Shown here piece by piece: positions 1-64,000 of a stretch of DNA of 64,000 nucleotides; the stretch's first letter is position 1, and each line of letters begins with the position of its first letter. The stretch covers positions 124,001 to 188,000 of the forward strand of contig NZ_QNRR01000008.1 in the NCBI RefSeq assembly GCF_003315205.1, written 5' to 3'. The notes beneath the pieces are model-generated. The model was not told where the DNA came from. It ran no database searches and was given only the letters and a program-made list of their open reading frames with translations. Source of the DNA: Roseimicrobium gellanilyticum. Its GTDB lineage: Bacteria; Verrucomicrobiota; Verrucomicrobiia; Verrucomicrobiales; Verrucomicrobiaceae. The position numbers were made by a program, and so were the translations under genes.

Positions 1-28
1 CCCGCCCTCGCAACCATCCGTATAACTC

Positions 29-1366
29 ATGGGAAAAAGCTGGTCCGTCAGTCTTATTGTCAGCTCCATTGTGAGCATGCTGCTCCTTGCTGTGTACCAG
101 CAGACGGACCTGTTCTGGCACTGGGCTGGCAAGTTGAGGGAGTTCTATTATACGGTCTTCATTCTCTCCACGGAGGGGAGGCTGGATATTTCCGTCCCCC
201 TGCAGTACGTGTTCCTCGCGGTCATGTCCTTCGTCACGGCCCTGGTCTGCATCGACCTGCCGCGCGTCTTCAGCAAGGTGGCTTACCTTGCCGGTGCCGT
301 GTTCCTCACCCTGCTGCTGTCCCCGGTGATGGCGTTCTGCGGCGTTCTATTTGAGCCCATCTCAGGTACGTTTGCCATTCTCTTCTCCGGCCTCGCAGGC
401 CTCTTCTTGGGCAGCACGGAGAAGGGCAAGCGTCAGCATGCCCTGCTGCGCTACTTTGCCGGGCGCATCTCGACGGAGAAGTTCAATGAGATCGTGAATT
501 CGAAGAAGCCGGTGGAGCTCAGTGGGAAGAAAGACCTCACCGTCCTGAGCTGCCGCATCCTGAACTACCCGGAACTCTCCAGCCAGATGGAGCCTCAGGA
601 TCTTGAGCAGATGGGCTCCCTTTTCCTGCGTGCCGCGGCCGAGTTCCTCGTGAGCAAAGGCGCCTACCTTGACTCGTGCAATGCGGAGGGCGTGCGCGTG
701 TATTTCGGCATGCTCGAAGGCGGCGCCGATGACAGCCATGCGGTGAATGGCTGCAAGGCCGCCCTGGAACTGCGCCAGCGCCTCATCAACCTGGAGCAGG
801 AGATTCAGAACCGCTGGCATCGCAAGCCGTTCTTCGGCGTGTCCCTTGCCACCGGGCCGATGACCACGGGACTCTTTGGCTTCAGCGAATTCCAGTTCTA
901 CAGCGGCGTGGGTGAGTCGCTCGACTTCAGCCGTCGTCTGTGCGCCATCAATCTCATCTACGGCAGCCACGTGCTCATCAACTCCCGCACCTACAGCCTG
1001 ACGAAGGAGCACATGGAAGCACGCCCCATGGAGATGGTCTATGCCCCGCGCATGCACCAGATCTCCGAAGTCTATGAGCTGCTCGCCGCGAAGGGTTCCC
1101 TCAGTGATGAGGAACTGAAGTCCCGCGATGCCTTCTGGCAGGGCGTGGTGAGCCTGCGCAAGGGCTCCTACCCCGAGGCCGTGGCCCAGCTCAAGAAGGC
1201 CAAGATCGAAGGCCGCGAAGACGCCCCGCTGAACTACTTCCTCGAGCGCGCCGAAGCCGGTCTGAAGGATGACAAGGCAGCCGCAGCCGGTGGTTCTTCC
1301 GTCGGCTCCGATTCTCCCACGACCCGCTCCAGCACCCGCCACGTGCGGATGTTGACGGCGAACTAG
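29..1366 (+). CDS. Membrane protein with degenerate class III adenylate/guanylate cyclase domain
   Basis: A 445-residue protein with four hydrophobic segments near residues 8-24, 58-80, 84-108 and 112-130, then a cytoplasmic class III cyclase-like domain (about 168-355) and one TPR-like repeat (about 366-400). The fold is recognisable from the segment around ATGPMTTGLFG and the late motif VGESLDFSRRL. The catalytic residues are poor. The first metal-binding Asp position aligns with R176, the second with E220, and the transition-state Asn position with D299, while the Arg (R303) is kept. Class III cyclases normally need two Asp residues for metal, so cyclase activity is doubtful. I infer a sensory or regulatory role at the inner membrane. 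The ATG at 29 is the first plausible start. It is convergent with the next gene, with a repeat pair between them. Confidence 0.7.
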   Translation: MGKSWSVSLIVSSIVSMLLLAVYQQTDLFWHWAGKLREFYYTVFILSTEGRLDISVPLQYVFLAVMSFVTALVCIDLPRVFSKVAYLAGAVFLTLLLSPVMAFCGVLFEPISGTFAILFSGLAGLFLGSTEKGKRQHALLRYFAGRISTEKFNEIVNSKKPVELSGKKDLTVLSCRILNYPELSSQMEPQDLEQMGSLFLRAAAEFLVSKGAYLDSCNAEGVRVYFGMLEGGADDSHAVNGCKAALELRQRLINLEQEIQNRWHRKPFFGVSLATGPMTTGLFGFSEFQFYSGVGESLDFSRRLCAINLIYGSHVLINSRTYSLTKEHMEARPMEMVYAPRMHQISEVYELLAAKGSLSDEELKSRDAFWQGVVSLRKGSYPEAVAQLKKAKIEGREDAPLNYFLERAEAGLKDDKAAAAGGSSVGSDSPTTRSSTRHVRMLTAN

Positions 1367-1397
1367 GCCTGAGCGTGAATGGTGCGGTGATCCGATA

Positions 1398-1548
1398 GCC
1401 GCAAAAGAACGCAAAGAACACAAAAGGTCTGAGGGTGCTGGGTTATCTGGAGCCAACGGTGACCTTGGTGCATTGAGTCGGGATGAGGCCCTGGCAGTAG
1501 CGAACTTCTGCCGCTCATTTCGTATTCTCTTTTGCGTTCTTTTGCGGC
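1398..1548. repeat. Inverted repeat pair between convergent genes (GCAAAAGAACGCAAA type)
   Basis: The arm at 1398-1420 begins GCCGCAAAAGAACGCAAAG and the arm at 1527-1548 is its near-perfect reverse complement. They are separated by about 106 bases. The pair fills the gap between two convergent stop codons (1366 and 1584). The same A/G-rich family recurs at 23599-23880 and 62153-62246. It may act as a bidirectional terminator or be an inserted REP-like element; neither is shown. Confidence 0.7.
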
Positions 1549-1583
1549 CATTCCCTCCGCGCTTGCCTCACCCATGCGCGTTG

Positions 1584-2693
1584 CTACACCACCTGCGCCT
1601 GCGCTTCCGGTGAGAGCTCGGAAAGGATGCGATTGCGGAGCTCCTTGAAGTGTTCGGGGTTGCCGGCGCGGAACAGCCACAGAGCTGCCTGATGCGCATC
1701 TCCCTGCCGATCACACGCCTTCGCGAGGAAAATGGACGAGATGATGCGGTCCGTCTCATCACTGTCAGGTGTGGTCAGTGGAGTCAGCATCTCGATGGCT
1801 TCCGCATAGGCGCCTGTCTCGACCAGCAGCGCGCCATGGGTGCCGCGGATCGTGATGGCTTGGGGTGCGGCTGCCTGGGCCTCACGTGTCCATGCGAGGG
1901 CCTTTTGCAGATCGATCTTGACCCTTTCGTGCAGCATCATGGTGGCCATTCCGTCCAGGATGCGTGCCCTCTCGCCACCCTTGAGGTTGGGATTCGCCAG
2001 AAGCTTTTCCATCTTTTCCATGAAGGATGCATATTGACCTTCCCGGCAATCGGCCTCAGCAGACTGGATCAAGTTCCACTCTTCGGGGCTGGCGTTGGCG
2101 AGCCAGGAAGTTTCAAATTGAGCGCCGGGCTCGTAGCGGGACACCATTTGGGGATACAGTCCCCAGACATAGAAGATCGCGCCCCAAGACCGTGGATATG
2201 CTCCCGTGAGACATTCCACGAGCAGCTTTCCAAGCGTGGGTGCGTACAGGCCATCCACGACCACATTCGTGGGCAGGAGCTGGAAGAGAATATCAATGAC
2301 TCTGAGAGCGAGCGTGTAGACCAAGATTGGCGATGTCGGTCCTTCGTAAGCGTGAGCGGCAGGATCTTCGAGCAAAGGCCAGATGTGGGTGAGGGCCCAG
2401 ACCATCGCGATGTTTGCTGCTAGCGTGGCAAGGCACGTGACCGAAATTTTCCGGGGCAGACGCTCAGGAGTGGCCGACTGCAGATACGCGTAGACTCCGA
2501 AGGGAACGGGGTGGAAGTGCCACGGTACTCCCTGGATTTTGACACCCCATTTGAAGCCACCCGATCCGACGCGGATCTTCAGGAATTCAAGCCCCACCAA
2601 TTTCCCCACGAATACCTCGACTGTGGCATGCACCAGAACGCTTAGGTACAGCCACGCAAGACTGCAAAGGATGAGGAACAACGTGTCGGGCAT
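1584..2693 (-). CDS. M50 (site-2 protease)-like membrane protein lacking the HExxH motif, with TPR-like tail
   Basis: A 369-residue protein. The N-terminal half looks like the membrane core of M50 metalloproteases: a first hydrophobic helix (about 3-21), a PFGVYAYL segment matching the family's P-x-G-G-Y region, two more hydrophobic segments (about 85-108 and 120-150), and a late N-x-x-x-D-G (NVVVDG) in the place of the usual third-ligand motif. The zinc motif HExxH is replaced by H22-A-T-V-E26, so both the general-base Glu and the second His are displaced. Peptidase activity is therefore unlikely. The C-terminal 150 residues look like helical TPR repeats. I infer a non-catalytic membrane protein; rhomboid or other M50-like pseudoproteases would be the closest precedent. 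Confidence 0.6.
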   Translation of the reverse strand: MPDTLFLILCSLAWLYLSVLVHATVEVFVGKLVGLEFLKIRVGSGGFKWGVKIQGVPWHFHPVPFGVYAYLQSATPERLPRKISVTCLATLAANIAMVWALTHIWPLLEDPAAHAYEGPTSPILVYTLALRVIDILFQLLPTNVVVDGLYAPTLGKLLVECLTGAYPRSWGAIFYVWGLYPQMVSRYEPGAQFETSWLANASPEEWNLIQSAEADCREGQYASFMEKMEKLLANPNLKGGERARILDGMATMMLHERVKIDLQKALAWTREAQAAAPQAITIRGTHGALLVETGAYAEAIEMLTPLTTPDSDETDRIISSIFLAKACDRQGDAHQAALWLFRAGNPEHFKELRNRILSELSPEAQAQVV

Positions 2694-2851
2694 GGGACGT
2701 TCAGAGAAATCTCATAGCACAGGGAAACGACCACCGTCTTCTGAACCATTCTTGATGTTTTTCCAAGCCGTCGGTCCGCGGCATACGTGTGGTGTGTGAT
2801 TCATCCCGCCTTGACCATTGACTTGGTGCCGTTGACCCTTGATCACCTTCC

Positions 2852-3457
2852 ATGTCCCTCGATTACCCTGCACCGATTCGCGAACTCATCCTCCAGATGA
2901 AGTCGTTGCCGGGCATTGGAGCGCGGAGTGCGGAGCGCATGACCTTGTGGCTGCTGGGGCGGGGGAATGCGAGGGTGGCGGAGTTGGAAGCGGCACTGGA
3001 GGGATTGCGCGAACGTGTGGCCATGTGTCCCGAGTGCGGCTTCTACATGGAAAAGGATGGCTCCTGCCCTCTGTGCCATGGCACGCGGCGCCAGCCAAAG
3101 TTGCTGTGCGTGGTGGAGCAGGCGGCGGATGTGCTGCGGCTGGAGCGGAGCGGGGCGTACTCAGGCCTGTATCACGTGCTCGGAGGAAAACTGTCGCCGC
3201 TGGATAACATCGGTCCGTCAGACCTGCGCATCGGAGAACTCGTGCGCCGTGTGAAGGGGCAGCACCCGGAGGAGGTGATTCTCGCCCTCGGAGCGGATGT
3301 GGAAGGTGAAGCCACTTCCGGCTACGTGGCTGAAATGTTGCGCGACACCGGCGTGCCCGTGACTCGACTGGCCCAAGGCATGCCTGCGGGGGGCGGACTG
3401 GATCACGTGGACGAGATGACGCTGCACCACGCGCTGAGCGGGCGGCGGAAGATGTGA
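2852..3457 (+). CDS. recR: Recombination mediator protein RecR
   Basis: A 201-residue protein of the usual RecR length. It shows an N-terminal helix-hairpin-helix (LPGIGARSAERM), a four-Cys zinc finger (C59, C62, C72, C75) and a Toprim domain with the conserved ALGADVEGEAT segment. RecR acts with RecO, and with RecF at gaps, to load RecA on SSB-coated single-stranded DNA in recombinational repair. In many bacteria recR follows dnaX and ybaB; here neither is present, and recR appears to stand alone between a divergently placed M50-like gene and a membrane protein gene. Confidence 0.97.
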   Translation: MSLDYPAPIRELILQMKSLPGIGARSAERMTLWLLGRGNARVAELEAALEGLRERVAMCPECGFYMEKDGSCPLCHGTRRQPKLLCVVEQAADVLRLERSGAYSGLYHVLGGKLSPLDNIGPSDLRIGELVRRVKGQHPEEVILALGADVEGEATSGYVAEMLRDTGVPVTRLAQGMPAGGGLDHVDEMTLHHALSGRRKM

Positions 3458-3715
3458 GGGCCCCCCTTCGAGCAGGATGACATACACGTGAGGTTCAGAT
3501 GCCGTGCGCAGTCCAGGGCCTTCGGTGCCGCGTCTAGGTCCGCACCCTTACTCTCATGCGCTCTGTGAGCCGCGCCATGAGACGCATCGAAGTACGGTAG
3601 GGACATTCTCTGTGGAAAAATGATCCCGCGTTGCAGTCTAGCGTGATGTGTTTTCGTTTCCGCCATTTGACGAATGGCATGCCTTCGTTCATGAAAGCGC
3701 CGCTTTCCTATTCCC

Positions 3716-4351
3716 ATGCAGGATTCCCAACCGAAATTTCGTCGTACCCTGAGCAGCATGATTTTCCTCAGCCGCTGGCTGCAGGCGCCGCTCTACTTTG
3801 GTCTTATCGTTGCCCAGTCCGCGTACGTTTGGCACTTCATGGTGGAGCTGTTCCACCTGCTGCATGAGGTCCCGGGCATCACGGAGGAGAAAATCATGCT
3901 CAGCGTGCTGGGCCTCATTGACGTGGTGATGATCGCGAACCTGCTCATCATGGTCATCATCGGTGGTTATGAGACCTTCGTGTCCCGCCTCGATTTGAAA
4001 GGGCACCCGGACCAGCCCGAGTGGCTTTCCCATGTGAATGCTGGCATCCTGAAGGTGAAGCTGGCCATGGCGCTCATCGGCATTTCATCCATCCATCTGC
4101 TCAAGAGCTTCATCGCCGTGGGGACGGAGTCCACGGCCCTGAGTACCGCCATCAAGGCTCAGAACATGACGCCGGAGCAGGCGCAACTGACCATGAATAT
4201 CTCGGAGCACTCCCTGCTCTGGCAGGTCATGATCCACGGCATCTTCCTGTTCTCAGCCATTGCCCTTGCCTGGATCGACCGCCTTACCTACCAGCCTTCC
4301 GGGAACCACGGGGAAAAGAAGGGTGCGGGCGCGCCTTCGGCCGCTCATTAG
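3716..4351 (+). CDS. YqhA/UPF0114 family inner-membrane protein
   Basis: A 211-residue integral membrane protein with four hydrophobic segments (about 15-38, 60-88, 110-133 and 160-182). The segment MIANLLIMVIIGGYETFVSR followed by a K/H-rich loop is characteristic of the YqhA family (TIGR00645). The function of this family is not established; I do not assign one. The C-terminal 25 residues are a hydrophilic Gly/Ala-rich tail not usual in the E. coli homologue. The stop codon overlaps the stop of the convergent protease gene by 4 bases, so the two transcripts must overlap. Confidence 0.85.
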   Translation: MQDSQPKFRRTLSSMIFLSRWLQAPLYFGLIVAQSAYVWHFMVELFHLLHEVPGITEEKIMLSVLGLIDVVMIANLLIMVIIGGYETFVSRLDLKGHPDQPEWLSHVNAGILKVKLAMALIGISSIHLLKSFIAVGTESTALSTAIKAQNMTPEQAQLTMNISEHSLLWQVMIHGIFLFSAIALAWIDRLTYQPSGNHGEKKGAGAPSAAH

Positions 4352-6630
4352 AGCGACTCATACAGCGCACTGATCTTGCCGAGGTCGTAGCCTTCGGGCT
4401 CGGCATCCAGCAGATGCTTCAGGTCGGTGCGTGCGCCTTCGCGGTCACCCGTGCGGGCGCGAATCAGGGACCGCTGCAGGCGGTCGCCGTGTGACTCGGG
4501 CTCGACCGTGAGGATGAGATCCAGGTAGGGCATGGCCTGTTCGGGCTTTTTGGAGAAGCTGGTGAGGTTGTGCAGCAGCCGCAGGATCATGGCACGCGGC
4601 GTGGCGGGCTCGCGGTGGCGCTCTTCCACCTCGCTGCCTGTCGATTGGACGATGAGTTGCTCAGCCTCCACGGAGGTCAGGGTCTTGCCACCATCGAAGA
4701 GATCCAGATACACCTGTCGCTTCGTTTCCCTGGCGGGCGGAGTCGCAGCTTCGCTCTTCTTCGCTGCTTCTTTGCCCGGGGTTTCCTTGCTTTCCGCTTC
4801 AGCAGGCACGCTCTCCTCATACGCCACCATGAAGCGGCCGGGCAGAGAGACGCCATGGATGTCCTGCAGGCCCAGACGGCGTGCGAGTTCCAGATACACG
4901 ATAGAGAGCGTGAGCGGGATGCCTTCACGATCATCCAGCACTTCGTTCAGATAGCTGTTGGAAGGATCGTCGATGGCGTCGTTCCGGCTGCCGTGGAAGC
5001 CGTTCTCCTTAAAAAGATAGTCCACCAGACGATTCGCGGCCTTTGAGGTGGACTTGGACTTGATGGCTGCATCGTTCTTCAACTCATCCACCATGCGATC
5101 CACGCCACGCAGGTAGGGCTCAATCTCCACATCAGGATTGTCATGACGCGCCACAAGGAGCGCGGCCTTCAGCAATTCCGTTTGGTCTCCCGGGCGGCGG
5201 AGCAGGGCGGTGATCTCCTGGCCGACGGACTGGCGGTGCATCACCTTCTGCAGTTCGCGCAGGCTGGCGGCTTGTTCTTCCAATTCCTTGGCACGGGATT
5301 CCAGGAGGTGCTTTGCCGCCACGGGTTCCGTGAGCAGCTTCTTCATCGTGCTGTCACGCTGTACGGAGTCGCCCAGATACTTGTCGAGCTCAGCTTCGAG
5401 TTCTTTCGCGAGCTGCGCCGGCACCGCCTTCTGTGGGGCTGTCTCACCGAGGTGGAAGCGTTTGAACTGCGCTCCCGGCACGCGGAATTTGCACAGTCCT
5501 ACGGAGCCGCCACGCAGCACGTTGTCTTCCAATTCCGTGACGAGCGTGTCATTCACGTAGCATTGGATCCTCGCCTCATCCACGCGCACCCGCAGGCGGT
5601 TCCAGGTGCCCTGCTGGTAGGCGGGCGTGGAGACTTCGGCGAGCACCGTCCAGGAGAAGACGTCCGGTCCATTGAACCTCGTGAGGCGCATCTTCCCTGC
5701 GCTTGGGTAGAAGCCGTAGTGCTGATCCTTGCCATCGGAGCAGAAGGCGAGACCTGCAGCGCCGGACTCATCATCCAGCTTCACCATCACGCTCACTTCG
5801 AACGGCAGCCCCGGAGTCTCCTCCTTGTTCAGGCACAAGGTGCGCATGCCAAGTCCCTGGCCCTGCTCATTGGCATGAATCACGCCGGCGTGCTGTGTCC
5901 AGCGTCCGTTGAAGAGCGGCTCCCACGCGCGCGGATCGAGACGACCGATGGTCAGCCAGCGTTTCATGGGCACGGGATTGGGTTTCTCCAAAAGCGGGCG
6001 CAGTGCATTGATGGGACGCGCGAAGCCGAGATTGTTCGTCACGGCGCTCTTCAGCGTGAGCACACCCTGCACACGGCCCTGGCGATCCATCAGGGGGCCG
6101 CCGCTGTTGCCTTCCTCGATGGGAATGGCGACTTGAATCATCGGGTGGCCCTCCACTTCGCGCATGGCGGAGACCACGCCTTCCACCACGCTGAACTGCA
6201 ATCCCTGCGGATGACCAATCGCGACGACATCCTGTCCCTGCTCGACCTTGTCCGAATCCCCGATGGTCAGTGGCTGCAGGTCCTTCTTCGCGATGCGCAG
6301 CACGGCGAGATCCAGGTCCGCGTCGGTGGCGTGCACTTCGGTGACTTCATGCTTGGAGCCGTCGCTGAGCTCCACCTCCAGACGGCGGGCATTGCCGATG
6401 ACGTGGAGGTTGGTGACGATGAGGCCGTCCTTGTCGATGACGAATCCCGTGCCAAGCGCATCCTGGCCACCGCCGCGTCCGAACTGGGTCACAGTGACAA
6501 TCGAGGGTCTCGAAGCCTGCGTGAGGGCGGAGACACTGGAGAGCGGGGTCTTGGGTGCCTCCGGCTTGTCCTTGCCGGAGAGCAGTGGGCAGACGGCCAG
6601 CCACAGGGCGGGTAGAATGAGAAGCCGCAT
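4348..6630 (-). CDS. HtrA-like serine protease fused to a concanavalin-like domain and a SirB1/transglutaminase-like domain
   Basis: A 760-residue exported protein. The start at 6630 gives a clear signal peptide (MRLLILPALWLAVCPLLSG); the frame stays open upstream but lacks a sensible start. Residues 35-210 are a trypsin-like protease of the Deg/HtrA type with the complete triad H76 (TNLHVIG), D107 (LDLAVL) and S176 (EEGNSGGPL). No PDZ domain follows. Residues about 235-395 resemble a LamG/DUF1080-type jelly-roll. After a helical linker, residues about 500-700 match the SirB1/COG2912 transglutaminase-like domain (NSYLNEVL, GIPLTLSIVYLELARRLGL), with a final TPR-like stretch. A protease with an added binding domain and a SirB1 module is an unusual fusion; I infer envelope protein quality control or processing. 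An internal Lys/Glu/Ala-rich insertion lies near residues 645-665. Confidence 0.85.
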   Translation of the reverse strand: MRLLILPALWLAVCPLLSGKDKPEAPKTPLSSVSALTQASRPSIVTVTQFGRGGGQDALGTGFVIDKDGLIVTNLHVIGNARRLEVELSDGSKHEVTEVHATDADLDLAVLRIAKKDLQPLTIGDSDKVEQGQDVVAIGHPQGLQFSVVEGVVSAMREVEGHPMIQVAIPIEEGNSGGPLMDRQGRVQGVLTLKSAVTNNLGFARPINALRPLLEKPNPVPMKRWLTIGRLDPRAWEPLFNGRWTQHAGVIHANEQGQGLGMRTLCLNKEETPGLPFEVSVMVKLDDESGAAGLAFCSDGKDQHYGFYPSAGKMRLTRFNGPDVFSWTVLAEVSTPAYQQGTWNRLRVRVDEARIQCYVNDTLVTELEDNVLRGGSVGLCKFRVPGAQFKRFHLGETAPQKAVPAQLAKELEAELDKYLGDSVQRDSTMKKLLTEPVAAKHLLESRAKELEEQAASLRELQKVMHRQSVGQEITALLRRPGDQTELLKAALLVARHDNPDVEIEPYLRGVDRMVDELKNDAAIKSKSTSKAANRLVDYLFKENGFHGSRNDAIDDPSNSYLNEVLDDREGIPLTLSIVYLELARRLGLQDIHGVSLPGRFMVAYEESVPAEAESKETPGKEAAKKSEAATPPARETKRQVYLDLFDGGKTLTSVEAEQLIVQSTGSEVEERHREPATPRAMILRLLHNLTSFSKKPEQAMPYLDLILTVEPESHGDRLQRSLIRARTGDREGARTDLKHLLDAEPEGYDLGKISALYESL

Positions 6631-6736
6631 GAGAAAGGGAATGTAGCAGGAAACGCGCTCTGGAGGCGGGTTTTTCTTGCCCCTTTCCTGCTCAGCCGTG
6701 GTAATGATTGAAATCTCGCCCACTGCGGCCCAACCC

Positions 6737-6940
6737 ATGAAGAATGCCAGGAAGATTACGGCTGAAGTCAGCAAGAGTGGTTTGGCTGCTTATGTTGCTG
6801 TATCCCAGGACCAGGAGAGGGGTAGAAAGGTCTCAAAGAACATCAGGTTGTGCGAGTTGATGCCCGGGTACCAAGGTCCAGATGTGATCATGGACTTTGA
6901 TGAGACGGGCCAGCTTCTCGGCATTGAGGTGTTGCTTTGA
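6737..6940 (+). CDS. DUF2283 family small protein
   Basis: A 67-residue protein whose C-terminal half, VIMDFDETGQLLGIEVLL, is the hallmark of DUF2283, a small family of unknown function with a consensus I-x-D-x-D-x-x-G-x-L-x-G-I-E-I-L. The ATG at 6737 is chosen because the frame upstream shows no family similarity and overlaps the promoter region of the divergent protease gene. No Shine-Dalgarno sequence is visible. It sits alone between the protease start and the 3' end of the enolase-family gene, which is convergent with it (10-base gap). Confidence 0.7.
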   Translation: MKNARKITAEVSKSGLAAYVAVSQDQERGRKVSKNIRLCELMPGYQGPDVIMDFDETGQLLGIEVLL

Positions 6941-6950
6941 CGGAGGCCCG

Positions 6951-8435
6951 CTATCCCTCTAGCGCCTGCAGGCCGCCCTGGTAGATCCATTCCTTGAGCG
7001 TGGGGAAGCTGGAGAGGTCTGGCACCACCTTGCTGCCAAATGGGGCCTCATTCACCGTGCGCAGAGAGAGTTCTCCCTTCGTGATATTCAGGGCGGTGAG
7101 TCCATCAGGGAGAGTGGCATACAGGTCTGGATGCGCCTCCGCCGTCTGCTGGGAAATCTCCGGCGGATACATGTTCAGGCCGCGGAAGTAGTGGTGCCCA
7201 TTGCGCTCCACATGGGGTACGCCCAGCAGCGCCTGCATGGCCAGATCCTGCAGCAGGGCAATGGGTCCCACATTTACGAGATCCTCGCCGGAGATGACAA
7301 ACTTCTCACCGGGATGCTCCAGGCGGTGCCGGTGGATGAAGCCGGCGTTTGCGAGCCCCTTCAGCACCCCCTTGCAGTTCTTGTGGCTGGTGCCGGCATA
7401 CCCGAGGTGCAGCGCGCGTTGGGCATCACCGAGTGAACCGTCGCTTTCATCAATGATGAGCGTTGGTGCATCCTTCCAATCGCGGAGTGTCACGCCCACG
7501 GCATCACTCAGTGCCTGGTCGCGATGCATCGGCTGCTCCACCCAGAGCATGCGATCGAGGAGTGGACGCAGCGCGGCGTCGCGCTGCAACTCCTCGAAGT
7601 AGGAGCGGAACGCGGACATGTCGTGGAAAAACTCATTCCCGTCCAAGGTGATCTGCCAGTCATCCGCGCAGAGCGAGGTGAGCGTTTCCGAGATGGCGCG
7701 AAGTCGTGCGCGATCTGAGGAGAGGTCGTTGCCGAACTTGATCTTGAAGCAGCGCAGCCCGTATGCGGGAATGCATTCCTCCAGAGCCTGGGGCAGTCCA
7801 TCCTGCAAACGCTCGCCCGCAGGGATGTCCTCCACGCGGATGGGATCCGCGAGTCCCACGGTGTGGCGCACACGGATGGAGGGCAGGGGGGACTCCGGCA
7901 GGTAATCAGCAGGCCGGATGCCCTCCAGGGCCGGATGCACCTCTCCGAGATCCACACCGAGCTCTTCCGATTTCACCAGACGATGGAGCGGCATGCCGGT
8001 GGCTTTGCAGAGCGCGTCCAATATCGCGCGCTCCACAAGACTGATGCCAAAATTCCACAGCAGCGGCGGATGCCCATGCTGCGCTGCCCAGTGGGCCTGG
8101 TCTTCCTTCAGCTGCTGCCACAGGTCCAGGTAGGTGAGTGGCGATGCATTGTACCGCAGCGCCACCTTTGCCGCGTGCTGGATCACGGCGATCATCTCCG
8201 CCCAATCCTGCTCCATGCTGCTCTGCGGATTTTTCGTGAACCACTTCGGCGGCAGTCCATCGCTCGCGATGCCGGTCGTCGATTTACCATCCACCTCGAT
8301 GTCGATTTTCACGAAGAGGTGCGGCACCGCCGTCATGGAAGCGATGCCGTAGCGGAAGGGGAAGCGCGTGCGCATGGGATGCACGCGGAGATCCACTTCA
8401 AGCACTCGCAGTCGACAGGCGGCTTTTTCAGACAT
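6951..8435 (-). CDS. Enolase-superfamily protein (mandelate racemase/muconate lactonizing enzyme-like)
   Basis: A 494-residue protein. It has the enolase-superfamily capping domain followed by a barrel with the expected motifs in order: K231-x-K233 (FKIKFG), metal ligands D265 (TLDGNE), E300 (WVEQP) and D329/E330 (IIDESDG), and a Lys near 352-356 (SHKNCKGV) in the opposite-face base position. The pattern fits the MLE subgroup (muconate cycloisomerase, o-succinylbenzoate synthase, dipeptide epimerase), but the protein is 100-150 residues longer than those enzymes, with insertions around 65-125 and 155-210, so the substrate cannot be named. The start at 8435 (MSEKAAC) is preferred over an upstream codon 39 bases earlier. 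It is divergent from the YkvA-like gene. Confidence 0.8.
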   Translation of the reverse strand: MSEKAACRLRVLEVDLRVHPMRTRFPFRYGIASMTAVPHLFVKIDIEVDGKSTTGIASDGLPPKWFTKNPQSSMEQDWAEMIAVIQHAAKVALRYNASPLTYLDLWQQLKEDQAHWAAQHGHPPLLWNFGISLVERAILDALCKATGMPLHRLVKSEELGVDLGEVHPALEGIRPADYLPESPLPSIRVRHTVGLADPIRVEDIPAGERLQDGLPQALEECIPAYGLRCFKIKFGNDLSSDRARLRAISETLTSLCADDWQITLDGNEFFHDMSAFRSYFEELQRDAALRPLLDRMLWVEQPMHRDQALSDAVGVTLRDWKDAPTLIIDESDGSLGDAQRALHLGYAGTSHKNCKGVLKGLANAGFIHRHRLEHPGEKFVISGEDLVNVGPIALLQDLAMQALLGVPHVERNGHHYFRGLNMYPPEISQQTAEAHPDLYATLPDGLTALNITKGELSLRTVNEAPFGSKVVPDLSSFPTLKEWIYQGGLQALEG

Positions 8436-8545
8436 GGGGCGATTATCCAACACTTTGTCTTCCCGGAAATCCAATCCTCCGTGACGCGTTGTGGTAAAAT
8501 TCCCAATCCCACGGTCACATCGTTCATTCGTATCCTTTCACTCCC

Positions 8546-8944
8546 ATGCCGAATTCCGCCAAATCTCATTCTGACGACTCCCGCCAGCACGAAGACAACA
8601 TTGCCAAAGTAGTGGGCAAGGAGGCCGACATCGACAAGAAGATGGCTGGCCAGAAAGCCTTCAAGGCTCTGCTGGAGCACGGACGCCTCCTGCTTTCCAT
8701 GATCAAGGACTACTTCACCGGCGCGTACCGCGAGGTGCCGTACTGGGCCATCGGTGCGGGAGCGCTCGCTCTGGTGTACGTGCTCAGCCCCATCGACGCC
8801 ATCCCTGACATCATCCCCGGGCTCGGTTTTGTGGATGACGCCGCGGTTCTGGCTTTCTGCCTGAAGCTCGTGGAGTCGGAGCTCAACCGGTACAAGGAGT
8901 GGAAGTCCACCCGCGAGGCGGAAGTCGAGGTGCAAAAAGCCTGA
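8546..8944 (+). CDS. YkvA family protein (DUF1232)
   Basis: A 132-residue protein. Residues about 68-104 carry the DUF1232 signature VYVLSPIDAIPDIIPGLGFVDDAAVL, formed by two hydrophobic helices joined by the S-P-I-D-x-I-P-D turn. The N-terminal 50 residues are charged and polar. The family is widespread and membrane associated, but its role is unknown. The nearest gene downstream in the same direction starts 231 bases away, so it may be monocistronic. Confidence 0.85.
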   Translation: MPNSAKSHSDDSRQHEDNIAKVVGKEADIDKKMAGQKAFKALLEHGRLLLSMIKDYFTGAYREVPYWAIGAGALALVYVLSPIDAIPDIIPGLGFVDDAAVLAFCLKLVESELNRYKEWKSTREAEVEVQKA

Positions 8945-9175
8945 GCGGGGCTGGCTTTTCCGAAAACTCGGGCGATCCTGGACCGTACTCATGATGACGG
9001 TGTTGCGCTCTGCGTGACCCGTCATGTCTGCCGTGCGGCAGCGGGCGCGGTTTTTGGCCGCGCCTCTTTCGTCTCCGAGGAATGCTTCGTGCTGAGCGTG
9101 TTCCCGGTGCGGAGGCTGCTGCATGGTGGAAGTGCCCTCATCCCGTGCCTGCCCCCCAGCCTCTGCGATTGCCTC

Positions 9176-11995
9176 ATGCCCAAGTTCCGCTCCATTTCCC
9201 TGCTCCTCGTGACCGCCAGCCTCTCCCCGGCCTGGTGCGCGCCCTTGATGGCGCAAGCGCAACCACAAGCCCAGGTGGCACAGGCGCAGTCAGAGCGTGG
9301 GAAGGAGACCTTTGACAAGAAGGTGATGCCGGTGCTGCAGCAGTACTGCTGGGACTGCCACGGTGATGGGATGGACAAGGGCAACTTCGCCCTGGACAAG
9401 CACGCCGACTACAAGGCGATGATGGCGGACAAGAAGTTCTGGGACAATGTGCGCGAGCACGTGGACACGCACGTGATGCCTCCCGAGAACAAAGACCAGC
9501 CCACCAACGAGGAACGCGACGCCATCACGAAGTGGATCGAAGACGATGTCTTCTGGGTGGACCCGAAGCGTCCGGATCCGGGCCACATCACGCTCCGCCG
9601 CTTGAATCGCGTGGAGTACAACAACACGATCCGCGACATCTTCCGCGTAGACTCACGTCCCGCGACTGCCTTCCCGCCAGACGACACCGGCTACGGCTAT
9701 GACAACATCGGTGATGTACTCAGCCTCTCGCCGCTGCTCATGGAGAAATACATGAAGGCCGCTCGCAAGGTGGCGGAAGACTCCATCTGGACCAAGCCAC
9801 CCACCCGACTGGTGCGTGAGCTCGGTGCGGGCAAGTTCGATGACCCCAATGAGATCAGCGACCGCTTGGAAGACCAGACACGCAGCATCTTCAGCAATGG
9901 GGACATCGAGGCCAGGGTGGAAATGCCGACGGCGGGAGTTTTTCGCGCGTCATTGACGGTGTCTGCAACCCAGGCAGGTCCTGAGAAGGCCAAGCTGGCC
10001 GTGCTGGTGGATGGCAAGGAGTTGCGCCAGCTCGAAGTGAGCGCGGATCTGAATGATGCCAGCGACAGCAAGAAGTGGCAGACCTTCCACTTCGACCTGC
10101 CGATGGAGAAGGGCCAGCGCAAGGTGGCAGTGCGTTTCCTGAACGACTATTTCGACGAAAAGGAACAGGACCCCAAGCGCAAGGATCGCAATGTCTTCCT
10201 GGACAGCCTCGATCTGCGCGGACCCATCCGGTTTCAGTCCGGTGAGCAGTCAAAATTCCTCGACTGGCTGTGCGAGGGACAACGCTTGCAGGGCAGGAGT
10301 CTGAGCCTGCGCGGGACGGACTTTGATGCCAGCGGCCCCGGTGTGGGTGGGGACAGCAGCACGGTCTATCTGAGTGGCAATGGATATGTGCATCGCGCGG
10401 TGGAGATTCCCGAGGACGGCAAGTACAAGGTGCGGCTGCGGGTGAGCGCGAATCAGGCAGGGCCAGAGAAGGCGAAGCTCAAGGTGAACCTGGGTGAGAT
10501 GGACTTTGGCGTGCGTGAGATCGCCGTGAAAAGCATCGACGACTCTGAGGAGTGGGTGTTCGAGCCTGTCTTGAAAAAGGGCACGCATGAGCTGCGCATT
10601 GAATTCCTGAATGACTTCTACGGAGGCGCTGGTCAGGATCGCAATGCCGTGGTCCAGGAGGTGGTCGTCGAGACCACGGGGGACAAGAAGCTGCTGGCGA
10701 ACCGCGAGACTGTGCGCAAGTGGATCGATATGCTGGGCTTCCGCATTTTCCGCCGCCCTCTTGAGCAGGTGGATGCTGACAAGCTCAATACGATGACGGA
10801 CATGGTCTTTGCCGATGGTGGCAGCGCGATGGATGCGCTGAAGCTGGTGACTGAGGCCTTGCTTTGCTCACCGAAGTTCCTTTTCCGCGGAGGTGCTGAA
10901 CCCATGGGCGTCGCAGAGAATGGAAGTGCACCGGTGGATGAGTTCACCCTCGCTTCGCGCCTGTCTTATTTCCTGTGGTCGAGCTGCCCGGATGAAGAGC
11001 TGCTGAAGCTCGCCTCCGCCGGAGAGCTTCGCAAGAACCTACCCGCGCAAGTGACACGCATGATTGGTGACTGGAAGGCTTATTCCATGGCGGAGAACTT
11101 TGCCGGTCAGTGGCTGCAGCTTCGCAATATCGATCTCGTGGCGCCGAACCGCCGTCTTTTCCCCGAGTTCGAAGGGGGCATTGGTGGGGAGATGAAGCGG
11201 GAGTCGCTGACGTATTTCGACCACATCTTCCGCGAGAATCGCAGCGTGCTGGAGTTCCTCGACAGCGACTACACGTTCCTGAATGAGAAGCTCGCGCGCT
11301 TCTATGGCATCCAGGGTGTGAAAGGGAAGGAGTTCCGCAAGGTGTCGCTGGAAGGCACACCGCGTGGCGGCATCCTCACCCATGGCAGTGTTTTGACGCT
11401 GACCTCGCATCCGAACCGCACGTCACCCGTGAAGCGCGGTCAGTTCGTGCTGGAGAACATCCTTGGCACCCCGCCGCCACCCGCGCCTCAGAACGTGCCG
11501 GCCTTTGGCGAAGATCGCGGACGCAAAGTGGAGGGCACCCTGCGCCAGAGGTTCGAAGCGCACCGTGCCAACCCAAGCTGCGCGAGCTGCCACGCCTTCC
11601 TGGACCCCATGGGCTTCGCCTTGGAGAACTACGATGCCATCGGCCGCTGGCGCGATACGGACAACCGCCAGCCGATTGATGCGACTGGAAAGCTCCTTAC
11701 CGGCCAGGCCTTCAATGGCGCGAAGGAACTGCGCAAGGTGCTGGTGGAAGCGCGCAAGAATGAGTTCACCAAGTGCCTCACGGAAAACATGCTCACCTAT
11801 GCGTTGGGTCGTGGTCTGGACTATCCGGACAAGCCCTTCGTGAAGGAGATGGTGAAGAACTCCGCCGCCAGTGGTTACAAGTTCCAGGACATCGTCCTCG
11901 GCGTCATCCAAAGCCCGCCCTTCCAGCGCATGCGTGTTGGTGGAGAAGGGAAGAAGGTGGCGGAGGGTGGAACTGGTGGGACGGTGGCGAAGTAG
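9176..11995 (+). CDS. Exported DUF1592/DUF1588/DUF1585 planctomycete-type cytochrome c protein
   Basis: A 939-residue protein. The start at 9176 gives a signal peptide ending near PLMAQA. Domains in order: a planctomycete-type cytochrome c segment with CWDCH heme motif (about residue 56-60) and distal MPPENKDQP, DUF1587 (HITLRRLNRVEYNNTIRDI), two carbohydrate-binding-like beta domains (about 230-330 and 365-500), DUF1595, DUF1592 (ASRLSYFLWSSCPDEELL), DUF1588 and DUF1585 with CASCH and DPMGFALENYDAIGRWR. Proteins of this type are abundant in Planctomycetes and Verrucomicrobia and are usually paired with a DUF1552 gene. Here that partner type is found only 33 kb away. Function is unknown; a role in extracellular polymer metabolism or surface redox is often suggested. 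The reading frame is open for 162 bases upstream of the chosen start. Confidence 0.9.
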   Translation: MPKFRSISLLLVTASLSPAWCAPLMAQAQPQAQVAQAQSERGKETFDKKVMPVLQQYCWDCHGDGMDKGNFALDKHADYKAMMADKKFWDNVREHVDTHVMPPENKDQPTNEERDAITKWIEDDVFWVDPKRPDPGHITLRRLNRVEYNNTIRDIFRVDSRPATAFPPDDTGYGYDNIGDVLSLSPLLMEKYMKAARKVAEDSIWTKPPTRLVRELGAGKFDDPNEISDRLEDQTRSIFSNGDIEARVEMPTAGVFRASLTVSATQAGPEKAKLAVLVDGKELRQLEVSADLNDASDSKKWQTFHFDLPMEKGQRKVAVRFLNDYFDEKEQDPKRKDRNVFLDSLDLRGPIRFQSGEQSKFLDWLCEGQRLQGRSLSLRGTDFDASGPGVGGDSSTVYLSGNGYVHRAVEIPEDGKYKVRLRVSANQAGPEKAKLKVNLGEMDFGVREIAVKSIDDSEEWVFEPVLKKGTHELRIEFLNDFYGGAGQDRNAVVQEVVVETTGDKKLLANRETVRKWIDMLGFRIFRRPLEQVDADKLNTMTDMVFADGGSAMDALKLVTEALLCSPKFLFRGGAEPMGVAENGSAPVDEFTLASRLSYFLWSSCPDEELLKLASAGELRKNLPAQVTRMIGDWKAYSMAENFAGQWLQLRNIDLVAPNRRLFPEFEGGIGGEMKRESLTYFDHIFRENRSVLEFLDSDYTFLNEKLARFYGIQGVKGKEFRKVSLEGTPRGGILTHGSVLTLTSHPNRTSPVKRGQFVLENILGTPPPPAPQNVPAFGEDRGRKVEGTLRQRFEAHRANPSCASCHAFLDPMGFALENYDAIGRWRDTDNRQPIDATGKLLTGQAFNGAKELRKVLVEARKNEFTKCLTENMLTYALGRGLDYPDKPFVKEMVKNSAASGYKFQDIVLGVIQSPPFQRMRVGGEGKKVAEGGTGGTVAK

Positions 11996-12167
11996 TGAAT
12001 GGTGGGGGAGACTGCCTGCAATGTAGATGGCTTTTCCACAAGCCATTTGGTGAGTCTTGCGTGGCGCTATCGATCAATATCCATGTCATAAGCCGGCCTT
12101 TCGAGATTCGGGTACATTCGCTGGGGTATTTGCGTCGCAGGACGAAATGTTGGAAAGTGCCGCGGGT

Positions 12168-12253
12168 TCGAGTGTCACTTCGTGACACGACGGGATTCTA
12201 CACCAACCCGGCCTTGAAAGGCCGGGCTAAGACACGGTCGTCGCTCCGCGACT
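12168..12253 (+). repeat. Three-hairpin REP-like element, copy A
   Basis: Three stem-loops in a row: TGTCACTTCGTGACA (12173-12187), CCCGGCCTTGAAAGGCCGGG (12207-12226) and GTCGCTCCGCGAC (12240-12252). Spacers are 19 and 13 bases. The first and third stems are nearly the same sequence. Confidence 0.85.
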
Positions 12254-12553
12254 GGAGCATCCATTCAAATCTTACGCCGACACCGTTTCCCGCCCGCCCA
12301 GCCAGATTATGCTGGAATAGTCTCTCCACAGCCTCTTGCACACCCTGTAATAGGTGAGTCACCAGATATGGCAGCGTACGCGTATCGCTGCATTGGTATT
12401 GTAGTTGGATTGCTTTGACTCGTGGAGTGGAAGTTGTGTGCTGGCACAGCCCTGCTCCGGGACCGATGAGGCTGGATTTTTCCAACTTTGTGCCATCTGG
12501 GTTTGATATTTTTCCATTCATGGTTGAGTCACACGCTTCACGGTGCAAGGATT

Positions 12554-12640
12554 CAGTCGCGAAGCGACGACCGTGTCTTAGCCCGGCCTTTCAAGGCCGG
12601 GTAGATGAAGGAGCCCATTGTGTCGCGAAGCGACACTCGA
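12554..12640 (-). repeat. Three-hairpin REP-like element, copy B
   Basis: The reverse complement of copy A, with stems at 12556-12568, 12582-12601 and 12621-12635 and the same 13- and 19-base spacers. It ends 16 bases before the transposase start codon, so it lies in the 5' region of that gene. Confidence 0.85.
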
Positions 12641-12656
12641 ACCGCCAGCCACAACC

Positions 12657-13109
12657 ATGGCCTCTACGTTCCACAATCTCAATGTCCATGTCATTTGGAG
12701 TACCAAAGAGCGAGTTCCTTGGGTTACGCAGGATATTGAGCAACGTGTTTGGGAGTATATCGCTGGGGTTGCCCGTCAGAAGCGCATGACCCCGATTTGT
12801 ATCGGTGGTTGTGACGACCATGTTCATGCGCTTCTCCGGTTACCTGCCAATCTCGACACAAGCAAAGCGATTCAGCTTATCAAAGGCTCATCCTCGAAAT
12901 GGATTCACGAGGTGTTTCCTCACCTGCGGGCATTCCGATGGCAGGATGGGTTTGGCGCGTTCTCAGTCGCACAGTCTGGAATTCCTGCGGTGTTCAAATA
13001 CATCAAGAACCAGCGGGCACACCATCGTAAGAAGACTTTCCAGGAAGAGTATGTGGAGTTTTTGATAAAAAACGAAATCGATTTCGACGAGGACCACCTT
13101 TGGGATTGA
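12657..13109 (+). CDS. REP-associated tyrosine transposase (IS200/IS605 Y1 family)
   Basis: A 150-residue single-domain HUH transposase. It carries the metal-binding HUH motif H55-V-H57 within CDDHVHALLRLP and the catalytic tyrosine Y115 in VFKYIKNQ, plus the conserved opening FHNLNVHVIWSTK. Enzymes of this family cut single-stranded DNA next to hairpins and join it through a 5'-phosphotyrosine. The gene looks intact. The ATG at 12657 (MASTFHN) fits the family's N-terminus; the frame extends upstream into the flanking hairpin element, which is not coding. Its substrates are most likely the three-hairpin elements flanking it. No second orf (tnpB/fanzor type) is present. Confidence 0.9.
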   Translation: MASTFHNLNVHVIWSTKERVPWVTQDIEQRVWEYIAGVARQKRMTPICIGGCDDHVHALLRLPANLDTSKAIQLIKGSSSKWIHEVFPHLRAFRWQDGFGAFSVAQSGIPAVFKYIKNQRAHHRKKTFQEEYVEFLIKNEIDFDEDHLWD

Positions 13110-13136
13110 GGATGCACGTTTTGGGTGGGCAGACGG

Positions 13137-13224
13137 TTCGGGTGTCGCTTCGCGACACAATGATGTTGCCCACCTACCCGGCCTTGAAAGGCCGGGCTAA
13201 GACTCGATCGTCGCTTCGCGACTG
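13137..13224 (+). repeat. Three-hairpin REP-like element, copy C
   Basis: Same orientation as copy A, with stems at 13143-13157, 13177-13196 and 13210-13222. It begins 28 bases after the transposase stop codon. The central stem is identical in all three copies. Confidence 0.85.
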
Positions 13225-13395
13225 CGGAATGTCCTCAAGAGCGAATACATTATCAGGGGTGGATTGGGGCTCGCGTCGAATCTCACCACAGTAAGTGTGG
13301 GCCGCTTGGTCTTCCAAGGGTTGCATGCGTGTAAATCAAGATCGCTCGATGGAGAGGGTCTGCTGAAGGCTCTTGCCGAACCTGCTGTCTTCTTC

Positions 13396-16300
13396 CTACA
13401 CCTTCGAAAGCTGCCTCCTCAATGCGATCATCAAGGTGGTGATTACCAGAACGAGGCCGAAGACGATGATGAAGAAATTCATCCACAGGGTGCTGATCTT
13501 GAATTCTTCGTACCAGGGCCTCTTTGGAATCGGCGTGTCGCGGGTGAGCTCGGTGTGGCCTTCGACCGGGGTGGCGTCGCCGAAAAGGCGATAGGTCTTC
13601 ACGGTGCCGAAAAAGACATTGGGGCTCTCCTTGCGACGGTAGTCTTCGCGCTCCATCTCGGCCTTGTTCACGAGGTCGAGCACCTTTTGATTCACGTAGA
13701 TTTCGTCGGCGCTCACACCTTTCTTGGAGCGGGCGTCCAGCAGGGAGGGATCGAGGCGTCCGGTCTGGAGTCCTTTGCGGATGAGCGCGAGTCGTTCGGC
13801 GACGACATTGGCGTCTTCACCGCTGAGGCCGGAGACCACGGCGAGCGCCTGCTTCGCCAGGTCCAGATCCTTGCGCTGCTGTTCGGTCAGAGGGATGTGC
13901 CGCGGTAGATCCGCGAGCGCCTGGATGCGATCCTCCAACTGGGATTGGGCCACGGAGAGAGGGTTGAGCTTCGCCTGGGAGATGATGGCGCTCTCATAGC
14001 TCCAGCGAAGCGGCATGAAGTGGCAGATGAAGGGGACCTTGAGCTTGCTGGCGGGCTCGGCTTCCTGGCCTTCCTTTTTCTCCACCCAGTGACGGATGGA
14101 ATAGACGAAGTCCAGATTGCGGTTCATCTCCTCGTACTTGATCAAGGCACCACCGAGGATGATCTGCGGAATCAGAAGCAGGGGAATGATGTTCAGCGCG
14201 GTGCGGATGTCGTGTACCAGCGTGGAAACGAGCAATCCCAAACACGCACCTGTCAGCGACGTGAGGAACATCCAGAAACAGTGGATGAGGAACATCTCAC
14301 GCAGCTCCAGAATCGCGTTCCCAATGATGAGGTAGATGACGCACTGGATGAGCGAGAAGGCCGAGAGGGACAGAATCTTCCCCGTGACGTAGTAGCCGAT
14401 GCGCAGGTTGTGATTGCGCTCGCGATTCAGCATGTGCCGGTCGCGGATGATTTCATCCGCGCTGTTTGTCAGGCCCAGGAACATGGCCACTACCAGCGTG
14501 AGGAAGAGGTAGCTGGGAATGTGGAAGGCACTCGCGAAGGTGTAGCTGTCATCCTCCGAGTACCGCAGCACCATGGAGATGAGGATGGCCAGCATGGGCG
14601 CCTCCAGCAGCGTGGTGAGCAGGTTGGCGCGGTTGCGCAGCTTGCTCAGGAAGGCGCGCTTGATCATCGTGGCCAGCAGCAGCCCTTCCTCCCGCAACGT
14701 GTGGCGGGGTGGCTTGGGCAGCTTGCGATGACCCGAGAGGGCTTCGAGCCGGCTGTGATCCTGATCCCGCCGTGTCTCCTGCTGGGAGACACTGCGCAGC
14801 AGCACGTGTGTCTGGAAGCGATCACGCCAGAAGTTTGGCGGGAAACGACGAGCCGGAACGAGGTGGCCATCCGCCGTCTGTTCGTGGATGACATCGCCGC
14901 TGATGTCTCGCAGCGGTGTTTCGAGCACGTCGAACACGAGGTCAGGAGTCACGATGTCCGGCAGGGCGAGGTCACCACCCATGCGGCTGCCATTTCCAGC
15001 CTGCCCCGTTTCTTCACAATAGGCGCCCCAGAAGTATTCCAGCATGCCCTGTGGCGTGCCGAAGAAGGCCATCTTCCCGCCCTTGTCGAGCAGCAGGGCC
15101 TTGTCGAACATCTGCAGCAGCTTCATGCTCGGCTGGTGGATCGAGCAGAGCACGATCTTGTTGCGCGCCAGTGAGCGGATGAGCTCCAACACGTGCTCGG
15201 AGTCCTTCGAGGACAGCCCGGACGTGGGCTCGTCAAAGAGGTACACGTCGGCAATGCCGATCATGTCGAGACCAGCGTTGAGGCGCTTGCGTTCGCCACC
15301 GCTCAGGTGCTTCTGCTCGGGCGTGCCGGCGAGGCGATGGCGCAGCTCGTTGAGGCCGAGCTCCACCAGCTTTGAATCCACGCGTTTGCGGCGCTCTTCC
15401 GCGGGCAGGTGGGGACAGCGCACGGCCACGGAGTAGTCCAGGTTCTCCTGCACCTTCAGCAGGGCGTCGAAGGCATCCTCCTGGGGGATGTAGGCGATGT
15501 AGGGCGTGAGATTGGGCAGGCTTCCGTACAGGGGGAAGCCATTCATCAGGATGTCGCCCACCTTCGGCTTGAGCTGGCCGCCCAGCACGCGCAGCAGCGT
15601 GCTCTTGCCACAGCCGCTGGGGCCCATGACGCAGATCATCTCACCGCGACGCGCCATGAGGCTGATGCCATCGAGCGCGGAACCCTGCCCGCCGTAGCGG
15701 TGGCCGACTTCGCGCAGTTCCACGTGGCGGATGACGTTGCGCTCCTCTTCGATGATGCGGTCCGCGAAATGGCAGCGCAGATACTGGCCTTCACCGAGGG
15801 TGAGTGTATCGCCATCATTGAGGTGGGCACGTTCTTTGATGACAATGCTCCCCACGTAGATGGGCCGGTCGGAACGGAGAATCTCCAGTGTGCCGGTCTT
15901 CTCCTCGTAGTCGCAGACAATCTTCAGCAGGATCTCACCCTCGCCGTCCTGGGAGAGAAGGATGTCACCTTCCTCCAGCAGGTCGGGATTGTTGGAGACG
16001 AGGTAGGTGTTGCGGCTGCCTTCGAGCCGGAACTGCTCGCCGAACTCTCGAGCGCGCCGGCGCAGCTCTTGAAGCGAGATTTCCACCTCGCCCTTTGCGA
16101 TGAGCTTGTCCTCGATGGACGCCTCGATCTTCGTGCCTTCCTTGAGGCGGCGGCCGTTGACCTTGGCGTCCGTATCGCGCAGTGCCTCGATGGTCACGCC
16201 GAGGCCGAAGCTGATGCGCAGGTTCGTGTTGCGATTGCGTGTCTGGGAGATTTCCGCGCTGCCTTCTTCCGTCAGCGTCAGGTAGAGCTGCGTCCCGGTG

Positions 16301-17127
16301 AGATTCTTCTTGGCGTTGAAGTAGCCGGTGAGATCCGCGTAATCGAGGGAGATGTCCTCCAGCACCACGCGCTCGCCCTGATAGAGGCGGGAGAAATCTC
16401 CCGGCTTGAGCGTGCGGCTGCGCACCAGCACTGGCACTGCGCCGGTGTTCTTCAGCAGCATGAGGTTCTGGTACCGGAAGGCGGCCACGGAGCACGCGGC
16501 ACTCAGCGACCGCAGCAGCACATCACAGGGCTCGGCTGATGCAATCCGGAGCATCTCCAGCGGCTGGCCCGCTTTTCCGGAGAAGTCACCTTCCTCAGAG
16601 GGTTTGTCGTCGGCGTTGAGCTGATAGACGATGTCGATGGCCTGGGCGGCAATGCCCAGATTCGTCATGAAAAGGTAGAATTCGACGAGTTGCTGCCTGG
16701 AATTGTCCGAGCGGGAGATGAGCAGGTAGAGCTGTACTCCGAGCAGGATTTTCTGCTCCATGGAGAGCGTCCGGCTCAGTTCGCGGGCGCGGGCGCTGAG
16801 GTCCTGCGGTTTTTGCAGCGCCTCAAAGTAGATGCGACGAAGCTCGGAGTAGATGGCCTCCGGGTAGTCGTACCGCATGAAACCGAGGCTGGAGTCGATT
16901 TCCTCCTCCATGACCGAGCCGTCGATCTTGGAGAACCCGGCAAAGACCTCCATGAGCACCGGCAGCATGGTGTGGGAGGTGGAGTCCACCGGCAGGCCCT
17001 GCAGCTTCCGCAGCGTCCTGCGCCACCAGGGCATGCGCGCGCCCAGTGCCGGGGTGCGCGCAGCGCGCGCCGGTCTGTGGGGGCGCTGCTGGGTGGAGAG
17101 CGAGGGCTCGACGGGGGGAGGGGGCAT
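13396..17127 (-). CDS. ABCG-type ABC transporter with TerB-like and FHA-like N-terminal region
   Basis: A 1243-residue protein if the ATG at 17127 is used; a GTG at 17202 would add 25 residues. Domains in order: a TerB-like helical segment (about 35-175), a long middle region (about 190-400) including short beta-rich stretches, an FHA-like region (about 420-455), an ABC ATPase with Walker A GPSGCGKST (about 502-510), signature LSGGE (about 608) and Walker B VYLFDEPTSGL (about 629), then an ABC2-type membrane domain with six hydrophobic segments, the last at the extreme C-terminus. A large soluble insert separates the fifth and sixth segments. ATPase followed by membrane domain in one chain is the ABCG (White/eye pigment) half-transporter order. 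The ABC motifs are complete, so it should hydrolyse ATP. Substrate unknown. Divergent from ftsH. Confidence 0.85.
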   Translation of the reverse strand: MPPPPVEPSLSTQQRPHRPARAARTPALGARMPWWRRTLRKLQGLPVDSTSHTMLPVLMEVFAGFSKIDGSVMEEEIDSSLGFMRYDYPEAIYSELRRIYFEALQKPQDLSARARELSRTLSMEQKILLGVQLYLLISRSDNSRQQLVEFYLFMTNLGIAAQAIDIVYQLNADDKPSEEGDFSGKAGQPLEMLRIASAEPCDVLLRSLSAACSVAAFRYQNLMLLKNTGAVPVLVRSRTLKPGDFSRLYQGERVVLEDISLDYADLTGYFNAKKNLTGTQLYLTLTEEGSAEISQTRNRNTNLRISFGLGVTIEALRDTDAKVNGRRLKEGTKIEASIEDKLIAKGEVEISLQELRRRAREFGEQFRLEGSRNTYLVSNNPDLLEEGDILLSQDGEGEILLKIVCDYEEKTGTLEILRSDRPIYVGSIVIKERAHLNDGDTLTLGEGQYLRCHFADRIIEEERNVIRHVELREVGHRYGGQGSALDGISLMARRGEMICVMGPSGCGKSTLLRVLGGQLKPKVGDILMNGFPLYGSLPNLTPYIAYIPQEDAFDALLKVQENLDYSVAVRCPHLPAEERRKRVDSKLVELGLNELRHRLAGTPEQKHLSGGERKRLNAGLDMIGIADVYLFDEPTSGLSSKDSEHVLELIRSLARNKIVLCSIHQPSMKLLQMFDKALLLDKGGKMAFFGTPQGMLEYFWGAYCEETGQAGNGSRMGGDLALPDIVTPDLVFDVLETPLRDISGDVIHEQTADGHLVPARRFPPNFWRDRFQTHVLLRSVSQQETRRDQDHSRLEALSGHRKLPKPPRHTLREEGLLLATMIKRAFLSKLRNRANLLTTLLEAPMLAILISMVLRYSEDDSYTFASAFHIPSYLFLTLVVAMFLGLTNSADEIIRDRHMLNRERNHNLRIGYYVTGKILSLSAFSLIQCVIYLIIGNAILELREMFLIHCFWMFLTSLTGACLGLLVSTLVHDIRTALNIIPLLLIPQIILGGALIKYEEMNRNLDFVYSIRHWVEKKEGQEAEPASKLKVPFICHFMPLRWSYESAIISQAKLNPLSVAQSQLEDRIQALADLPRHIPLTEQQRKDLDLAKQALAVVSGLSGEDANVVAERLALIRKGLQTGRLDPSLLDARSKKGVSADEIYVNQKVLDLVNKAEMEREDYRRKESPNVFFGTVKTYRLFGDATPVEGHTELTRDTPIPKRPWYEEFKISTLWMNFFIIVFGLVLVITTLMIALRRQLSKV

Positions 17128-17351
17128 GTAGCGGTACTTTGGCACCGTAGGCGCGCGGAGTGAAGTAACAAGCTGCAAGTTCCAGTGTTCCAAGGAGTCC
17201 ACGCCGCCATTGCCGTGCGTAACGTCTCATGCAGGAAATCCAGAGTTCCTGCGGCGTGCCCCTCCACGGAATTCTCACCCCCGCCACTTTCCTTTGCCAC
17301 GCCCGTTTGGGGGTGTATCATCTCCGTTGAATCGTTTTTTCTTAGACTCTC

Positions 17352-19472
<2,121 letters not shown>

Positions 19473-19506
19473 GGCTCGGCGTTTCACGCACAGGATACAT
19501 TTGTTG

Positions 19507-19537
19507 AATCGGCGGGTGGCAACACCCGCCGATTTTT
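19507..19537 (+). terminator. Rho-independent terminator of ftsH
   Basis: A GC-rich inverted repeat AATCGGCGGGTG / CACCCGCCGATT with a 4-base loop, followed by a T-run, 34 bases after the ftsH stop. Confidence 0.85.
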
Positions 19538-19585
19538 CGTTTGGAGATCAGGAGCAGTCTGCTGGAGAGCGGTCAGGCGTCCTGA

Positions 19586-19981
19586 TCAGCCAGCGGCGCC
19601 CGTGGAATCATTCTGGGCATCGAGCGTGGTGTGGATGTCTCCGAAGTCATGCAGGCCGATGTTCAGGCGGCAACTGTCGGGGTGCATGAACACTCCGAAA
19701 CGCTCGACGGCGTGCCCGGGTGAACTCGGCAACATTTCGAGGAATATCGGACTGGGCGTTGGCTGATGAGCGGTGCGCAATAGCGCCGTGGCCAAACCAA
19801 TCGTGCCTTCACGTGAGAGTATCAGGTTAACCATGTGGTTGGACGCATTGGGTACCCGGCGCCACATCCCGTTTGTTTTCTCACTGACTTGAACCTGCAC
19901 GATGTTCCGGCACTGTTCGGCGTAGTCCTCGCATTCGTCAGGCTCTTCCAGGGGGATGGTAAAGGTGATGGTTTCGCTCAT
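19586..19981 (-). CDS. Hypothetical protein
   Basis: A 131-residue soluble acidic protein with no family I recognise. It contains short beta-like stretches (ETITFTIPL, NIVQVQVSE, MVNLILSREG) and ends in a polar tail. The start at 19981 is preferred because GGAGG lies 11 bases upstream; an upstream codon would add 14 residues. It is convergent with ftsH and divergent from the next small gene. Confidence 0.5.
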   Translation of the reverse strand: MSETITFTIPLEEPDECEDYAEQCRNIVQVQVSEKTNGMWRRVPNASNHMVNLILSREGTIGLATALLRTAHQPTPSPIFLEMLPSSPGHAVERFGVFMHPDSCRLNIGLHDFGDIHTTLDAQNDSTGAAG

Positions 19982-20109
19982 AGGCAGGTCATCCTCCGTT
20001 TCATTTTCTAGCTTGAACCACATCTCCGGTACAAGCTTGGTGGCGCCACTTCTTTTGCATTGAGAGTTCCACTTGGTGGACCGTAAGTTCCGGCAACTCC
20101 CTTCCGCCC

Positions 20110-20526
20110 ATGCCGAAGTTCTTCCACATCCGCTCCGCCAAGTTCCCGGTGCTGCCCGGTGAGGAGGAGGAAATCGTGAACCCGGACACGTATGGCAAAG
20201 CCTTCGCCACCTTCATCCGCGACGGATTGCTCCAGCGCGGGTGGAACAGTCCCTTCCTCTGCTGTGAAGACTGGGGCTGGTGGATCGAGATGCAATTGCC
20301 GGACACTTCCTTTGGCATCTGTTGCTATCGGCAAGGTGAAGACAATGGGGAGTGCGACCTGATCTGCTCGCCGAGTCCGGATTCAGACAAAAAGTGGAGC
20401 TGGAAGAAATTCCGGCGCGTGAACATTGGTCCGGACCTTCGCCGTCTGGAGGCGGATCTGGAGAGTCTGTTCCGCGAGGATCCGGAAATCCAGTGGATGG
20501 GGAAGCTGGATGAGATGCCGTGGTGA
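20110..20526 (+). CDS. Conserved-looking hypothetical protein
   Basis: A 138-residue soluble protein, rich in Trp (six of the residues between 45 and 138 plus the last residue) with paired Cys (LCCEDWG, GICCYRQG). The opening KFFHIRSAKFPVLPGEEEE and the segment WWIEMQLPDTSFGICCY suggest a small alpha/beta fold. I recognise no named family. It stands alone between a divergent hypothetical gene and a convergent lipoprotein gene. Confidence 0.6.
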   Translation: MPKFFHIRSAKFPVLPGEEEEIVNPDTYGKAFATFIRDGLLQRGWNSPFLCCEDWGWWIEMQLPDTSFGICCYRQGEDNGECDLICSPSPDSDKKWSWKKFRRVNIGPDLRRLEADLESLFREDPEIQWMGKLDEMPW

Positions 20527-20620
20527 GTGTGAGAAGTCACCCAAGTGCCGTCCTCAGGGCTTTTGTCCCGGACGGGAACAGGTTGCTCGTTGGTGAGAGG
20601 CGCTCTGCATCAGCGAGGTG

Positions 20621-21298
20621 TCATGGTTCCTGTTTGGACCGTGCAGCCAACTCCTCCTTCCGAAGGAAGGCCCTGTACTTCTTGCTTCGTTCCGCCTTGT
20701 CCTCCTTCAAGTCGTTCAGGGACTTGTAGGGTGTCAGGGGCAGCTTGAGCTCGCGGAAGATTTCAGCCATCGCGACGAGGTCTGCGCCTTCTATGCCTGC
20801 CTGCCCCGGCGCGCATCTCCACGTGCGCAATTTCGGAGTGGTTTCCACGGCGTTGCAACTGAAGCAGATTTCGATGCAGCACAGGGGCTCGCCATCCTCT
20901 GTGTAAAAGACCACGGCATGGTGGGGATTGTAACAGGCGGACATGGGGTGGAATGAGTCCGTCTTGTACAGGGCGTGGGTCAGCCGGGAAATCTGTTCCT
21001 TCGATACGCGAGCTTGAGCCAGGACACGTGATCCAACAGCGGCGACATCCACAATCGCCCCGCCTTGTCCAAGAATGCTGTTTCCTGGGTGGCCTTCCTT
21101 CATGAACGGGTATGTGTTCTCCTCCGGCGAGGGGCGGTGGTCGCGCTTGTCTGCGTCACGGAACACGTAAGCATCGCAGAAAGAGGCCTGGGAGATGAGG
21201 TCACGGTTTTTCCCGGGCGCAGAGACGGGTCTACCCACAGAACAGGAAACCAGTGGAGGCAGGAGTGCTGCGAGGACTAAAGCGGGGGGAAGGCGCAT
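20621..21298 (-). CDS. Cys-rich lipoprotein, paralogue of the preceding gene
   Basis: A 225-residue protein. The start at 21298 gives a lipoprotein signal peptide with lipobox LVSC (MRLPPALVLAALLPPLVSC). The mature part contains FRDADKRDHRP, VSKEQISRLT, YNPHHAVVFYTEDG and CCIEICFSC, all shared with the gene just upstream (21306-21992); the pair is a tandem duplication. The CC-x4-C-x2-C cluster could form disulfides or bind metal in the envelope. The two genes are separated by 7 bases and are surely cotranscribed. No function can be assigned. The Lys/Glu-rich C-terminus is probably a coiled helix. Confidence 0.65.
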   Translation of the reverse strand: MRLPPALVLAALLPPLVSCSVGRPVSAPGKNRDLISQASFCDAYVFRDADKRDHRPSPEENTYPFMKEGHPGNSILGQGGAIVDVAAVGSRVLAQARVSKEQISRLTHALYKTDSFHPMSACYNPHHAVVFYTEDGEPLCCIEICFSCNAVETTPKLRTWRCAPGQAGIEGADLVAMAEIFRELKLPLTPYKSLNDLKEDKAERSKKYRAFLRKEELAARSKQEP

Positions 21299-21305
21299 GA
21301 GACGG

Positions 21306-21992
21306 CTATTTCTTCTGCTTCGCTTTCTCCGCAGCCTCGGCTTTTTCTTCCTCTGCGATCCTGGCTTTGGTCTCCTCCGCCAGTTTCGCCAGTCTCTTCT
21401 CCAGTTCCTCGAAGGACTTGTAGGGCGTGAGGGGCAGTTTGAGTTCGTCGAAGATGTTCGCGATCTCAATCAGGTCGATGCCCACAACGGCGCGGAGTTC
21501 TTCCTCGACAGTCATCACCCGCAATTGGGGAGAGGTCTTGAACCGTTTGCAGGTGAAGCAGATCTCGATGCAGCACTGTGGTTCACCTTGGGCGGAGTAG
21601 AAGACAAAAGCGTGGTGAGGCGAGTAACAATCCGCAAAGGGAAACAGGGAGTCCGTCCTCTGCACAGCTGCGGTGAGCCGGGAGATTTGCGCCTTCGACA
21701 CGCGAGCCTGCGAGGTGACTCGCGAGGCGAGGGCGGCGACGTCCATGATGCCTTCCCCCTCGCTCAGGATGCTCCCCTCGAGAATGCTTTCCCCCGCAGA
21801 CTGGAAGGGATCTCCCGCCGGACCAGGCCGGCGGTCACGCTCATCCGCATCCCGGAAGACATAAGCGATGCAGAAGGCGGAATTGGCGATCAGCTCTGCC
21901 GCTTTTTTGCCAGCGGGCTGTTCCTCCGCGCGGCACAGAGTGAACGATATCGACATCAGTAGTGCGAGCAGACAAACGGGGGAGAAGCGCAT
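21306..21992 (-). CDS. Exported Cys-rich protein, first of a tandem paralogue pair
   Basis: A 228-residue protein with a signal peptide (MRFSPVCLLALLMSISFTLCRA) from the start at 21992. It shares with its downstream paralogue the blocks FRDADERDRRP, VSKAQISRLT, YSPHHAFVFYSAQG, CCIEICFTC and ELKLPLTPYKSFEEL. The C-terminal 35 residues are almost only Glu, Ala and Lys, a likely coiled coil. The conserved Cys cluster and the PHHA motif are the best candidates for function. No known family recognised. The signal peptide shows no clean lipobox, unlike the second copy. Confidence 0.65.
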   Translation of the reverse strand: MRFSPVCLLALLMSISFTLCRAEEQPAGKKAAELIANSAFCIAYVFRDADERDRRPGPAGDPFQSAGESILEGSILSEGEGIMDVAALASRVTSQARVSKAQISRLTAAVQRTDSLFPFADCYSPHHAFVFYSAQGEPQCCIEICFTCKRFKTSPQLRVMTVEEELRAVVGIDLIEIANIFDELKLPLTPYKSFEELEKRLAKLAEETKARIAEEEKAEAAEKAKQKK

Positions 21993-22620
21993 GAGCCAGT
22001 TTTTTCTAAATGTGGGAAACTGGCAAGAGTGGAACTGTTTCAAAGAGTCGGCCGACGCACGGGGCAGCGTTGGGGATGAGGTTTTTGCATGAGTCCTCCC
22101 ATTCTTGGGTTTCTGCAATTCGGGGTGAAGGCGGGAAGGGGAGCAGGGAGCGAAATTGGCGGGGACGTGCGCGATTTCGGTGAGTTATTAACATTCTCAC
22201 GGTGAACAACTTGTGCTGTTTGGATGCGGCAAGGGAAAAACGCCTTGCTCCCCCTCGGGTTTGCCCCTAGCTTTACGGCTGTCAGTTCCCCGTCAAAGCA
22301 CACCGCTTTGAGGCCGAGTGTTCACCCGCTCCGGTGCCCGACAATGCGTTTTAACCCATCGCGAATCGAGCCTATCCGCCTCAGCATCCAGCAACTTACG
22401 AAGCTGGAACCCCCCTGTGTGACCTTGACGCGCCACCACCGTGCTCTGCCTGCCCAGCTTGCCGAAACCGCCGGTGGCAACTGCCTGCGAGGCCTCGTGT
22501 GCGCCGTGTCTGCCCCGCCCGTTGCGGGAAGACTCCACGATTCCGTCGTTTCGGAATCACGCGCCGCCAGCCGCCTCGCCCAACCCACAGCTAGCAAAAC
22601 TAAGACAACTCGCCCGAAAC
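21993..22620. other. Long intergenic region upstream of the RRM gene
   Basis: A 628-base gap between divergent genes with no convincing coding sequence. It holds a short inverted repeat GTGAG/CTCAC around an AT-rich core (22180-22200) and a GCAAGG/CCTTGC stem-loop (22230-22249). The last 300 bases are GC-rich and could be a long untranslated leader of the RRM gene. Confidence 0.45.
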
Positions 22621-23433
22621 ATGAGCGACTACAAACCCAACGGCCAGGGGCGCCCCCAAGGTGACCGCCGTCGCCGCCGCCGCGGCGGAAGAAATCGCGG
22701 CCCTTCAAACGCGCCAGACAGCCCGAGCAGCCACAAAAGCTTCAACCGGCCTCCCAAAACCAAACCCCTCACCGGCTTCCAGAAGTTCCTGTCCATCGTG
22801 ACCTTCGGACTCTACAAGCCGACTCCCGCCCCCCGTCCCTCCAATCACGGCACCGGCCAGCCTCAGCGCACCCCGCGTGAGGAAGGCCCGATTGCCCGCA
22901 GCGACCGCCAGGAACGCGAGAACAACCGCCAGGAGCGCGGCGAACGCAGTGACCGTGGCGAGCGTCAGGAACGTGGTGAGCGCGCCGAACGCCCGGAACG
23001 CGCTGAGCGTGGCGAACGCCGCGAGCGCCCCCCGCGCCAGGCCCCCGTGTCCACGGAAGTGACTAACGAGCGTCTCTACGTGGGCAACCTGAGCTACGAC
23101 GCCTCCGAAAGCGACCTCTTCGAACTCTTCAGCGGCTCCGGTCGTGTGAAGAACGCCGAGGTGGTGGTGAACAACCGCACCCAGCGCTCCAAGGGCTTCG
23201 CCTTCGTGACCATGATGAGCGTGGACGAAGCGAAGAAGGCTGTGGCGGACCTCAATGCCAAGGACTTCATGGGCCGCCCGCTGGTGGTCGGTGGCGCCAA
23301 GCCGCTGGCTCCCCGTGACGAGCGCGATGAGCGCCCGAGCCGTGACGACGAAGAAGGCGGAGAGAGCCAGGAGGAAGCCGCCCAGCCCTCCGAGCCTGCC
23401 ACCGACGAATCCAAGCCTGAACTGGCTGCCTAG
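22621..23433 (+). CDS. RRM-domain RNA-binding protein with Arg/Glu-rich linker
   Basis: A 270-residue protein. The first 30 residues hold an Arg/Gly-rich patch (RRRRRRGGRNRG). Residues about 88-140 are an unusual linker built of RQERGER-type repeats. Residues 150-228 are a single RRM with RNP2 LYVGNL (152-157) and RNP1 KGFAFVTM (191-198). The C-terminal 40 residues are acidic. RRM proteins bind single-stranded RNA; in bacteria they are often cold- or growth-regulated. The ATG at 22621 is chosen because the frame upstream, though open, is Pro/Cys-rich and unlike any domain. A terminator follows. Confidence 0.88.
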   Translation: MSDYKPNGQGRPQGDRRRRRRGGRNRGPSNAPDSPSSHKSFNRPPKTKPLTGFQKFLSIVTFGLYKPTPAPRPSNHGTGQPQRTPREEGPIARSDRQERENNRQERGERSDRGERQERGERAERPERAERGERRERPPRQAPVSTEVTNERLYVGNLSYDASESDLFELFSGSGRVKNAEVVVNNRTQRSKGFAFVTMMSVDEAKKAVADLNAKDFMGRPLVVGGAKPLAPRDERDERPSRDDEEGGESQEEAAQPSEPATDESKPELAA

Positions 23434-23465
23434 TTCCTTTTGACGGCTCCCCGTGAGCCCGCCTG

Positions 23466-23506
23466 AAACCGCCTGCCCGCCTCGCGCTGGCAGGCGGTTT
23501 TGTTTT
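23466..23506 (+). terminator. Rho-independent terminator of the RRM gene
   Basis: Stem AAACCGCCTGCC (23466-23477) pairs with GGCAGGCGGTTT (23489-23500) and is followed by TTGTTTTTG. Confidence 0.85.
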
Positions 23507-23598
23507 TGGGGAGGGAGGTGAAACGCAAAGCAGCGGAGCAGCAAAGGCATGAGGTGAGGAGTGATGGGAGGTGGCAGGGCTGAGGAGACGATTCCGGT

Positions 23599-23880
23599 TA
23601 ACCGCAAAGGGGCAAGAGAGGCAAAGGACGCAGAGAATTTTAAGGTTGGTATTCGGCGTAACGCGATAGGGTTGAGCAGGATTTGCCTTTCGGCGAAGAG
23701 GAGGCAGAGGCGCACAGGTAATCGCCACAGAGCCTGAGACATGCTTTGCTCTCAGGGGAGCGGCACTAGCTTAGTGCCGTTATGCAGGTGGCACCCAGGT
23801 GAGTAAGGAGGGAATCTCCAGGCCCCACATCCCCGCGCCCAGCGCCCAATTTTTGCGTCCTTTGCGTTCTTTTGCGGCTA
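23599..23880. repeat. A/G-rich repeat pair in inverted orientation (CCGCAAA...GCAAAGGACGCA)
   Basis: The copy at 23599-23640 (CCGCAAAGGGGCAAG, then GCAAAGGACGCAGAG) and the copy at 23850-23880 are in opposite orientation and share the GCAAAGGACGCA core. A looser copy lies at 23520-23556. Same family as the pair at 1398-1548. Confidence 0.6.
23761..23779. repeat. CGGCACTA hairpin, copy 1
   Basis: A 19-base near-perfect palindrome CGGCACTAGCTTAGTGCCG. The same stem with a different centre occurs at 44847-44865. Confidence 0.65.
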
Positions 23881-23987
23881 TTCCTCAGGAGGGTCATGCG
23901 ATCTGCAAGCGAACGGCAGACCGGTAGGAGCATCCTTAGACGCTGCTGCGATTTTCTCTTGCCAGCGCCGATGGGTGCCCGACCATC

Positions 23988-24917
23988 GTGCAATTTACCG
24001 AGGCAGCCGTGAAAACGACTCCGCAACCATTCTACGTGGTGGGCCCGACCGGCTCGGGGAAGTCCGCGCTTGCCATCTTGCTGGCGAACAAGTGGGGTGG
24101 GGAGATTGTGAATGCAGACGCGTTCCAACTCTACAAGGGGCTGGATATCTGCACGGCCAAGCCTACGGCGGCTGAGTGCGCCATGGCGCCGCATCACCTG
24201 TATGGCGTGCTGTCTCCCACGGAGCTGTGTGATGCGGCCTTCTACGCGGAGCTCGCAAAGCCGTTGATCGCCGATATTGCGGCCCGTGGAGCGGTGCCCA
24301 TCGTGGTGGGTGGAAGTGGTCTGTATATCAAGGCGCTGACTCATGGGCTGAGTCCACTGCCCTCAGACGAGGGATTGCGCCGGAAGCTCTCGCACCTCAC
24401 GAGTGGTGAGCGCGTGGCCTGGCTGCTGGCCCGCGACCCTCACGCGTCCGAGACGGTGAATCTGAAAAATGACCGGTATGTGACGCGCGCCCTGGAGATC
24501 TGCCTTCTGACCGGGAAGAAGCAAAGCGAACTGCGCAAGGCATGGAAGGACCGCGTGCCGGAGTACAGCGGCATCCAGCTTGCCTGGGTGCGGGATGCCC
24601 TTCATGAGCGCATCAACAGTCGCGTGAACGCCATGGTGGCAGCGGGATTGGTGGAGGAGATCCGCAGAGCGGCGGAACTGTCTGCCACGGCGGAGAAAGC
24701 GATCGGAGTGCAGGAGATACGCGATCACCTGCAAGGTAGGATGACCCTGAAGGATGCGATTGCTGCGATCCAACTGGCCACGCGCCAGTATGCGCAGCGT
24801 CAGGTAAAGTGGTTCCGCCGTGAGAAGGGCTTCATTCCCGTGGAAATCGAAGAAGATGTGCCGGTGAGTGCATTGGTGGCCAAGGCGGAAGAGGTGCGGA
24901 TGGCGAGTGTGGGTTAG
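23988..24917 (+). CDS. miaA: tRNA dimethylallyltransferase MiaA
   Basis: A 309-residue enzyme that transfers a dimethylallyl group to N6 of A37 in tRNAs reading codons that start with U. It has the P-loop GPTGSGKS near residue 19-26, the substrate motif NADAFQLYKGLDICTAKP, the segment VVGGSGLYIKAL, and the tRNA-binding middle domain. The C-terminal region has RQYAQRQVKWFRRE. The start codon appears to be GTG at 23988; a second GTG at 24009 would also work, and I cannot decide. It is followed after 160 bases by aroB and then dprA in the same direction. Confidence 0.95.
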   Translation: MQFTEAAVKTTPQPFYVVGPTGSGKSALAILLANKWGGEIVNADAFQLYKGLDICTAKPTAAECAMAPHHLYGVLSPTELCDAAFYAELAKPLIADIAARGAVPIVVGGSGLYIKALTHGLSPLPSDEGLRRKLSHLTSGERVAWLLARDPHASETVNLKNDRYVTRALEICLLTGKKQSELRKAWKDRVPEYSGIQLAWVRDALHERINSRVNAMVAAGLVEEIRRAAELSATAEKAIGVQEIRDHLQGRMTLKDAIAAIQLATRQYAQRQVKWFRREKGFIPVEIEEDVPVSALVAKAEEVRMASVG

Positions 24918-25077
24918 AAAATGGCTTTGGAACCAGCAGCCGGACTCAGGGGCGGGTGACGCGCGAGTTTCCGACGAAAAGTCGAAGCGACTTTGTAGGT
25001 AGCCTTGACTCCCGACCTCACCCCATTCACTAAACAGGGCGGCATTTTGCCGTCTTTTTTCCAAGACTTCCACCTTC

Positions 25078-26163
25078 ATGTCCGAGCCCCTTTCCGTCCG
25101 CGTTGACCTTGGTGACCGCAGCTATGATGTCCTCATCGGCTACGGATTGATTGCCGATACCGGAAGCTACGCAAAGGAGCTCTTTGGCCGGAAGAAGTGT
25201 GTCATCGTCACGGACTCGAATGTCGGGCCGTTGTATGCGGAGACGGTGCGCCAGAGTCTCTGGGAAGCAGGCATCGCAACCACCGTGGTGACCGTGAATG
25301 CGGGTGAGAATTCGAAATGCATGTCCGTGGTGGAGGATGTGTGCCGCCAGATGCTGCGCGCAGGGCTGGACCGGAAGTCCTTCCTCGTGGCGCTGGGTGG
25401 CGGAGTCATCGGTGACCTTGCGGGATTTGCGGCGTCGATCTTCCTGCGCGGCATTCCGTTCATCCAGATCCCCACCACGGTGCTTTCTCAGGTGGACTCC
25501 AGCGTCGGTGGGAAGACGGGCGTGAACACTCCGGAAGGGAAGAACCTGTTGGGCACTTTCTGCCAGCCTGGCCTGGTGCTCGCGGATGTGAGCACGCTCA
25601 ACAGCCTGCCACAACGGGAGTATGCCGAGGGCTTCGCGGAAATCATCAAGCATGCCGCCATCCGTGATCCGCTCATGTTTGAGGCCATCCAGCAAGTGGC
25701 AGATGGGGAAGGGGACCTCGCGGATCTCATCCGGCGCAATGTGGCGATCAAGGCGCGCATCGTGGAAGAGGATGAGCACGAGACCACCGGTACACGTGCA
25801 CTGCTGAACTTCGGCCACACCATCGGCCACGCCATCGAGGCGAGCGCCGGGTATGGTGAGTTGCTCCATGGCGAGGCGATCTCCCTGGGCATGATTGCCG
25901 CTGCGAGTCTGTCCTGCCAGCTCTCCGGCCTGCCGCCGGTGGCACGCGGCAAGATTGCGAACCTCATCAAGCGCTTCAACATGCCCAGCCGTCTTCCCGA
26001 TGGCATGACTGCGGACACCATCCTCGCCTATATGAAGCACGATAAGAAATTCAGCGATGGCAAGATCCGCTTCGTGCTGCTGCGCTCGCTCGGGGATGCT
26101 TTCGTGAGCAAGGACGTCACGGAGGAGAACATTGTGAATGCCATCAAGGGACTGCGCTACTAG
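25078..26163 (+). CDS. aroB: 3-dehydroquinate synthase AroB
   Basis: A 361-residue enzyme of standard length. It converts DAHP to 3-dehydroquinate, the second step of the shikimate pathway, using NAD and a divalent metal. It shows the NAD-binding GGGVIGDLAGFAAS, the segment PTTVLSQVDSSVGGKTGVN, and metal ligands in YAEGFAEIIKHA, LLNFGHTIGHAIEA and LLHGEAISLGM. It lies 21 bases before dprA, so the two are probably cotranscribed. Confidence 0.97.
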   Translation: MSEPLSVRVDLGDRSYDVLIGYGLIADTGSYAKELFGRKKCVIVTDSNVGPLYAETVRQSLWEAGIATTVVTVNAGENSKCMSVVEDVCRQMLRAGLDRKSFLVALGGGVIGDLAGFAASIFLRGIPFIQIPTTVLSQVDSSVGGKTGVNTPEGKNLLGTFCQPGLVLADVSTLNSLPQREYAEGFAEIIKHAAIRDPLMFEAIQQVADGEGDLADLIRRNVAIKARIVEEDEHETTGTRALLNFGHTIGHAIEASAGYGELLHGEAISLGMIAAASLSCQLSGLPPVARGKIANLIKRFNMPSRLPDGMTADTILAYMKHDKKFSDGKIRFVLLRSLGDAFVSKDVTEENIVNAIKGLRY

Positions 26164-26183
26164 CGACGCATTGGGCAGCAGTC

Positions 26184-27284
26184 ATGACACGCACGGAAGC
26201 TTACCTCGCGCTGAATCTCCTGCCCAAGATCGGGCCGGTGCGTGTGCAGCGTTTGCTCGACTTCTTTGGTTCGCCGGAGCAGGTGCTCGGTGCGAGTGCG
26301 AAGGAGATTGTGCGTGTGGAGGGCTTCGGTGAGGAGCTCGCCGGTGCGGTCGCGGACTGGGAGAATCGCATCGATCTCACGCGTGAACTGCGTCGGGTGA
26401 ATGAAGAAGAACTGACACTGCTCACACGGGAGGATCCTCTCTACCCGCGCCTGCTGCGGCAGATACATGATCCGCCCGTCCTTCTCTATGTGAAGGGGAA
26501 GATCACGGAACGCGATGCGAATGCGCTTGGCATCGTGGGCTCACGTCATGCCACGCAGTATGGATTGGCCACGGCGAAGAAATTTTCCTTCCAGCTCGCG
26601 TATGCGGGCTACACGGTGATCAGCGGCCTGGCTCGTGGCATCGATACCGCCGCGCACGAAGGCGCGCTGGCGAGCAAGGGGCGAACCATCGCGGTCATTG
26701 GCTCCGGTCATGGTGAGCTGTATCCACCAGAGAACAAGGCGCTGGCAGAGCGCATTGCTTCGCAAGGCGCGGTGGTCAGCGAGTTCCCTGTGGACCGCCC
26801 TCCAGACAAGCAGACCTTTCCCCTGCGCAATCGCATCGTGAGCGGCTGGAGCACAGGCATCATCGTGGTGGAGGCACCCACACGCAGTGGCTCGCTCATC
26901 ACCGCGCAACAGGCTGCCGAGCAAGGGCGCACGGTATACGCGGTGCCGGGAAACATTGACCGACCCAGCTCGCATGGCTGCAACAAGCTCATTCAGGAAG
27001 GCGCGAAGCTCATCATGGATGGCTCTGAGGTGCTGGATGATTTGATGACGCTCTTCCCCACGCAGCCGAAGGCCCCAGTGACCTCCGAGTCGAAGCCCTC
27101 CGCCATGCTAGCGGGAGATGAAGAAAAGGTCTATGCCGTGCTGGGTACGACGGAAACCCACATCAATGACATTGCCGCCAGCACCGGCCTCGCCATGCCG
27201 GTGGTCTCCGCCACGCTGATGAAGCTGGAGATGAAGCGCGTGGTCCGTCCACTGCCGGGCAAGTTCTACGTACGGATGGTGTGA
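26184..27284 (+). CDS. dprA: DNA-processing protein DprA
   Basis: A 366-residue protein. It has an N-terminal helix-hairpin-helix region (LLPKIGPVRVQRLLDFFG), the Rossmann-like DprA core with GSRHATQYG, SGLARGIDTAAHEGAL, GHGELYPPENKALAERI and RNRIVSGWS, and a C-terminal winged-helix domain (about 300-366). DprA loads RecA on incoming single-stranded DNA during natural transformation and occurs in many species not known to be competent. The gene ends 21 bases from the convergent M56 gene. Confidence 0.96.
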   Translation: MTRTEAYLALNLLPKIGPVRVQRLLDFFGSPEQVLGASAKEIVRVEGFGEELAGAVADWENRIDLTRELRRVNEEELTLLTREDPLYPRLLRQIHDPPVLLYVKGKITERDANALGIVGSRHATQYGLATAKKFSFQLAYAGYTVISGLARGIDTAAHEGALASKGRTIAVIGSGHGELYPPENKALAERIASQGAVVSEFPVDRPPDKQTFPLRNRIVSGWSTGIIVVEAPTRSGSLITAQQAAEQGRTVYAVPGNIDRPSSHGCNKLIQEGAKLIMDGSEVLDDLMTLFPTQPKAPVTSESKPSAMLAGDEEKVYAVLGTTETHINDIAASTGLAMPVVSATLMKLEMKRVVRPLPGKFYVRMV

Positions 27285-27305
27285 TGGGAAGTATGAGACA
27301 GTGGG

Positions 27306-30300
27306 TTACCGCTTTTTGAGAACGAATTTGTAGGCTTTGCCGGCGGGCATCGGGGCCTCGACCATGTGCGCAGGATCATCCATGGAATGCTGGTCGCCGG
27401 TTGCCCAGATGTATTCCCAGCCGAAGAAGACCCTGAACTTGCCGGCAGGAAGCGTGGACACGCGGAACTTTCCTTCCGCGTCCGTGGGGGAATCTGCGGC
27501 GAGGCTGTCCGCGATGTCCACAAAGCTGGTCTGAGTGGGAACCTCCACAGGAGCAAAGTGCAACTTCACCCCCTGAAGTGGAGCGCCATCCAGTCCAACA
27601 ACCACGCCCTCCACGGCGTTTGCGGACTCCCGCTGCAACCGTAGTGGGGAGGCTGGACCATTCAGCCTGGCAATCAGCGGTGCGATGCCACGAGTGGCCG
27701 GCACCGAGAGGTAGTATAGGCCATCGACATCGAAGTTCATGTGGGGAAGCTCAAAGGTGCCATCGGATTTGATCGGCAGATTGGAGCTGGTGATGCGGTG
27801 CGCCGGTTCCTTGTAGATCAGGTAGATGTTGCCGCCTTCCATGGGGGTGCCGTCAGGCTGGAGCACAGTGCCGCGAAGAGTGTCCCCATCGGGAAAGGAG
27901 ATGTCTTTCCGCATCAGGGGAGTCGCTTCATCGACGACAAACTCCGGTGTCGCGGTGATGGATGTATCGTGGCGGATGAGGATGCGGTACCTGGCATTCA
28001 GCGAGACGGGAGAGATGAAGAACCGGGAGCCGTGATCCAGGACCTTGAGCAGCTGGCCGGAGTCGTTGTGCACGGTCTGCCACTCTCCGGCCCGGTCCTC
28101 GTATTTTAGCAGGATGAGATAGGGGTCGCTGCGTCCCACTTGAAATCCAGGATACATGCGGATGTCGCCACTGATGGCTCCCGCTGGCTCCATGGGGATG
28201 TCGATGTGCAGAGGTCCGTCACCAGCCTCGATTTTCTCCCACTTCCGATCAAACCGGTATCCGGTGATGCCGCCGGAGTAGATGTTCAACTGGGTGTTCA
28301 ATGGGGCGCGGACTCTGCAAATGCCGTCGGTGACCTTGTGGGAGGTGACGGTCGAGTTCTTGATGACCAGGGGTACTTCACCATTGAAGGGAGGGCTGCC
28401 TTTCGGCGTGGTGAATACGAGTTCCACTTCGCGTGTGGCCTCAGCCGAGGGAGTCGCTTTCTCGGGTATCGAGAGACATTTCAAGGTCCCGTCTTCGATG
28501 CGGAATCGGAGATCCTTCATGCTCGAGGTGAAGTCGGTTTCCCACTCTTTCTCATAGACTCTCAGTTTGAGCTTTCCCGGGGATAGCTGGCGGAACTCGA
28601 AGGAGGCAGTGTTCGATGCGTCTGCCTTCACGCTTAGGGGTAAATCGACCGCGCCTCCGCTTGGGCCGAAATCCTGGTCGAGCCGGAGATAGATGTTGGA
28701 GTCCTTCCGCATCACCTTTTTCTCCGGGTCTTCAATCGTGCCGGAGAACACAAGTTCGGGTTCGAGTTCGAACTTGAACACACCACTCTCTCCGCCCATC
28801 TGCACAAATTTTCTGCCATAGCCGGGGGCTTCAAGGAGAAGGTCGTAGGTGTCATTGGGATGGCAGATATTGAGTGCCAGCTTTCCCTGGGCATCGGAGG
28901 GCTCGGCGTTCATCCGGGGCATGATGCCGTAGCCATAACCGTGGTTGAAGGCTCCGTTATCCCGTCTCCGCATCTCGCACAGCACATTCACTCCAGCAAT
29001 GGGCTGCTGGGTCCGCGCATCTGCCACCGTGCCGACGATGGGGGTGCTCTTGACGAGTGTCAGCGTGACGGGCTTGTCCTTCTCGAAGCGAACGTCCTGA
29101 AAGCGATTCCACTGGTAGCCATAAGCGCGGATGTCGAATCGGAAGCTAAGTCCCTCCAGAGTGTTCCCGGGAATGCAGGTGCCTGCTGCGTCAGTGCGTA
29201 ATGGTCCTTGCCGATAGAAGTCGCATTCAGGAGCGAGGTAAACGGTGCAACTGAGCTCGGCGTCGGGAATGGGTTGTCCATCCTTGTCCACCAGCTTGAG
29301 AACGGCGGGGAATCCTCGTTCGATGACGAGCTCGAAAGCACCGTGGTTCTTGTCTGGACCATCAAACGTGGCCTGAGTTATGGCGGGGGCATACCCAGGA
29401 GTCCATGAGCCCACATGCATGCGGCTGCCCTTGCCCCTGACGGTTTCTTGCTGACCAACTCTGTTGCCAGAGTAGAAGGACGTGTAGCCCTTGGACCAGG
29501 CGGTGAGGCCGATGTCCTCCTTGGGCTTGGATCCGTCGGCGGTGCGCACAGTGCCGGTAGCCTTGATTTCTTGGGGAGCGGCATTGTCCTCGGTAATCTT
29601 CAAGGCCTCGCGTTCTTGATTGATGACGGTGATACGCTCCTCTGGTGTGAGGGCGCGGGCGATGCGAGGAACGGCCAGACCGCAGACGACGAAGTAAAGC
29701 GCAATGCCCGCCACACTGGTGATGCCGAAGCGCTCGGGGAGAGATGTGAGGCGGCCGTGCTCGCCGAGGCCGAGGATGCGCTGGATGCGATGTTTCAACG
29801 ATCCCATGCCGGTGGCGGCGAGGGCGAACTGGGCGCCGCGCCACTCCTCCGCGGCGGCGAGGGCGCGCGCATAGGTTTTGCCATCGCCTTTCCATTGCAG
29901 CACGAGGTCGTCGCAGGCGAGTTCGCCAGTTTGACGCACGGTGCTGGCGAGGGCGTGCGCGGCGGGGTTGTGGAAGAGAAGTGTCTCCACCACGGTAACC
30001 CAGAACTGGAGGAGGGGATCACGACGCTTCAGATGCGCGAGCTCATGCAGCATGAGGGACTCCACTTCCGCGAGGCTGAGCCGTGAGAGTAGCGACGCAG
30101 GAAAACAAATCACGGGGCGCAACCAGCCCACGACGAGTGGGACGCCGAGCGCGGGGCACACCAGCACGCGCACATGGCGAAGACCGGCACGATTGGCCCA
30201 TTCGACGAACTGGGCAAGCCAAGCAGGCTCTGGATCGGTGCCTGTATGTTTCAGTCCTGCAATCCATCTCCAACCAAAGAGAAGACGGATGGTGAGAAGC

Positions 30301-30758
30301 GTGAGGCCAGCGAGCCACGCGGTGGCAAACCAGATGGGAAGCTGTGCCACCCATGACGTCTTCGAGGCTTCGGCAACAACAAAGGCGTCGGTGGGGCGCG
30401 TGGGTGGTGCGGTGGACAGTGGCACCACGGTGACGTCTGATTTCTCAGGGGAGGCCGCGGGAGGTGGGGGTGCAGGTGATTTGGATGCGGCTGGTGCGAT
30501 GCTGGCGTAGACGTGTTGTGCGGGTTGCGGCTTTTCCGGTTTGCCGACCTGCATCCAGATCATCGTGATCACCGGGACGAGTGCGAGGGCCGTCAGCGTG
30601 AGCCACGCCAGCCGGTGCTTCGCAGCGGCGGAGAGATGATGACGTCCCACGGCAAACACAAGTGCCAGCAGCGCCCAGAGGGTGGCGCCCTGCCACAGCG
30701 AATGCACCAGCACCCAGCCGAGGTCTTTGAGCCAGGGGGATTGGAGGAAGGTGCTCAT
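27306..30758 (-). CDS. BlaR1-like M56 metallopeptidase with a very large exported carboxypeptidase-regulatory-like region
   Basis: A 1150-residue membrane protein. Three hydrophobic segments (about 14-37, 50-69, 138-162) precede a cytosolic gluzincin domain with HELAH (238-242) and a third ligand in GELACDD (E279), complete for M56 peptidases such as BlaR1/MecR1. A fourth segment (about 346-363) leads to about 785 exported residues. BlaR1 carries a penicillin-binding sensor at this place; here instead there are at least four beta-sandwich repeats of the carboxypeptidase-regulatory type (for example GTVADARTQQPIAGVNVLC and GTVLQPDGTPMEGGNIYL). The upstream gene is its BlaI-like repressor, overlapping by 4 bases. 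By analogy, a signal sensed outside would activate the peptidase and inactivate the repressor. A Pro/Ala-rich loop lies between segments two and three. Confidence 0.88.
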   Translation of the reverse strand: MSTFLQSPWLKDLGWVLVHSLWQGATLWALLALVFAVGRHHLSAAAKHRLAWLTLTALALVPVITMIWMQVGKPEKPQPAQHVYASIAPAASKSPAPPPPAASPEKSDVTVVPLSTAPPTRPTDAFVVAEASKTSWVAQLPIWFATAWLAGLTLLTIRLLFGWRWIAGLKHTGTDPEPAWLAQFVEWANRAGLRHVRVLVCPALGVPLVVGWLRPVICFPASLLSRLSLAEVESLMLHELAHLKRRDPLLQFWVTVVETLLFHNPAAHALASTVRQTGELACDDLVLQWKGDGKTYARALAAAEEWRGAQFALAATGMGSLKHRIQRILGLGEHGRLTSLPERFGITSVAGIALYFVVCGLAVPRIARALTPEERITVINQEREALKITEDNAAPQEIKATGTVRTADGSKPKEDIGLTAWSKGYTSFYSGNRVGQQETVRGKGSRMHVGSWTPGYAPAITQATFDGPDKNHGAFELVIERGFPAVLKLVDKDGQPIPDAELSCTVYLAPECDFYRQGPLRTDAAGTCIPGNTLEGLSFRFDIRAYGYQWNRFQDVRFEKDKPVTLTLVKSTPIVGTVADARTQQPIAGVNVLCEMRRRDNGAFNHGYGYGIMPRMNAEPSDAQGKLALNICHPNDTYDLLLEAPGYGRKFVQMGGESGVFKFELEPELVFSGTIEDPEKKVMRKDSNIYLRLDQDFGPSGGAVDLPLSVKADASNTASFEFRQLSPGKLKLRVYEKEWETDFTSSMKDLRFRIEDGTLKCLSIPEKATPSAEATREVELVFTTPKGSPPFNGEVPLVIKNSTVTSHKVTDGICRVRAPLNTQLNIYSGGITGYRFDRKWEKIEAGDGPLHIDIPMEPAGAISGDIRMYPGFQVGRSDPYLILLKYEDRAGEWQTVHNDSGQLLKVLDHGSRFFISPVSLNARYRILIRHDTSITATPEFVVDEATPLMRKDISFPDGDTLRGTVLQPDGTPMEGGNIYLIYKEPAHRITSSNLPIKSDGTFELPHMNFDVDGLYYLSVPATRGIAPLIARLNGPASPLRLQRESANAVEGVVVGLDGAPLQGVKLHFAPVEVPTQTSFVDIADSLAADSPTDAEGKFRVSTLPAGKFRVFFGWEYIWATGDQHSMDDPAHMVEAPMPAGKAYKFVLKKR

Positions 30759-31186
30759 GACTTCTTCGTCTTGCTGGCTGGTTTCGCGTCTTCTTCCGCG
30801 TCGAGGTTGTCGAGCAGCTTGCGTATTTCCGCGCGTTCCTCCGCGGACACTTTCTTCGTGGAGAGGGCGCCGAGGACGAGCTGGGCGGCGGAGCCTTCGA
30901 AGGCCTGCTGCAGGAGTCGTCCCAGCAGGCTGCGTTGTACGCGCTCTTCCGGCATGGCGGCCTGGTAGAGGTGGGTGCGTTCGGATTCGTCGCGGGTGAC
31001 GAGGCCCTTCTCATGCATCACCTGGAACTGCTTCAGCACGGTGGTGTAGCTTCCTTTCGCGCCCAGATCCTCCCACACCTGACGCACGGAGGCGGAGCCG
31101 AGGTTCCAGAGGACACGCAGGAGAGGGAGCTCTGCCTCGGTCGGTTCCGGACGGGAGGGGTTTCGGACTTTGGGAGGGCGCGGCAT
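30755..31186 (-). CDS. BlaI/MecI/CopY family transcriptional repressor
   Basis: A 143-residue protein with the family's winged helix-turn-helix (PTEAELPLLRVLWNLGSASVRQVWEDL, KGSYTTVLKQFQVMHEKGLV) and a C-terminal dimerisation helix region ending in a Lys-rich tail. Its stop overlaps the start of the M56 peptidase gene by 4 bases (ATGA), so the pair is translationally coupled. Two palindromic sites lie just upstream of its start (31203-31218 and 31246-31261) and are probably its operators, implying autorepression. Confidence 0.93.
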   Translation of the reverse strand: MPRPPKVRNPSRPEPTEAELPLLRVLWNLGSASVRQVWEDLGAKGSYTTVLKQFQVMHEKGLVTRDESERTHLYQAAMPEERVQRSLLGRLLQQAFEGSAAQLVLGALSTKKVSAEERAEIRKLLDNLDAEEDAKPASKTKKS

Positions 31187-31202
31187 GATGGAAAGAGTGG
31201 TG

Positions 31203-31218
31203 TACGATATTAATCGTA
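31203..31218. promoter_or_regulatory. Operator 1 for the BlaI-like repressor
   Basis: Perfect 16-base palindrome TACGATATTAATCGTA, 17 bases upstream of the repressor start. BlaI-type repressors bind dyads of this length. Confidence 0.7.
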
Positions 31219-31245
31219 ATGATGCGCAGAGTTGGTGGAATGGTC

Positions 31246-31261
31246 AACGATAATAATCGTA
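31246..31261. promoter_or_regulatory. Operator 2 for the BlaI-like repressor
   Basis: Near-perfect copy AACGATAATAATCGTA. Its centre is 43 bases from that of operator 1, about four helical turns, so the dimers would sit on the same face of the DNA. Confidence 0.7.
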
Positions 31262-31342
31262 GATGTGCTGGTCCGTCGCATTTTCCCGGTCGTGATCCTT
31301 GATATGACCCCGGTCTTGTCGGACAAAGCGACCTCCTTCCTC

Positions 31343-32353
31343 ATGGCCAAACCTCCGCCTCCGCCCACCTTCAAGGACAAGATTGCCAAAGTCACGGATC
31401 GACTCCTGAGCAAGCACGCAAAACAGGCGCTCACGGACCCTGGGATGCAGAAGTGGGGCATCAACAATCTCATGCGTGCGGCGAAGCGCTACAATCGCTG
31501 GCGCTATGGGGAACGGGAGAAGAAGCACCAGAAGGCGTACGACAAGAAACTGACTGAGCTGATGGAAGAGCATGGTGGGCCGGGGCACTATCCGCCGAAG
31601 ATGGTGATGCAGGATGGTTGGGCGATTGATACCTCCATGTCCCTGCCGGGGCTGGACCGCCTGCTGGATGAGGCAGGGCAGGTCGCCCGTGAGCGTGCAG
31701 GAAAGTCACACACCGACGTGCAGCAGCCCTACTTCCGCAATCTCATGGTGTATGAGGATGTGATGAAGTATCCCTCGTGGCTGGACTTTGTCACTTCTCC
31801 GGATGTGCTCGCGACGGCCATTCACTACCTCAAGACCATCCCGGTGCTTTCCAAGACGCGTCCTCCGGGGATTCGCTTCATGGAGTCCAATCAGAACCTG
31901 GACCCGAATCCTCCGGGGCCCTTCTCCGAAAGCCAGCTCTACCACATGGATCTGCATGACCAGCCTCTGGTGTATGTGCTGGTGCTCATTGATGATTGCA
32001 CGATGGAGTGTGGTCCGTGGCATTTCCTTCCGGCGTCCGTCTCGGATCGCGCCATCAAGGCGCTCGGCTACCAGAAGCGCGGCGTGCGCTACCGCGTGAC
32101 GGATGAGGAGATGTACTCCGTGATCGATCCGAAGGAGGCGCAGATCTTTGCCTACCCGAAGGGGACGGTGCTCTTCATCGACTCCAGCCGTTGTTTCCAC
32201 TACGGCAGCCGCCTTTCCTACAAGCCGCGCCTGCAGATGATGTATGCCTACACCTCCGTGACGCGCTGTGACTTCTCCCAGACCTTCATGCCTGCCTTTC
32301 CCTATCCGGTGAAGAAGACAGACTCACGGCTGAGGAAGATGGTGCTGAAGTGA
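31343..32353 (+). CDS. Phytanoyl-CoA dioxygenase-like Fe(II)/2-oxoglutarate oxygenase
   Basis: A 336-residue soluble protein. The C-terminal half shows a double-stranded beta-helix with the facial triad H201-x-D203 (LYHMDLHDQ) and distal H286 (CFHYGSR), and an Arg shortly after (R290 or R296) that would bind 2-oxoglutarate. CGPWHFLPAS matches the PhyH-family G-x-(4)-P-G-S-type region. The N-terminal 100 residues are helical and not from the family. The substrate is unknown. The start at 31343 is preferred over an open frame from 31232, because the latter would read through operator 2. The gene is divergent from the BlaI-like repressor and may share its operators. Confidence 0.72.
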   Translation: MAKPPPPPTFKDKIAKVTDRLLSKHAKQALTDPGMQKWGINNLMRAAKRYNRWRYGEREKKHQKAYDKKLTELMEEHGGPGHYPPKMVMQDGWAIDTSMSLPGLDRLLDEAGQVARERAGKSHTDVQQPYFRNLMVYEDVMKYPSWLDFVTSPDVLATAIHYLKTIPVLSKTRPPGIRFMESNQNLDPNPPGPFSESQLYHMDLHDQPLVYVLVLIDDCTMECGPWHFLPASVSDRAIKALGYQKRGVRYRVTDEEMYSVIDPKEAQIFAYPKGTVLFIDSSRCFHYGSRLSYKPRLQMMYAYTSVTRCDFSQTFMPAFPYPVKKTDSRLRKMVLK

Positions 32354-32381
32354 AGGGGGGCGGAATACGGGTCGGAGATTT

Positions 32382-32532
32382 GGAGTGCTGGAGCTAGCTC
32401 CAGCTTTCGGGAGCAGAGCTTGCTCTGCGTGAAGTTACTCATGATGCAGAATATGCTGGAGGGTAGCCACCTCAGTTCTGGCTTCACGGCAGCAAGCTGC
32501 CTGCAGAAAGCTGGAGCAAGCTCCAGCAGTCC
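32382..32532. repeat. Inverted pair of palindrome-containing repeats
   Basis: The arm at 32382-32434 holds the palindromes GCTGGAGCTAGCTCCAGC (32387-32404) and GCAGAGCTTGCTCTGC (32413-32428). The arm at 32482-32532 is a diverged reverse complement with GGCAGCAAGCTGCC (32488-32501) and GCTGGAGCAAGCTCCAGC (32510-32527). The unit resembles a BIME (paired REP). It lies between convergent genes. Confidence 0.75.
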
Positions 32533-32603
32533 AAGTTTGCCGCTTCCTCCCGCAACATGGCAAGGGCATGGTACCCGACGGCGGGATGACAACGTGCACC
32601 ATC

Positions 32604-33872
32604 CTAGCCCTTCCCATCCAGCAGCGCTTCCACGGTCTTCAGGGTTTCATCCGCGTTCAGGATCTCCACATGGCCGTGGATGAAATGTCTCCAGGACTTC
32701 GCTGCCTGTTTCACGCGCAGGTCGGTTTCACTCTGGACGGTGACCACACCGTCATTTTCACCCCTGAGATAAAATGGACCACCCTTGATGGACCCATAGA
32801 TCAGGTGATGGGTGGTGCCCTTGGGCAAGGGGGTGTTGTACATCTTCACAAGGTAGTCGCTGTTGGGGGCGACATCGATCCATGAGGGCACTGGCTTTTT
32901 CAGGTGGCGGATGCCTGCCTCCGCGGCCTTGTGCCCGCCCCAGGGTGTGGAGATGCTGATGAACTCCGGGATGAAGTTGACGCCCTCCTCCGCCACGGCC
33001 TCGGTGATGGCGGGTCGCGAGACGAGGCCTCCCATGCTGTGAGCCACCACATGGCACCTGGAGAATCCATGGCGCTTCTTCAGCCCGCGGAGGCCCTGAG
33101 CCAGCACATTGGAAACACGGCCCAGCCTCATGCCGCTGGGATAGTGGTAGAACCAGAGCTGGTACTTCGTGCGGTCAAAGTTGTTGATGAAGTAGTGCCA
33201 GTCCTGCGGGCTGCCGCCGATGCCATAGACAAAAACGACCGGGATGCGCCTGGGGTCGTAGGGCTCGGTGAAGTAGATGCCGAGGGTGTTCGTGGTGAGG
33301 AAATCAAGGGGACGCCAGAGACCGCTGCCGCCGGTGTCCGGGGCAAAGCGTGCCTCATTCAACGAGGCAACGTCTCCCAGTGCCACATTCACCTTTCCAC
33401 CCAGCTCCAGATTCTCCTTTGGTCGCTCAATGGCGGTACCCTTGGGCAGACCGTGGTCGCGTGTCAGGGCGACGGGGAGGATCTGGCTCACGGTCACGCC
33501 ATCGGAGAGCGGGCGTGGTGAGATGTCGCGAAGCACTCCCAGCGGCTCACCGGCATCGTACTTGTGATTGTCATTTTCATCCGTGAAGGCGCCGACGCGA
33601 TAGACCTCTCCCAGCCGCAGGTGAAAGGCGGCCAGCCCGTCTTCACGCACCTCCTGGAATCCTGCCGAGTCCTTGCGCTTGTCCCCGTCCATGCGCCACG
33701 CGAGGGCGTAGGTGGGGGCGGGGCCTTTGGGCGCTGGAGTGACCTGGATGGCGATGCCTCCCTGGGCTTCAAGACTCTCCACCTGCTTGCGCAGTCCGAG
33801 CAGGGAGCAGGAGGAGAGGAGGCATGCCAGGGAGACGGGGAGCGCGGCGGCGAGACACGGGAGGCGTTTCAT
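32604..33872 (-). CDS. Alpha/beta-hydrolase lipoprotein (lipase/PGAP1-like)
   Basis: A 422-residue protein with a lipoprotein signal peptide and lipobox LSSC (Cys22). Residues about 35-130 are a beta-rich domain with DENDNHKYDAGEPLG, a calcium-loop-like stretch. The hydrolase domain starts near 205 with VVFVYGIGGSPQDW and has the nucleophile elbow AHSMGG (S279), with a likely acid in GENDGVVTV and a catalytic His in HFIHGH. That gives a complete Ser-Asp-His set. It resembles lipases and GPI-inositol deacylase-like esterases anchored in the outer envelope. The substrate is not predictable. The small lipoprotein gene upstream starts 285 bases away in the same direction. Confidence 0.82.
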   Translation of the reverse strand: MKRLPCLAAALPVSLACLLSSCSLLGLRKQVESLEAQGGIAIQVTPAPKGPAPTYALAWRMDGDKRKDSAGFQEVREDGLAAFHLRLGEVYRVGAFTDENDNHKYDAGEPLGVLRDISPRPLSDGVTVSQILPVALTRDHGLPKGTAIERPKENLELGGKVNVALGDVASLNEARFAPDTGGSGLWRPLDFLTTNTLGIYFTEPYDPRRIPVVFVYGIGGSPQDWHYFINNFDRTKYQLWFYHYPSGMRLGRVSNVLAQGLRGLKKRHGFSRCHVVAHSMGGLVSRPAITEAVAEEGVNFIPEFISISTPWGGHKAAEAGIRHLKKPVPSWIDVAPNSDYLVKMYNTPLPKGTTHHLIYGSIKGGPFYLRGENDGVVTVQSETDLRVKQAAKSWRHFIHGHVEILNADETLKTVEALLDGKG

Positions 33873-33938
33873 AGGGAGTGTGTCGGGGAATCACCAGCAC
33901 AAGCACAAGCACTGCCACAGCCCGATGGCTGAAGCGTG

Positions 33939-34157
33939 CTAGTTCATCAGGCTCTCGTACCACATGTCCACGCGCTTCTGCCGGGCGCGCAGTTTCATTT
34001 TCCGCTTCTCCTGCTTCTCGTAGTACTTGTCGTTTTTCTCCCTGAGCCTGTGGCTGTACGAGGCGGGGCTTTCATCTTCGTCCGAGGCGCATGAGGCAAG
34101 CATGGGCAGGCAGCACAGGGCGAGTGCGGCGCAGAGGAGGGGGCGGAGGCGTTTCAT
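33939..34157 (-). CDS. Small lipoprotein
   Basis: A 72-residue protein. The signal peptide MKRLRPLLCAALALCCLPML ends in lipobox LASC (Cys24). The mature 49 residues are very rich in Lys, Arg, Glu and Tyr (REKNDKYYEKQEKRKMKLRA) and probably form one charged helix. No family recognised. The start at 34157 is chosen for the signal peptide. It may form an operon with the hydrolase lipoprotein 66 bases downstream. Confidence 0.6.
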   Translation of the reverse strand: MKRLRPLLCAALALCCLPMLASCASDEDESPASYSHRLREKNDKYYEKQEKRKMKLRARQKRVDMWYESLMN

Positions 34158-34275
34158 GATTTTCGCAGGGAAAAGAGAAGCACAGGGGTGCCTGAGCCCG
34201 CCAGTGCAAATTCGTGAAAATCGCCGGTCAGGGCCATCGGATGGAAGCTTCGCCATGGCGGCTGACGTACCATGG

Positions 34276-34674
34276 ATGATGAGCACTGGAACCCAAGTCA
34301 ATCCACGCACCCCGGAAAACGTCGTCGTCCTGGGGGCCTCCCCGAATGAGGAACGCTACGCCAACAAGGCGATGAAGATGCTGCTGGAGTATGGCCACCA
34401 GCCCATCCCGGTGAATCCCGGCTTTGACGAGATTCTGGGCATCAAGTGCTTCAAGTCGATTACGGACGTGCCGGGGCCGGTGGATACGGTGACGCTGTAC
34501 CTGGGCGCGGCGCGCTCGGAGCCGTTGATGGCGGACATTCTCGCGGCCAAGCCAAAGCGGATCATCTTCAATCCGGGGGCGGAGAATGAGCGTCTCGCGG
34601 AGGAAGCGAGAGCCAGGGGGATTGAAGCGCTGGAGGCGTGCACGCTGGTGCTGTTGCGGACGGGGCAGTATTGA
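34276..34674 (+). CDS. CoA-binding domain protein (YccU-like)
   Basis: A 132-residue protein made of a single Rossmann-like CoA-binding domain (CoA_binding_2), with VVVLGASPNEERYANKAMKMLLEYGHQPIPVNP-type opening, the segment VDTVTLYLGAARSEPLM and the closing RIIFNPGAENERLAEEA...GIEALEACTLVLL. Proteins of this length (YccU type) bind CoA; the physiological role is not settled. The ATG pair at 34276/34279 is the likely start. It is divergent from the small lipoprotein and convergent with smc. Confidence 0.85.
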   Translation: MMSTGTQVNPRTPENVVVLGASPNEERYANKAMKMLLEYGHQPIPVNPGFDEILGIKCFKSITDVPGPVDTVTLYLGAARSEPLMADILAAKPKRIIFNPGAENERLAEEARARGIEALEACTLVLLRTGQY

Positions 34675-34692
34675 AGGGTTGATGGTTTTTGG

Positions 34693-34745
34693 TTGATAGT
34701 TGATAGCCTGAACCTCCCCAACTCAATCAGGCTATCAACTGTCAA
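34693..34745. repeat. Large hairpin between the CoA-binding gene and smc
   Basis: TTGATAGTTGATAGCCTGA (34693-34711) pairs with TCAGGCTATCAACTGTCAA (34727-34745), one mismatch in 19, loop 15 bases. It lies just downstream of the CoA-binding gene and may stop its transcription, though no T-run follows. Confidence 0.6.
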
Positions 34746-34766
34746 CCTTGGACTATCGACCAAACA

Positions 34767-34796
34767 AAAGCCGCAGGAGCTCACCCCTGCGGCTTT
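34767..34796 (-). terminator. Rho-independent terminator of smc
   Basis: Stem AAAGCCGCAGG / CCTGCGGCTTT with a loop of about 8 bases. Read on the minus strand it is followed by TTTGTTTGG. It lies 38 bases past the smc stop. Confidence 0.75.
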
Positions 34797-34833
34797 CGAG
34801 TTTGTGGGAGTACGGGTTGGTTGCTGATTGAAA

Positions 34834-37800
34834 TCAGATGATGCTGTCGTCGCCAGTCGGCTGGTCTTCCGGGGCGGAGCTTTCGGTCGCGTAGATTGGC
34901 TCGTGCTCGACGTGGACGCTTGGGTCGTTCGGGTGAACTTCCTGCTCCGGTGCGGCTTCGGCGACGGCCACGGAGGTTTCGGCGGAGCCTGCCACCGCCT
35001 CTTCGGCGACGGGTGCGGCTTCCACGGCAGCGGCTGCCTTGGCGGCCTTGCCTTTGCCTCGCTTGGGCTTGGTGGGAGCGTCCAGGATGGCGTCCATTTC
35101 CGCCTCGCCACCGCGTCTCACACGACCGCTCACGGTATCCGCCACGGTGGGCTGTCCGTCTTCGAGCGAGACCTTCTCGTTGGTCATGCGCACACCCACG
35201 GGCTTGCTCACACCGAATTCCTGCATGGTCACCCCGTAGATGACATCTGCGCGGGACATGGTGCGCTTATTGTGCGTGACCACGATGAACTGGCTGCTGG
35301 TGGTGAACTTGTCCAGCATGGTGAGGAAGCGGCCGATGTTCGTTTCATCGAGCGGTGCATCGAGTTCGTCCAGCACGCAGAAGGGGCTCGGCTTCACCAT
35401 GTAGATGGAGAAGAGCAGGGCCACTGCGGTCATGGAGCGCTCACCACCGGAGAGCAGGCTGATGGTCTGCAGCTTCTTGCCGGGCGGCTTCGCGATGATG
35501 TCGATGCCCGTTTCGAGCGGATCGTTTTCATCCTGCAGCATGAGGTCTGCCTGCGAGCCCTGGCCGAAGAGTTCCTTGAAGTTCTCCCGGAAGTTCGTGC
35601 GCACGAGGGCGAACGTCTCGCTGAACATCGTCTTGGTGGTTTCGTTGATCTTTGCGATCACCTGCAGGAGTTCCTCCTTGCTCTTCACCAGATCGCCATG
35701 CTGGGTGTCCAGGAAGTTGTGGCGCTGCTCGAGTTCTTCGAACTCATTGATGGCATCCAGATTCACCGGGCCCATGCTTTCCACGCGCTGGCGGAGTTCG
35801 TTCACGATCTCCTGCACGAGGCTCCAGTCGGGCTCGCCTGCCGTGGTGGAGAGCAGGTCGTCGAACTCGGTGGTCATGCCATCCATCATTCGCGCTGCGG
35901 CTTCGCTGGCCGCCTCATCGGCATCCGCAGCCTCATTCGCTGCAGATTCTCCCTCCGAATCCAGGCCGGAGTCATCGCGTCCGGACATCGTGTTCTTCCG
36001 CTTGGTATTGCGATCCCGGCTCTTCTTCTGCTCCGCGATGGCGAGCAGCAGCGTGTGTGGGTCAGGCTCGAAGGTATCGAAATTGAGATGGTAGCGCTCC
36101 TGAATCTGGTTGGTCAGGTTCTCAAGTTTCAGTTCCACACGGGTCTGCTGCACCTCGGCGCGGCTGCGGTGCTCGGTGAGTTCGTTCTGGCGGTTGCGGT
36201 ACTGGTTGAGTTCATTCTCCAGCAGCGTGACGCGTTCGAAGGCCTCGTTGCGACGCGCGACAGAGGCCATGCCTTCCGAGTCGATGGCGGAGAGGGCCAC
36301 ACGGGTGCCCTCCAGTTCTTCCGTAAGACGGGCGTTCTCGGCATTGGCAGACTCGATGCGCTGGCGCCAGATGAAGCACTCATTCTCAAAGCGGCCGATG
36401 GAGCTTTCCAACTCCTGCATGCGGTCCGCCAGGGGCGCCTTCTGCTGTTCGATGTTTTGCAGGGTATTCTGCTCGAGTGCGAGGGCGGTCTTCAGTTCAT
36501 TGAGGAGCTCGGTGCTCTGCACTTCACGACGGATGACCGATTCAATCTGCGACTCCAGCTCATGCTCGCGGGACTGCACGGACTCAAGCTGCTGTTTTGC
36601 CAGCTCTGCGACTTCCTGGTGCTGCACGATCTTCGCTTCACCTTCGCTGAGACGGCCAGCGATCTGGCTCTGCTCCCAGTCGAGGCTGTCGAGCTTCGCG
36701 GTGGCCTGTTGCAGAGCACGCTGCACCACGCTCACCTTGCCCTGGAGCTGGCTGATGGATTCGCGGTTGTACTGGTAGGCATCGCGGGCGTTTGCTTCCT
36801 CGCGCTGCTGCTCCTCCAGCTTCATGCGGAGTTCTTCGATGTACTCCTCCTTCGCGACGACTTCCGTGTCGAGACGCTCGACGTCGACGCGCAGTTCGCG
36901 CAGCTCGGTCTCACGGCGCAGGGTGGAGGTGGCTTCCTCCTTGGTCGCACCGCCGTGGATGACGCCGTGCACGCTGAGCAGCTCGCCCTTCAATGTCACG
37001 AAGGTGAGGTCGGAATGATGCGGCTTGAGACGCAGCGCCGTGGAGAGGTCCTCCACGATCAGCACATTGTGCAGGAGGCGCTCCATGAGCGGCTGCACGT
37101 CCGGCTGAGTCTTCACCTTGTCGAGTGCCCAGGCAATGCCGCCACTGGGCATGAACTGCCGCTCGCTCGCGGTGTGGCCGCTGAGGAAGGTCTGCGGAAT
37201 GAGGGCCGCCTTGCCAAGACGCTGCTCGGTGAGCTTGGTGATGATCTCTTCGCTGAGCACCGCATCGGAGAGCAGCACCGCTTGAAGATGATCACGCAGC
37301 GCGGATTCCAGCGCGGAGATGTACTGCGGCTCCACCTCGATGGAGGAAGCCACGAGGCCGCGGATGCCGCCTTTGATGCGTTCCGGATCATCGAGACCCT
37401 TGATGACATTCTGCGTGCCCTGCTCGAGGCCTTCGCCTTTCTCCAGGATCTGGTTCAGCACTTCCAGGCGGGAGCGCTTCTGCGTGAGCTGGCGCTGGAG
37501 GTTGTTCGCCTCTTCGCCGGCGGCGTCGCGCTGGCGGCGCATCTCCGCGATGTTGTTCGAGATGTCCTTGAGCTTCTGCTCAAGCTCTCCACGCTCGGCT
37601 TCCTGCTCTTCAATCTGGCGATGCAGGTGGTCAAACTCGACCTGACGTCCCTGACGCTCCTCTGAGGCGCCGAGGCGATCGTGTTGCAGCGCTTCGTGAC
37701 GCTGGCGATCCGCGGTCATCTGACCGGAGAGGTTCGCTGCCTTCGCTTCTGACGTGGCGATTTCACTCTCCAGTGTGCGGAACTGCTCACGCAGGGTGCG

Positions 37801-38943
37801 GCGCTCCTGCTCCAGGCGCTGCCGTTCGGGGATGATGGAATTGTGAGAGACGATGTGCTCCTCCAGCGCGTACCGGCGTGTTTCAATCGTCTCGCGGATG
37901 TTGGCGAACTGCTCATCTGCCTGGGCGAGTTCACGACGCTGACGGTCCACCATGTCGCGGCTGCCGGCGGCGTCTTCTTCGTTGCGCTTGATACGCCCTT
38001 CGAGCTCTTCCACACGCTCGCGATTGAATTCCACCTTGCTCTCCGCCGCCTGGATGCGGGAGCGGTGCTCCTGCGACTGCTGACGCAGACCATTGATGGT
38101 GGACTCCACCTGGTGATAGGCTTCGCGTGTTTCAGTGACTTCGGCCTCCTTCGCGTGGATGCGCTGGTGCAACTCATTGAGCTGCGTCATGAGGGAGATA
38201 AGCTGGTTCTCCGTCTCGCTCTTTTCACCGGTGAGATCGGTCCAGTGCTTGTGACCCAGGTGCGTGTCGAGCGTGCGCAGATCCTTGTGCACGACCTGAT
38301 AGCGGCGTGCCTTCGCGGCCTGGCGCTGCAGCGTGCCCATCTGGCGTTTCACTTCCGCGACGATGTCCGCCACGCGGATGAGATTCGCCTCGGTGTACTC
38401 GAGTTTGCGCAGGGCTTCCTTCTTCTGGCCCTTGAACTTCGTGATGCCGGCGGCTTCTTCGAAGACCATGCGGCGGTCTTCCGGCTTCGCGCTGATGAGC
38501 ATGTCAATCTTGCCCTGCTCCATCACCGAGTAGGCTGCACGACCGATGCCGGTGCCGGCAAGGAGGTCCTGGATGTCCTTGAGACGGCAGATGGTGTTGT
38601 TGATGCGGTACTCGCTGCGTCCGTCGCGGAACACACGGCGGGCGAGGGCGACCTCATTGTAGTCCACACCGAGTCCCACTTCGCAGTCCGCCAGGGTGAG
38701 CACCACCTCAGCCATACCCACGGGCTTGCGCTTGTCCGTGCCGTTGAAGATAACGTCCGCCATTTCCGAGCCGCGAAGTGCCTTGGCGGAAGTCTCGCCG
38801 AGCACCCAGCGAATGGCGTCCACCACGTTGGACTTGCCGCAGCCGTTCGGGCCCACGATGCCGGTCACGCCGGTGTGAAACTCGAAGTGGGTCTTGTCCG
38901 CGAAGGATTTGAATCCGTAGATGTCGAGAGCCTTGAGGTACAT
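34834..38943 (-). CDS. smc: Chromosome segregation protein SMC
   Basis: A 1369-residue condensin ATPase. The N-terminal head has Walker [10 protein letters not shown] (32-40) after the typical [18 protein letters not shown]. Two long coiled coils flank a hinge near residues 505-670 ([20 protein letters not shown]). The C-terminal head has the signature [15 protein letters not shown] and Walker [15 protein letters not shown] with ScpAB compacts and segregates the chromosome from the ParB-loaded origin region. At about 1190 residues the standard protein would end; here about 120 more residues follow, Lys/Ala-rich and then acidic, ending GDDSII. An Asp/Glu/Ala-rich insertion also sits in the second coil (around [20 protein letters not shown]). 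Confidence 0.97.
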
Positions 38944-39457
38944 GGTCAGGGAAGAAGCAGGCGTGTGAGGGAAGGGAAACGGAAGTCAGCGCTGGGCCGG
39001 AGGGAACGGGCTTTGCTGGAGAGAAGGGAAAAGATCCAAATGCGCAGAACGAACTATCGTTTTGGAGAGATGCCGTTGGTTGCTGCTGGAAATTAAAGCG
39101 TTTCGTGAGTCCGCTTCAAGGCGGAAATGTCACGGAACACAATATATAGTGGGAACCGTTGTTTGACAGCCACAATCTATAGGGTGCGATAACCTGAGGC
39201 GCTTGTCGGCGGCAATGTGAATAACGTTGTGAACAACCGGTGCAGGCGCCTACTTGAGAGGCGATTACACTATTCACAAATTTATCATGATAATAAGCAT
39301 ATCTTAACTATCTGAATATGCGAGCCGGTTTGTGACCGGTCGGGAATTTGTTTCGCATGACGCATGACGAGTGCGGCAGACCTCCACTTCTGGACGTCAA
39401 ATGCCGATATGAGCAGGCCAGTCTCAGGGATGGAGACGTAACCGGAAGTACAACTCC
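38944..39457. other. AT-rich intergenic region with DnaA-box-like sites
   Basis: A 514-base gap between divergent genes. From 39130 to 39330 it is strikingly AT-rich for this genome. It contains TGTGAATAA (39216-39224, reverse complement TTATTCACA), TGTGAACAA (39228-39236) and CTATTCACA (39270-39278), followed by an AT stretch with ATCATGAT near 39284-39291. It could be an initiator-binding region or only a promoter area. Confidence 0.5.
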
Positions 39458-40024
39458 ATGAAAAGCCTCCCTCGAGCTGTCGCGATTGTCTCCGCCTTGA
39501 CCCTGGCCCTCGTCATTGTCCGGAATGCCAGCCAGGCGCAGAATGCCGATTCTCAGGGAACGGCAGCCGCCAAGCAGCCGGAAGACTCCACGCCATTTGT
39601 CACGGAGATCCCTGAGGGCTATCGCGACTGGAAACTGATCTCCGTGGCGCGTGAAGAGGGAAGCATTGATGACATCCGCGCCGTGTTGGGGAATGACATC
39701 GCCATCAAGGCATATCGTGAAGGTGCCACACAACCGTTCCCTGATGGCGCCATCATCGTGCGGCTGGCGTGGAGCCTTGTTTCATCCGAGGAAAACAACA
39801 AGGCCTTTGGCAGGGAGCAGTCCTTTGTGGCGGGCGCTCCGAAGAACGGAGTGCAGTTCATGATCAAGGATGCGAAGAAGTATGCGGCGACGGGCGGTTG
39901 GGGGTATGGCCAGTTCGACAATGACAGTGGCAAGACGGTGGAGAGGGCGAAGCTGGCGACATGCTATCCATGCCATCAGGCGATTGAAGCGCGTGATTAT
40001 GTCTTCACGCACTATGCGCGGTGA
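39458..40024 (+). CDS. Cytochrome P460 family protein
   Basis: A 188-residue exported heme protein. A signal peptide covers about the first 27 residues. The mature protein opens with FVTEIPEGYRDWKLISVA and continues GNDIAIKAYREG and FPDGAIIVRLAW, the pattern of the cytochrome P460 domain, and ends with the c-type heme motif C168-Y-P-C171-H172. P460 proteins include hydroxylamine-oxidising enzymes and others of unknown role; the family alone does not fix the substrate. It stands alone. Confidence 0.88.
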   Translation: MKSLPRAVAIVSALTLALVIVRNASQAQNADSQGTAAAKQPEDSTPFVTEIPEGYRDWKLISVAREEGSIDDIRAVLGNDIAIKAYREGATQPFPDGAIIVRLAWSLVSSEENNKAFGREQSFVAGAPKNGVQFMIKDAKKYAATGGWGYGQFDNDSGKTVERAKLATCYPCHQAIEARDYVFTHYAR

Positions 40025-40422
40025 TGATGTACCATGTAGCTTGGACAGTGGCTCTACGTATGGCGGCTGCCTTGGTGATGAAATGACAACTGAGGCTGAC
40101 GGAGCGCTTTGCGTCTTGGAGTGCGGTGGCAAGCGATCGAGCGCGACACCGCTTTGAACGGAGGTGCTGACATACAACACCTCTTCGCATTCCAAACATT
40201 GCTGTCCTGGTCACATCCGAGCTTGGGGTGTTGGTGAGTCTAACGTATCGTCATGATGTGGGCTCCGTTCAAAGCGGTGTCGCGCCTTAGCGCTTGCCGC
40301 CGCACTCCAAGACGCAAAGCGCAGATCGCACCCGTGAGAGCAGTGACTGCTTCGTTCCTGAAAAATCTATCATGAAGTAGCGGCAGTATCGCAACCATGT
40401 CCCCTTGGCCTTCTCAAAAATC
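40025..40422. other. Intergenic region with a 60-base inverted repeat
   Basis: A 398-base gap between convergent genes. It is mostly the repeat pair at 40104-40321. Nothing else is recognised. Confidence 0.6.
40104..40321. repeat. 60-base inverted repeat pair (GCGCTTTGCGTCTTGGAGTG type)
   Basis: The arm at 40104-40163 and the arm at 40262-40321 are reverse complements over about 60 bases with a few mismatches near the middle. They are separated by 98 bases. The arms begin GCGCTTTGCGTCTTGGAGTG and end CACCGCTTTGAACGGAG. Confidence 0.85.
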
Positions 40423-42768
40423 TTAGGGCTGCACGGTCACTCGCAACGTGCCGCCGCTGCTGATGCCGATGAAATGAAGACCGGTGGCGTCGGTGTAGAA
40501 TTGGCTGGGAGACAGGGCCACGCCGTCCTGATAGCCCGTGTAGGTGGCGGAGGGATTGAGGGTGCTGCCGTAGCCGAAGTGGTAGTCGCTGGTGGGAGCG
40601 GCGTCTGCGTCTACCTGAGCGAGGATGCCGGTGGTGCTGTAGGTGGCGGAGATGGCCGGTGCGGCGGCACTGCATTCAAAGATGGCTGCGCCACCGAGGT
40701 GCACGACGCTGCCATTCACCAGGGTAAAAGAGACGACAGCTCCGCCTTGATCGCGCACGGCTGCGAAGGCGGCGTCGGTGGTGATGGCCCCGGCATCGTA
40801 GTCGGTGCCAGGCGTTGAGCTGAAGGTGAGGATGTCCGTGTATCCTCCCGGCACCTGCAGTTCCACTGCATGCGCTGTGGAGGCGGTGGTGCTGAGACGT
40901 GTGGCGGCGATGGCTGTCGCTGCGGTATCGCGAGTGCTGAGGATGGTGAGGATGGAGCCATCATTGCTGGTCAATGCTCCCTGCACGCCCGAGATGGTCT
41001 GCTCTGCGCCGCCAAAGGTTTCAGCGTAGTAGCCGGAGAGATTGTTGCCGGTGAGCGCACCGCTGCCAGCCATGAAGACATCGCAGGATTTGGTGCCCTT
41101 GTCCCAGCGGTATTGCAGCAGATCGGTCGTGGAGGAGACCTGGGTGCGCGTGCCGACGGGGTGCCAGTTCACCTGGTTGGTGACTTGGGCGGAGTTGTTG
41201 AAGTAGTCGAGCACGACGAAGTAGCTCTCATCGATCATTGCCAGCGTGCGGGTGACGGTGTTGCCGCTGCCATTGATGCCTGTGACCGTGGTGCTGCTGA
41301 GATCGGCGAAGCGATTGGTCTGCCCGCCTTCATTGATGCTATCGAGCCAGGTGGAGACACCGATGTTGGCGCCGTTGGTGATGTAGGAACTGGTGCCGTT
41401 GACAGTGGGAACGTTCTTTCCGGTGACGGTGTTGATGTAGTAGGCGCGATTCGTGGAGCTGGTGACATTGGGTCCGCCACCGCTGGTGACGACGCGGGAC
41501 TCGCCACCGTCGTAGATGACCATGTCGAGCGGGTTGCGCGAGTTGTGGCGGGTGTTGATGAGTTCGTCTGAAGAATGATCCGTGGCGGCGATGAGCGTGG
41601 CCTGGCGACCGCTGGTGCCGTGGGCGCTGCGCAGCACCGTGATTTCCACATCGGCCGAGCTCAGGAAGTTGGTGGGTGAAGCGGTGGGTACGGCTGCGGC
41701 AACGCTGTTGTCGACTGCGAGGAAGCGTGTGGCGGTGTGGTACTGGTTGTTCTCGAAGTTGCTGGAGATGGGAGCCGCCGTGAGGTTGGCGCGGGACCAG
41801 CGCAGCTCAGAGCCAAGCGAGGTGCTGGTGTATTCACCCCATGCGAGGTCAGGAGTGAGATAGGTGCGCAGACCTTCTTCAAAGGGAGCGCTCGAACCGT
41901 CCGGCTGGCGCGTGAGGAGGGCGAAGGTGAAGAGCGGTTGGAGATTGGTGAACCAGTTCACTCCGGTGGCGTTCTTCACGTGATGGGCGGTGCTCACGAG
42001 ATTGTTGAGCGAGTAGTTCGCATACCAGGAGCTTTCACGATACCAGCCTGTTTCATCAGCCATGCGGTTGAGCGCGGCGTTCACCAGGGTCTTGCCTTTG
42101 GTCAGCCAGGTGTTGGCGGTGGAGGAGTCACGCAAGGCCAACGCGGTGGTGATGATGGCGGAGCCGAACTTCAGCGCGTAGTTATCATCGGGGTGGAAGG
42201 TGTTTAACTCAAGGTTGTTGCGTCCTGCATCAGCCCACTGGGTGATCTTCGAGCGCATGGTGGTGATGTTGGCTGCGGTGAGATTGGGCGAGCCGCGCAG
42301 GAGATCGAAGGCCTCGGCCATCGATTGCAGTCGTCCGCTGTCATAGATGTGCTGGAAGCGATTGGAAGGCTGGAAGAGGATCCAGGCGGCGCGGCTTCCC
42401 ATGCGTGAGATGGCGGTGGTGGCCACGAGGGCGTAGCTGGCATAGGTGTTCGGTGGTGTTTCACCGAGACGTTCAAGAATGGCGGCGCCTTTGGCGATGC
42501 TGGCGAGGGTGTCTTCGTTCGTGGCGGAAGCCAGGGAGCCGAGCTGGCCATTCACGTAGCTGCGCACGCTGTTGCTGTAGCTGGAGTAGAGCGGGTCGGT
42601 GGCACGTGCCTGTAGCGATGCCACGGATGCAGGCCAGATGAGCGGCTGGGAGGACGTGGCGGGCAAGGCGAAAGTAGTATTCACCTGGATGCTGGCACCG
42701 GGGAGGAGAGGAGCACTGGTGATGCCAAGAGTCACGAGCGCGAGGAAGCGGAGAAGGGTGCTTTTCAT
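40423..42768 (-). CDS. Heparinase II/III-like polysaccharide lyase
   Basis: A 781-residue exported protein. The start at 42768 gives a signal peptide (MKSTLLRFLALVTLGITSAP). Residues about 60-370 are helical, like the toroid of alginate and heparin lyases, with YRESSWYANYSLNN and HHVKNATG. The C-terminal half is a beta-sandwich containing ADHSSDELINTRHNSRNPLDMVIYDGGESRV, the region characteristic of heparinase II/III. Such enzymes cleave uronic-acid polysaccharides by beta-elimination. The exact substrate cannot be told; PL8 and PL12/PL17-like families are alternatives. The gene is single, without neighbours for sugar uptake. Confidence 0.75.
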   Translation of the reverse strand: MKSTLLRFLALVTLGITSAPLLPGASIQVNTTFALPATSSQPLIWPASVASLQARATDPLYSSYSNSVRSYVNGQLGSLASATNEDTLASIAKGAAILERLGETPPNTYASYALVATTAISRMGSRAAWILFQPSNRFQHIYDSGRLQSMAEAFDLLRGSPNLTAANITTMRSKITQWADAGRNNLELNTFHPDDNYALKFGSAIITTALALRDSSTANTWLTKGKTLVNAALNRMADETGWYRESSWYANYSLNNLVSTAHHVKNATGVNWFTNLQPLFTFALLTRQPDGSSAPFEEGLRTYLTPDLAWGEYTSTSLGSELRWSRANLTAAPISSNFENNQYHTATRFLAVDNSVAAAVPTASPTNFLSSADVEITVLRSAHGTSGRQATLIAATDHSSDELINTRHNSRNPLDMVIYDGGESRVVTSGGGPNVTSSTNRAYYINTVTGKNVPTVNGTSSYITNGANIGVSTWLDSINEGGQTNRFADLSSTTVTGINGSGNTVTRTLAMIDESYFVVLDYFNNSAQVTNQVNWHPVGTRTQVSSTTDLLQYRWDKGTKSCDVFMAGSGALTGNNLSGYYAETFGGAEQTISGVQGALTSNDGSILTILSTRDTAATAIAATRLSTTASTAHAVELQVPGGYTDILTFSSTPGTDYDAGAITTDAAFAAVRDQGGAVVSFTLVNGSVVHLGGAAIFECSAAAPAISATYSTTGILAQVDADAAPTSDYHFGYGSTLNPSATYTGYQDGVALSPSQFYTDATGLHFIGISSGGTLRVTVQP

Positions 42769-43149
42769 GGGCGTCTGAGTCTGAGAGTTTGATATTGAAT
42801 GAGGGTTCAATGCACTCGACTGACGCGGGGGATGGTCTCAAAAGGGGAGGGAGGAGACAAGCCAACACCGTGTGGGTGGGCAAAGTTGAATGATGTATTA
42901 TGGTGTGAGGCGTGGGGCGGGCATGATTGTGGGAGGGTGGGGCACAATGGTGGGAGGCAGGTTTGCGGAGTTGGCGCGTCTGGGACAGGCGGGGTGCCGT
43001 GCCGTTGGGTGCGGGTTGGGGTGCAGGGAGTTCAACACAGAGACGCTGAGATGCAGAGGAACTTCGGAGACTGAGGTAGGTGAATGAGTCCTGTAGATGT
43101 GCAGGCGATAGCGGCGATGATTTTTTCAGCGCACGCGCGGGTTCACTGT
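42769..43149. other. Intergenic region with one 44-base repeat
   Basis: A 381-base gap, G-rich on the plus strand, between divergent genes. It contains repeat copy 1 at 43031-43074. Nothing else is recognised. Confidence 0.5.
43031..43074 (+). repeat. 44-base dispersed repeat, copy 1
   Basis: Begins TTCAACACAGAGACGC and ends GGAACTTCGGAGACTGA. Same orientation as the three other copies in the window. Confidence 0.85.
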
Positions 43150-43443
43150 ATGGTTAGAATCATGGACGGTGATTCTCGGACTTGGCAGATAATTCTGGAT
43201 GGCGTTCGTTCGATGCCTGGAACGCAGGAGATGCTAATCGTGCTGTTTCTCGCATTCGCGACCATTGCTGGCAACGCAGTGTTCGCGCTTCACTACCGCC
43301 GTGTGGGTAAACCTGTCTTCAAATCACTCTTCAATCCCCGGAGCTTTCCCATTGGTGACTTCAATGCGCGTGAGTGGATGATGCTGGTGGGAGTCTTCGC
43401 CGTGTCTTTTGTCCTCATCGTGTTGATTGCCAAAGCAGGATAG
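43150..43443 (+). CDS. Small membrane protein, hypothetical
   Basis: A 97-residue protein with two hydrophobic segments (MLIVLFLAFATIAGNAVFAL and MMLVGVFAVSFVLIVLIA) joined by a basic loop (HYRRVGKPVFKSLFNPRSF). No family recognised. The start is uncertain: ATG at 43150 or 43162 are both possible, and the frame stays open to 43084. It begins soon after a dispersed repeat. Confidence 0.5.
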   Translation: MVRIMDGDSRTWQIILDGVRSMPGTQEMLIVLFLAFATIAGNAVFALHYRRVGKPVFKSLFNPRSFPIGDFNAREWMMLVGVFAVSFVLIVLIAKAG

Positions 43444-43519
43444 TCCGATGGTGTTTAGTGGGGCCATTGAGCATCTTTGACCAGGGGATCTCGCAAGATG
43501 CGGGTCAGGGTGAAGGGTG

Positions 43520-43563
43520 TTCAACGCAGAGACACAGATATGCAGAGGAACTTCGGAGACTGA
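43520..43563 (+). repeat. 44-base dispersed repeat, copy 2
   Basis: Begins TTCAACGCAGAGACAC and ends GGAACTTCGGAGACTGA. It lies 446 bases after copy 1. Confidence 0.85.
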
Positions 43564-43661
43564 GAAATGCGTGCTAACCTTGCGAAAGTGCAGGCTACAA
43601 CGGAGTTGATTTTGCCTGCACCCTTGCGGACTGGCTGTATTTTAAGCGACCCTACGCGCCC

Positions 43662-44069
43662 TTGAATACCTCTGATTACTCTCTGAATTTCCTCGATCAG
43701 ACGGCCACACTTCGATTGAACCCAAAGTGGGAGGATGTTCGCCAGCTTTTGGATACACGAGGAGTCGCGGCAGGGCAGGCGATACTATTTTCCTGCGATC
43801 ACGCAGGTGGGCTCGACATGTCCGTGTGGTTTGCTTTGCCCGATGGTAGTATCATTGATGCCGTCATGCGGAAGGACTCGGCGTCGAGCCGTTACGTTTC
43901 GATTGTGCAGTGGCGGAAGGATGAAGCGACGGATGATGAGATGCTTTTGGCGCGGCGGATCACCACAAACAGTGAGCTGGCTGCTGCATTTGCCAAAGCT
44001 GTCGAGAGTTATTACGCCTTCCAGAGCTGTTGCGGAAAGCACTGTGCGTCTTTCGTCCAAGGCGCCTAA
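43662..44069 (+). CDS. Hypothetical protein
   Basis: A 135-residue soluble protein. It has alternating beta-like stretches (GQAILFSCDHAGGLDMSVWFALPDGSIIDAVM and SRYVSIVQWRKDE) and a C-terminal CC-GKHC cluster. No family recognised. The frame opens on an in-frame TTG; no ATG is available near the N-terminus, so the start is weakly supported. Confidence 0.4.
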   Translation: MNTSDYSLNFLDQTATLRLNPKWEDVRQLLDTRGVAAGQAILFSCDHAGGLDMSVWFALPDGSIIDAVMRKDSASSRYVSIVQWRKDEATDDEMLLARRITTNSELAAAFAKAVESYYAFQSCCGKHCASFVQGA

Positions 44070-44320
44070 TTTTGCGCTTACGACGACATGATGGTTCGAT
44101 CCGAGGTTAGCTACTTTCCGGCGAAGGTCTGTCTCCGTGCGAGTGGACGACTATCAAGCCGTCCACCGCCAGCGGGTTTGCGAATCTACGATTGGAGGAT
44201 GAATACGCGGCCTGACCATGTGCTGTTGTGAATTTGGTCATCGCACTGTGGTGGCAATCGTTGCGTTCCGCGGCCTGAATAGCTAAGCTTGGGCATTCTT
44301 CTGACCAACGAGCTTGATTT

Positions 44321-44794
44321 ATGAAGCGATGGCTTAAAAAAATCATTGTCGCAGCAGTCGTGGTCTTCAACCCTCTCACGATTTTCGTTGCTTGGATCGG
44401 AACGGCATGGTTGTCCAACAATCGCCCCGAGACCGGGACGAATCTGAGTGCTGTAGACTGGCTGCCTCAATCGGCCTCTGATATTTCCTACTATGAGACC
44501 TATTCATGGACTGCGTGGGAATGCACCATGAGTGAGGAGGACTTTCGGAAGTGGGCTTCGCGCTACGAGTTGCGAGAGATTAGCGGCGCTCTATCCATAG
44601 AACGTTTCAGTTGGAGGGAGGCGTGGCGAACGCACCTGGGTTCAGGTAGAGATTCTTGGGAAGAAGAACGAAAGCATGTGGCAACGGTTCGCGATGGTCT
44701 ATTTGCGGCCAAGTACTGGGAGAATGGCGGTGGGTACAAGCTTGTCTTTGATCGTGAGACGAGCCGGGTTTATCGCCAATCCAATCCGCGATGA
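44321..44794 (+). CDS. Hypothetical protein with N-terminal membrane anchor
   Basis: A 157-residue protein. A basic N-terminus and one hydrophobic helix (about 8-31, IIVAAVVVFNPLTIFVAWIGTAW) anchor it. The rest is soluble, Trp- and Glu-rich, with WLPQSASDISYY and CTMSEEDFRKWASRYEL. No named family recognised. The ATG at 44321 is well placed. It is followed by a short gap holding a hairpin repeat. Confidence 0.6.
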   Translation: MKRWLKKIIVAAVVVFNPLTIFVAWIGTAWLSNNRPETGTNLSAVDWLPQSASDISYYETYSWTAWECTMSEEDFRKWASRYELREISGALSIERFSWREAWRTHLGSGRDSWEEERKHVATVRDGLFAAKYWENGGGYKLVFDRETSRVYRQSNPR

Positions 44795-44846
44795 ATGGGT
44801 GCGTTGGGGCTGGAAGAAGGGGCTCCGCACCCATGATTCACACCAC

Positions 44847-44865
44847 CGGCACTAGGCTAGTGCCG
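44847..44865. repeat. CGGCACTA hairpin, copy 2
   Basis: CGGCACTAGGCTAGTGCCG, a perfect palindrome around a central base. Same stem as at 23761-23779. It lies between two convergent genes. Confidence 0.65.
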
Positions 44866-45005
44866 CTCCCTGCGAAGGGCACTTTCCCTTCGTGGAGGTG
44901 TTGCGCTGAGTGGTGTTATCCACGCGCGAATGGAAACGAGGCGTTCCCACTCCTCGGGCCTATGGCGACGTCATGGGATGAGTTCGTCGCGAGGGAGCGG
45001 GATGG

Positions 45006-46331
45006 CTACGCCAGATTCAGCACCCCACCTGCGCACAGCTCGGCTTTGCCGAAGGACTGCAGACCGGTGTGGCCCATGGCGTGGGCGATGGTCATCCAAA
45101 GGCGGTTGTGGCCTACCTTGTTGTCGTACTTCAGGCTGCGTCCCATCTGGAAGCCGAAGCCGCCGCCGATCATGACGATGGGGATGTTGTCCAGGGTGTG
45201 GGAGTTGCCTTTGCCGAGTTCGTTGGTCCAGACGAGCAGGGTGTTGTCCAGCATGCTGCCTTCGCCCGTGGGCTCGGGGGTTTCGGAGAGGCGCTTCGCA
45301 AGGTAGGCGAATTCACCGGCGAACCACGTGTTGATCTTTTGCAGCTTCTCGTAGGCGTCCTTCTTGTCGTCAGGCTCGTGGGAGAGGGAGTGATGGCCTT
45401 CCTCCACGCCGAGCCAGCGCATCTGGGCCTGGCCCACGGAGCGCATGTACTGCAGGGTGGCCACGCGGGTCATGTCATTGGCCATGGCATTCACCAGCAG
45501 ATCGATCTGCATGCGACTCAGCTCGGGAGTGTTGTCATTCACGAGCTCAATGCCGGGATCGAGTTCGGGCATGGGATGTGCGAGCTTGGAGTCTTCCTCG
45601 GGCTTCTGCAGATCCTTCTCGAGGTTGCGCACCAGCGTGAGGTGCTGGTCCAGCATCGCTTTGTCGCGCGCGGAAAGTTTGGCGGAGACTTTTTTGAAGT
45701 CGGCCTGCACGTCATCGAGGATGCTCACGAGGCTCTCCTTGTCCTTCATCTTGCCGTACATCTTGCCAAACATCTGGTACGGATCATCGATGGGAGCGAT
45801 GGGCTGGTTCGCGCCGGCATAGCTCATGCGCGTCCAAGGGTCGGCGCGATCCGGCACGGCGACGCCGAACTCCATGGAGCCGAAACGGGTGCGGGTCTCG
45901 GCCTTGCTCTGGAGGAAATTTTTGATCTCCTGGTCGATGGAGATGCCGCCGGCCCAGCCTGCGGGGGAGCCGCCGCCGCCGCGGATGTTTCCGGGAAGGA
46001 GCTCGCTGCCGGTGAGGAGGCAGCTCATGCCGCGCATGTGGTTATCGCCATCGCCGCGCACGAGGTTGGCGATGCCATTGAGCATGAGTGTGCGGCTCTT
46101 GAAGGGCTCCAGGGGCTGGAGGATGGACTTGAAGGCGAAGTCCTTGCCCTCCTGATCGGGCCAGAAATCCTTAGGCAGGGTGCCGTTCGGCGAGAACATG
46201 ATCACCAGCCGCTGACGTTTCTGCGGCAGCGGGGCGCCGGTCAGGCTGGGCAATCCGGAAAGGAAGGGCAGCGAGGCGGCGGAGATGCCGAGGTCACGAA
46301 GGAATTGGCGGCGGGAACGGGGGAGGGTCAT
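45006..46331 (-). CDS. DUF1552 protein with twin-arginine signal
   Basis: A 441-residue exported protein. The N-terminus [15 protein letters not shown] is a Tat-type signal. The mature protein matches DUF1552, with [35 protein letters not shown] and [18 protein letters not shown]. The fold is related to the sulfatase/alkaline phosphatase group, and the family occurs mostly in Planctomycetes, Verrucomicrobia and Acidobacteria next to DUF1592 cytochromes. Here no DUF1592 gene adjoins it. Function unknown. Confidence 0.9.
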
Positions 46332-46501
46332 GTCTGGATTGTCTGGGGGAGGGACAATGAAGAGAAGATGAGGCTGAGGCGCTTGGCAGCGGAAAGCGGG
46401 CCAAGATAGCTACGGGCTGAGAGCGAAGAATCTCTCTGGCGAGCGGTGACTTTTTGCAGGGGTTGGTTCCGTGAAGAATGGGTGTGGTCACCTGCGTGGG
46501 A

Positions 46502-46546
46502 TTCAACACAGAGACACAGAGACGCAGAGGGAACTTCGGAGACTGA
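46502..46546 (+). repeat. 44-base dispersed repeat, copy 3
   Basis: Begins TTCAACACAGAGACAC and ends GGAACTTCGGAGACTGA, with one extra G. It lies upstream of the DUF1552 gene. Confidence 0.85.
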
Positions 46547-46621
46547 GACTGAACTGAGCGGACGCCCAGAGCACCCGGCGGACCCATTTGTGATTTTCTT
46601 CAGCCTGTGTGCTCTCTTCAA

Positions 46622-48121
46622 TCAAGGCGCCGTTGCGGCATCCGTCTTCGCTGCGTGATTGGCGCGAGCGAGTTCACGCGCGGCGCTCACGGCCTGAGTA
46701 CAAGCTTCCACGCAAAGCAAGGGCAGTACGCCGGTTTGCTTGTAGGCGTCCTTGGCAGGTGGCAGCTTTTCCGGTGGTAGTGAGGTCAGGGGTTGGTCAG
46801 CAGTGAGTGACCACGTGATGGCGCGCAGGCAGTTCGTAGCGGGATCGCAGACTTCGGCGACCATCTGCTGCGCTAGCTCGTCGGTGATGTTCTTGGCGAA
46901 ACGGTACATGCCGGTCTGGCGGTTCAGCGTTTCGCGCAGCGGTACGGGCTGCAAGGTGCCTGCGAGCCAGTGCTCCCAAAGTCCCACCGCCGCGGGATAG
47001 AGGAAGTCCAGGGCGAGGAGCAACTCGGAGGTGTTGGAAAGTTCGAGCACCCAGCCATGGCGCAGGTTTGGTGCGGTCTTCACCGCGCGGAAGTTTCCGG
47101 CGTCATCGTAGGTCGCGATGGAGCGTGCGTCTTCTGGGGCTTTGAAGGCTTGAAGGCCGCCGCGATTTTCGGTGTCGTCCACATGATGGCAATGCCAGGA
47201 GCAATCGTTGGTGTGGTGGACTTGCACTTGGCCGATGCGGAAGCCGTCTTTTCGCGAGAGGAGATGTTCGAGGGCGTCTGTGGACGGTGTAGGTTGAGTG
47301 GACGAGGCGGACGTCTTTGGGGCGAGGGAGTGCCGTGTCTGGAAGTCGTGCACTTGATCCAGAATGACGTCTGCCATGAGGGCTTCGGTGCCGATGGCGC
47401 TGCTGTAGTAGAGCTTCCGACCGTGGAGATCGTGGGGATTGTGCCAGAAGACTTCGTTTTGACTCGCGGCGGCGGTGGGTTCGGTGGTGATGCCGAGGAG
47501 CACGGGGATGTCCTGATAGCTATGGAGGCCGTCCGCGATGAAGAAGGGAACGACGACCACGTTTGGTGCCGTGCTCATCTCGTGCCACTTCGCGACGAAG
47601 GGTGCTTCTTCCATGTAGGCGTCGAGCACTTCGGCGAATCCGTATCCACCTTCGCGGATGAGGGTCACCTGGTCCTTGATGGCCTTGGTGGAGTTTTCGT
47701 TCAGGCTGGTGCCGTGGCCCACGATGATGAGCGCGGTCTGATCACGCGGCACGCCGGGCGCCACTTCATTGGCACGCTTCAGCAGCAGCTTCGTCATGCT
47801 GGGATGCACGCCCACGGGATCGCAGTAGTAGACGTTCGTATCGCCGCGCTTCGTGATGGGGCCATCGATGCGCAGTTCCCGCGGAATCACTTCCTGGCAG
47901 AAGTAGCCTTCGCTGATGAAGTTGGGCACCACGAAGATTTCCCTGCTCTTCACCATGTAGAAGACCTCGCGCATGGAGGGCTCTTCCTTCCAGAAGCAGC
48001 ACACCACTTCATCGAACACGCCTCGACGACGAATCTCATCCGCATGCTGATGGGTCGGCGTGCTGGAGTCAGGGTTCAGCGTGGAACCGTGACCGACGAG
48101 GATGAGGGCGGTTTGGGACAT
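46622..48121 (-). CDS. Two-domain CbiX chelatase with DR2241-type C-terminal region
   Basis: A 499-residue protein. Two CbiX/sirohydrochlorin-chelatase domains occur in tandem: LVGHGST at residues 8-14 and IVGHGTS near residue 140, each with the chelatase His. The C-terminal 200 residues match the Deinococcus DR2241 architecture, with a putative 4Fe-4S domain whose Cys residues may be CSWHC, CDPATNC and CVEAC. CbiX enzymes insert iron or cobalt into sirohydrochlorin. No siroheme or cobalamin genes are nearby, so the metal is open. The start at 48121 is chosen at MSQTALILVGHGST. Confidence 0.85.
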   Translation of the reverse strand: MSQTALILVGHGSTLNPDSSTPTHQHADEIRRRGVFDEVVCCFWKEEPSMREVFYMVKSREIFVVPNFISEGYFCQEVIPRELRIDGPITKRGDTNVYYCDPVGVHPSMTKLLLKRANEVAPGVPRDQTALIIVGHGTSLNENSTKAIKDQVTLIREGGYGFAEVLDAYMEEAPFVAKWHEMSTAPNVVVVPFFIADGLHSYQDIPVLLGITTEPTAAASQNEVFWHNPHDLHGRKLYYSSAIGTEALMADVILDQVHDFQTRHSLAPKTSASSTQPTPSTDALEHLLSRKDGFRIGQVQVHHTNDCSWHCHHVDDTENRGGLQAFKAPEDARSIATYDDAGNFRAVKTAPNLRHGWVLELSNTSELLLALDFLYPAAVGLWEHWLAGTLQPVPLRETLNRQTGMYRFAKNITDELAQQMVAEVCDPATNCLRAITWSLTADQPLTSLPPEKLPPAKDAYKQTGVLPLLCVEACTQAVSAARELARANHAAKTDAATAP

Positions 48122-48204
48122 GAGTGCGGGAGTGACAGAAAACAATACGTACGGAGGATGGGTAATATGCCGCCTTCGTGTGAGTGCTCAAACGTTGCAC
48201 GCTG

Positions 48205-48513
48205 TTAGATAGACAGTTTTCCGGAGCACCAGCCTTCCACCAACGCAGCCACGGTGGGTGCCATGAACTGGAATTCTTGATCGATCGGATGGTAGGCCCA
48301 CAATCCTTGGTGACCGATTCGAAACCCAAAGTCGATTCCACCCAAGCCTGAGCGGCCAATGGCAAAGAACGAGATCTCGCTAGCGACGTAAGACCTATCC
48401 AGGGGAACGATGACAAGCGTCTGGGAGTCTTCGTCAAAATGGCCCTGCGCGGACCAGCCATCCTCGAAATACTCGCGGCATGCGAAGGGACGATACTCTT
48501 CGGGAATGCTCAT
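48205..48513 (-). CDS. Hypothetical protein
   Basis: A 102-residue soluble protein (MSIPEEYRPF). It contains FFAIGRSGLGGIDFGFRIGHQGLWAYHP and ends VAALVEGWCSGKLSI, a pattern seen in SMI1/KNR4-like small proteins, but I am not confident of that family. It lies 27 bases before the HAD gene's end, in the same direction. Confidence 0.55.
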   Translation of the reverse strand: MSIPEEYRPFACREYFEDGWSAQGHFDEDSQTLVIVPLDRSYVASEISFFAIGRSGLGGIDFGFRIGHQGLWAYHPIDQEFQFMAPTVAALVEGWCSGKLSI

Positions 48514-48540
48514 GAGCAGGCAAGGCAAGATCCCGTGAGT

Positions 48541-49131
48541 CTACCGCATCGTCCTCGGGATGAACACCGCTTCCATGCCTGCGGCTTTCGCGGCTTCCAT
48601 GCCGCTGCGGCCGTCTTCGAAGACGAGGCAGTCTTCGGGCTTCACGCCCATTTGTTCGGCGGCGAGGAGGAACATGTCGGGGGCGGGCTTGCCACGCTTC
48701 ACATTCTCAGGAGTGATGATGATGGGGAAGAGATCGATGAGGCCGGTGTGAGTCAGGCACTCGCGCACGATGGGCGCTTCGCTGCCAGAGGCCACGGAGA
48801 TGGGGAACTTCCCGTGCACGGAAATGGCGAAGTCCGCGACGGGATTCACACGCTGGATTTCGCGGATGCGTTTGCGGAAGAGTTCCGCCTTCGTCTCCAC
48901 CACAGCGCGTGGGTCCACGTTCGTTTTGTGCAGGCCATTGAGCACCACGACGGTGTCGTATTCCGGCACGCCGGCGAAGTGGTAGAACTCATCCTCCGTG
49001 AAGGCGTAGGTCGCGCCGTTTCTTCTCAAGGCTTCCACCCAGCACACGTAGTGAATGGGCATGGAATCGACCAGAGTGCCATCGCAGTCAAAGATGTAGG
49101 CGGCGAAGGAGCGGTCGGGGAGGGGGAGCAT
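48541..49131 (-). CDS. HAD-superfamily hydrolase (beta-phosphoglucomutase/phosphatase-like)
   Basis: A 196-residue enzyme with all HAD motifs: D15-x-D17 (FDCDGTLVDSMP), the Ser motif SVASGSEAPIV, the Lys in VKRGKPAPD and the acidic pair in VFEDGRSGMEAAKAAG. A helical cap between residues 20 and 95 places it in subfamily I, like beta-phosphoglucomutase and phosphoglycolate phosphatase. The substrate is not certain. The start at 49131 directly follows a run of six octamers. The frame stays open through that run, encoding a Ser-Ile-Ile-Pro-Ser-Phe-His-His repeat that I do not believe is translated. Confidence 0.88.
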   Translation of the reverse strand: MLPLPDRSFAAYIFDCDGTLVDSMPIHYVCWVEALRRNGATYAFTEDEFYHFAGVPEYDTVVVLNGLHKTNVDPRAVVETKAELFRKRIREIQRVNPVADFAISVHGKFPISVASGSEAPIVRECLTHTGLIDLFPIIITPENVKRGKPAPDMFLLAAEQMGVKPEDCLVFEDGRSGMEAAKAAGMEAVFIPRTMR

Positions 49132-49139
49132 GGGAAAGG

Positions 49140-49187
49140 AATGATGGAATGATGGAATGATGGAATGATGGAATGATGGAATGATGG
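49140..49187. repeat. Octamer tandem repeat (AATGATGG x6)
   Basis: Six perfect copies of AATGATGG. The run ends 8 bases from the start codon of the HAD gene on the minus strand, in the place where a ribosome binding site would lie. Confidence 0.9.
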
Positions 49188-49255
49188 AAGAAAGTGCGGA
49201 GGGGCGTGGGGCGGGATGGGGAATTACGTGCGCATCTGCGATGTTTGCCACCGCG

Positions 49256-49585
49256 TCAGTGCAGCGTTTTGGGTTGTCCGACATGTGCGCCGAACCAAAG
49301 GCTGTAGCCATCCCTGGTTTCACGCCGGTAGTGAATGCAATCGTCCTCCTTGTCCACGATGCCAATCTGGGAAAGGGTGAGGGGGTACTGTTGATACTCC
49401 CGGCGGTAAGCTTCCAGTTGGGCCTGGATGGGCAGCGTGGCTTGCAGCAGGCGCTGCTGCTGCCTCCAGTCACTGGAGGCCATCAGCAGAGCCGCGATGC
49501 TCACGAAGAGGGGGAATGCGGCAGCACCCACGAACTGGCGCCAGCGTTGGCGCAGACTTCGTACTTTGGGTTCTGGTTTCCGCAT
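49256..49585 (-). CDS. Small membrane protein, hypothetical
   Basis: A 109-residue protein with one hydrophobic helix (about 20-37, AAAFPLFVSIAALLMAS) and a soluble part containing IQAQLEAYRREYQQYPLTLSQIG, reminiscent of type II secretion pseudopilin-like or similar one-TM proteins (E-x-Y-P). A pseudopilin role is not supported by the N-terminus. It is 14 bases downstream of the coiled-coil membrane protein gene, in the same direction, so they are likely cotranscribed. Confidence 0.6.
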   Translation of the reverse strand: MRKPEPKVRSLRQRWRQFVGAAAFPLFVSIAALLMASSDWRQQQRLLQATLPIQAQLEAYRREYQQYPLTLSQIGIVDKEDDCIHYRRETRDGYSLWFGAHVGQPKTLH

Positions 49586-49599
49586 TACTCTGCCTTGAC

Positions 49600-50127
49600 T
49601 TAGATGCCGTGATCGCTCGTCACGGCGCCGGAGCTCGATCCGTTCTTGGAGGTGGCGTGCGCGGTAGCTTCTGCGGGGAGGGCGGCGGTGGTGCTGCCAC
49701 CTACGAGTTTGCGGAAGATACGCTGGGGGAAGCTGTTGCCGCGCTCTTCGGTCTCGAGCTGGGTGAGCGCCTGGCTCTTGGCGATTTCCCAGGCGGGAGC
49801 GAAGCCGGGGGCATTGATGGTCATCTGCTTCTCGGCACGGGCGTAGATTTCCATTTCACGCTGCAGCTTGTTGTCGCTGCGGTCGTTCAAGCGGCTGATC
49901 TGCAGACGCATGCTTTCGTTTTCCTTGGAGATGCGTTCGCGCTCCCTGGTCATCTCCGAGAGCTGCTTGTGCTCCAAGTCCATCTTGTCGCTCAGCATTT
50001 TCTTGTACCGGCGGAATTCAGCCTTGGTCTTCCAGTGAGCGCGGAAGGAGGAGATGTAGAGCAGGAAACCGATGACAAAACCGAGAATGAGGGCCCAGAG
50101 ATGGATCCAGTCGAGATGGAGGTTCAT
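49600..50127 (-). CDS. Membrane-anchored coiled-coil protein
   Basis: A 175-residue protein. One hydrophobic helix (about 8-26, IHLWALILGFVIGFLLYIS) is followed by a long coiled coil (about 32-95, KMDLEHKQLSEMTRERERISKE) and a low-complexity tail. No family recognised. It is divergent from the ddl-fts cluster; the location is suggestive but does not show a division role. Confidence 0.65.
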   Translation of the reverse strand: MNLHLDWIHLWALILGFVIGFLLYISSFRAHWKTKAEFRRYKKMLSDKMDLEHKQLSEMTRERERISKENESMRLQISRLNDRSDNKLQREMEIYARAEKQMTINAPGFAPAWEIAKSQALTQLETEERGNSFPQRIFRKLVGGSTTAALPAEATAHATSKNGSSSGAVTSDHGI

Positions 50128-50322
50128 GAGAGGGTTAATGTACGCGGGGAGGTCTTAGTGACAAGGTGGAGTGCTTTTAGAAGGAATCGGCGGCGGTTAA
50201 TAGCTGTGAATAAAAATGCGACTCAAATTAGTTCAATTGTCTTGACCTTTAAGCTCTGAAACATACACTCGAAACCATAATTGCTCACAATAGTCGGCAG
50301 TTGCCCCACTGCTTTGGCCCCG

Positions 50323-51246
50323 ATGACTCTTAAAAACCACAAAATCGCAGTATTGAAAGGAGGCCCCGGCTCCGAGAGGGCGGTGTCTCTCAAGTCTGCG
50401 GAAAGTGTGACGGAGGCCTTGAAGAGTTTGGGCGCGGACGTCCTTGAGGTGGATGTGCTCACCACGGAGCTCCAGGTGCCGAAGGATGTGCTGATCGCGG
50501 TCAATATGATTCACGGTACGTTCGGTGAGGACGGCGGGATTCAGGAGGCCCTGGAAAAGCTCGGAGTGCCATACACGGGCGCCGGGGTGGAGACCAGCCG
50601 GGTGGCGTTCGACAAGGTGCTGAGCAAGCGGAAGTTTCTCGAAGCAGGTGTCCCCACGCCGCGCAGCCAGGTGCTGCGTCTCGACGGGGTGGATGAACTG
50701 GAACTGGCCCTGCCGGTGGTGGTGAAACCGCCTTGCGAGGGGTCCAGCGTGGGCGTGCACATCGTTCGTTCGAAGGACGAACTGGCTGCTGCGCTCGAAG
50801 ACGCGAAGAAGTACGGAGACGAGACTCTCGTCGAAGAGTACATCGAAGGCCGTGAGCTGACGGTGGGCGTGATTGGCGACCAGGTGCTGCCAGTCATCCA
50901 CATCGAGCCGGTGAGCGGCTTCTACGACATCAACAACAAGTACCCCTGGATGTCAGGTACGGGCAAGACGCTCTACCATTGCCCGGCGGATCTCGATGCA
51001 CGCGTGACGGCGCGTGTGCAGCAGGCAGCGCTGGAAGCCATGCGTGCCTTGGGTGTGGAAGTGTACGGCCGCGTGGATGTGATGCTGCGAAAGGATGGGG
51101 AGCCCTTCGTCCTGGAGATCAACACCATCCCCGGCATGACTGTGAGCAGCCTGCTGCCGAAGGCGGCGCGGGTGGCCGGCATGGAGTTTCCGCAACTGAT
51201 GGAGCGCATCATCGAGCTTTCACTCAAGGCCCGGGGGAAGGATTGA
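50323..51246 (+). CDS. ddl: D-alanine--D-alanine ligase
   Basis: A 307-residue ATP-grasp enzyme that makes the D-Ala-D-Ala dipeptide of peptidoglycan. Markers: VLKGGPGSERAVSLKSA at the N-terminus, HGTFGEDGGIQEALE, the PPCEGSSVGVHIV phosphate-binding loop, LVEEYIEGRELTVGVIG, and ending VLEINTIPGMTVSSLLPKAA. The ATG at 50323 is chosen; the frame is open 42 bases further to a TTG. It is the first gene of the ddl-ftsQ-ftsA-ftsZ run; ftsQ follows after 22 bases. Confidence 0.97.
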   Translation: MTLKNHKIAVLKGGPGSERAVSLKSAESVTEALKSLGADVLEVDVLTTELQVPKDVLIAVNMIHGTFGEDGGIQEALEKLGVPYTGAGVETSRVAFDKVLSKRKFLEAGVPTPRSQVLRLDGVDELELALPVVVKPPCEGSSVGVHIVRSKDELAAALEDAKKYGDETLVEEYIEGRELTVGVIGDQVLPVIHIEPVSGFYDINNKYPWMSGTGKTLYHCPADLDARVTARVQQAALEAMRALGVEVYGRVDVMLRKDGEPFVLEINTIPGMTVSSLLPKAARVAGMEFPQLMERIIELSLKARGKD

Positions 51247-51268
51247 CCTTTCACGCTTATGTGGAGAA

Positions 51269-52300
51269 ATGTTTTTTGACAAACTATTCCCGAAGAACAG
51301 AAAGCGCCGCCCCAATGCGACGCGGGGGAATTATGCGTTCCGCAGCCGGCGCAGCAGGGTGCATCATGTGCGCCTGGATGTGCACCGCCTGGAGATGAAT
51401 CCGGAGACGGACGCGACCCGCCGTGAGCAGCGTCGCAAGGCGATGCGCTGGGGTTTCAAGTTTGCGGTGGCAGCGCTGATGGCCATCGGCCTGTTCAGCG
51501 CAGGCCGCATTGTGGTGCGTGAGGCTTTCACGAACAACTCGCGCTTCCAGCTCCAGCACATCTCGGTGATGACGGAAGGGGAGCTTTCTCCTTCGCAGTT
51601 GATTACTGCCAGTGAACTGGAGACTGGCATGAACATGCTGGACATCGGCCTCGTGCAGGTGCGTGAGAAGCTGGAGGCCCTGCCCCAGGTGCGCCATGCG
51701 AAGGTGACGCGCGGCTATCCGGGACTCGTGTTCCTGGAGGTGGAGCAGCGCCGTCCCGTGGCGTGGCTGGAGTGCCCGGAGCAGCGTCTGGAGGCGAAGG
51801 TGGCTGGCTATGGCTGCCTGCTCGATGATGCCGGTGTGGTGCTGCCCAGTGATGAAGTGACCGAGTCCCGTCGCAAGCTGCCGGTCATCCGCGTGGCGAA
51901 GATGCAGCGGCTGAAGCCCGGACACGTCATTGAGGCACCTGAAGTGCTGCAGGCCCTGCAATTGCTGAAGGCGCATGAGGAAAGCGCGCTGGCCCACTCC
52001 ATGCGCATCCGCCGCGTGGATGCCTCACGCGGCTACTCGCTCTCGGCGCAGTACGATGCCCTTTTCACCGTGATCTTCCCGGCTGATGCATTTGAGCCGC
52101 AGATCCGACGTCTGGAGCGCGTGGTGAATGAAGCTGCCCAGCGCAAGTGGGAGCTCGCCACCGTGGACCTCCTCGTCGCAGACAATGTGCCTCTCACTCT
52201 CCGTGGAACTCCCGTCATGGCGGTGCCGGTGCCTGAGCCGGCGCCTGCCACGACTCCACGTCGCCCGACGGTTCGCCGCCAGCTCGCCCGCAACAACTGA
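51269..52300 (+). CDS. ftsQ: Cell division protein FtsQ
   Basis: A 343-residue bitopic membrane protein. A basic cytoplasmic N-terminus (about 1-64) precedes one transmembrane helix (about 68-86). The periplasmic part starts with a POTRA domain (FQLQHISVMTEGELSPSQLITASELETGMNML...VRHAKVTRGYPGLVFLEVEQRRPVAWL), as in FtsQ/DivIB. The C-terminal region is Pro/Ala-rich. It scaffolds FtsB and FtsL at the division site. The upstream sequence GTGGAG, 4 bases before the ATG, is one of the few ribosome-site candidates in this cluster. Confidence 0.93.
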   Translation: MFFDKLFPKNRKRRPNATRGNYAFRSRRSRVHHVRLDVHRLEMNPETDATRREQRRKAMRWGFKFAVAALMAIGLFSAGRIVVREAFTNNSRFQLQHISVMTEGELSPSQLITASELETGMNMLDIGLVQVREKLEALPQVRHAKVTRGYPGLVFLEVEQRRPVAWLECPEQRLEAKVAGYGCLLDDAGVVLPSDEVTESRRKLPVIRVAKMQRLKPGHVIEAPEVLQALQLLKAHEESALAHSMRIRRVDASRGYSLSAQYDALFTVIFPADAFEPQIRRLERVVNEAAQRKWELATVDLLVADNVPLTLRGTPVMAVPVPEPAPATTPRRPTVRRQLARNN

Positions 52301-52333
52301 CATTTTCACATCGCAACCCAACACCCGTATCCC

Positions 52334-53551
52334 ATGGCTCGTAGCAACATCTATGCAGGACTTGAGATTGGCACGTCGAAGATCTGTGTCGTGGTCGGCG
52401 AGGTGAAGAAGGACGGCGCGATCAAGATCCTCGGCGTGGGCCAGGCTCCCTCGCGTGGCATCCGCAAGGGGGAGATCGTGGACTTCGACATTGCGCAGAC
52501 GTGCCTCAATGACGCGCTGCTCCGTGCTGAGGATCGCAGTGACGTGATGATCCGCAATGTGTTCCTCGGAGTTTCCGGAGCGCACATTGAAAGCCTGAAC
52601 AACGGTGGTGTGTACCGCCTGCCGTCTGACCAGAGCACCATCACTGAGGATGACCTCGAAGACGTGCGCGAGATCGCGTGCAATGTCGACATCCCGCAGA
52701 ACCACGTCTTCCTCCACCGCATTGCACGCAAGTACGGTGTGGATGGGCAGGAGCAGGTGCGCTCGCTGATTGGCCGCCCCGCAGAACGCGTGGAGGCGGA
52801 GTTCCACATCATCCACGGCGTGCGCAGCCGTGTGCAGAATTCCATCCGCCTCGTGCGGCAGATTCCGCTGGAGGTGGAGGACGTGGTCTTCCTGCCGCTC
52901 GCAGCTTCTCAGGTCGCCCTGAACAAGGACGCGAAGCAGGGCGGGGCGCTGCTCATCGACTTCGGCGGCGGTACGGCGGACTACGTGCTCTACGTGGATG
53001 GCATGCTCACCGCCTCCGGTTGTGTGCCGCTCGGCGGGGACCACATCACGAATGACATCTCCATGTGCTTCCAGATCCCTCACGCGCGCTGCGAGCGCCT
53101 GAAGGTGGAGGAGGGCTCGGCCATTTTTGAGGGCGTGGACCCCAGCGAAATGCTGAAGGTGGACGATGAGAACGGCATGTACGTGGGCGAGATCGAGCGT
53201 GCCATGCTGAATGAAGTGATTCACCTCCGCACGCGCGAGATCCTCGAGCGTGTGCGTGAGCGGGTGGAAGAGCACCTGCCGAAGCTTGGCGCGGGCGTCT
53301 TCCTGACCGGGGGCGTCAGCCTCATGCGCGGCATCGATGTGGTGGCGCGTGATGTCTTCGGGGTGCGCGTGACCCGCACGGGGTCTTCCCCGCAGGGTGG
53401 CGCCACCGCCACCTATGAAAATCCCTGCTACTCGGGCCCGATTGGCCTCATCCGTTACGCCCAGTTGATGGATTCTGAAAAACCCTGGCTGTCGCCCTTC
53501 GCCAAGCTTGGCCGGCGCATGGTCGAAATGTTCAGCTCCTGGACCATGTAG
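52334..53551 (+). CDS. ftsA: Cell division protein FtsA
   Basis: A 405-residue actin-fold protein. It opens with IYAGLEIGTSKICVVVGEV (phosphate-1) and contains VFLGVSGAHIESLNNGGVYRL, LIDFGGGTADYVLYVDG (phosphate-2) and FLTGGVSLMRGIDVVARDVFG (adenosine). A short C-terminal amphipathic helix (LGRRMVEMFSSW) should bind the membrane. FtsA tethers FtsZ to the membrane and recruits later division proteins. It lies between ftsQ (33-base gap) and ftsZ (150 bases). Confidence 0.95.
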   Translation: MARSNIYAGLEIGTSKICVVVGEVKKDGAIKILGVGQAPSRGIRKGEIVDFDIAQTCLNDALLRAEDRSDVMIRNVFLGVSGAHIESLNNGGVYRLPSDQSTITEDDLEDVREIACNVDIPQNHVFLHRIARKYGVDGQEQVRSLIGRPAERVEAEFHIIHGVRSRVQNSIRLVRQIPLEVEDVVFLPLAASQVALNKDAKQGGALLIDFGGGTADYVLYVDGMLTASGCVPLGGDHITNDISMCFQIPHARCERLKVEEGSAIFEGVDPSEMLKVDDENGMYVGEIERAMLNEVIHLRTREILERVRERVEEHLPKLGAGVFLTGGVSLMRGIDVVARDVFGVRVTRTGSSPQGGATATYENPCYSGPIGLIRYAQLMDSEKPWLSPFAKLGRRMVEMFSSWTM

Positions 53552-53701
53552 CCCGCCCCTGAGCGCTGCACTCTGCCCGGAAGTTGAACGACGCGACAGC
53601 CAAACTTTGACCGGCCCCAGATTCACTCTGGTGCTTTGCCCGTTTTTGAGTTACACACCCTTAGCCAGCAACCAACCGCACACCCTCAACCAACCAGGCT
53701 T

Positions 53702-55966
53702 ATGGTAGAATTCCAACGCAACCAGGATCGCGAACCCTCGGCGACATCATCACTCAAGATCTGCGTCGTGGGCATCGGCGGTGGCGGTCTGAATGTGCTG
53801 GACCGCATCTGTCTGGATCGCCTCATGGAAGTGAGCCTCGTTTCCATGCACACGGATGTGCGGGTGCTCGGCCATGCCATGGCGCCGCTGAAGATTCAGC
53901 TTGGCGCGGAGATGATGCGCGGTATTGGCTGCGGCGGTGACCCCGAGCTGGGCCGCGAGGCTGCGGACGCGTCTTCCGACCAGATTCGCCTGGCCCTGCA
54001 GGGGCATGACATGGTTTTCATCTGCGCCGGCCTGGGTGGGGGTACGGGCTCGGGTGCAGCTCCGGTGGTTGCGCAGATTGCACGGGATTTGGGTGCCATG
54101 GTGTTTGTGTTCGCCACCATGCCCTTCTCATTTGAAGGCCGCCGCCGCCTCACGCAGGCGGAGATGGCACTGGAGGAACTGCAGGGCAGCGCTGACGCAG
54201 TCATCCTTTTCGAAAACAACCGCATGGGCGAGCTGGTGCTGCCCAAGGAAGGCATCCAGAAGGCGTTCAGCCAGGCGGATCAGCTCATCGGTCACAGTGT
54301 GCGGGCCATCTCCACGATGGTCACGCAGCCCGGCGTGGTGCGCATGGGTCTTGCCGACCTCATGACCGCCCTGCGCAGCCCGAACGCGCGCTGCCTCTTC
54401 GGCTTCGGCGAAGCCCGCGGCACCAACCGGGTGCAGGAATCCCTCAAGCGCGCACTCAAGAGCCCGCTGGTGAACCAGGGCCAGCTTCTGCAGAACGCCC
54501 GCAACCTGCTGGTGCACATTGCCGGTGGTGAGAGCCTGACGCTTGCCGAAGTGGAAGCGCTCATGAAGCAGCTCGGCAAGTATGTGCCGGAGGAAACGCA
54601 GATCATGTTCGGCCTCGCCGTGGATGCGAAGCTGGGAGACATGATGACGGTCACCCTCATCAGCTCGCTCACCGCGCAGCAGATGTCCTTGGAGCCCTCG
54701 GCGGATGCAGTGGTGGAGCCGCGCATCACGAGCCGGCCGCAACCAGCTCCGAAGGCCCCGGTTGAGAAGGCTCCGGCCTACTCGGGCAATGGCCTGCAGC
54801 TTCATGCTCCCGTGGGAATGGAAGAACCTGAGCCGGCACCGCTGCCTGCACCTGTACCGGTTGCCGTGGCAGCTCCTGTTGCTGCGCCAGCCCCGGCTCC
54901 CGTGGCTCCTGCTCCTGCCCCCGTTGCCAAGGTGAAGGATCCGCTTCCCGTGGAGCTTTTTGCTGAGTTTCATGAGCAGCCTGTCGCGTTGGCACCTGCG
55001 CCCGCGCCCGCTCCCGCTCCAGTTCCCGTGCAGCCCGCACCGCAGCCTGTTCGTCAGGCTCCGATAGTGTCCGTGCCTGTGCAGATGCAGGAGGTGCCGC
55101 TGTTTGAGGAGCCCGTACAGGCCGCTCCTTCGGCGCCGCTGATGATGGAGGCTCCGCAACCGCTTCCGGTGCCTCCGCCTGTAGTGCAGGAGCTGCCGCC
55201 TGTCCGTACCACCATCGCGCAGACCCCGGCTCCCGTGTACGCTCCTGAGCCCGCTCCGGCGGTGCAGGCTTATGCGGCACCCGCTCCAATCGCCGCTCCC
55301 GTGGTTGCTGAAGCCCCTGTGCAAGCCCCCGCTCCGGCTCCAGTCGCTGCGCCGGAACCTGCGCCCGCGCCAGCACCTGTGGCACAGGTGCCGCAGCCCG
55401 AGCCCGAGCCCGTGCGCGCTGAGGCTCCGGTGCACGAAACCGTCGAGCACGAAGCTCCAGTGGTGAAGGAGCAGTCCATCAAGGCCACCAGCATCCTGGT
55501 GCAGTCCAAGCCGCGTGATGAGGAAGAGGTCAAGCCGCTCGTGAAGCAGTCCATCTTCTCCATGGTGGAGGACGAGGAAGAGGAAGAAGAGGAGGACGAA
55601 GACGAGGAATTCGTCGACGAGATGGAAGAGGATGAGGTGGAGGAAGAAGAGGAGGAAGTGCAGAGCTCCGCTCCCGTGGAAGCGCGCTCTCCGGAGGCCG
55701 CCGCTTCTCACTGGGCGGACAAGTACATCCAACCCAAGCCGCACGCCGGCGCACAGCCGAGCGTCGAGCCCCGCCGCGAACCCCAGCGTACGCTGCAAAC
55801 CACGGCGTCCGCTCCTGCGAAGAAGGTTATCGAAGCGAAGCAGCCCTCCCTGAATCTCCAGCAGGATGAAGTGGCTCGCTTCAAGGGCACGGACAAGACC
55901 ATCGTGGATGGCGATGACCTCGACATCCCCACCTGGATGCGCATGCGCGGCAAGGTGAAGCGGTAG
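53702..55966 (+). CDS. ftsZ: Cell division protein FtsZ, with long Pro/Ala-rich and acidic C-terminal tail
   Basis: A 754-residue tubulin homologue, about twice the usual length. Residues 18-330 form the GTPase, with T1 GIGGGGLN (24-31) and T4 GGGTGSGAAP (112-121). In the T7 synergy loop the E. coli NVDFAD hexapeptide is RMGLAD (214-219), so the first catalytic Asp position is G216 and the second, D219, is kept. Residues about 340-640 are low complexity, mostly Pro, Ala, Val and Glu, with a strongly acidic run near 620-660. The extreme C-terminus LDIPTWMRMRGKVKR is the conserved peptide that binds FtsA and others. It is still FtsZ, not a bacterial tubulin. The ATG at 53702 (MVEFQRN) is preferred over an in-frame codon at 53636. 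Confidence 0.95.
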   Translation: MVEFQRNQDREPSATSSLKICVVGIGGGGLNVLDRICLDRLMEVSLVSMHTDVRVLGHAMAPLKIQLGAEMMRGIGCGGDPELGREAADASSDQIRLALQGHDMVFICAGLGGGTGSGAAPVVAQIARDLGAMVFVFATMPFSFEGRRRLTQAEMALEELQGSADAVILFENNRMGELVLPKEGIQKAFSQADQLIGHSVRAISTMVTQPGVVRMGLADLMTALRSPNARCLFGFGEARGTNRVQESLKRALKSPLVNQGQLLQNARNLLVHIAGGESLTLAEVEALMKQLGKYVPEETQIMFGLAVDAKLGDMMTVTLISSLTAQQMSLEPSADAVVEPRITSRPQPAPKAPVEKAPAYSGNGLQLHAPVGMEEPEPAPLPAPVPVAVAAPVAAPAPAPVAPAPAPVAKVKDPLPVELFAEFHEQPVALAPAPAPAPAPVPVQPAPQPVRQAPIVSVPVQMQEVPLFEEPVQAAPSAPLMMEAPQPLPVPPPVVQELPPVRTTIAQTPAPVYAPEPAPAVQAYAAPAPIAAPVVAEAPVQAPAPAPVAAPEPAPAPAPVAQVPQPEPEPVRAEAPVHETVEHEAPVVKEQSIKATSILVQSKPRDEEEVKPLVKQSIFSMVEDEEEEEEEDEDEEFVDEMEEDEVEEEEEEVQSSAPVEARSPEAAASHWADKYIQPKPHAGAQPSVEPRREPQRTLQTTASAPAKKVIEAKQPSLNLQQDEVARFKGTDKTIVDGDDLDIPTWMRMRGKVKR

Positions 55967-56001
55967 CAGGTGTCGCCATCAGTTCGTTTTTAGTAACACA
56001 T

Positions 56002-56038
56002 CGGGGATGCTGGCAGACGCTGGCGTCCCCGCTTGTTT
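56002..56038 (+). terminator. Probable terminator of ftsZ
   Basis: Stem CGGGGATGC / GCGTCCCCG (one T-G pair) with a loop of about 12 bases, then CTTGTTTTG. Confidence 0.65.
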
Positions 56039-56136
56039 TGAGTGGTGTCACTCAGGTTATTGGCCGTGGATGAGAACATCAGTAGAGGTGTGGGAGGGTT
56101 GGGAAATGGCTGTTGGGTGTGGCGGGTTGCATTGGT

Positions 56137-56180
56137 TTCAACGCAGAGACACAGAGACGCAGAGGAACTTCGGAGACTGA
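56137..56180 (+). repeat. 44-base dispersed repeat, copy 4
   Basis: Begins TTCAACGCAGAGACAC and ends GGAACTTCGGAGACTGA. Confidence 0.85.
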
Positions 56181-56276
56181 AGTGATGGTGAGTGGTGCAC
56201 CGTATCGTTGTGCGCGGCTTTGGGTGTTGGTCGCATCCTTTTGACATCGCGCCCTCCCCGTGTTGCTTCCACTCGC

Positions 56277-57125
56277 ATGGTTGAGTCCACCCAGTCCATC
56301 TCCACGGATGATGTCGCGCGGCACTATGATCAGCTTGATCGGTTCTACCGGGAGATCTGGGGTGAGCATGTGCACCACGGCGTTTGGGAGACGGGAAAGG
56401 AATCGCCAGAGCAGGCGGTACGACGGCTGGTGGATCTGGTGGCGGAGCGGGCGCAACTGACCCCCGGCATGGAGGTGCTGGATGTGGGCTGTGGCTATGG
56501 CGGTACCTCGCGCATCCTGGCGCGTGAGCATGGCGTGCACGTCATCGGGTTGACTGTGTCACCGGCTCAGGCGCGGTATGCGGAGTCCGTGACAGAGCCT
56601 CCGGGGAATCCCCAATACCTGCTGGAGGACTGGATGGAGAACCAGCGCGAGCCCAGCCATTACGATGCCATGGTGGCGATTGAGAGCACCGAGCACATGC
56701 AGGACAAGGTGCGTGTCTTCACTGAGGCCGCCCGGGTGCTGAAGCCGGGGGGCAGACTCGTGGTGTGTGCGTGGCTGTCCGGCGGAAACCTGAAACCGTG
56801 GGAGCATCGCCATCTTATCGAGCCGGTGTGTCGGGAGGGACGTCTGCCCGCCATGGGCACGGAAGGCGAATACATGGGGTGGATGCAAAATGCAGGATTC
56901 GAGGTGACGGGTGCTTTGGACGTTTCCGAAAAGGTGGCCCGCACCTGGCCCATCTGTGCCTGGCGCATGCTGGTGGGGCTGGTCCGGAAGCCGGGGTACC
57001 TGCGGTTCCTGCTGGACCCGAAGAATGACAACCGCATCTTTGCCCTCACCATGCTGCGCATCTGGGTGGCCTACCGTCGTGGCGCCATGCGGTATGTTGT
57101 TTTCTCATCTGTGAAGAAAACCTGA
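56277..57125 (+). CDS. SAM-dependent methyltransferase (tocopherol/cycloproprane-synthase-like)
   Basis: A 282-residue class I methyltransferase. The start segment DVARHYDQLDRFYREIWGEHVHHGVW is the conserved opening of the gamma-tocopherol methyltransferase/MPBQ-like group. The SAM-binding motif VLDVGCGYGG is near residue 63, followed by GLTVSPAQARYAE and AIESTEHMQDK. The C-terminal 80 residues are hydrophobic and may associate with a membrane. Likely acceptor: a quinone, tocopherol-like or other small isoprenoid phenol, but the substrate is not proved. The start at 56277 is chosen (MVESTQS). The AI-2E permease gene follows after 51 bases. Confidence 0.82.
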   Translation: MVESTQSISTDDVARHYDQLDRFYREIWGEHVHHGVWETGKESPEQAVRRLVDLVAERAQLTPGMEVLDVGCGYGGTSRILAREHGVHVIGLTVSPAQARYAESVTEPPGNPQYLLEDWMENQREPSHYDAMVAIESTEHMQDKVRVFTEAARVLKPGGRLVVCAWLSGGNLKPWEHRHLIEPVCREGRLPAMGTEGEYMGWMQNAGFEVTGALDVSEKVARTWPICAWRMLVGLVRKPGYLRFLLDPKNDNRIFALTMLRIWVAYRRGAMRYVVFSSVKKT

Positions 57126-57176
57126 GTAGAATGCTGGCTTTCGGGGTCTGAGAGACGTAATGTTCCGCATACCCCC

Positions 57177-58370
57177 ATGGCGGCACTTGACGATCAGGAC
57201 GATATCGAACGTGAAAGCATAGCTCCCAAGGGAGCGATGCAGGGGCTTCGTGCGCTGATTACGCTGGCTTGTGTGGCACTTGTGGTTGCTGGGTTGAAGG
57301 CGGGAGCCGTCTTTTTTGTGCCCGTGGCCGTCGCTTTTTTCATGGCGGTGCTGAGCTACCCGCTCATGTCCTGGATGATCAAGAAGCGGGTCCCGCACAT
57401 GGTTGCGCTGCTTCTGACGGTGGGCGTGATTGTCCTGGGCATTGGCCTGGTTGGTTGGGCAGGCTATGACTTGCTGAAGAGCCTTTCCAAGGAGGTGCCC
57501 ACTTACCTCGTCAAGCTGAAGGGAATCGTGGATGAGTCCGCCGTGTGGTTGGAAAAGGAAGTGGGCGTGGTGGGTGCCATCAAGGCGGTGGAAGAATTCA
57601 ACCTTCAGTCGGTGGTGGAAATGGGCAAGCAGAAGGATGTGATGCAGCAGCTTGCCTCGTTTGTCACCAGTACCTTCGGCACGGTGGCTGTGGCTCTGGG
57701 CGCGTTCATTATCGTGATGGTGCTGATGATGTTCATCCTCATGGAGGCGCCAGGCACGCAAAGCCGCGCGGAAGTCATTCGCAATGCCGGTGGACCTGAT
57801 TTCAGGGTGCTCATGCAGTCCGCCTCGGACATTCAGAAGTTCCTTGGGGTCAAGACGCTTATCAGCGTCGCAACAGGTTTGCTGGCCTTCATGTGGTGCT
57901 GGATGTTTGACCTGAAGTACCCACTGCTTTGGGGCATCCTCGCGTTCCTCTTCAATTATATTCCAGCGGTGGGCTCCACGGCAGCTTCCATCCCTGCCAT
58001 CGCCGAGGCCTTGGTGAATCACGGTCCGGGCACCGCGATCGGGGTGGGCATTGGCTATGGCATCATCAATTTTGGATTGGATAACTTCCTCCAGCCCATG
58101 CTCATGGGCCGGCGGTTTGGCATTTCCGGTCTCGTGGTCGTGTTGAGCGGCTTGTTCTGGTTCTACGTCTGGGGGCCGATAGGGACGTTTCTCGCGGTTC
58201 CGCTTACCATGATGATCAAGGTCATCCTGGAGAACACCACCGAGTTCCGCTGGATCTCCGTCGCCATGGCGAAGAAGAAGGTGAAGCATGGGGAGGTGGT
58301 CTTGGAGACACCTGAATTCGACGATGCCGACCTGTTGGGCGGTGGAGCCGCGACGGAACCGCCGCGGTAG
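57177..58370 (+). CDS. AI-2E family transporter (PerM/UPF0118)
   Basis: A 397-residue membrane protein with about eight hydrophobic segments. It has the family's N-terminal helix pair (VVAGLKAGAVFFVPVAVAFFMAVLSYPL), the conserved LYPLLWGILAFLFNYIPAVGS-type segment near 245-265, and the closing VWGPIGTFLAVPLTMMIKVILE. The family includes TqsA and several ion or organic anion exporters; the substrate cannot be named from sequence. The last 45 residues are a charged hydrophilic tail. Confidence 0.88.
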   Translation: MAALDDQDDIERESIAPKGAMQGLRALITLACVALVVAGLKAGAVFFVPVAVAFFMAVLSYPLMSWMIKKRVPHMVALLLTVGVIVLGIGLVGWAGYDLLKSLSKEVPTYLVKLKGIVDESAVWLEKEVGVVGAIKAVEEFNLQSVVEMGKQKDVMQQLASFVTSTFGTVAVALGAFIIVMVLMMFILMEAPGTQSRAEVIRNAGGPDFRVLMQSASDIQKFLGVKTLISVATGLLAFMWCWMFDLKYPLLWGILAFLFNYIPAVGSTAASIPAIAEALVNHGPGTAIGVGIGYGIINFGLDNFLQPMLMGRRFGISGLVVVLSGLFWFYVWGPIGTFLAVPLTMMIKVILENTTEFRWISVAMAKKKVKHGEVVLETPEFDDADLLGGGAATEPPR

Positions 58371-58718
58371 GCGAGAGGCGGAGTTGATGGGGCTGGAGCA
58401 CAAAACAGCCCTCCACTTGCCTCCGATCCCAGCATTCCCACCCAAAGTGGTGATGCTCCCCGCGCTCCAAAGCGCTTTGCCAAAGAGCTGCATCACGCTG
58501 GCGGGGTTTCCTCGCATCACGAGACATTTCGCGGTGGATTCATGTCCATATTGCCCCTGGCCCACAGGGCTGTTGCGGGTTCTGATACCCAGAGCTGAAG
58601 CCTGCCTTAGCGGCTTGAAATTCTGCCGCTTCCTCCCCCGGGTAGCTTCTTGCTTTTCATGGGTGAATGCAGCATGCTCGATGCAAAACCGCCAAATAAT
58701 AATGCCCGAGACCTCCCC
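58371..58718. other. Intergenic region before the pseudokinase gene
   Basis: A 348-base gap with no repeat, terminator or gene that I can support. The kinase start may lie as early as 58650, which would shorten the gap. Confidence 0.4.
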
Positions 58719-61301
58719 ATGAGTCTGCCAGATATCGACGGATTGGAACTACAAGACCTCATCGGCAAGGGCAGTTGCGGTGCGGTGTACCGGGCTGTGG
58801 TGGGGGAGACGCGGGAGGCGTGCGCGGTGAAGGTCTTCAGCAGCATGGCGATCAACCGCAAGCTGCTGACCATCGGCATGCGCGGCCTGCAGCAGATGCC
58901 GGAGCACCCGGGCATCCTGAAGGTGCATCACTTTGACTTTGACAAGGCTCCCTACCACGTGGCGGTGCCGCTGGTGGGATTCATGACGGAGGACGCGCAG
59001 CGGCGGAAGCACTGGGAGACGCCCACGCTGGAAGGCTGCTGCGGAACGGTGCCTCCGGACGAGGCCTGGCGGTACATTTATGAGGTGTGTGACTCGATGG
59101 CCTGGCTGCACAAGCACAACCTCGTGCACTGCAATCTGAAGCCACGCAATGTGCTGCTGGAGGATGACCAGGCCAGCGCGACGAAGATTGGCGACCCGGT
59201 GCAGGGCTGGATTGGCGGGGTGCACCACTTCGATACCACGGACCACTTCCTCTACATTCCGCCGGAGCAGGCGGAGCATCCGGACGCGCTCGCCACGCAT
59301 GGCACCTCGTGGGATGTGTACGCGTTTGGCGTGCTGGCGTATCGCCTTCTCACGGGCAAGTTCCCGCGTGCGGAGGAGGAACTGGAACGCGAAATCCGCG
59401 AGCAGGCCAACTTCAATGGAACGGTGCGCACGGTGGACAATGGCGCCATCCTCGCTGCGGTGCGTGCGCAGCATGACATCGAGTGGCCGAAGAAGCCGAC
59501 CTCGAAGTGGGACGAGCGGCGCAAGCAGATACTGGAGAAATGCCTGGCGCTGGATCCGAAGCTGCGCTGGCCGGATCTGCGTGAGGTGATGCGCGAGTTT
59601 GAAAAGCTCGAGGCGGACTACCTTCTGGAAGATGCGCGGGAGAAGATTGGCATCGAAAAGCGGCGCCAGGCCCGGCGCGTGATGCTCCTGCGGACGATGG
59701 TGCAGGTGCTCTTCGTCGCGCTAGTCGCCGCTGCCGGATATGGTCTCTGGTATGGCTATGACAAGTACACCAAGTGGCAGCATGCGGAGAAAGCCACGGC
59801 AGTGATCGCGAAAGAAAAGGAGGAGGGCGAGAAGGCGAGGGAAGGGAAGATCACGGATCTGGCCACGAAGCTCCAACAGGCCAAAGAGGCGGAGCGGCTG
59901 GCGAGCTCGAACCTGCAGATGTCCCAGGCGGCGGTGGATCAGTTCCTCACCCAGTTGCTGCAACTTCCCGCCGGGCTTGGGTTGCAGGCGGAGATATCGC
60001 AGAAGCATGTGAATGATGCCCTGGCCTTCTGCGAGCAGGAGCGGCCACGACTGGAGAAGGATGAGTCCCAGCTGCCGCTGCGTGCGACGAACTACTTCAA
60101 CACGGCGCAGCTGCTGATGCGCAAGAACCAGCAGAAGGAGGCGAAGGCGTGGTTTGAGAAAGCCCGCAGCACGCTGAACCTGCTGCTGCAGCGGGAGCCC
60201 ACCCATGCCGATGTGACGCGCCGGCAGATCATGCTGGGCCGCACGTGCCGCTGGCTGGGCACGATGAAGGCGGAGGAGGGGCATCGCGTGGAAGCCTCGC
60301 AGTATTTCAAGGAAGCCGTGGCAGCATTGACCCCGGCACTGGAAAAGAATCCAAAGGACCGCAACGCTCGTGTGGAGTGCGCCATGGCCTGGTATGAACT
60401 TGGCAAGCGCTCCCGCCGCGATGGTGAAACGGCGGTGGCGGTGAATGCATTGGGCCGCGTGCCGACGCTCATGGATGCGAAGGTGGTGGGTGAGGAACTC
60501 ACCCCGCAGGAGCAATTCCTCCTGGCGCGGAGCCGCATTGAGCAGGCGCTTTCCCTCCGCGATGAAGGCAGGCTGGATGAGGCCATGCGTGCGCTCTTCG
60601 ACTCCATGGAGGTGATGGTGAAGCTGGTGGAGAAGTCCGCGCCACACAATCAGGAGCAGGCACTCACGCTCGCGGAGGCCTACATCGAGTTTGGTGAAAT
60701 CGTCTCCGGCAAGCTGGGCACCACGGATGCAAAAGATGCGCAGGCAGAGGCACAGGCAATCCTGATGGAACTGGTGCGCACGCAGCCACAGTGGGCGGAG
60801 GCCCGCTACCTGCTGGCGCGAAACTATGGCGCCCTCGCCGCCTTGGAGCGGGATCAAGGCAACGCCACCGAGGCTCGTACGAAACAGGAGTCCGCCGTGA
60901 AGACGCTGGAGGATCTCAGCAAGGACAATCCGGACAACACGCGCTTCCTCACGGAGTATGCGCGACAGAAGGGGGCGCACGCCCAGATGCTCTGTGACCT
61001 GAACAAGGCGAAGGATGCCGTCCCGATTGCCAAGGAAGGGGTGGACCGGCTGGAGGAGCTGATGCAGAAGAACGATGCCAGCCTCGACGAACTCGATCGC
61101 AAGGCGTGTGGTGTATTGCTGGCCCAGCTTTACGGCATTCTCGGCCAATCCGGTGAGGCTGCAAAAGACAGCAAGCTGGCGAAGTCCTCCTTTGCCAAGG
61201 CGTCTGAGCATTGGGAAGCTCTCAAGAGCCGGCACGGGCATGATGAAACCATCGATGCAGGTCTGAACTGGAGCAAAGAGCGCTTGGGCAAGTTCAAGTG
61301 A
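58719..61301 (+). CDS. Serine/threonine protein kinase-like protein with altered catalytic loop, membrane helix and TPR-like region
   Basis: An 860-residue protein from the start at 58719; upstream starts at 58650 or 58674 are possible. Residues 8-290 are a Hanks-type kinase domain with G-loop GKGSCG (16-21), K38 (ACAVKVF) and APE-like PPEQ. The catalytic loop HRDLKxxN reads H137-C-N139-L-K141-P-R-N144, so the catalytic Asp is Asn, and the DFG motif is G-D159-P. Activity is therefore doubtful. One transmembrane helix lies near 321-343, followed by a short coiled coil and about 450 exported residues of TPR-like repeats. The layout is that of a PVC-type kinase receptor, but with a pseudokinase core. 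Confidence 0.85.
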   Translation: MSLPDIDGLELQDLIGKGSCGAVYRAVVGETREACAVKVFSSMAINRKLLTIGMRGLQQMPEHPGILKVHHFDFDKAPYHVAVPLVGFMTEDAQRRKHWETPTLEGCCGTVPPDEAWRYIYEVCDSMAWLHKHNLVHCNLKPRNVLLEDDQASATKIGDPVQGWIGGVHHFDTTDHFLYIPPEQAEHPDALATHGTSWDVYAFGVLAYRLLTGKFPRAEEELEREIREQANFNGTVRTVDNGAILAAVRAQHDIEWPKKPTSKWDERRKQILEKCLALDPKLRWPDLREVMREFEKLEADYLLEDAREKIGIEKRRQARRVMLLRTMVQVLFVALVAAAGYGLWYGYDKYTKWQHAEKATAVIAKEKEEGEKAREGKITDLATKLQQAKEAERLASSNLQMSQAAVDQFLTQLLQLPAGLGLQAEISQKHVNDALAFCEQERPRLEKDESQLPLRATNYFNTAQLLMRKNQQKEAKAWFEKARSTLNLLLQREPTHADVTRRQIMLGRTCRWLGTMKAEEGHRVEASQYFKEAVAALTPALEKNPKDRNARVECAMAWYELGKRSRRDGETAVAVNALGRVPTLMDAKVVGEELTPQEQFLLARSRIEQALSLRDEGRLDEAMRALFDSMEVMVKLVEKSAPHNQEQALTLAEAYIEFGEIVSGKLGTTDAKDAQAEAQAILMELVRTQPQWAEARYLLARNYGALAALERDQGNATEARTKQESAVKTLEDLSKDNPDNTRFLTEYARQKGAHAQMLCDLNKAKDAVPIAKEGVDRLEELMQKNDASLDELDRKACGVLLAQLYGILGQSGEAAKDSKLAKSSFAKASEHWEALKSRHGHDETIDAGLNWSKERLGKFK

Positions 61302-61378
61302 GCGGCGTCTGTTGAGTCGTGCGCTGCTCGGAGCTGCATCTGGAATTTCAAATCTGAAATCTCAAATCTACTGCCGCC

Positions 61379-62143
61379 ATGTGTTGTTTCAGTCGTCCCG
61401 TCCAAGATGTCAGCAGCACCAAGATCTTTGCCCGCATGGGCACGGGTGTGGATCAGTTCATCGCCTATGCGATGAACCTTACTGCGAATGAAGAGCTCTC
61501 CATGGTGCTGCCCATTCCCGTGGTGCCCGGCTCCGGGGAGAAGGCGGTGAAGTTCATCAACCTGGGGAAGTACTCGAGGCTGTTTGATGATTTGTGGAAG
61601 GGGTTTCCGCTGCCCCCGATGTCGAGAGGCGGGGCTGGTCCTTTCTCCGCGGCGGTGACGGCCCCGCCGCAGAAATTGGAGGTGCAGAGTGTGGGCGCGT
61701 TTGATGCAAGCTTCGTTCCCACCATCGCGGATTTCTCCCGGCTGGATGAGCGCTTCCGGTTGCCGGATGATGTTTGGAAGAAGCTCCCCGGCTACGCAAG
61801 CTTTGGATTCGCGGTCTTCAAGCTGAAGGACACCCACGGGCCGGTGCATCCCATGGCGTTTTCATTTCCGTCTTCCATGCCGCAGTCGCTGTTCTTTCCC
61901 ACATTGCACATCCATGATGGGAAGATTCATGCGCAGGAGGAGTTTGATCACACGCTCTACTGTCAGGGCGGTGGCATCAATGCCAAGGACTGGCAGGAGT
62001 CACCGGGCATTGCGGTGCAGTTTGTGAAGTGTGGACTCACGCACGGCATGGTCTCTCCGCAGCACCATGTGTACCGGAGACGGATGCATGGCATGCAGGA
62101 GAATGGTGATGTGCTGCTGCGGGCGGGGAAGGTGACGGTGTGA
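61379..62143 (+). CDS. Conserved hypothetical protein
   Basis: A 254-residue protein. It begins MCCFSRPVQDVSSTKIFARM and contains MVLPIPVVPGSGEKAVKFINLG, FDDLWKGFPLP and FPTLHIHDG. The mix of beta strands and His-containing motifs suggests a metal- or ligand-binding beta protein; I know of similar unnamed proteins in Planctomycetes and Verrucomicrobia but cannot assign a function. No signal peptide. It is downstream of the pseudokinase gene by 77 bases and convergent with DUF1501. Confidence 0.65.
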   Translation: MCCFSRPVQDVSSTKIFARMGTGVDQFIAYAMNLTANEELSMVLPIPVVPGSGEKAVKFINLGKYSRLFDDLWKGFPLPPMSRGGAGPFSAAVTAPPQKLEVQSVGAFDASFVPTIADFSRLDERFRLPDDVWKKLPGYASFGFAVFKLKDTHGPVHPMAFSFPSSMPQSLFFPTLHIHDGKIHAQEEFDHTLYCQGGGINAKDWQESPGIAVQFVKCGLTHGMVSPQHHVYRRRMHGMQENGDVLLRAGKVTV

Positions 62144-62152
62144 ATTGGCTTT

Positions 62153-62246
62153 AACGCAAAGCAACAAAGCAGCAAAGGATGCTGAGGAGAGCGAGCTTCC
62201 GCTGGCTCATCAGATTTCAATCTTTGCTGCTTTGTTGCTTTGCGTT
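62153..62246. repeat. Perfect 25-base inverted repeat between convergent genes
   Basis: The arm at 62153-62177 (AACGCAAAGCAACAAAGCAG then CAAAG) and the arm at 62222-62246 are exact reverse complements with 44 bases between. The pair lies between the stops at 62143 and 62259. Same A/G-rich family as at 1398-1548. Confidence 0.9.
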
Positions 62247-62258
62247 TCGCCTCTGGAG

Positions 62259-63662
62259 CTACGCAAAGATCTCTTTCACCACGCGGCCATGCACGTCCGT
62301 GAGGCGGAAGTCGCGGCCGGCGTAGCGGTAGGTGAGTTTCTCGTGATCGAGGCCAAGCAGCGCGAGGATGGTTGCGTGCCAGTCGTGGATGTGGACTTTG
62401 TCTGATACGGCCTCATAGCCGTAGTCATCGGTGGCGCCATAGGAGAGGCCACCTTTCACGCCGCCGCCCGCCATCCAGAGGGTGAAGCCCTTGTTGTTGT
62501 GGTCGCGTCCATCACCGGACTGCGCGTGCGGGGTGCGGCCAAACTCACCGCCCCAGATGACGAGGGTGTCCTTGAGCAGGCCGCGTGCTTGCAGGTCGGT
62601 GAGGAGACCGGCGATGGGCTTGTCGATGTTGTTGCAGTTGCGCTCCAGATCCGCAGTGAGATTGCGGTGGTGGTCCCAGTTGCCGTGGGAGACTTCAATA
62701 AAACGCACGCCGGACTCGGCGAGCCGACGCGCCATGAGGCACTGGCGGCCGAAGGTGTCCGTGCCTTCATCACCGATGCCGTACAGCTTCTTTGTGGCTT
62801 CGGATTCCTTTTCGATATCCATCACCTGGGGAGCCACGTTCTGCATGCGGAAGGCGAGTTCATTGCTCTCGATGACGCCTTCGATCTGTGGCTCGTACGC
62901 TTCCTGCTGGAGCTTTGCCTTGTTGAGCGTCTGGATGAAATCGAGCTGTGTGCGCTGTGCTTCCGTCGTGTAACGAGGGTTCGCGATGTTGCTGATGGTT
63001 TGAGGCGAACCGCCACCATAGCGTCGGCCAGCACCGCCGCCTCCGGGGAAGTTGGAACCGATGCGCGTGCCCTGATAGATCGCGGGAAGAAAGGAGCTGC
63101 CATAGTTCCTGGCACCGCCCTGGGGCGCGGGATTGATGGTGATGAAGCCTGGGAGATTTTCATTCGTCGTGCCCAGTCCGTACAGAGTCCATGAACCAAG
63201 CGAGGGCCGGATGAATTGCGCGGTGCCGGTGTGCATCTGAATCACCGCCTGGGGATGGTTCGGCATGTCCGTGTGCATGGAGCGCACGAGGCAGAGATGG
63301 TCGGCGTGCTTTGCGACTTCCGGAAACAACTCGGAGATCCACAGGCCGCTGCGTCCGTGCTGGGAGAATTTCCAGGGAGAACCCAACAACGTGGCTGGAC
63401 CACCGCGACCACGGCCGGATTCTTTTCCAGTGTCCGCAGTCAGCTTGGGTTTGTAGTCGAAGGTGTCCACATGCGAGGGAGCACCGGGCATGAAGAGGAA
63501 GATGACCCGCTTCGCACGCGGAGCGAAGTGAGCGGGCTTGGGCGCGAGTGGCGAGGTGGCAGCCGCGCCCCAGGTGGAAAGTGCTGAGAAAGCGAGGTAA
63601 CCAAAACCAGCAGAGGTGCCTTGCAGGAAGCTGCGTCGCGAGAAGGGAATGGCAGTATTCAC
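62259..63662 (-). CDS. DUF1501 protein with twin-arginine signal
   Basis: A 467-residue exported protein with a Tat-like N-terminus (FSRRSFLQGTSAGFGYLAFSAL). The DUF1501 domain follows, with IFLFMPGAPSHVDTFDYKP, HRNLTADLERNCNNIDKPI, LVIWGGEFGRTPHAQSGDGRDHNNKGFTLWMAGGG and HDWHATILALLGLDHEKLTYRY. The fold is related to sulfatases. DUF1501 genes usually lie just downstream of a DUF1553/DUF1549 cytochrome gene, as here: its start is 28 bases from the end of that gene. The pair is abundant in PVC bacteria; function is unknown. Confidence 0.93.
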   Translation of the reverse strand: MNTAIPFSRRSFLQGTSAGFGYLAFSALSTWGAAATSPLAPKPAHFAPRAKRVIFLFMPGAPSHVDTFDYKPKLTADTGKESGRGRGGPATLLGSPWKFSQHGRSGLWISELFPEVAKHADHLCLVRSMHTDMPNHPQAVIQMHTGTAQFIRPSLGSWTLYGLGTTNENLPGFITINPAPQGGARNYGSSFLPAIYQGTRIGSNFPGGGGAGRRYGGGSPQTISNIANPRYTTEAQRTQLDFIQTLNKAKLQQEAYEPQIEGVIESNELAFRMQNVAPQVMDIEKESEATKKLYGIGDEGTDTFGRQCLMARRLAESGVRFIEVSHGNWDHHRNLTADLERNCNNIDKPIAGLLTDLQARGLLKDTLVIWGGEFGRTPHAQSGDGRDHNNKGFTLWMAGGGVKGGLSYGATDDYGYEAVSDKVHIHDWHATILALLGLDHEKLTYRYAGRDFRLTDVHGRVVKEIFA

Positions 63663-63690
63663 GTGGGAGACAGGTTTGGGTTCTCGATGA

Positions 63691-64000
63691 TCAGTTCAGG
63701 AAGCGGAATTCCGCGGAAGCCATGAGCGCCTGGCAGAAGGCGCTCCACGCGTACATGGTGATATCGGCATCTTTGGCGCTCTTTGCCTTTGCCGCGTCCT
63801 GCGCGTACTCGCTGAAGAAGGTGCGTGTGGCCAGGATCTCCTGCTGCGTGGGGGCACGGCCAAAGGCGAGCCAGTAGGCATTCACCACGCGTGTGGGATT
63901 GTCCTTGGAGGAATCATACACGCGCCGTGCGAACGCATCACTCAAGGCGATGACCTGGGCGTTGTTCATCAGGTAGAGACTTTGCGAGGGGACGTTGGTG
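63691..64000 (-). CDS. DUF1553 family protein, C-terminal end (cut by window)
   Basis: Only the last 102 residues are in the window. The stretch TNVPSQSLYLMNNAQVIALS, then NAYWLAFGRAPTQQE and FCQALMASAEFRFLN, is the C-terminal signature of DUF1553 (planctomycete cytochrome partner). The gene continues past base 64000. It is upstream of, and in operon with, the DUF1501 gene. Confidence 0.88.
   Translation of the reverse strand, partial: TNVPSQSLYLMNNAQVIALSDAFARRVYDSSKDNPTRVVNAYWLAFGRAPTQQEILATRTFFSEYAQDAAKAKSAKDADITMYAWSAFCQALMASAEFRFLN

Follow-up and report, generated by a model that had tools for sequence, protein, structure and literature searches.

BlaR1 is known chiefly as a resistance switch, and the operators of the Staphylococcus repressors BlaI and MecI are of the TACA/TGTA type. 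A beta-lactam sensor of this kind in the strict sense, BlaR1 or MecR1, is defined by a C-terminal penicillin-binding domain bearing S-x-x-K, S-x-N and K[TS]G motifs. In Staphylococcus aureus, BlaR1 cuts BlaI at the Asn101-Phe102 bond and itself at Ser283-Phe284 (PMC9834060). A precedent for self-only control by BlaI exists in Clostridium thermocellum, where DAP-seq assigns BlaI_1845 no target beyond the operon that encodes it, which bears two pairs of inverted repeats (PMC8457756). A search of the open-access PMC literature (subscription papers mostly outside its scope) turned up neither a study of verrucomicrobial BlaI/M56 pairs nor one of an ectodomain of the type described below. Here, we describe such a pair from Roseimicrobium gellanilyticum, which we regard, with moderate confidence, as a BlaI/BlaR1-type proteolytic relay in which a β-sandwich rod replaces the penicillin sensor and transcriptional control is directed mainly at the two genes of its own operon.

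Within the window, the stretch of 64,000 nucleotides that was analyzed, a blaI-type repressor gene (positions 30755..31186, minus strand; 143 aa) precedes a gene for an M56 (BlaR1-type) metalloprotease with a large exported C-terminal part (27306..30758, minus strand; 1150 aa). The ORF coordinates overlap by 4 nt, in agreement with the original prediction. Both genes look real, because the orthologues in the related genome G001 share 80% (M56) and 90% (BlaI) identity and dN/dS between pairs is low (0.05–0.14 at dS 0.7–1.1); moreover, four related genomes carry one close blaI orthologue apiece (72–91% identity). A convergent dprA, assigned by Pfam after longest-ORF picking, lies 21 nt past the M56 gene, which is the last gene of an operon consisting of blaI and M56 only. 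The pair resembles BlaI_1845 in its twin inverted-repeat sites and apparently self-only regulon, whereas the BlaI_1845 operon also contains two genes for hypothetical proteins, one of them with a suspected role in peptidoglycan synthesis (PMC8457756).

The BlaI protein belongs to the winged-helix BlaI family (PF03965, 80.5 bits) and matches the structures of MecI, a penicillinase repressor and 2g9w. Its partner matches PF05569 at 92 bits, with an NCBIfam blaR1_generic score of 57 bits against a cut-off of 400. Residues 1–363 (29670..30758, minus strand) comprise membrane helices and the zinc protease domain; their AlphaFold2 model (pLDDT 81.0) superimposes on S. aureus BlaR1 (8ext) with Z 20.1 over 242 residues at 3.2 Å, and this predicted structure has the BlaR1 membrane-protease fold. 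Motif and alignment locate HELAH, with two His ligands and the catalytic Glu, at residues 238–242 (30033..30047, minus strand), while the third zinc ligand E279, together with D283 (29910..29924, minus strand), aligns with BlaR1 E242/D246. The expectation that HELAH and the third ligand are retained was thus borne out: H238, E239, H242, E279 and D283 were all found, and the first three were unchanged in 32 aligned sequences, a set gathered with two peptide patterns, one of which covers E279/D283. The repressor–protease pairing and the HExxH motif plus glutamate with Asp and Arg partners are shared with S. aureus BlaI/BlaR1 and MecI/MecR1 (PMC9834060). Further likenesses to S. aureus BlaR1 are the fold, the exported C-terminal part and palindromic operators.

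Two palindromes of the TACGAT-N4-ATCGTA type, not the TACA/TGTA type of Staphylococcus, lie 43 nt apart and flank the predicted promoter on both sides. Box 1, TACGATTATTATCGTT (31246..31261, minus strand), runs into a −35-like TTGACC (31242..31247, minus strand), and box 2, TACGATTAATATCGTA (31203..31218, minus strand), lies directly past a −10-like CATCAT (31219..31224, minus strand; motif match). The −35/−10 pair, with its 17-nt spacer, has 9 of 12 consensus matches, and 0.3 such sites are expected in shuffled sequence. Both boxes recur at all seven promoters of the gene group, in five genomes, and TTGAC is invariant in these seven; the pair's own promoter carries conserved palindromes that are putative BlaI sites.

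The distribution of these boxes was then surveyed. The strict box matched twice in this genome (G000), both times at this promoter, and 2, 3, 1 and 4 times in G001, G002, G012 and G018, only at the group's M56 promoters; the reversed-pattern control gave 0 in all five genomes. Across 68 genomes of the family, the twin box occurred at 7 sites in 5 genomes, all in the gene group and none beyond its seven promoters at that stringency (control, 1 match); this pattern demanded a 15–45 nt spacer, and therefore the closely spaced class, with boxes 22–25 nt apart, was invisible to it. Neither a close orthologue nor the operator was found in the g2 genome G021 (2.5 Mb, 76% complete). Two orphan M56 copies (L066 and L067) possess the twin operator with no BlaI ORF within 19.9 kb, and their genomes carry one close blaI orthologue each. 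As the operon stops after M56, the targets of the strong sites would be this operon alone and, in G002 and G018, a second M56 gene without a nearby blaI. With a twin operator at its promoter and no further strong site found elsewhere in the genome, the pair appears to switch mainly itself; unlike in S. aureus, the operon holds no resistance gene.

These searches covered strong or near-strong sites only, and the pair might instead be an ordinary sensor-repressor with a hidden regulon, controlling effector genes from boxes that are single, weaker or divergent, or controlling the divergent gene. We consider this unlikely, although it deserves weighing: single weak boxes could act, separate resistance genes stand under S. 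aureus BlaI (PMC9834060), and three operons are targets of C. thermocellum BlaI_0696 (PMC8457756). The divergent gene (plus strand, possible starts at 31304 and 31343, end at 32353), whose only Pfam hit is a weak DUF3878 match and which looks like an oxygenase by eye, starts some 150 nt or less from the boxes, in this genome alone, and might share them. A conserved neighbor was nevertheless rejected as a target for now, as the operon ends after M56 and the divergent gene is missing at this place in G001; no copy occurred in 25 other fetched stretches (not whole genomes). Allowing up to three mismatches to the 16-mer, other matches in G000 and G001 were no more numerous than in the control (counts compared), and in C. 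thermocellum twin sites alone were accepted as real BlaI targets (PMC8457756).

In four further BlaI/M56 pairs of the same genome the operators are different ones, each found in this genome only at the promoter of its own pair; the genome-wide search covered these four, and the genome carries five more BlaI pairs (L013, L015, L016, L017 and L019). A wider operator scan of loci scored ≥9 in 67 of 93 rows (L120 was dropped as an artefact of an N run), many of them close relatives and hence non-independent, and some, such as L070, possibly chance; the twin-dyad score was low for L015 (4), where two boxes were seen by eye, and for L013 (8), and the control windows overlap mutually and consist largely of coding DNA.

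The last strongly hydrophobic segment of the M56 protein spans residues 345–363, with about 785–787 residues beyond it. This exported region (residues 364–1150; 27309..29669, minus strand) is all-β and CarboxypepD_reg/CnaB-like by Pfam and model. The original prediction of some 785 exported residues holds, whereas its count of at least four carboxypeptidase-regulatory-like repeats falls to the three stretches that Pfam supports (PF13620, 52.2 bits; best at 1049–1110). An AlphaFold2 model of residues 364–1150, a step suggested there, contained β-strands throughout (mean pLDDT 67.9, from 6 sequences), and we read it as a rod of about eight β-sandwich domains, divided by eye with no tool count. 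Structural matches were sortase-type pilins, CnaB domains and carboxypeptidase D C-terminal domains, with VIA Z of 7.7 to 11.7 chiefly over model residues 118–305 and 411–683, where values below 8 may reflect merely a common arrangement; the Foldseek list, with high rmsd across long alignments, shows β-sandwich likeness and nothing further. Likeness to CBM74-RFGH5 chains was set aside as a ligand clue, the matches being weak (E 0.06–0.08; 0.39–0.85).

Such matches would also suit an ectodomain whose main role is that of a structural or adhesive rod in the envelope, not of a ligand sensor, with the BlaI loop just metering its amount. The M56 protein as the apparent output and the purifying selection acting on both halves of the rod (dN/dS 0.133 and 0.137) fit that explanation too, to which we give roughly one chance in five. 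Against it, within the same large tree group some M56 proteins bear recognisable ligand-binding parts in this position, namely a transpeptidase in L059 and an SBP_bac_5 domain in L131, and the common β-sandwich fold indicates no function either way. The sensing role of the rod in the proteolytic relay that we favor is proposed by analogy.

Among the other M56 proteins of the same genome, L059:6466-9357 is most like the window M56 (31%), and its BlaI ranks next among the BlaI matches (50–51%). Both pairs have operators of the TACGA-N6-TCGT type, but the L059 boxes, of the TACGAA type, are 22 nt apart instead of 43, and the L059 M56 has PBP dimerisation and transpeptidase domains; L068:7210-10068 of G001 bears a part homologous to this transpeptidase part. 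Conversely, the own-genome paralogues L054, L057 and L060 (the last barely above cut-off) match CarboxypepD_reg and thus share the domain kinds of the window M56, yet their M56 domains lie elsewhere in the tree, with good support, and their operators differ. The original prediction proposed looking for the architecture in other genomes, and ectodomain relatives do occur on M56 proteins in other parts of the phylum; this gene is not the only one with such an architecture. In the more distant carriers L217, L218, L220, L221 and L222 the operators or their spacings are different, so that operator and ectodomain are not strictly coupled in their occurrence.

As for the step between sensor and repressor, a gap-free alignment places the S. 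aureus Asn101-Phe102 bond at BlaI G106-A107 (30866..30871, minus strand), and the BlaR1 autocleavage bond Ser283-Phe284 aligns with A314-A315 of the M56 protein (29814..29819, minus strand), both by alignment only. The presumed scissile bonds are thus G-A and A-A, versus N-F and S-F in S. aureus, a dissimilarity that would suit an M56 protease cutting some other substrate, with BlaI left uncut and regulated by other means. We regard this as improbable in view of the retained catalytic residues and the tight pairing: in the fetched loci, with near-copies counted, 91 of the 106 M56 ORFs are overlapped by a BlaI ORF or have one ending ≤60 nt upstream.

The exported region contains three S-x-x-K motifs (residues 410, 726 and 745) and four S-x-N motifs. 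The S-x-x-K at 410 is lost even in the 80%-identical G001 protein, which retains those at 726 and 745; none of the three is retained in an alignment of five g2 relatives, and K[TS]G is absent from residues 364–1150. Transpeptidase families including PF00905 gave no match to the window M56 up to E 1, whereas PF00905 scored 174 bits on the L059 paralogue, a positive control. With the model nearly all β as well, a penicillin-binding domain concealed in the exported part was rejected as extremely improbable, despite the two motifs kept in G001. The M56 protein thus lacks the domain that defines a strict-sense BlaR1/MecR1 sensor, as judged by Pfam, motifs and model, and carries the ~785-residue β-sandwich ectodomain in its place. 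This accords with the original prediction of a pair without a penicillin-binding domain, which a cryptic transpeptidase fold with S-x-x-K would have contradicted.

In the proposed relay, BlaI dimers would occupy both predicted palindromes flanking the promoter and keep the operon at a basal level. The M56 protein would lie in the inner membrane, its zinc site facing the cytoplasm and the rod of about eight domains outside. A change at the rod, whether ligand, surface contact or envelope state, would release the protease, which would cut BlaI near G106-A107; the promoter would open, more M56 and BlaI would be made, and the system would reset. The polysaccharide or surface state suggested in the original prediction would be a hypothetical signal of this kind. 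The M56 protein itself would then be the effector.

The locus is best viewed as a relay of the BlaR1 type in which the ectodomain has been exchanged and no resistance gene is visible as a target, and it offers concrete operators. More tentatively, and with somewhat less than even confidence, penicillin sensing may be a specialized case within a wide class of M56 switches that work as closed loops, in which each BlaI/M56 pair has its own operator and switches essentially itself, the induced M56 protein with its exchangeable ectodomain serves as both sensor and effector, about ten such loops run in parallel per cell, and one BlaI serves two M56 sensors in some relatives. If the self-only pattern is true, the M56 protein would be the product whose induction merits study in these bacteria, and induction by penicillin would represent one particular form of a broader circuit that monitors the envelope.

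The repressor–protease pair was found as predicted, on the minus strand and overlapping by 4 nt: a blaI-type repressor gene at 30755-31186 (Pfam Penicillinase_R, 80.5 bits) and an M56 gene at 27306-30758 (Peptidase_M56, 92 bits). The predicted zinc site is also in place, with H238, E239, H242 and E279 followed by D283. Together with R324, these residues were invariant across 32 aligned M56 sequences; the set was assembled using two peptide patterns, and E279 and D283 fall within one of them. Residues 1-397 were modelled at a pLDDT of 81.0. Among 378 aligned chains, the best match was S. aureus BlaR1 (Z 20.1, 242 residues, 3.2 Å), and the best non-BlaR1 chain was ZMPSTE24 (Z 13.1). The protease portion therefore belongs to the BlaR1 type and retains its catalytic residues. 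By analogy with BlaR1, the cytoplasmic zinc site would cut BlaI; in the S. aureus system, BlaI is cut at Asn101-Phe102 and BlaR1 autocleaves at Ser283-Phe284 (PMC9834060). G106-A107 of the window BlaI aligns gap-free with the former bond and A314-A315 of M56 aligns with the latter, giving two candidate bonds. P1′ is small at both, whereas it is Phe in S. aureus, and such small residues would be compatible with an altered S1′ pocket.

We then analyzed the exported part, residues 364-1150. Three stretches of the M56 protein passed the Pfam threshold for CarboxypepD_reg, the best being 1049-1110. Structure prediction of residues 364-1150, with 6 sequences in the model input, returned a model of nearly all β-strand (mean pLDDT 67.9), whose structural matches were single β-sandwich domains, including carboxypeptidase D (Z 11.7, 76 residues, 1.6 Å), CnaB2 (Z 9.9) and sortase-type pilins. 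The original prediction that this region lacks a penicillin-binding domain held: a Pfam family search found none and K[TS]G is absent. S-x-x-K, named beforehand as the motif that could overturn it, occurs at 410, 726 and 745 and is not kept across relatives; the first is already missing from the related genome G001, and the other two are present in G001 and absent from five relatives in the more distant g2 genomes. The same domain search recovered PBP_dimer and Transpeptidase (PF00905, 174 bits) in an own-genome paralogue (L059:6466-9357), and a cryptic penicillin-binding domain was thus rejected.

The ectodomain diverges faster than the M56 core and BlaI. Identity to G001 is 77.8% for the ectodomain, 92.0% for the M56 core and 90% for BlaI, and identity to the g2 relatives is 25-28%, 46-48% and 72-74%, respectively. 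Pairwise dN/dS against G001 was low throughout (0.136, 0.052 and 0.068; dS 0.7-1.1), indicating that all three are under purifying selection. A mainly structural role is an alternative reading of the rod.

Two palindromes lie upstream of blaI, TACGATTATTATCGTT (31246-31261), which runs into TTGAC, and TACGATTAATATCGTA (31203-31218). Both recur upstream of blaI at five blaI–M56 loci (the window, G001 and the g2 genomes G002, G012 and G018) and 5′ of two extra M56 genes without blaI (G002, G018); TTGAC is invariant across the seven promoters of this group. A −35/−10 pair, TTGACC-17-CATCAT (9/12 matches; 0.3 such sites expected), was found there, so that the palindromes bracket a likely promoter. 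The strict box TACGAYWAWNWTCGT matched twice each in the window's own genome (G000) and G001, always at the blaI–M56 promoter, and 3, 1 and 4 times in G002, G012 and G018, only at promoters of group M56 genes; the reversed pattern, run as a control, had no match in any of these five genomes. Across 68 genomes of the family, the twin pattern returned 14 rows from 5 genomes. These are 7 sites, each matched on both strands, and every one lies at a promoter of the group; the control had one match, in a different genome. Neither a close orthologue nor the operator was found in G021, a small g2 genome (76% complete). A hidden weak regulon of BlaI is the alternative on which relaxed searches bear: allowing ≤3 mismatches to the 16-mer gave 8 rows in G000 (4 own, from two boxes on both strands, plus 4 others; control 8) and 12 in G001 (4 own plus 8 others; control 14), the non-own rows all at 3 mismatches.

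Downstream, convergent dprA lies 21 nt past M56 in the window, and convergent ORFs lie 9-27 nt past M56 in G001 and three blaI-linked g2 loci. Since a convergent ORF directly follows M56, the strong sites would control blaI–M56 only. The divergent gene at 31304-32353 (+), oxygenase-like by eye and lying between blaI and a hydrolase-like lipoprotein gene, might be a further output of the operator; it occupies this place in the window's own genome only and is absent there in G001. The second group M56 gene of G002 and of G018 is preceded by this twin operator too, yet the 19.9-kb stretch around it contains no BlaI ORF. By ORF likeness, one (L066) is flanked by aroB and dprA and the other (L067) adjoins dprA, the neighborhood of the window pair. 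A single close blaI orthologue is present in each genome (72% and 73%; next best BlaI 45-46%), from which we infer that both M56 genes are repressed in trans by the same BlaI.

The window pair has company in its own genome, which encodes 11 M56 genes (12 rows, two being one ORF) and 10 BlaI genes. Twin dyads scoring ≥9 precede 8/10 of these BlaI genes, compared with 0/1056 overlapping, mostly coding control windows, and operator sequences vary among the pairs. Four other operators were searched in G000 and G001: TGCTAA-N4-TTAGCA, CTACAANTGTAG, and, with one mismatch, TGCAGAWWTTTCTGCA and CGTTAAAANNNTAACG. Every G000 match fell at the own pair's promoter (control matches 0, 3, 0 and 5); in G001, CTACAANTGTAG had one extra match, immediately 5′ of a different blaI, and CGTTAAAANNNTAACG had none. 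Operators were therefore self-only in G000 for 5/5 pairs tested, among 10, at the given stringency. The L059 M56, fused to PBP_dimer and Transpeptidase, is penicillin-sensor-like, as is L068:7210-10068 of G001; both have BlaI and a TACGA-N6-TCGT twin operator. A convergent ORF 2 nt past the L059 M56 gene leaves that operon without a resistance gene. Secretin (PF00263), an unusual family to find joined to a protease of the BlaR1 type, matched the exported part of four own-genome M56 proteins (L053:6469-8286, L055:7004-9877, L055:9908-12760 and L058:8109-10520). At L055:6624-12760, one BlaI gene is followed by a tandem pair of M56 genes, separated by 30 nt and each matching Secretin; L058:6628-10520 has a 333-aa ORF, exported-looking by eye, between blaI and M56, and its operator TGCTAAAAAATTAGCA has two copies at the locus and no others in the genome.

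A search for the architecture elsewhere in the phylum, as originally proposed, found the ectodomain on further M56 proteins, with profile matches in 15/288 sampled genomes at E ≤0.001 and 7/288 at E < 1e-40. In the five E < 1e-40 carriers outside g1 and g2 (L217, L218, L220, L221, L222), the ectodomain forms the C-terminal part of the M56 gene, with BlaI directly upstream; in L218:7816-11253 (genome G130), the gene is apparently interrupted (452 + 688 aa ORFs), the ectodomain being the next ORF, with one stop inside the profile match. Their operators differ: L217 and L218 have the CTACTGTA type, L221 has the ACTACGGATGTAGT type, and L222 and L220 have AACGAA- and TACGAA-like ones. The window's exact operator is thus a property of the seven-member group. 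Another carrier, the MAG locus L118, has a BlaI-like frame just upstream (by eye). L219:4307-8433 (G130) has BlaI divergent from a 1218-aa M56 gene with partial ectodomain likeness, and twin boxes CTACTATAAAAATAGTAG / CTACTATTTATATAGTAG 5′ of blaI.

More broadly, a BlaI ORF overlapped or ended ≤60 nt from 91/106 M56 ORFs in the fetched loci (near-copies included), and twin dyads scoring ≥9 preceded 67/93 BlaI genes (excluding one N-run artefact) versus 8/1790 control windows; these rows, mostly gathered via two M56 peptide patterns, sample one branch. Bacteroidota operators were mostly TACGAA-N4-TTCGTA, about 24 nt apart, and very regular in Pedobacter and relatives (e.g., L121, L141, L173). 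When 102 M56 domains were placed in a tree, the seven members of the group formed one set (100/99) nested in an 83-row set (100/99), to which transpeptidase-bearing proteins and others from Bacteroidota also belong. Explaining the ectodomain label on this tree takes 4 changes, of which well supported branches require 2 or more. The 83-row set also holds an M56 with TonB_C (L122, Lysobacter) and an M56 fused to an SBP_bac_5 solute-binding domain (L131:6544-9246, Truepera MAG; 233.5 bits), the latter suggesting that the relay has been coupled to a different type of ligand sensor.

In the open-access literature searched, we found neither this ectodomain on an M56 protease, the window operator, a second M56 seemingly controlled in trans, nor a set of parallel BlaI/M56 pairs within a single genome whose operators differ. 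A C. thermocellum BlaI with paired inverted repeats is known from DAP-seq to have its own operon as regulon (PMC8457756). With the strong sites confining the regulon to this operon, we think that M56, together with its rod, is the product whose induction matters.
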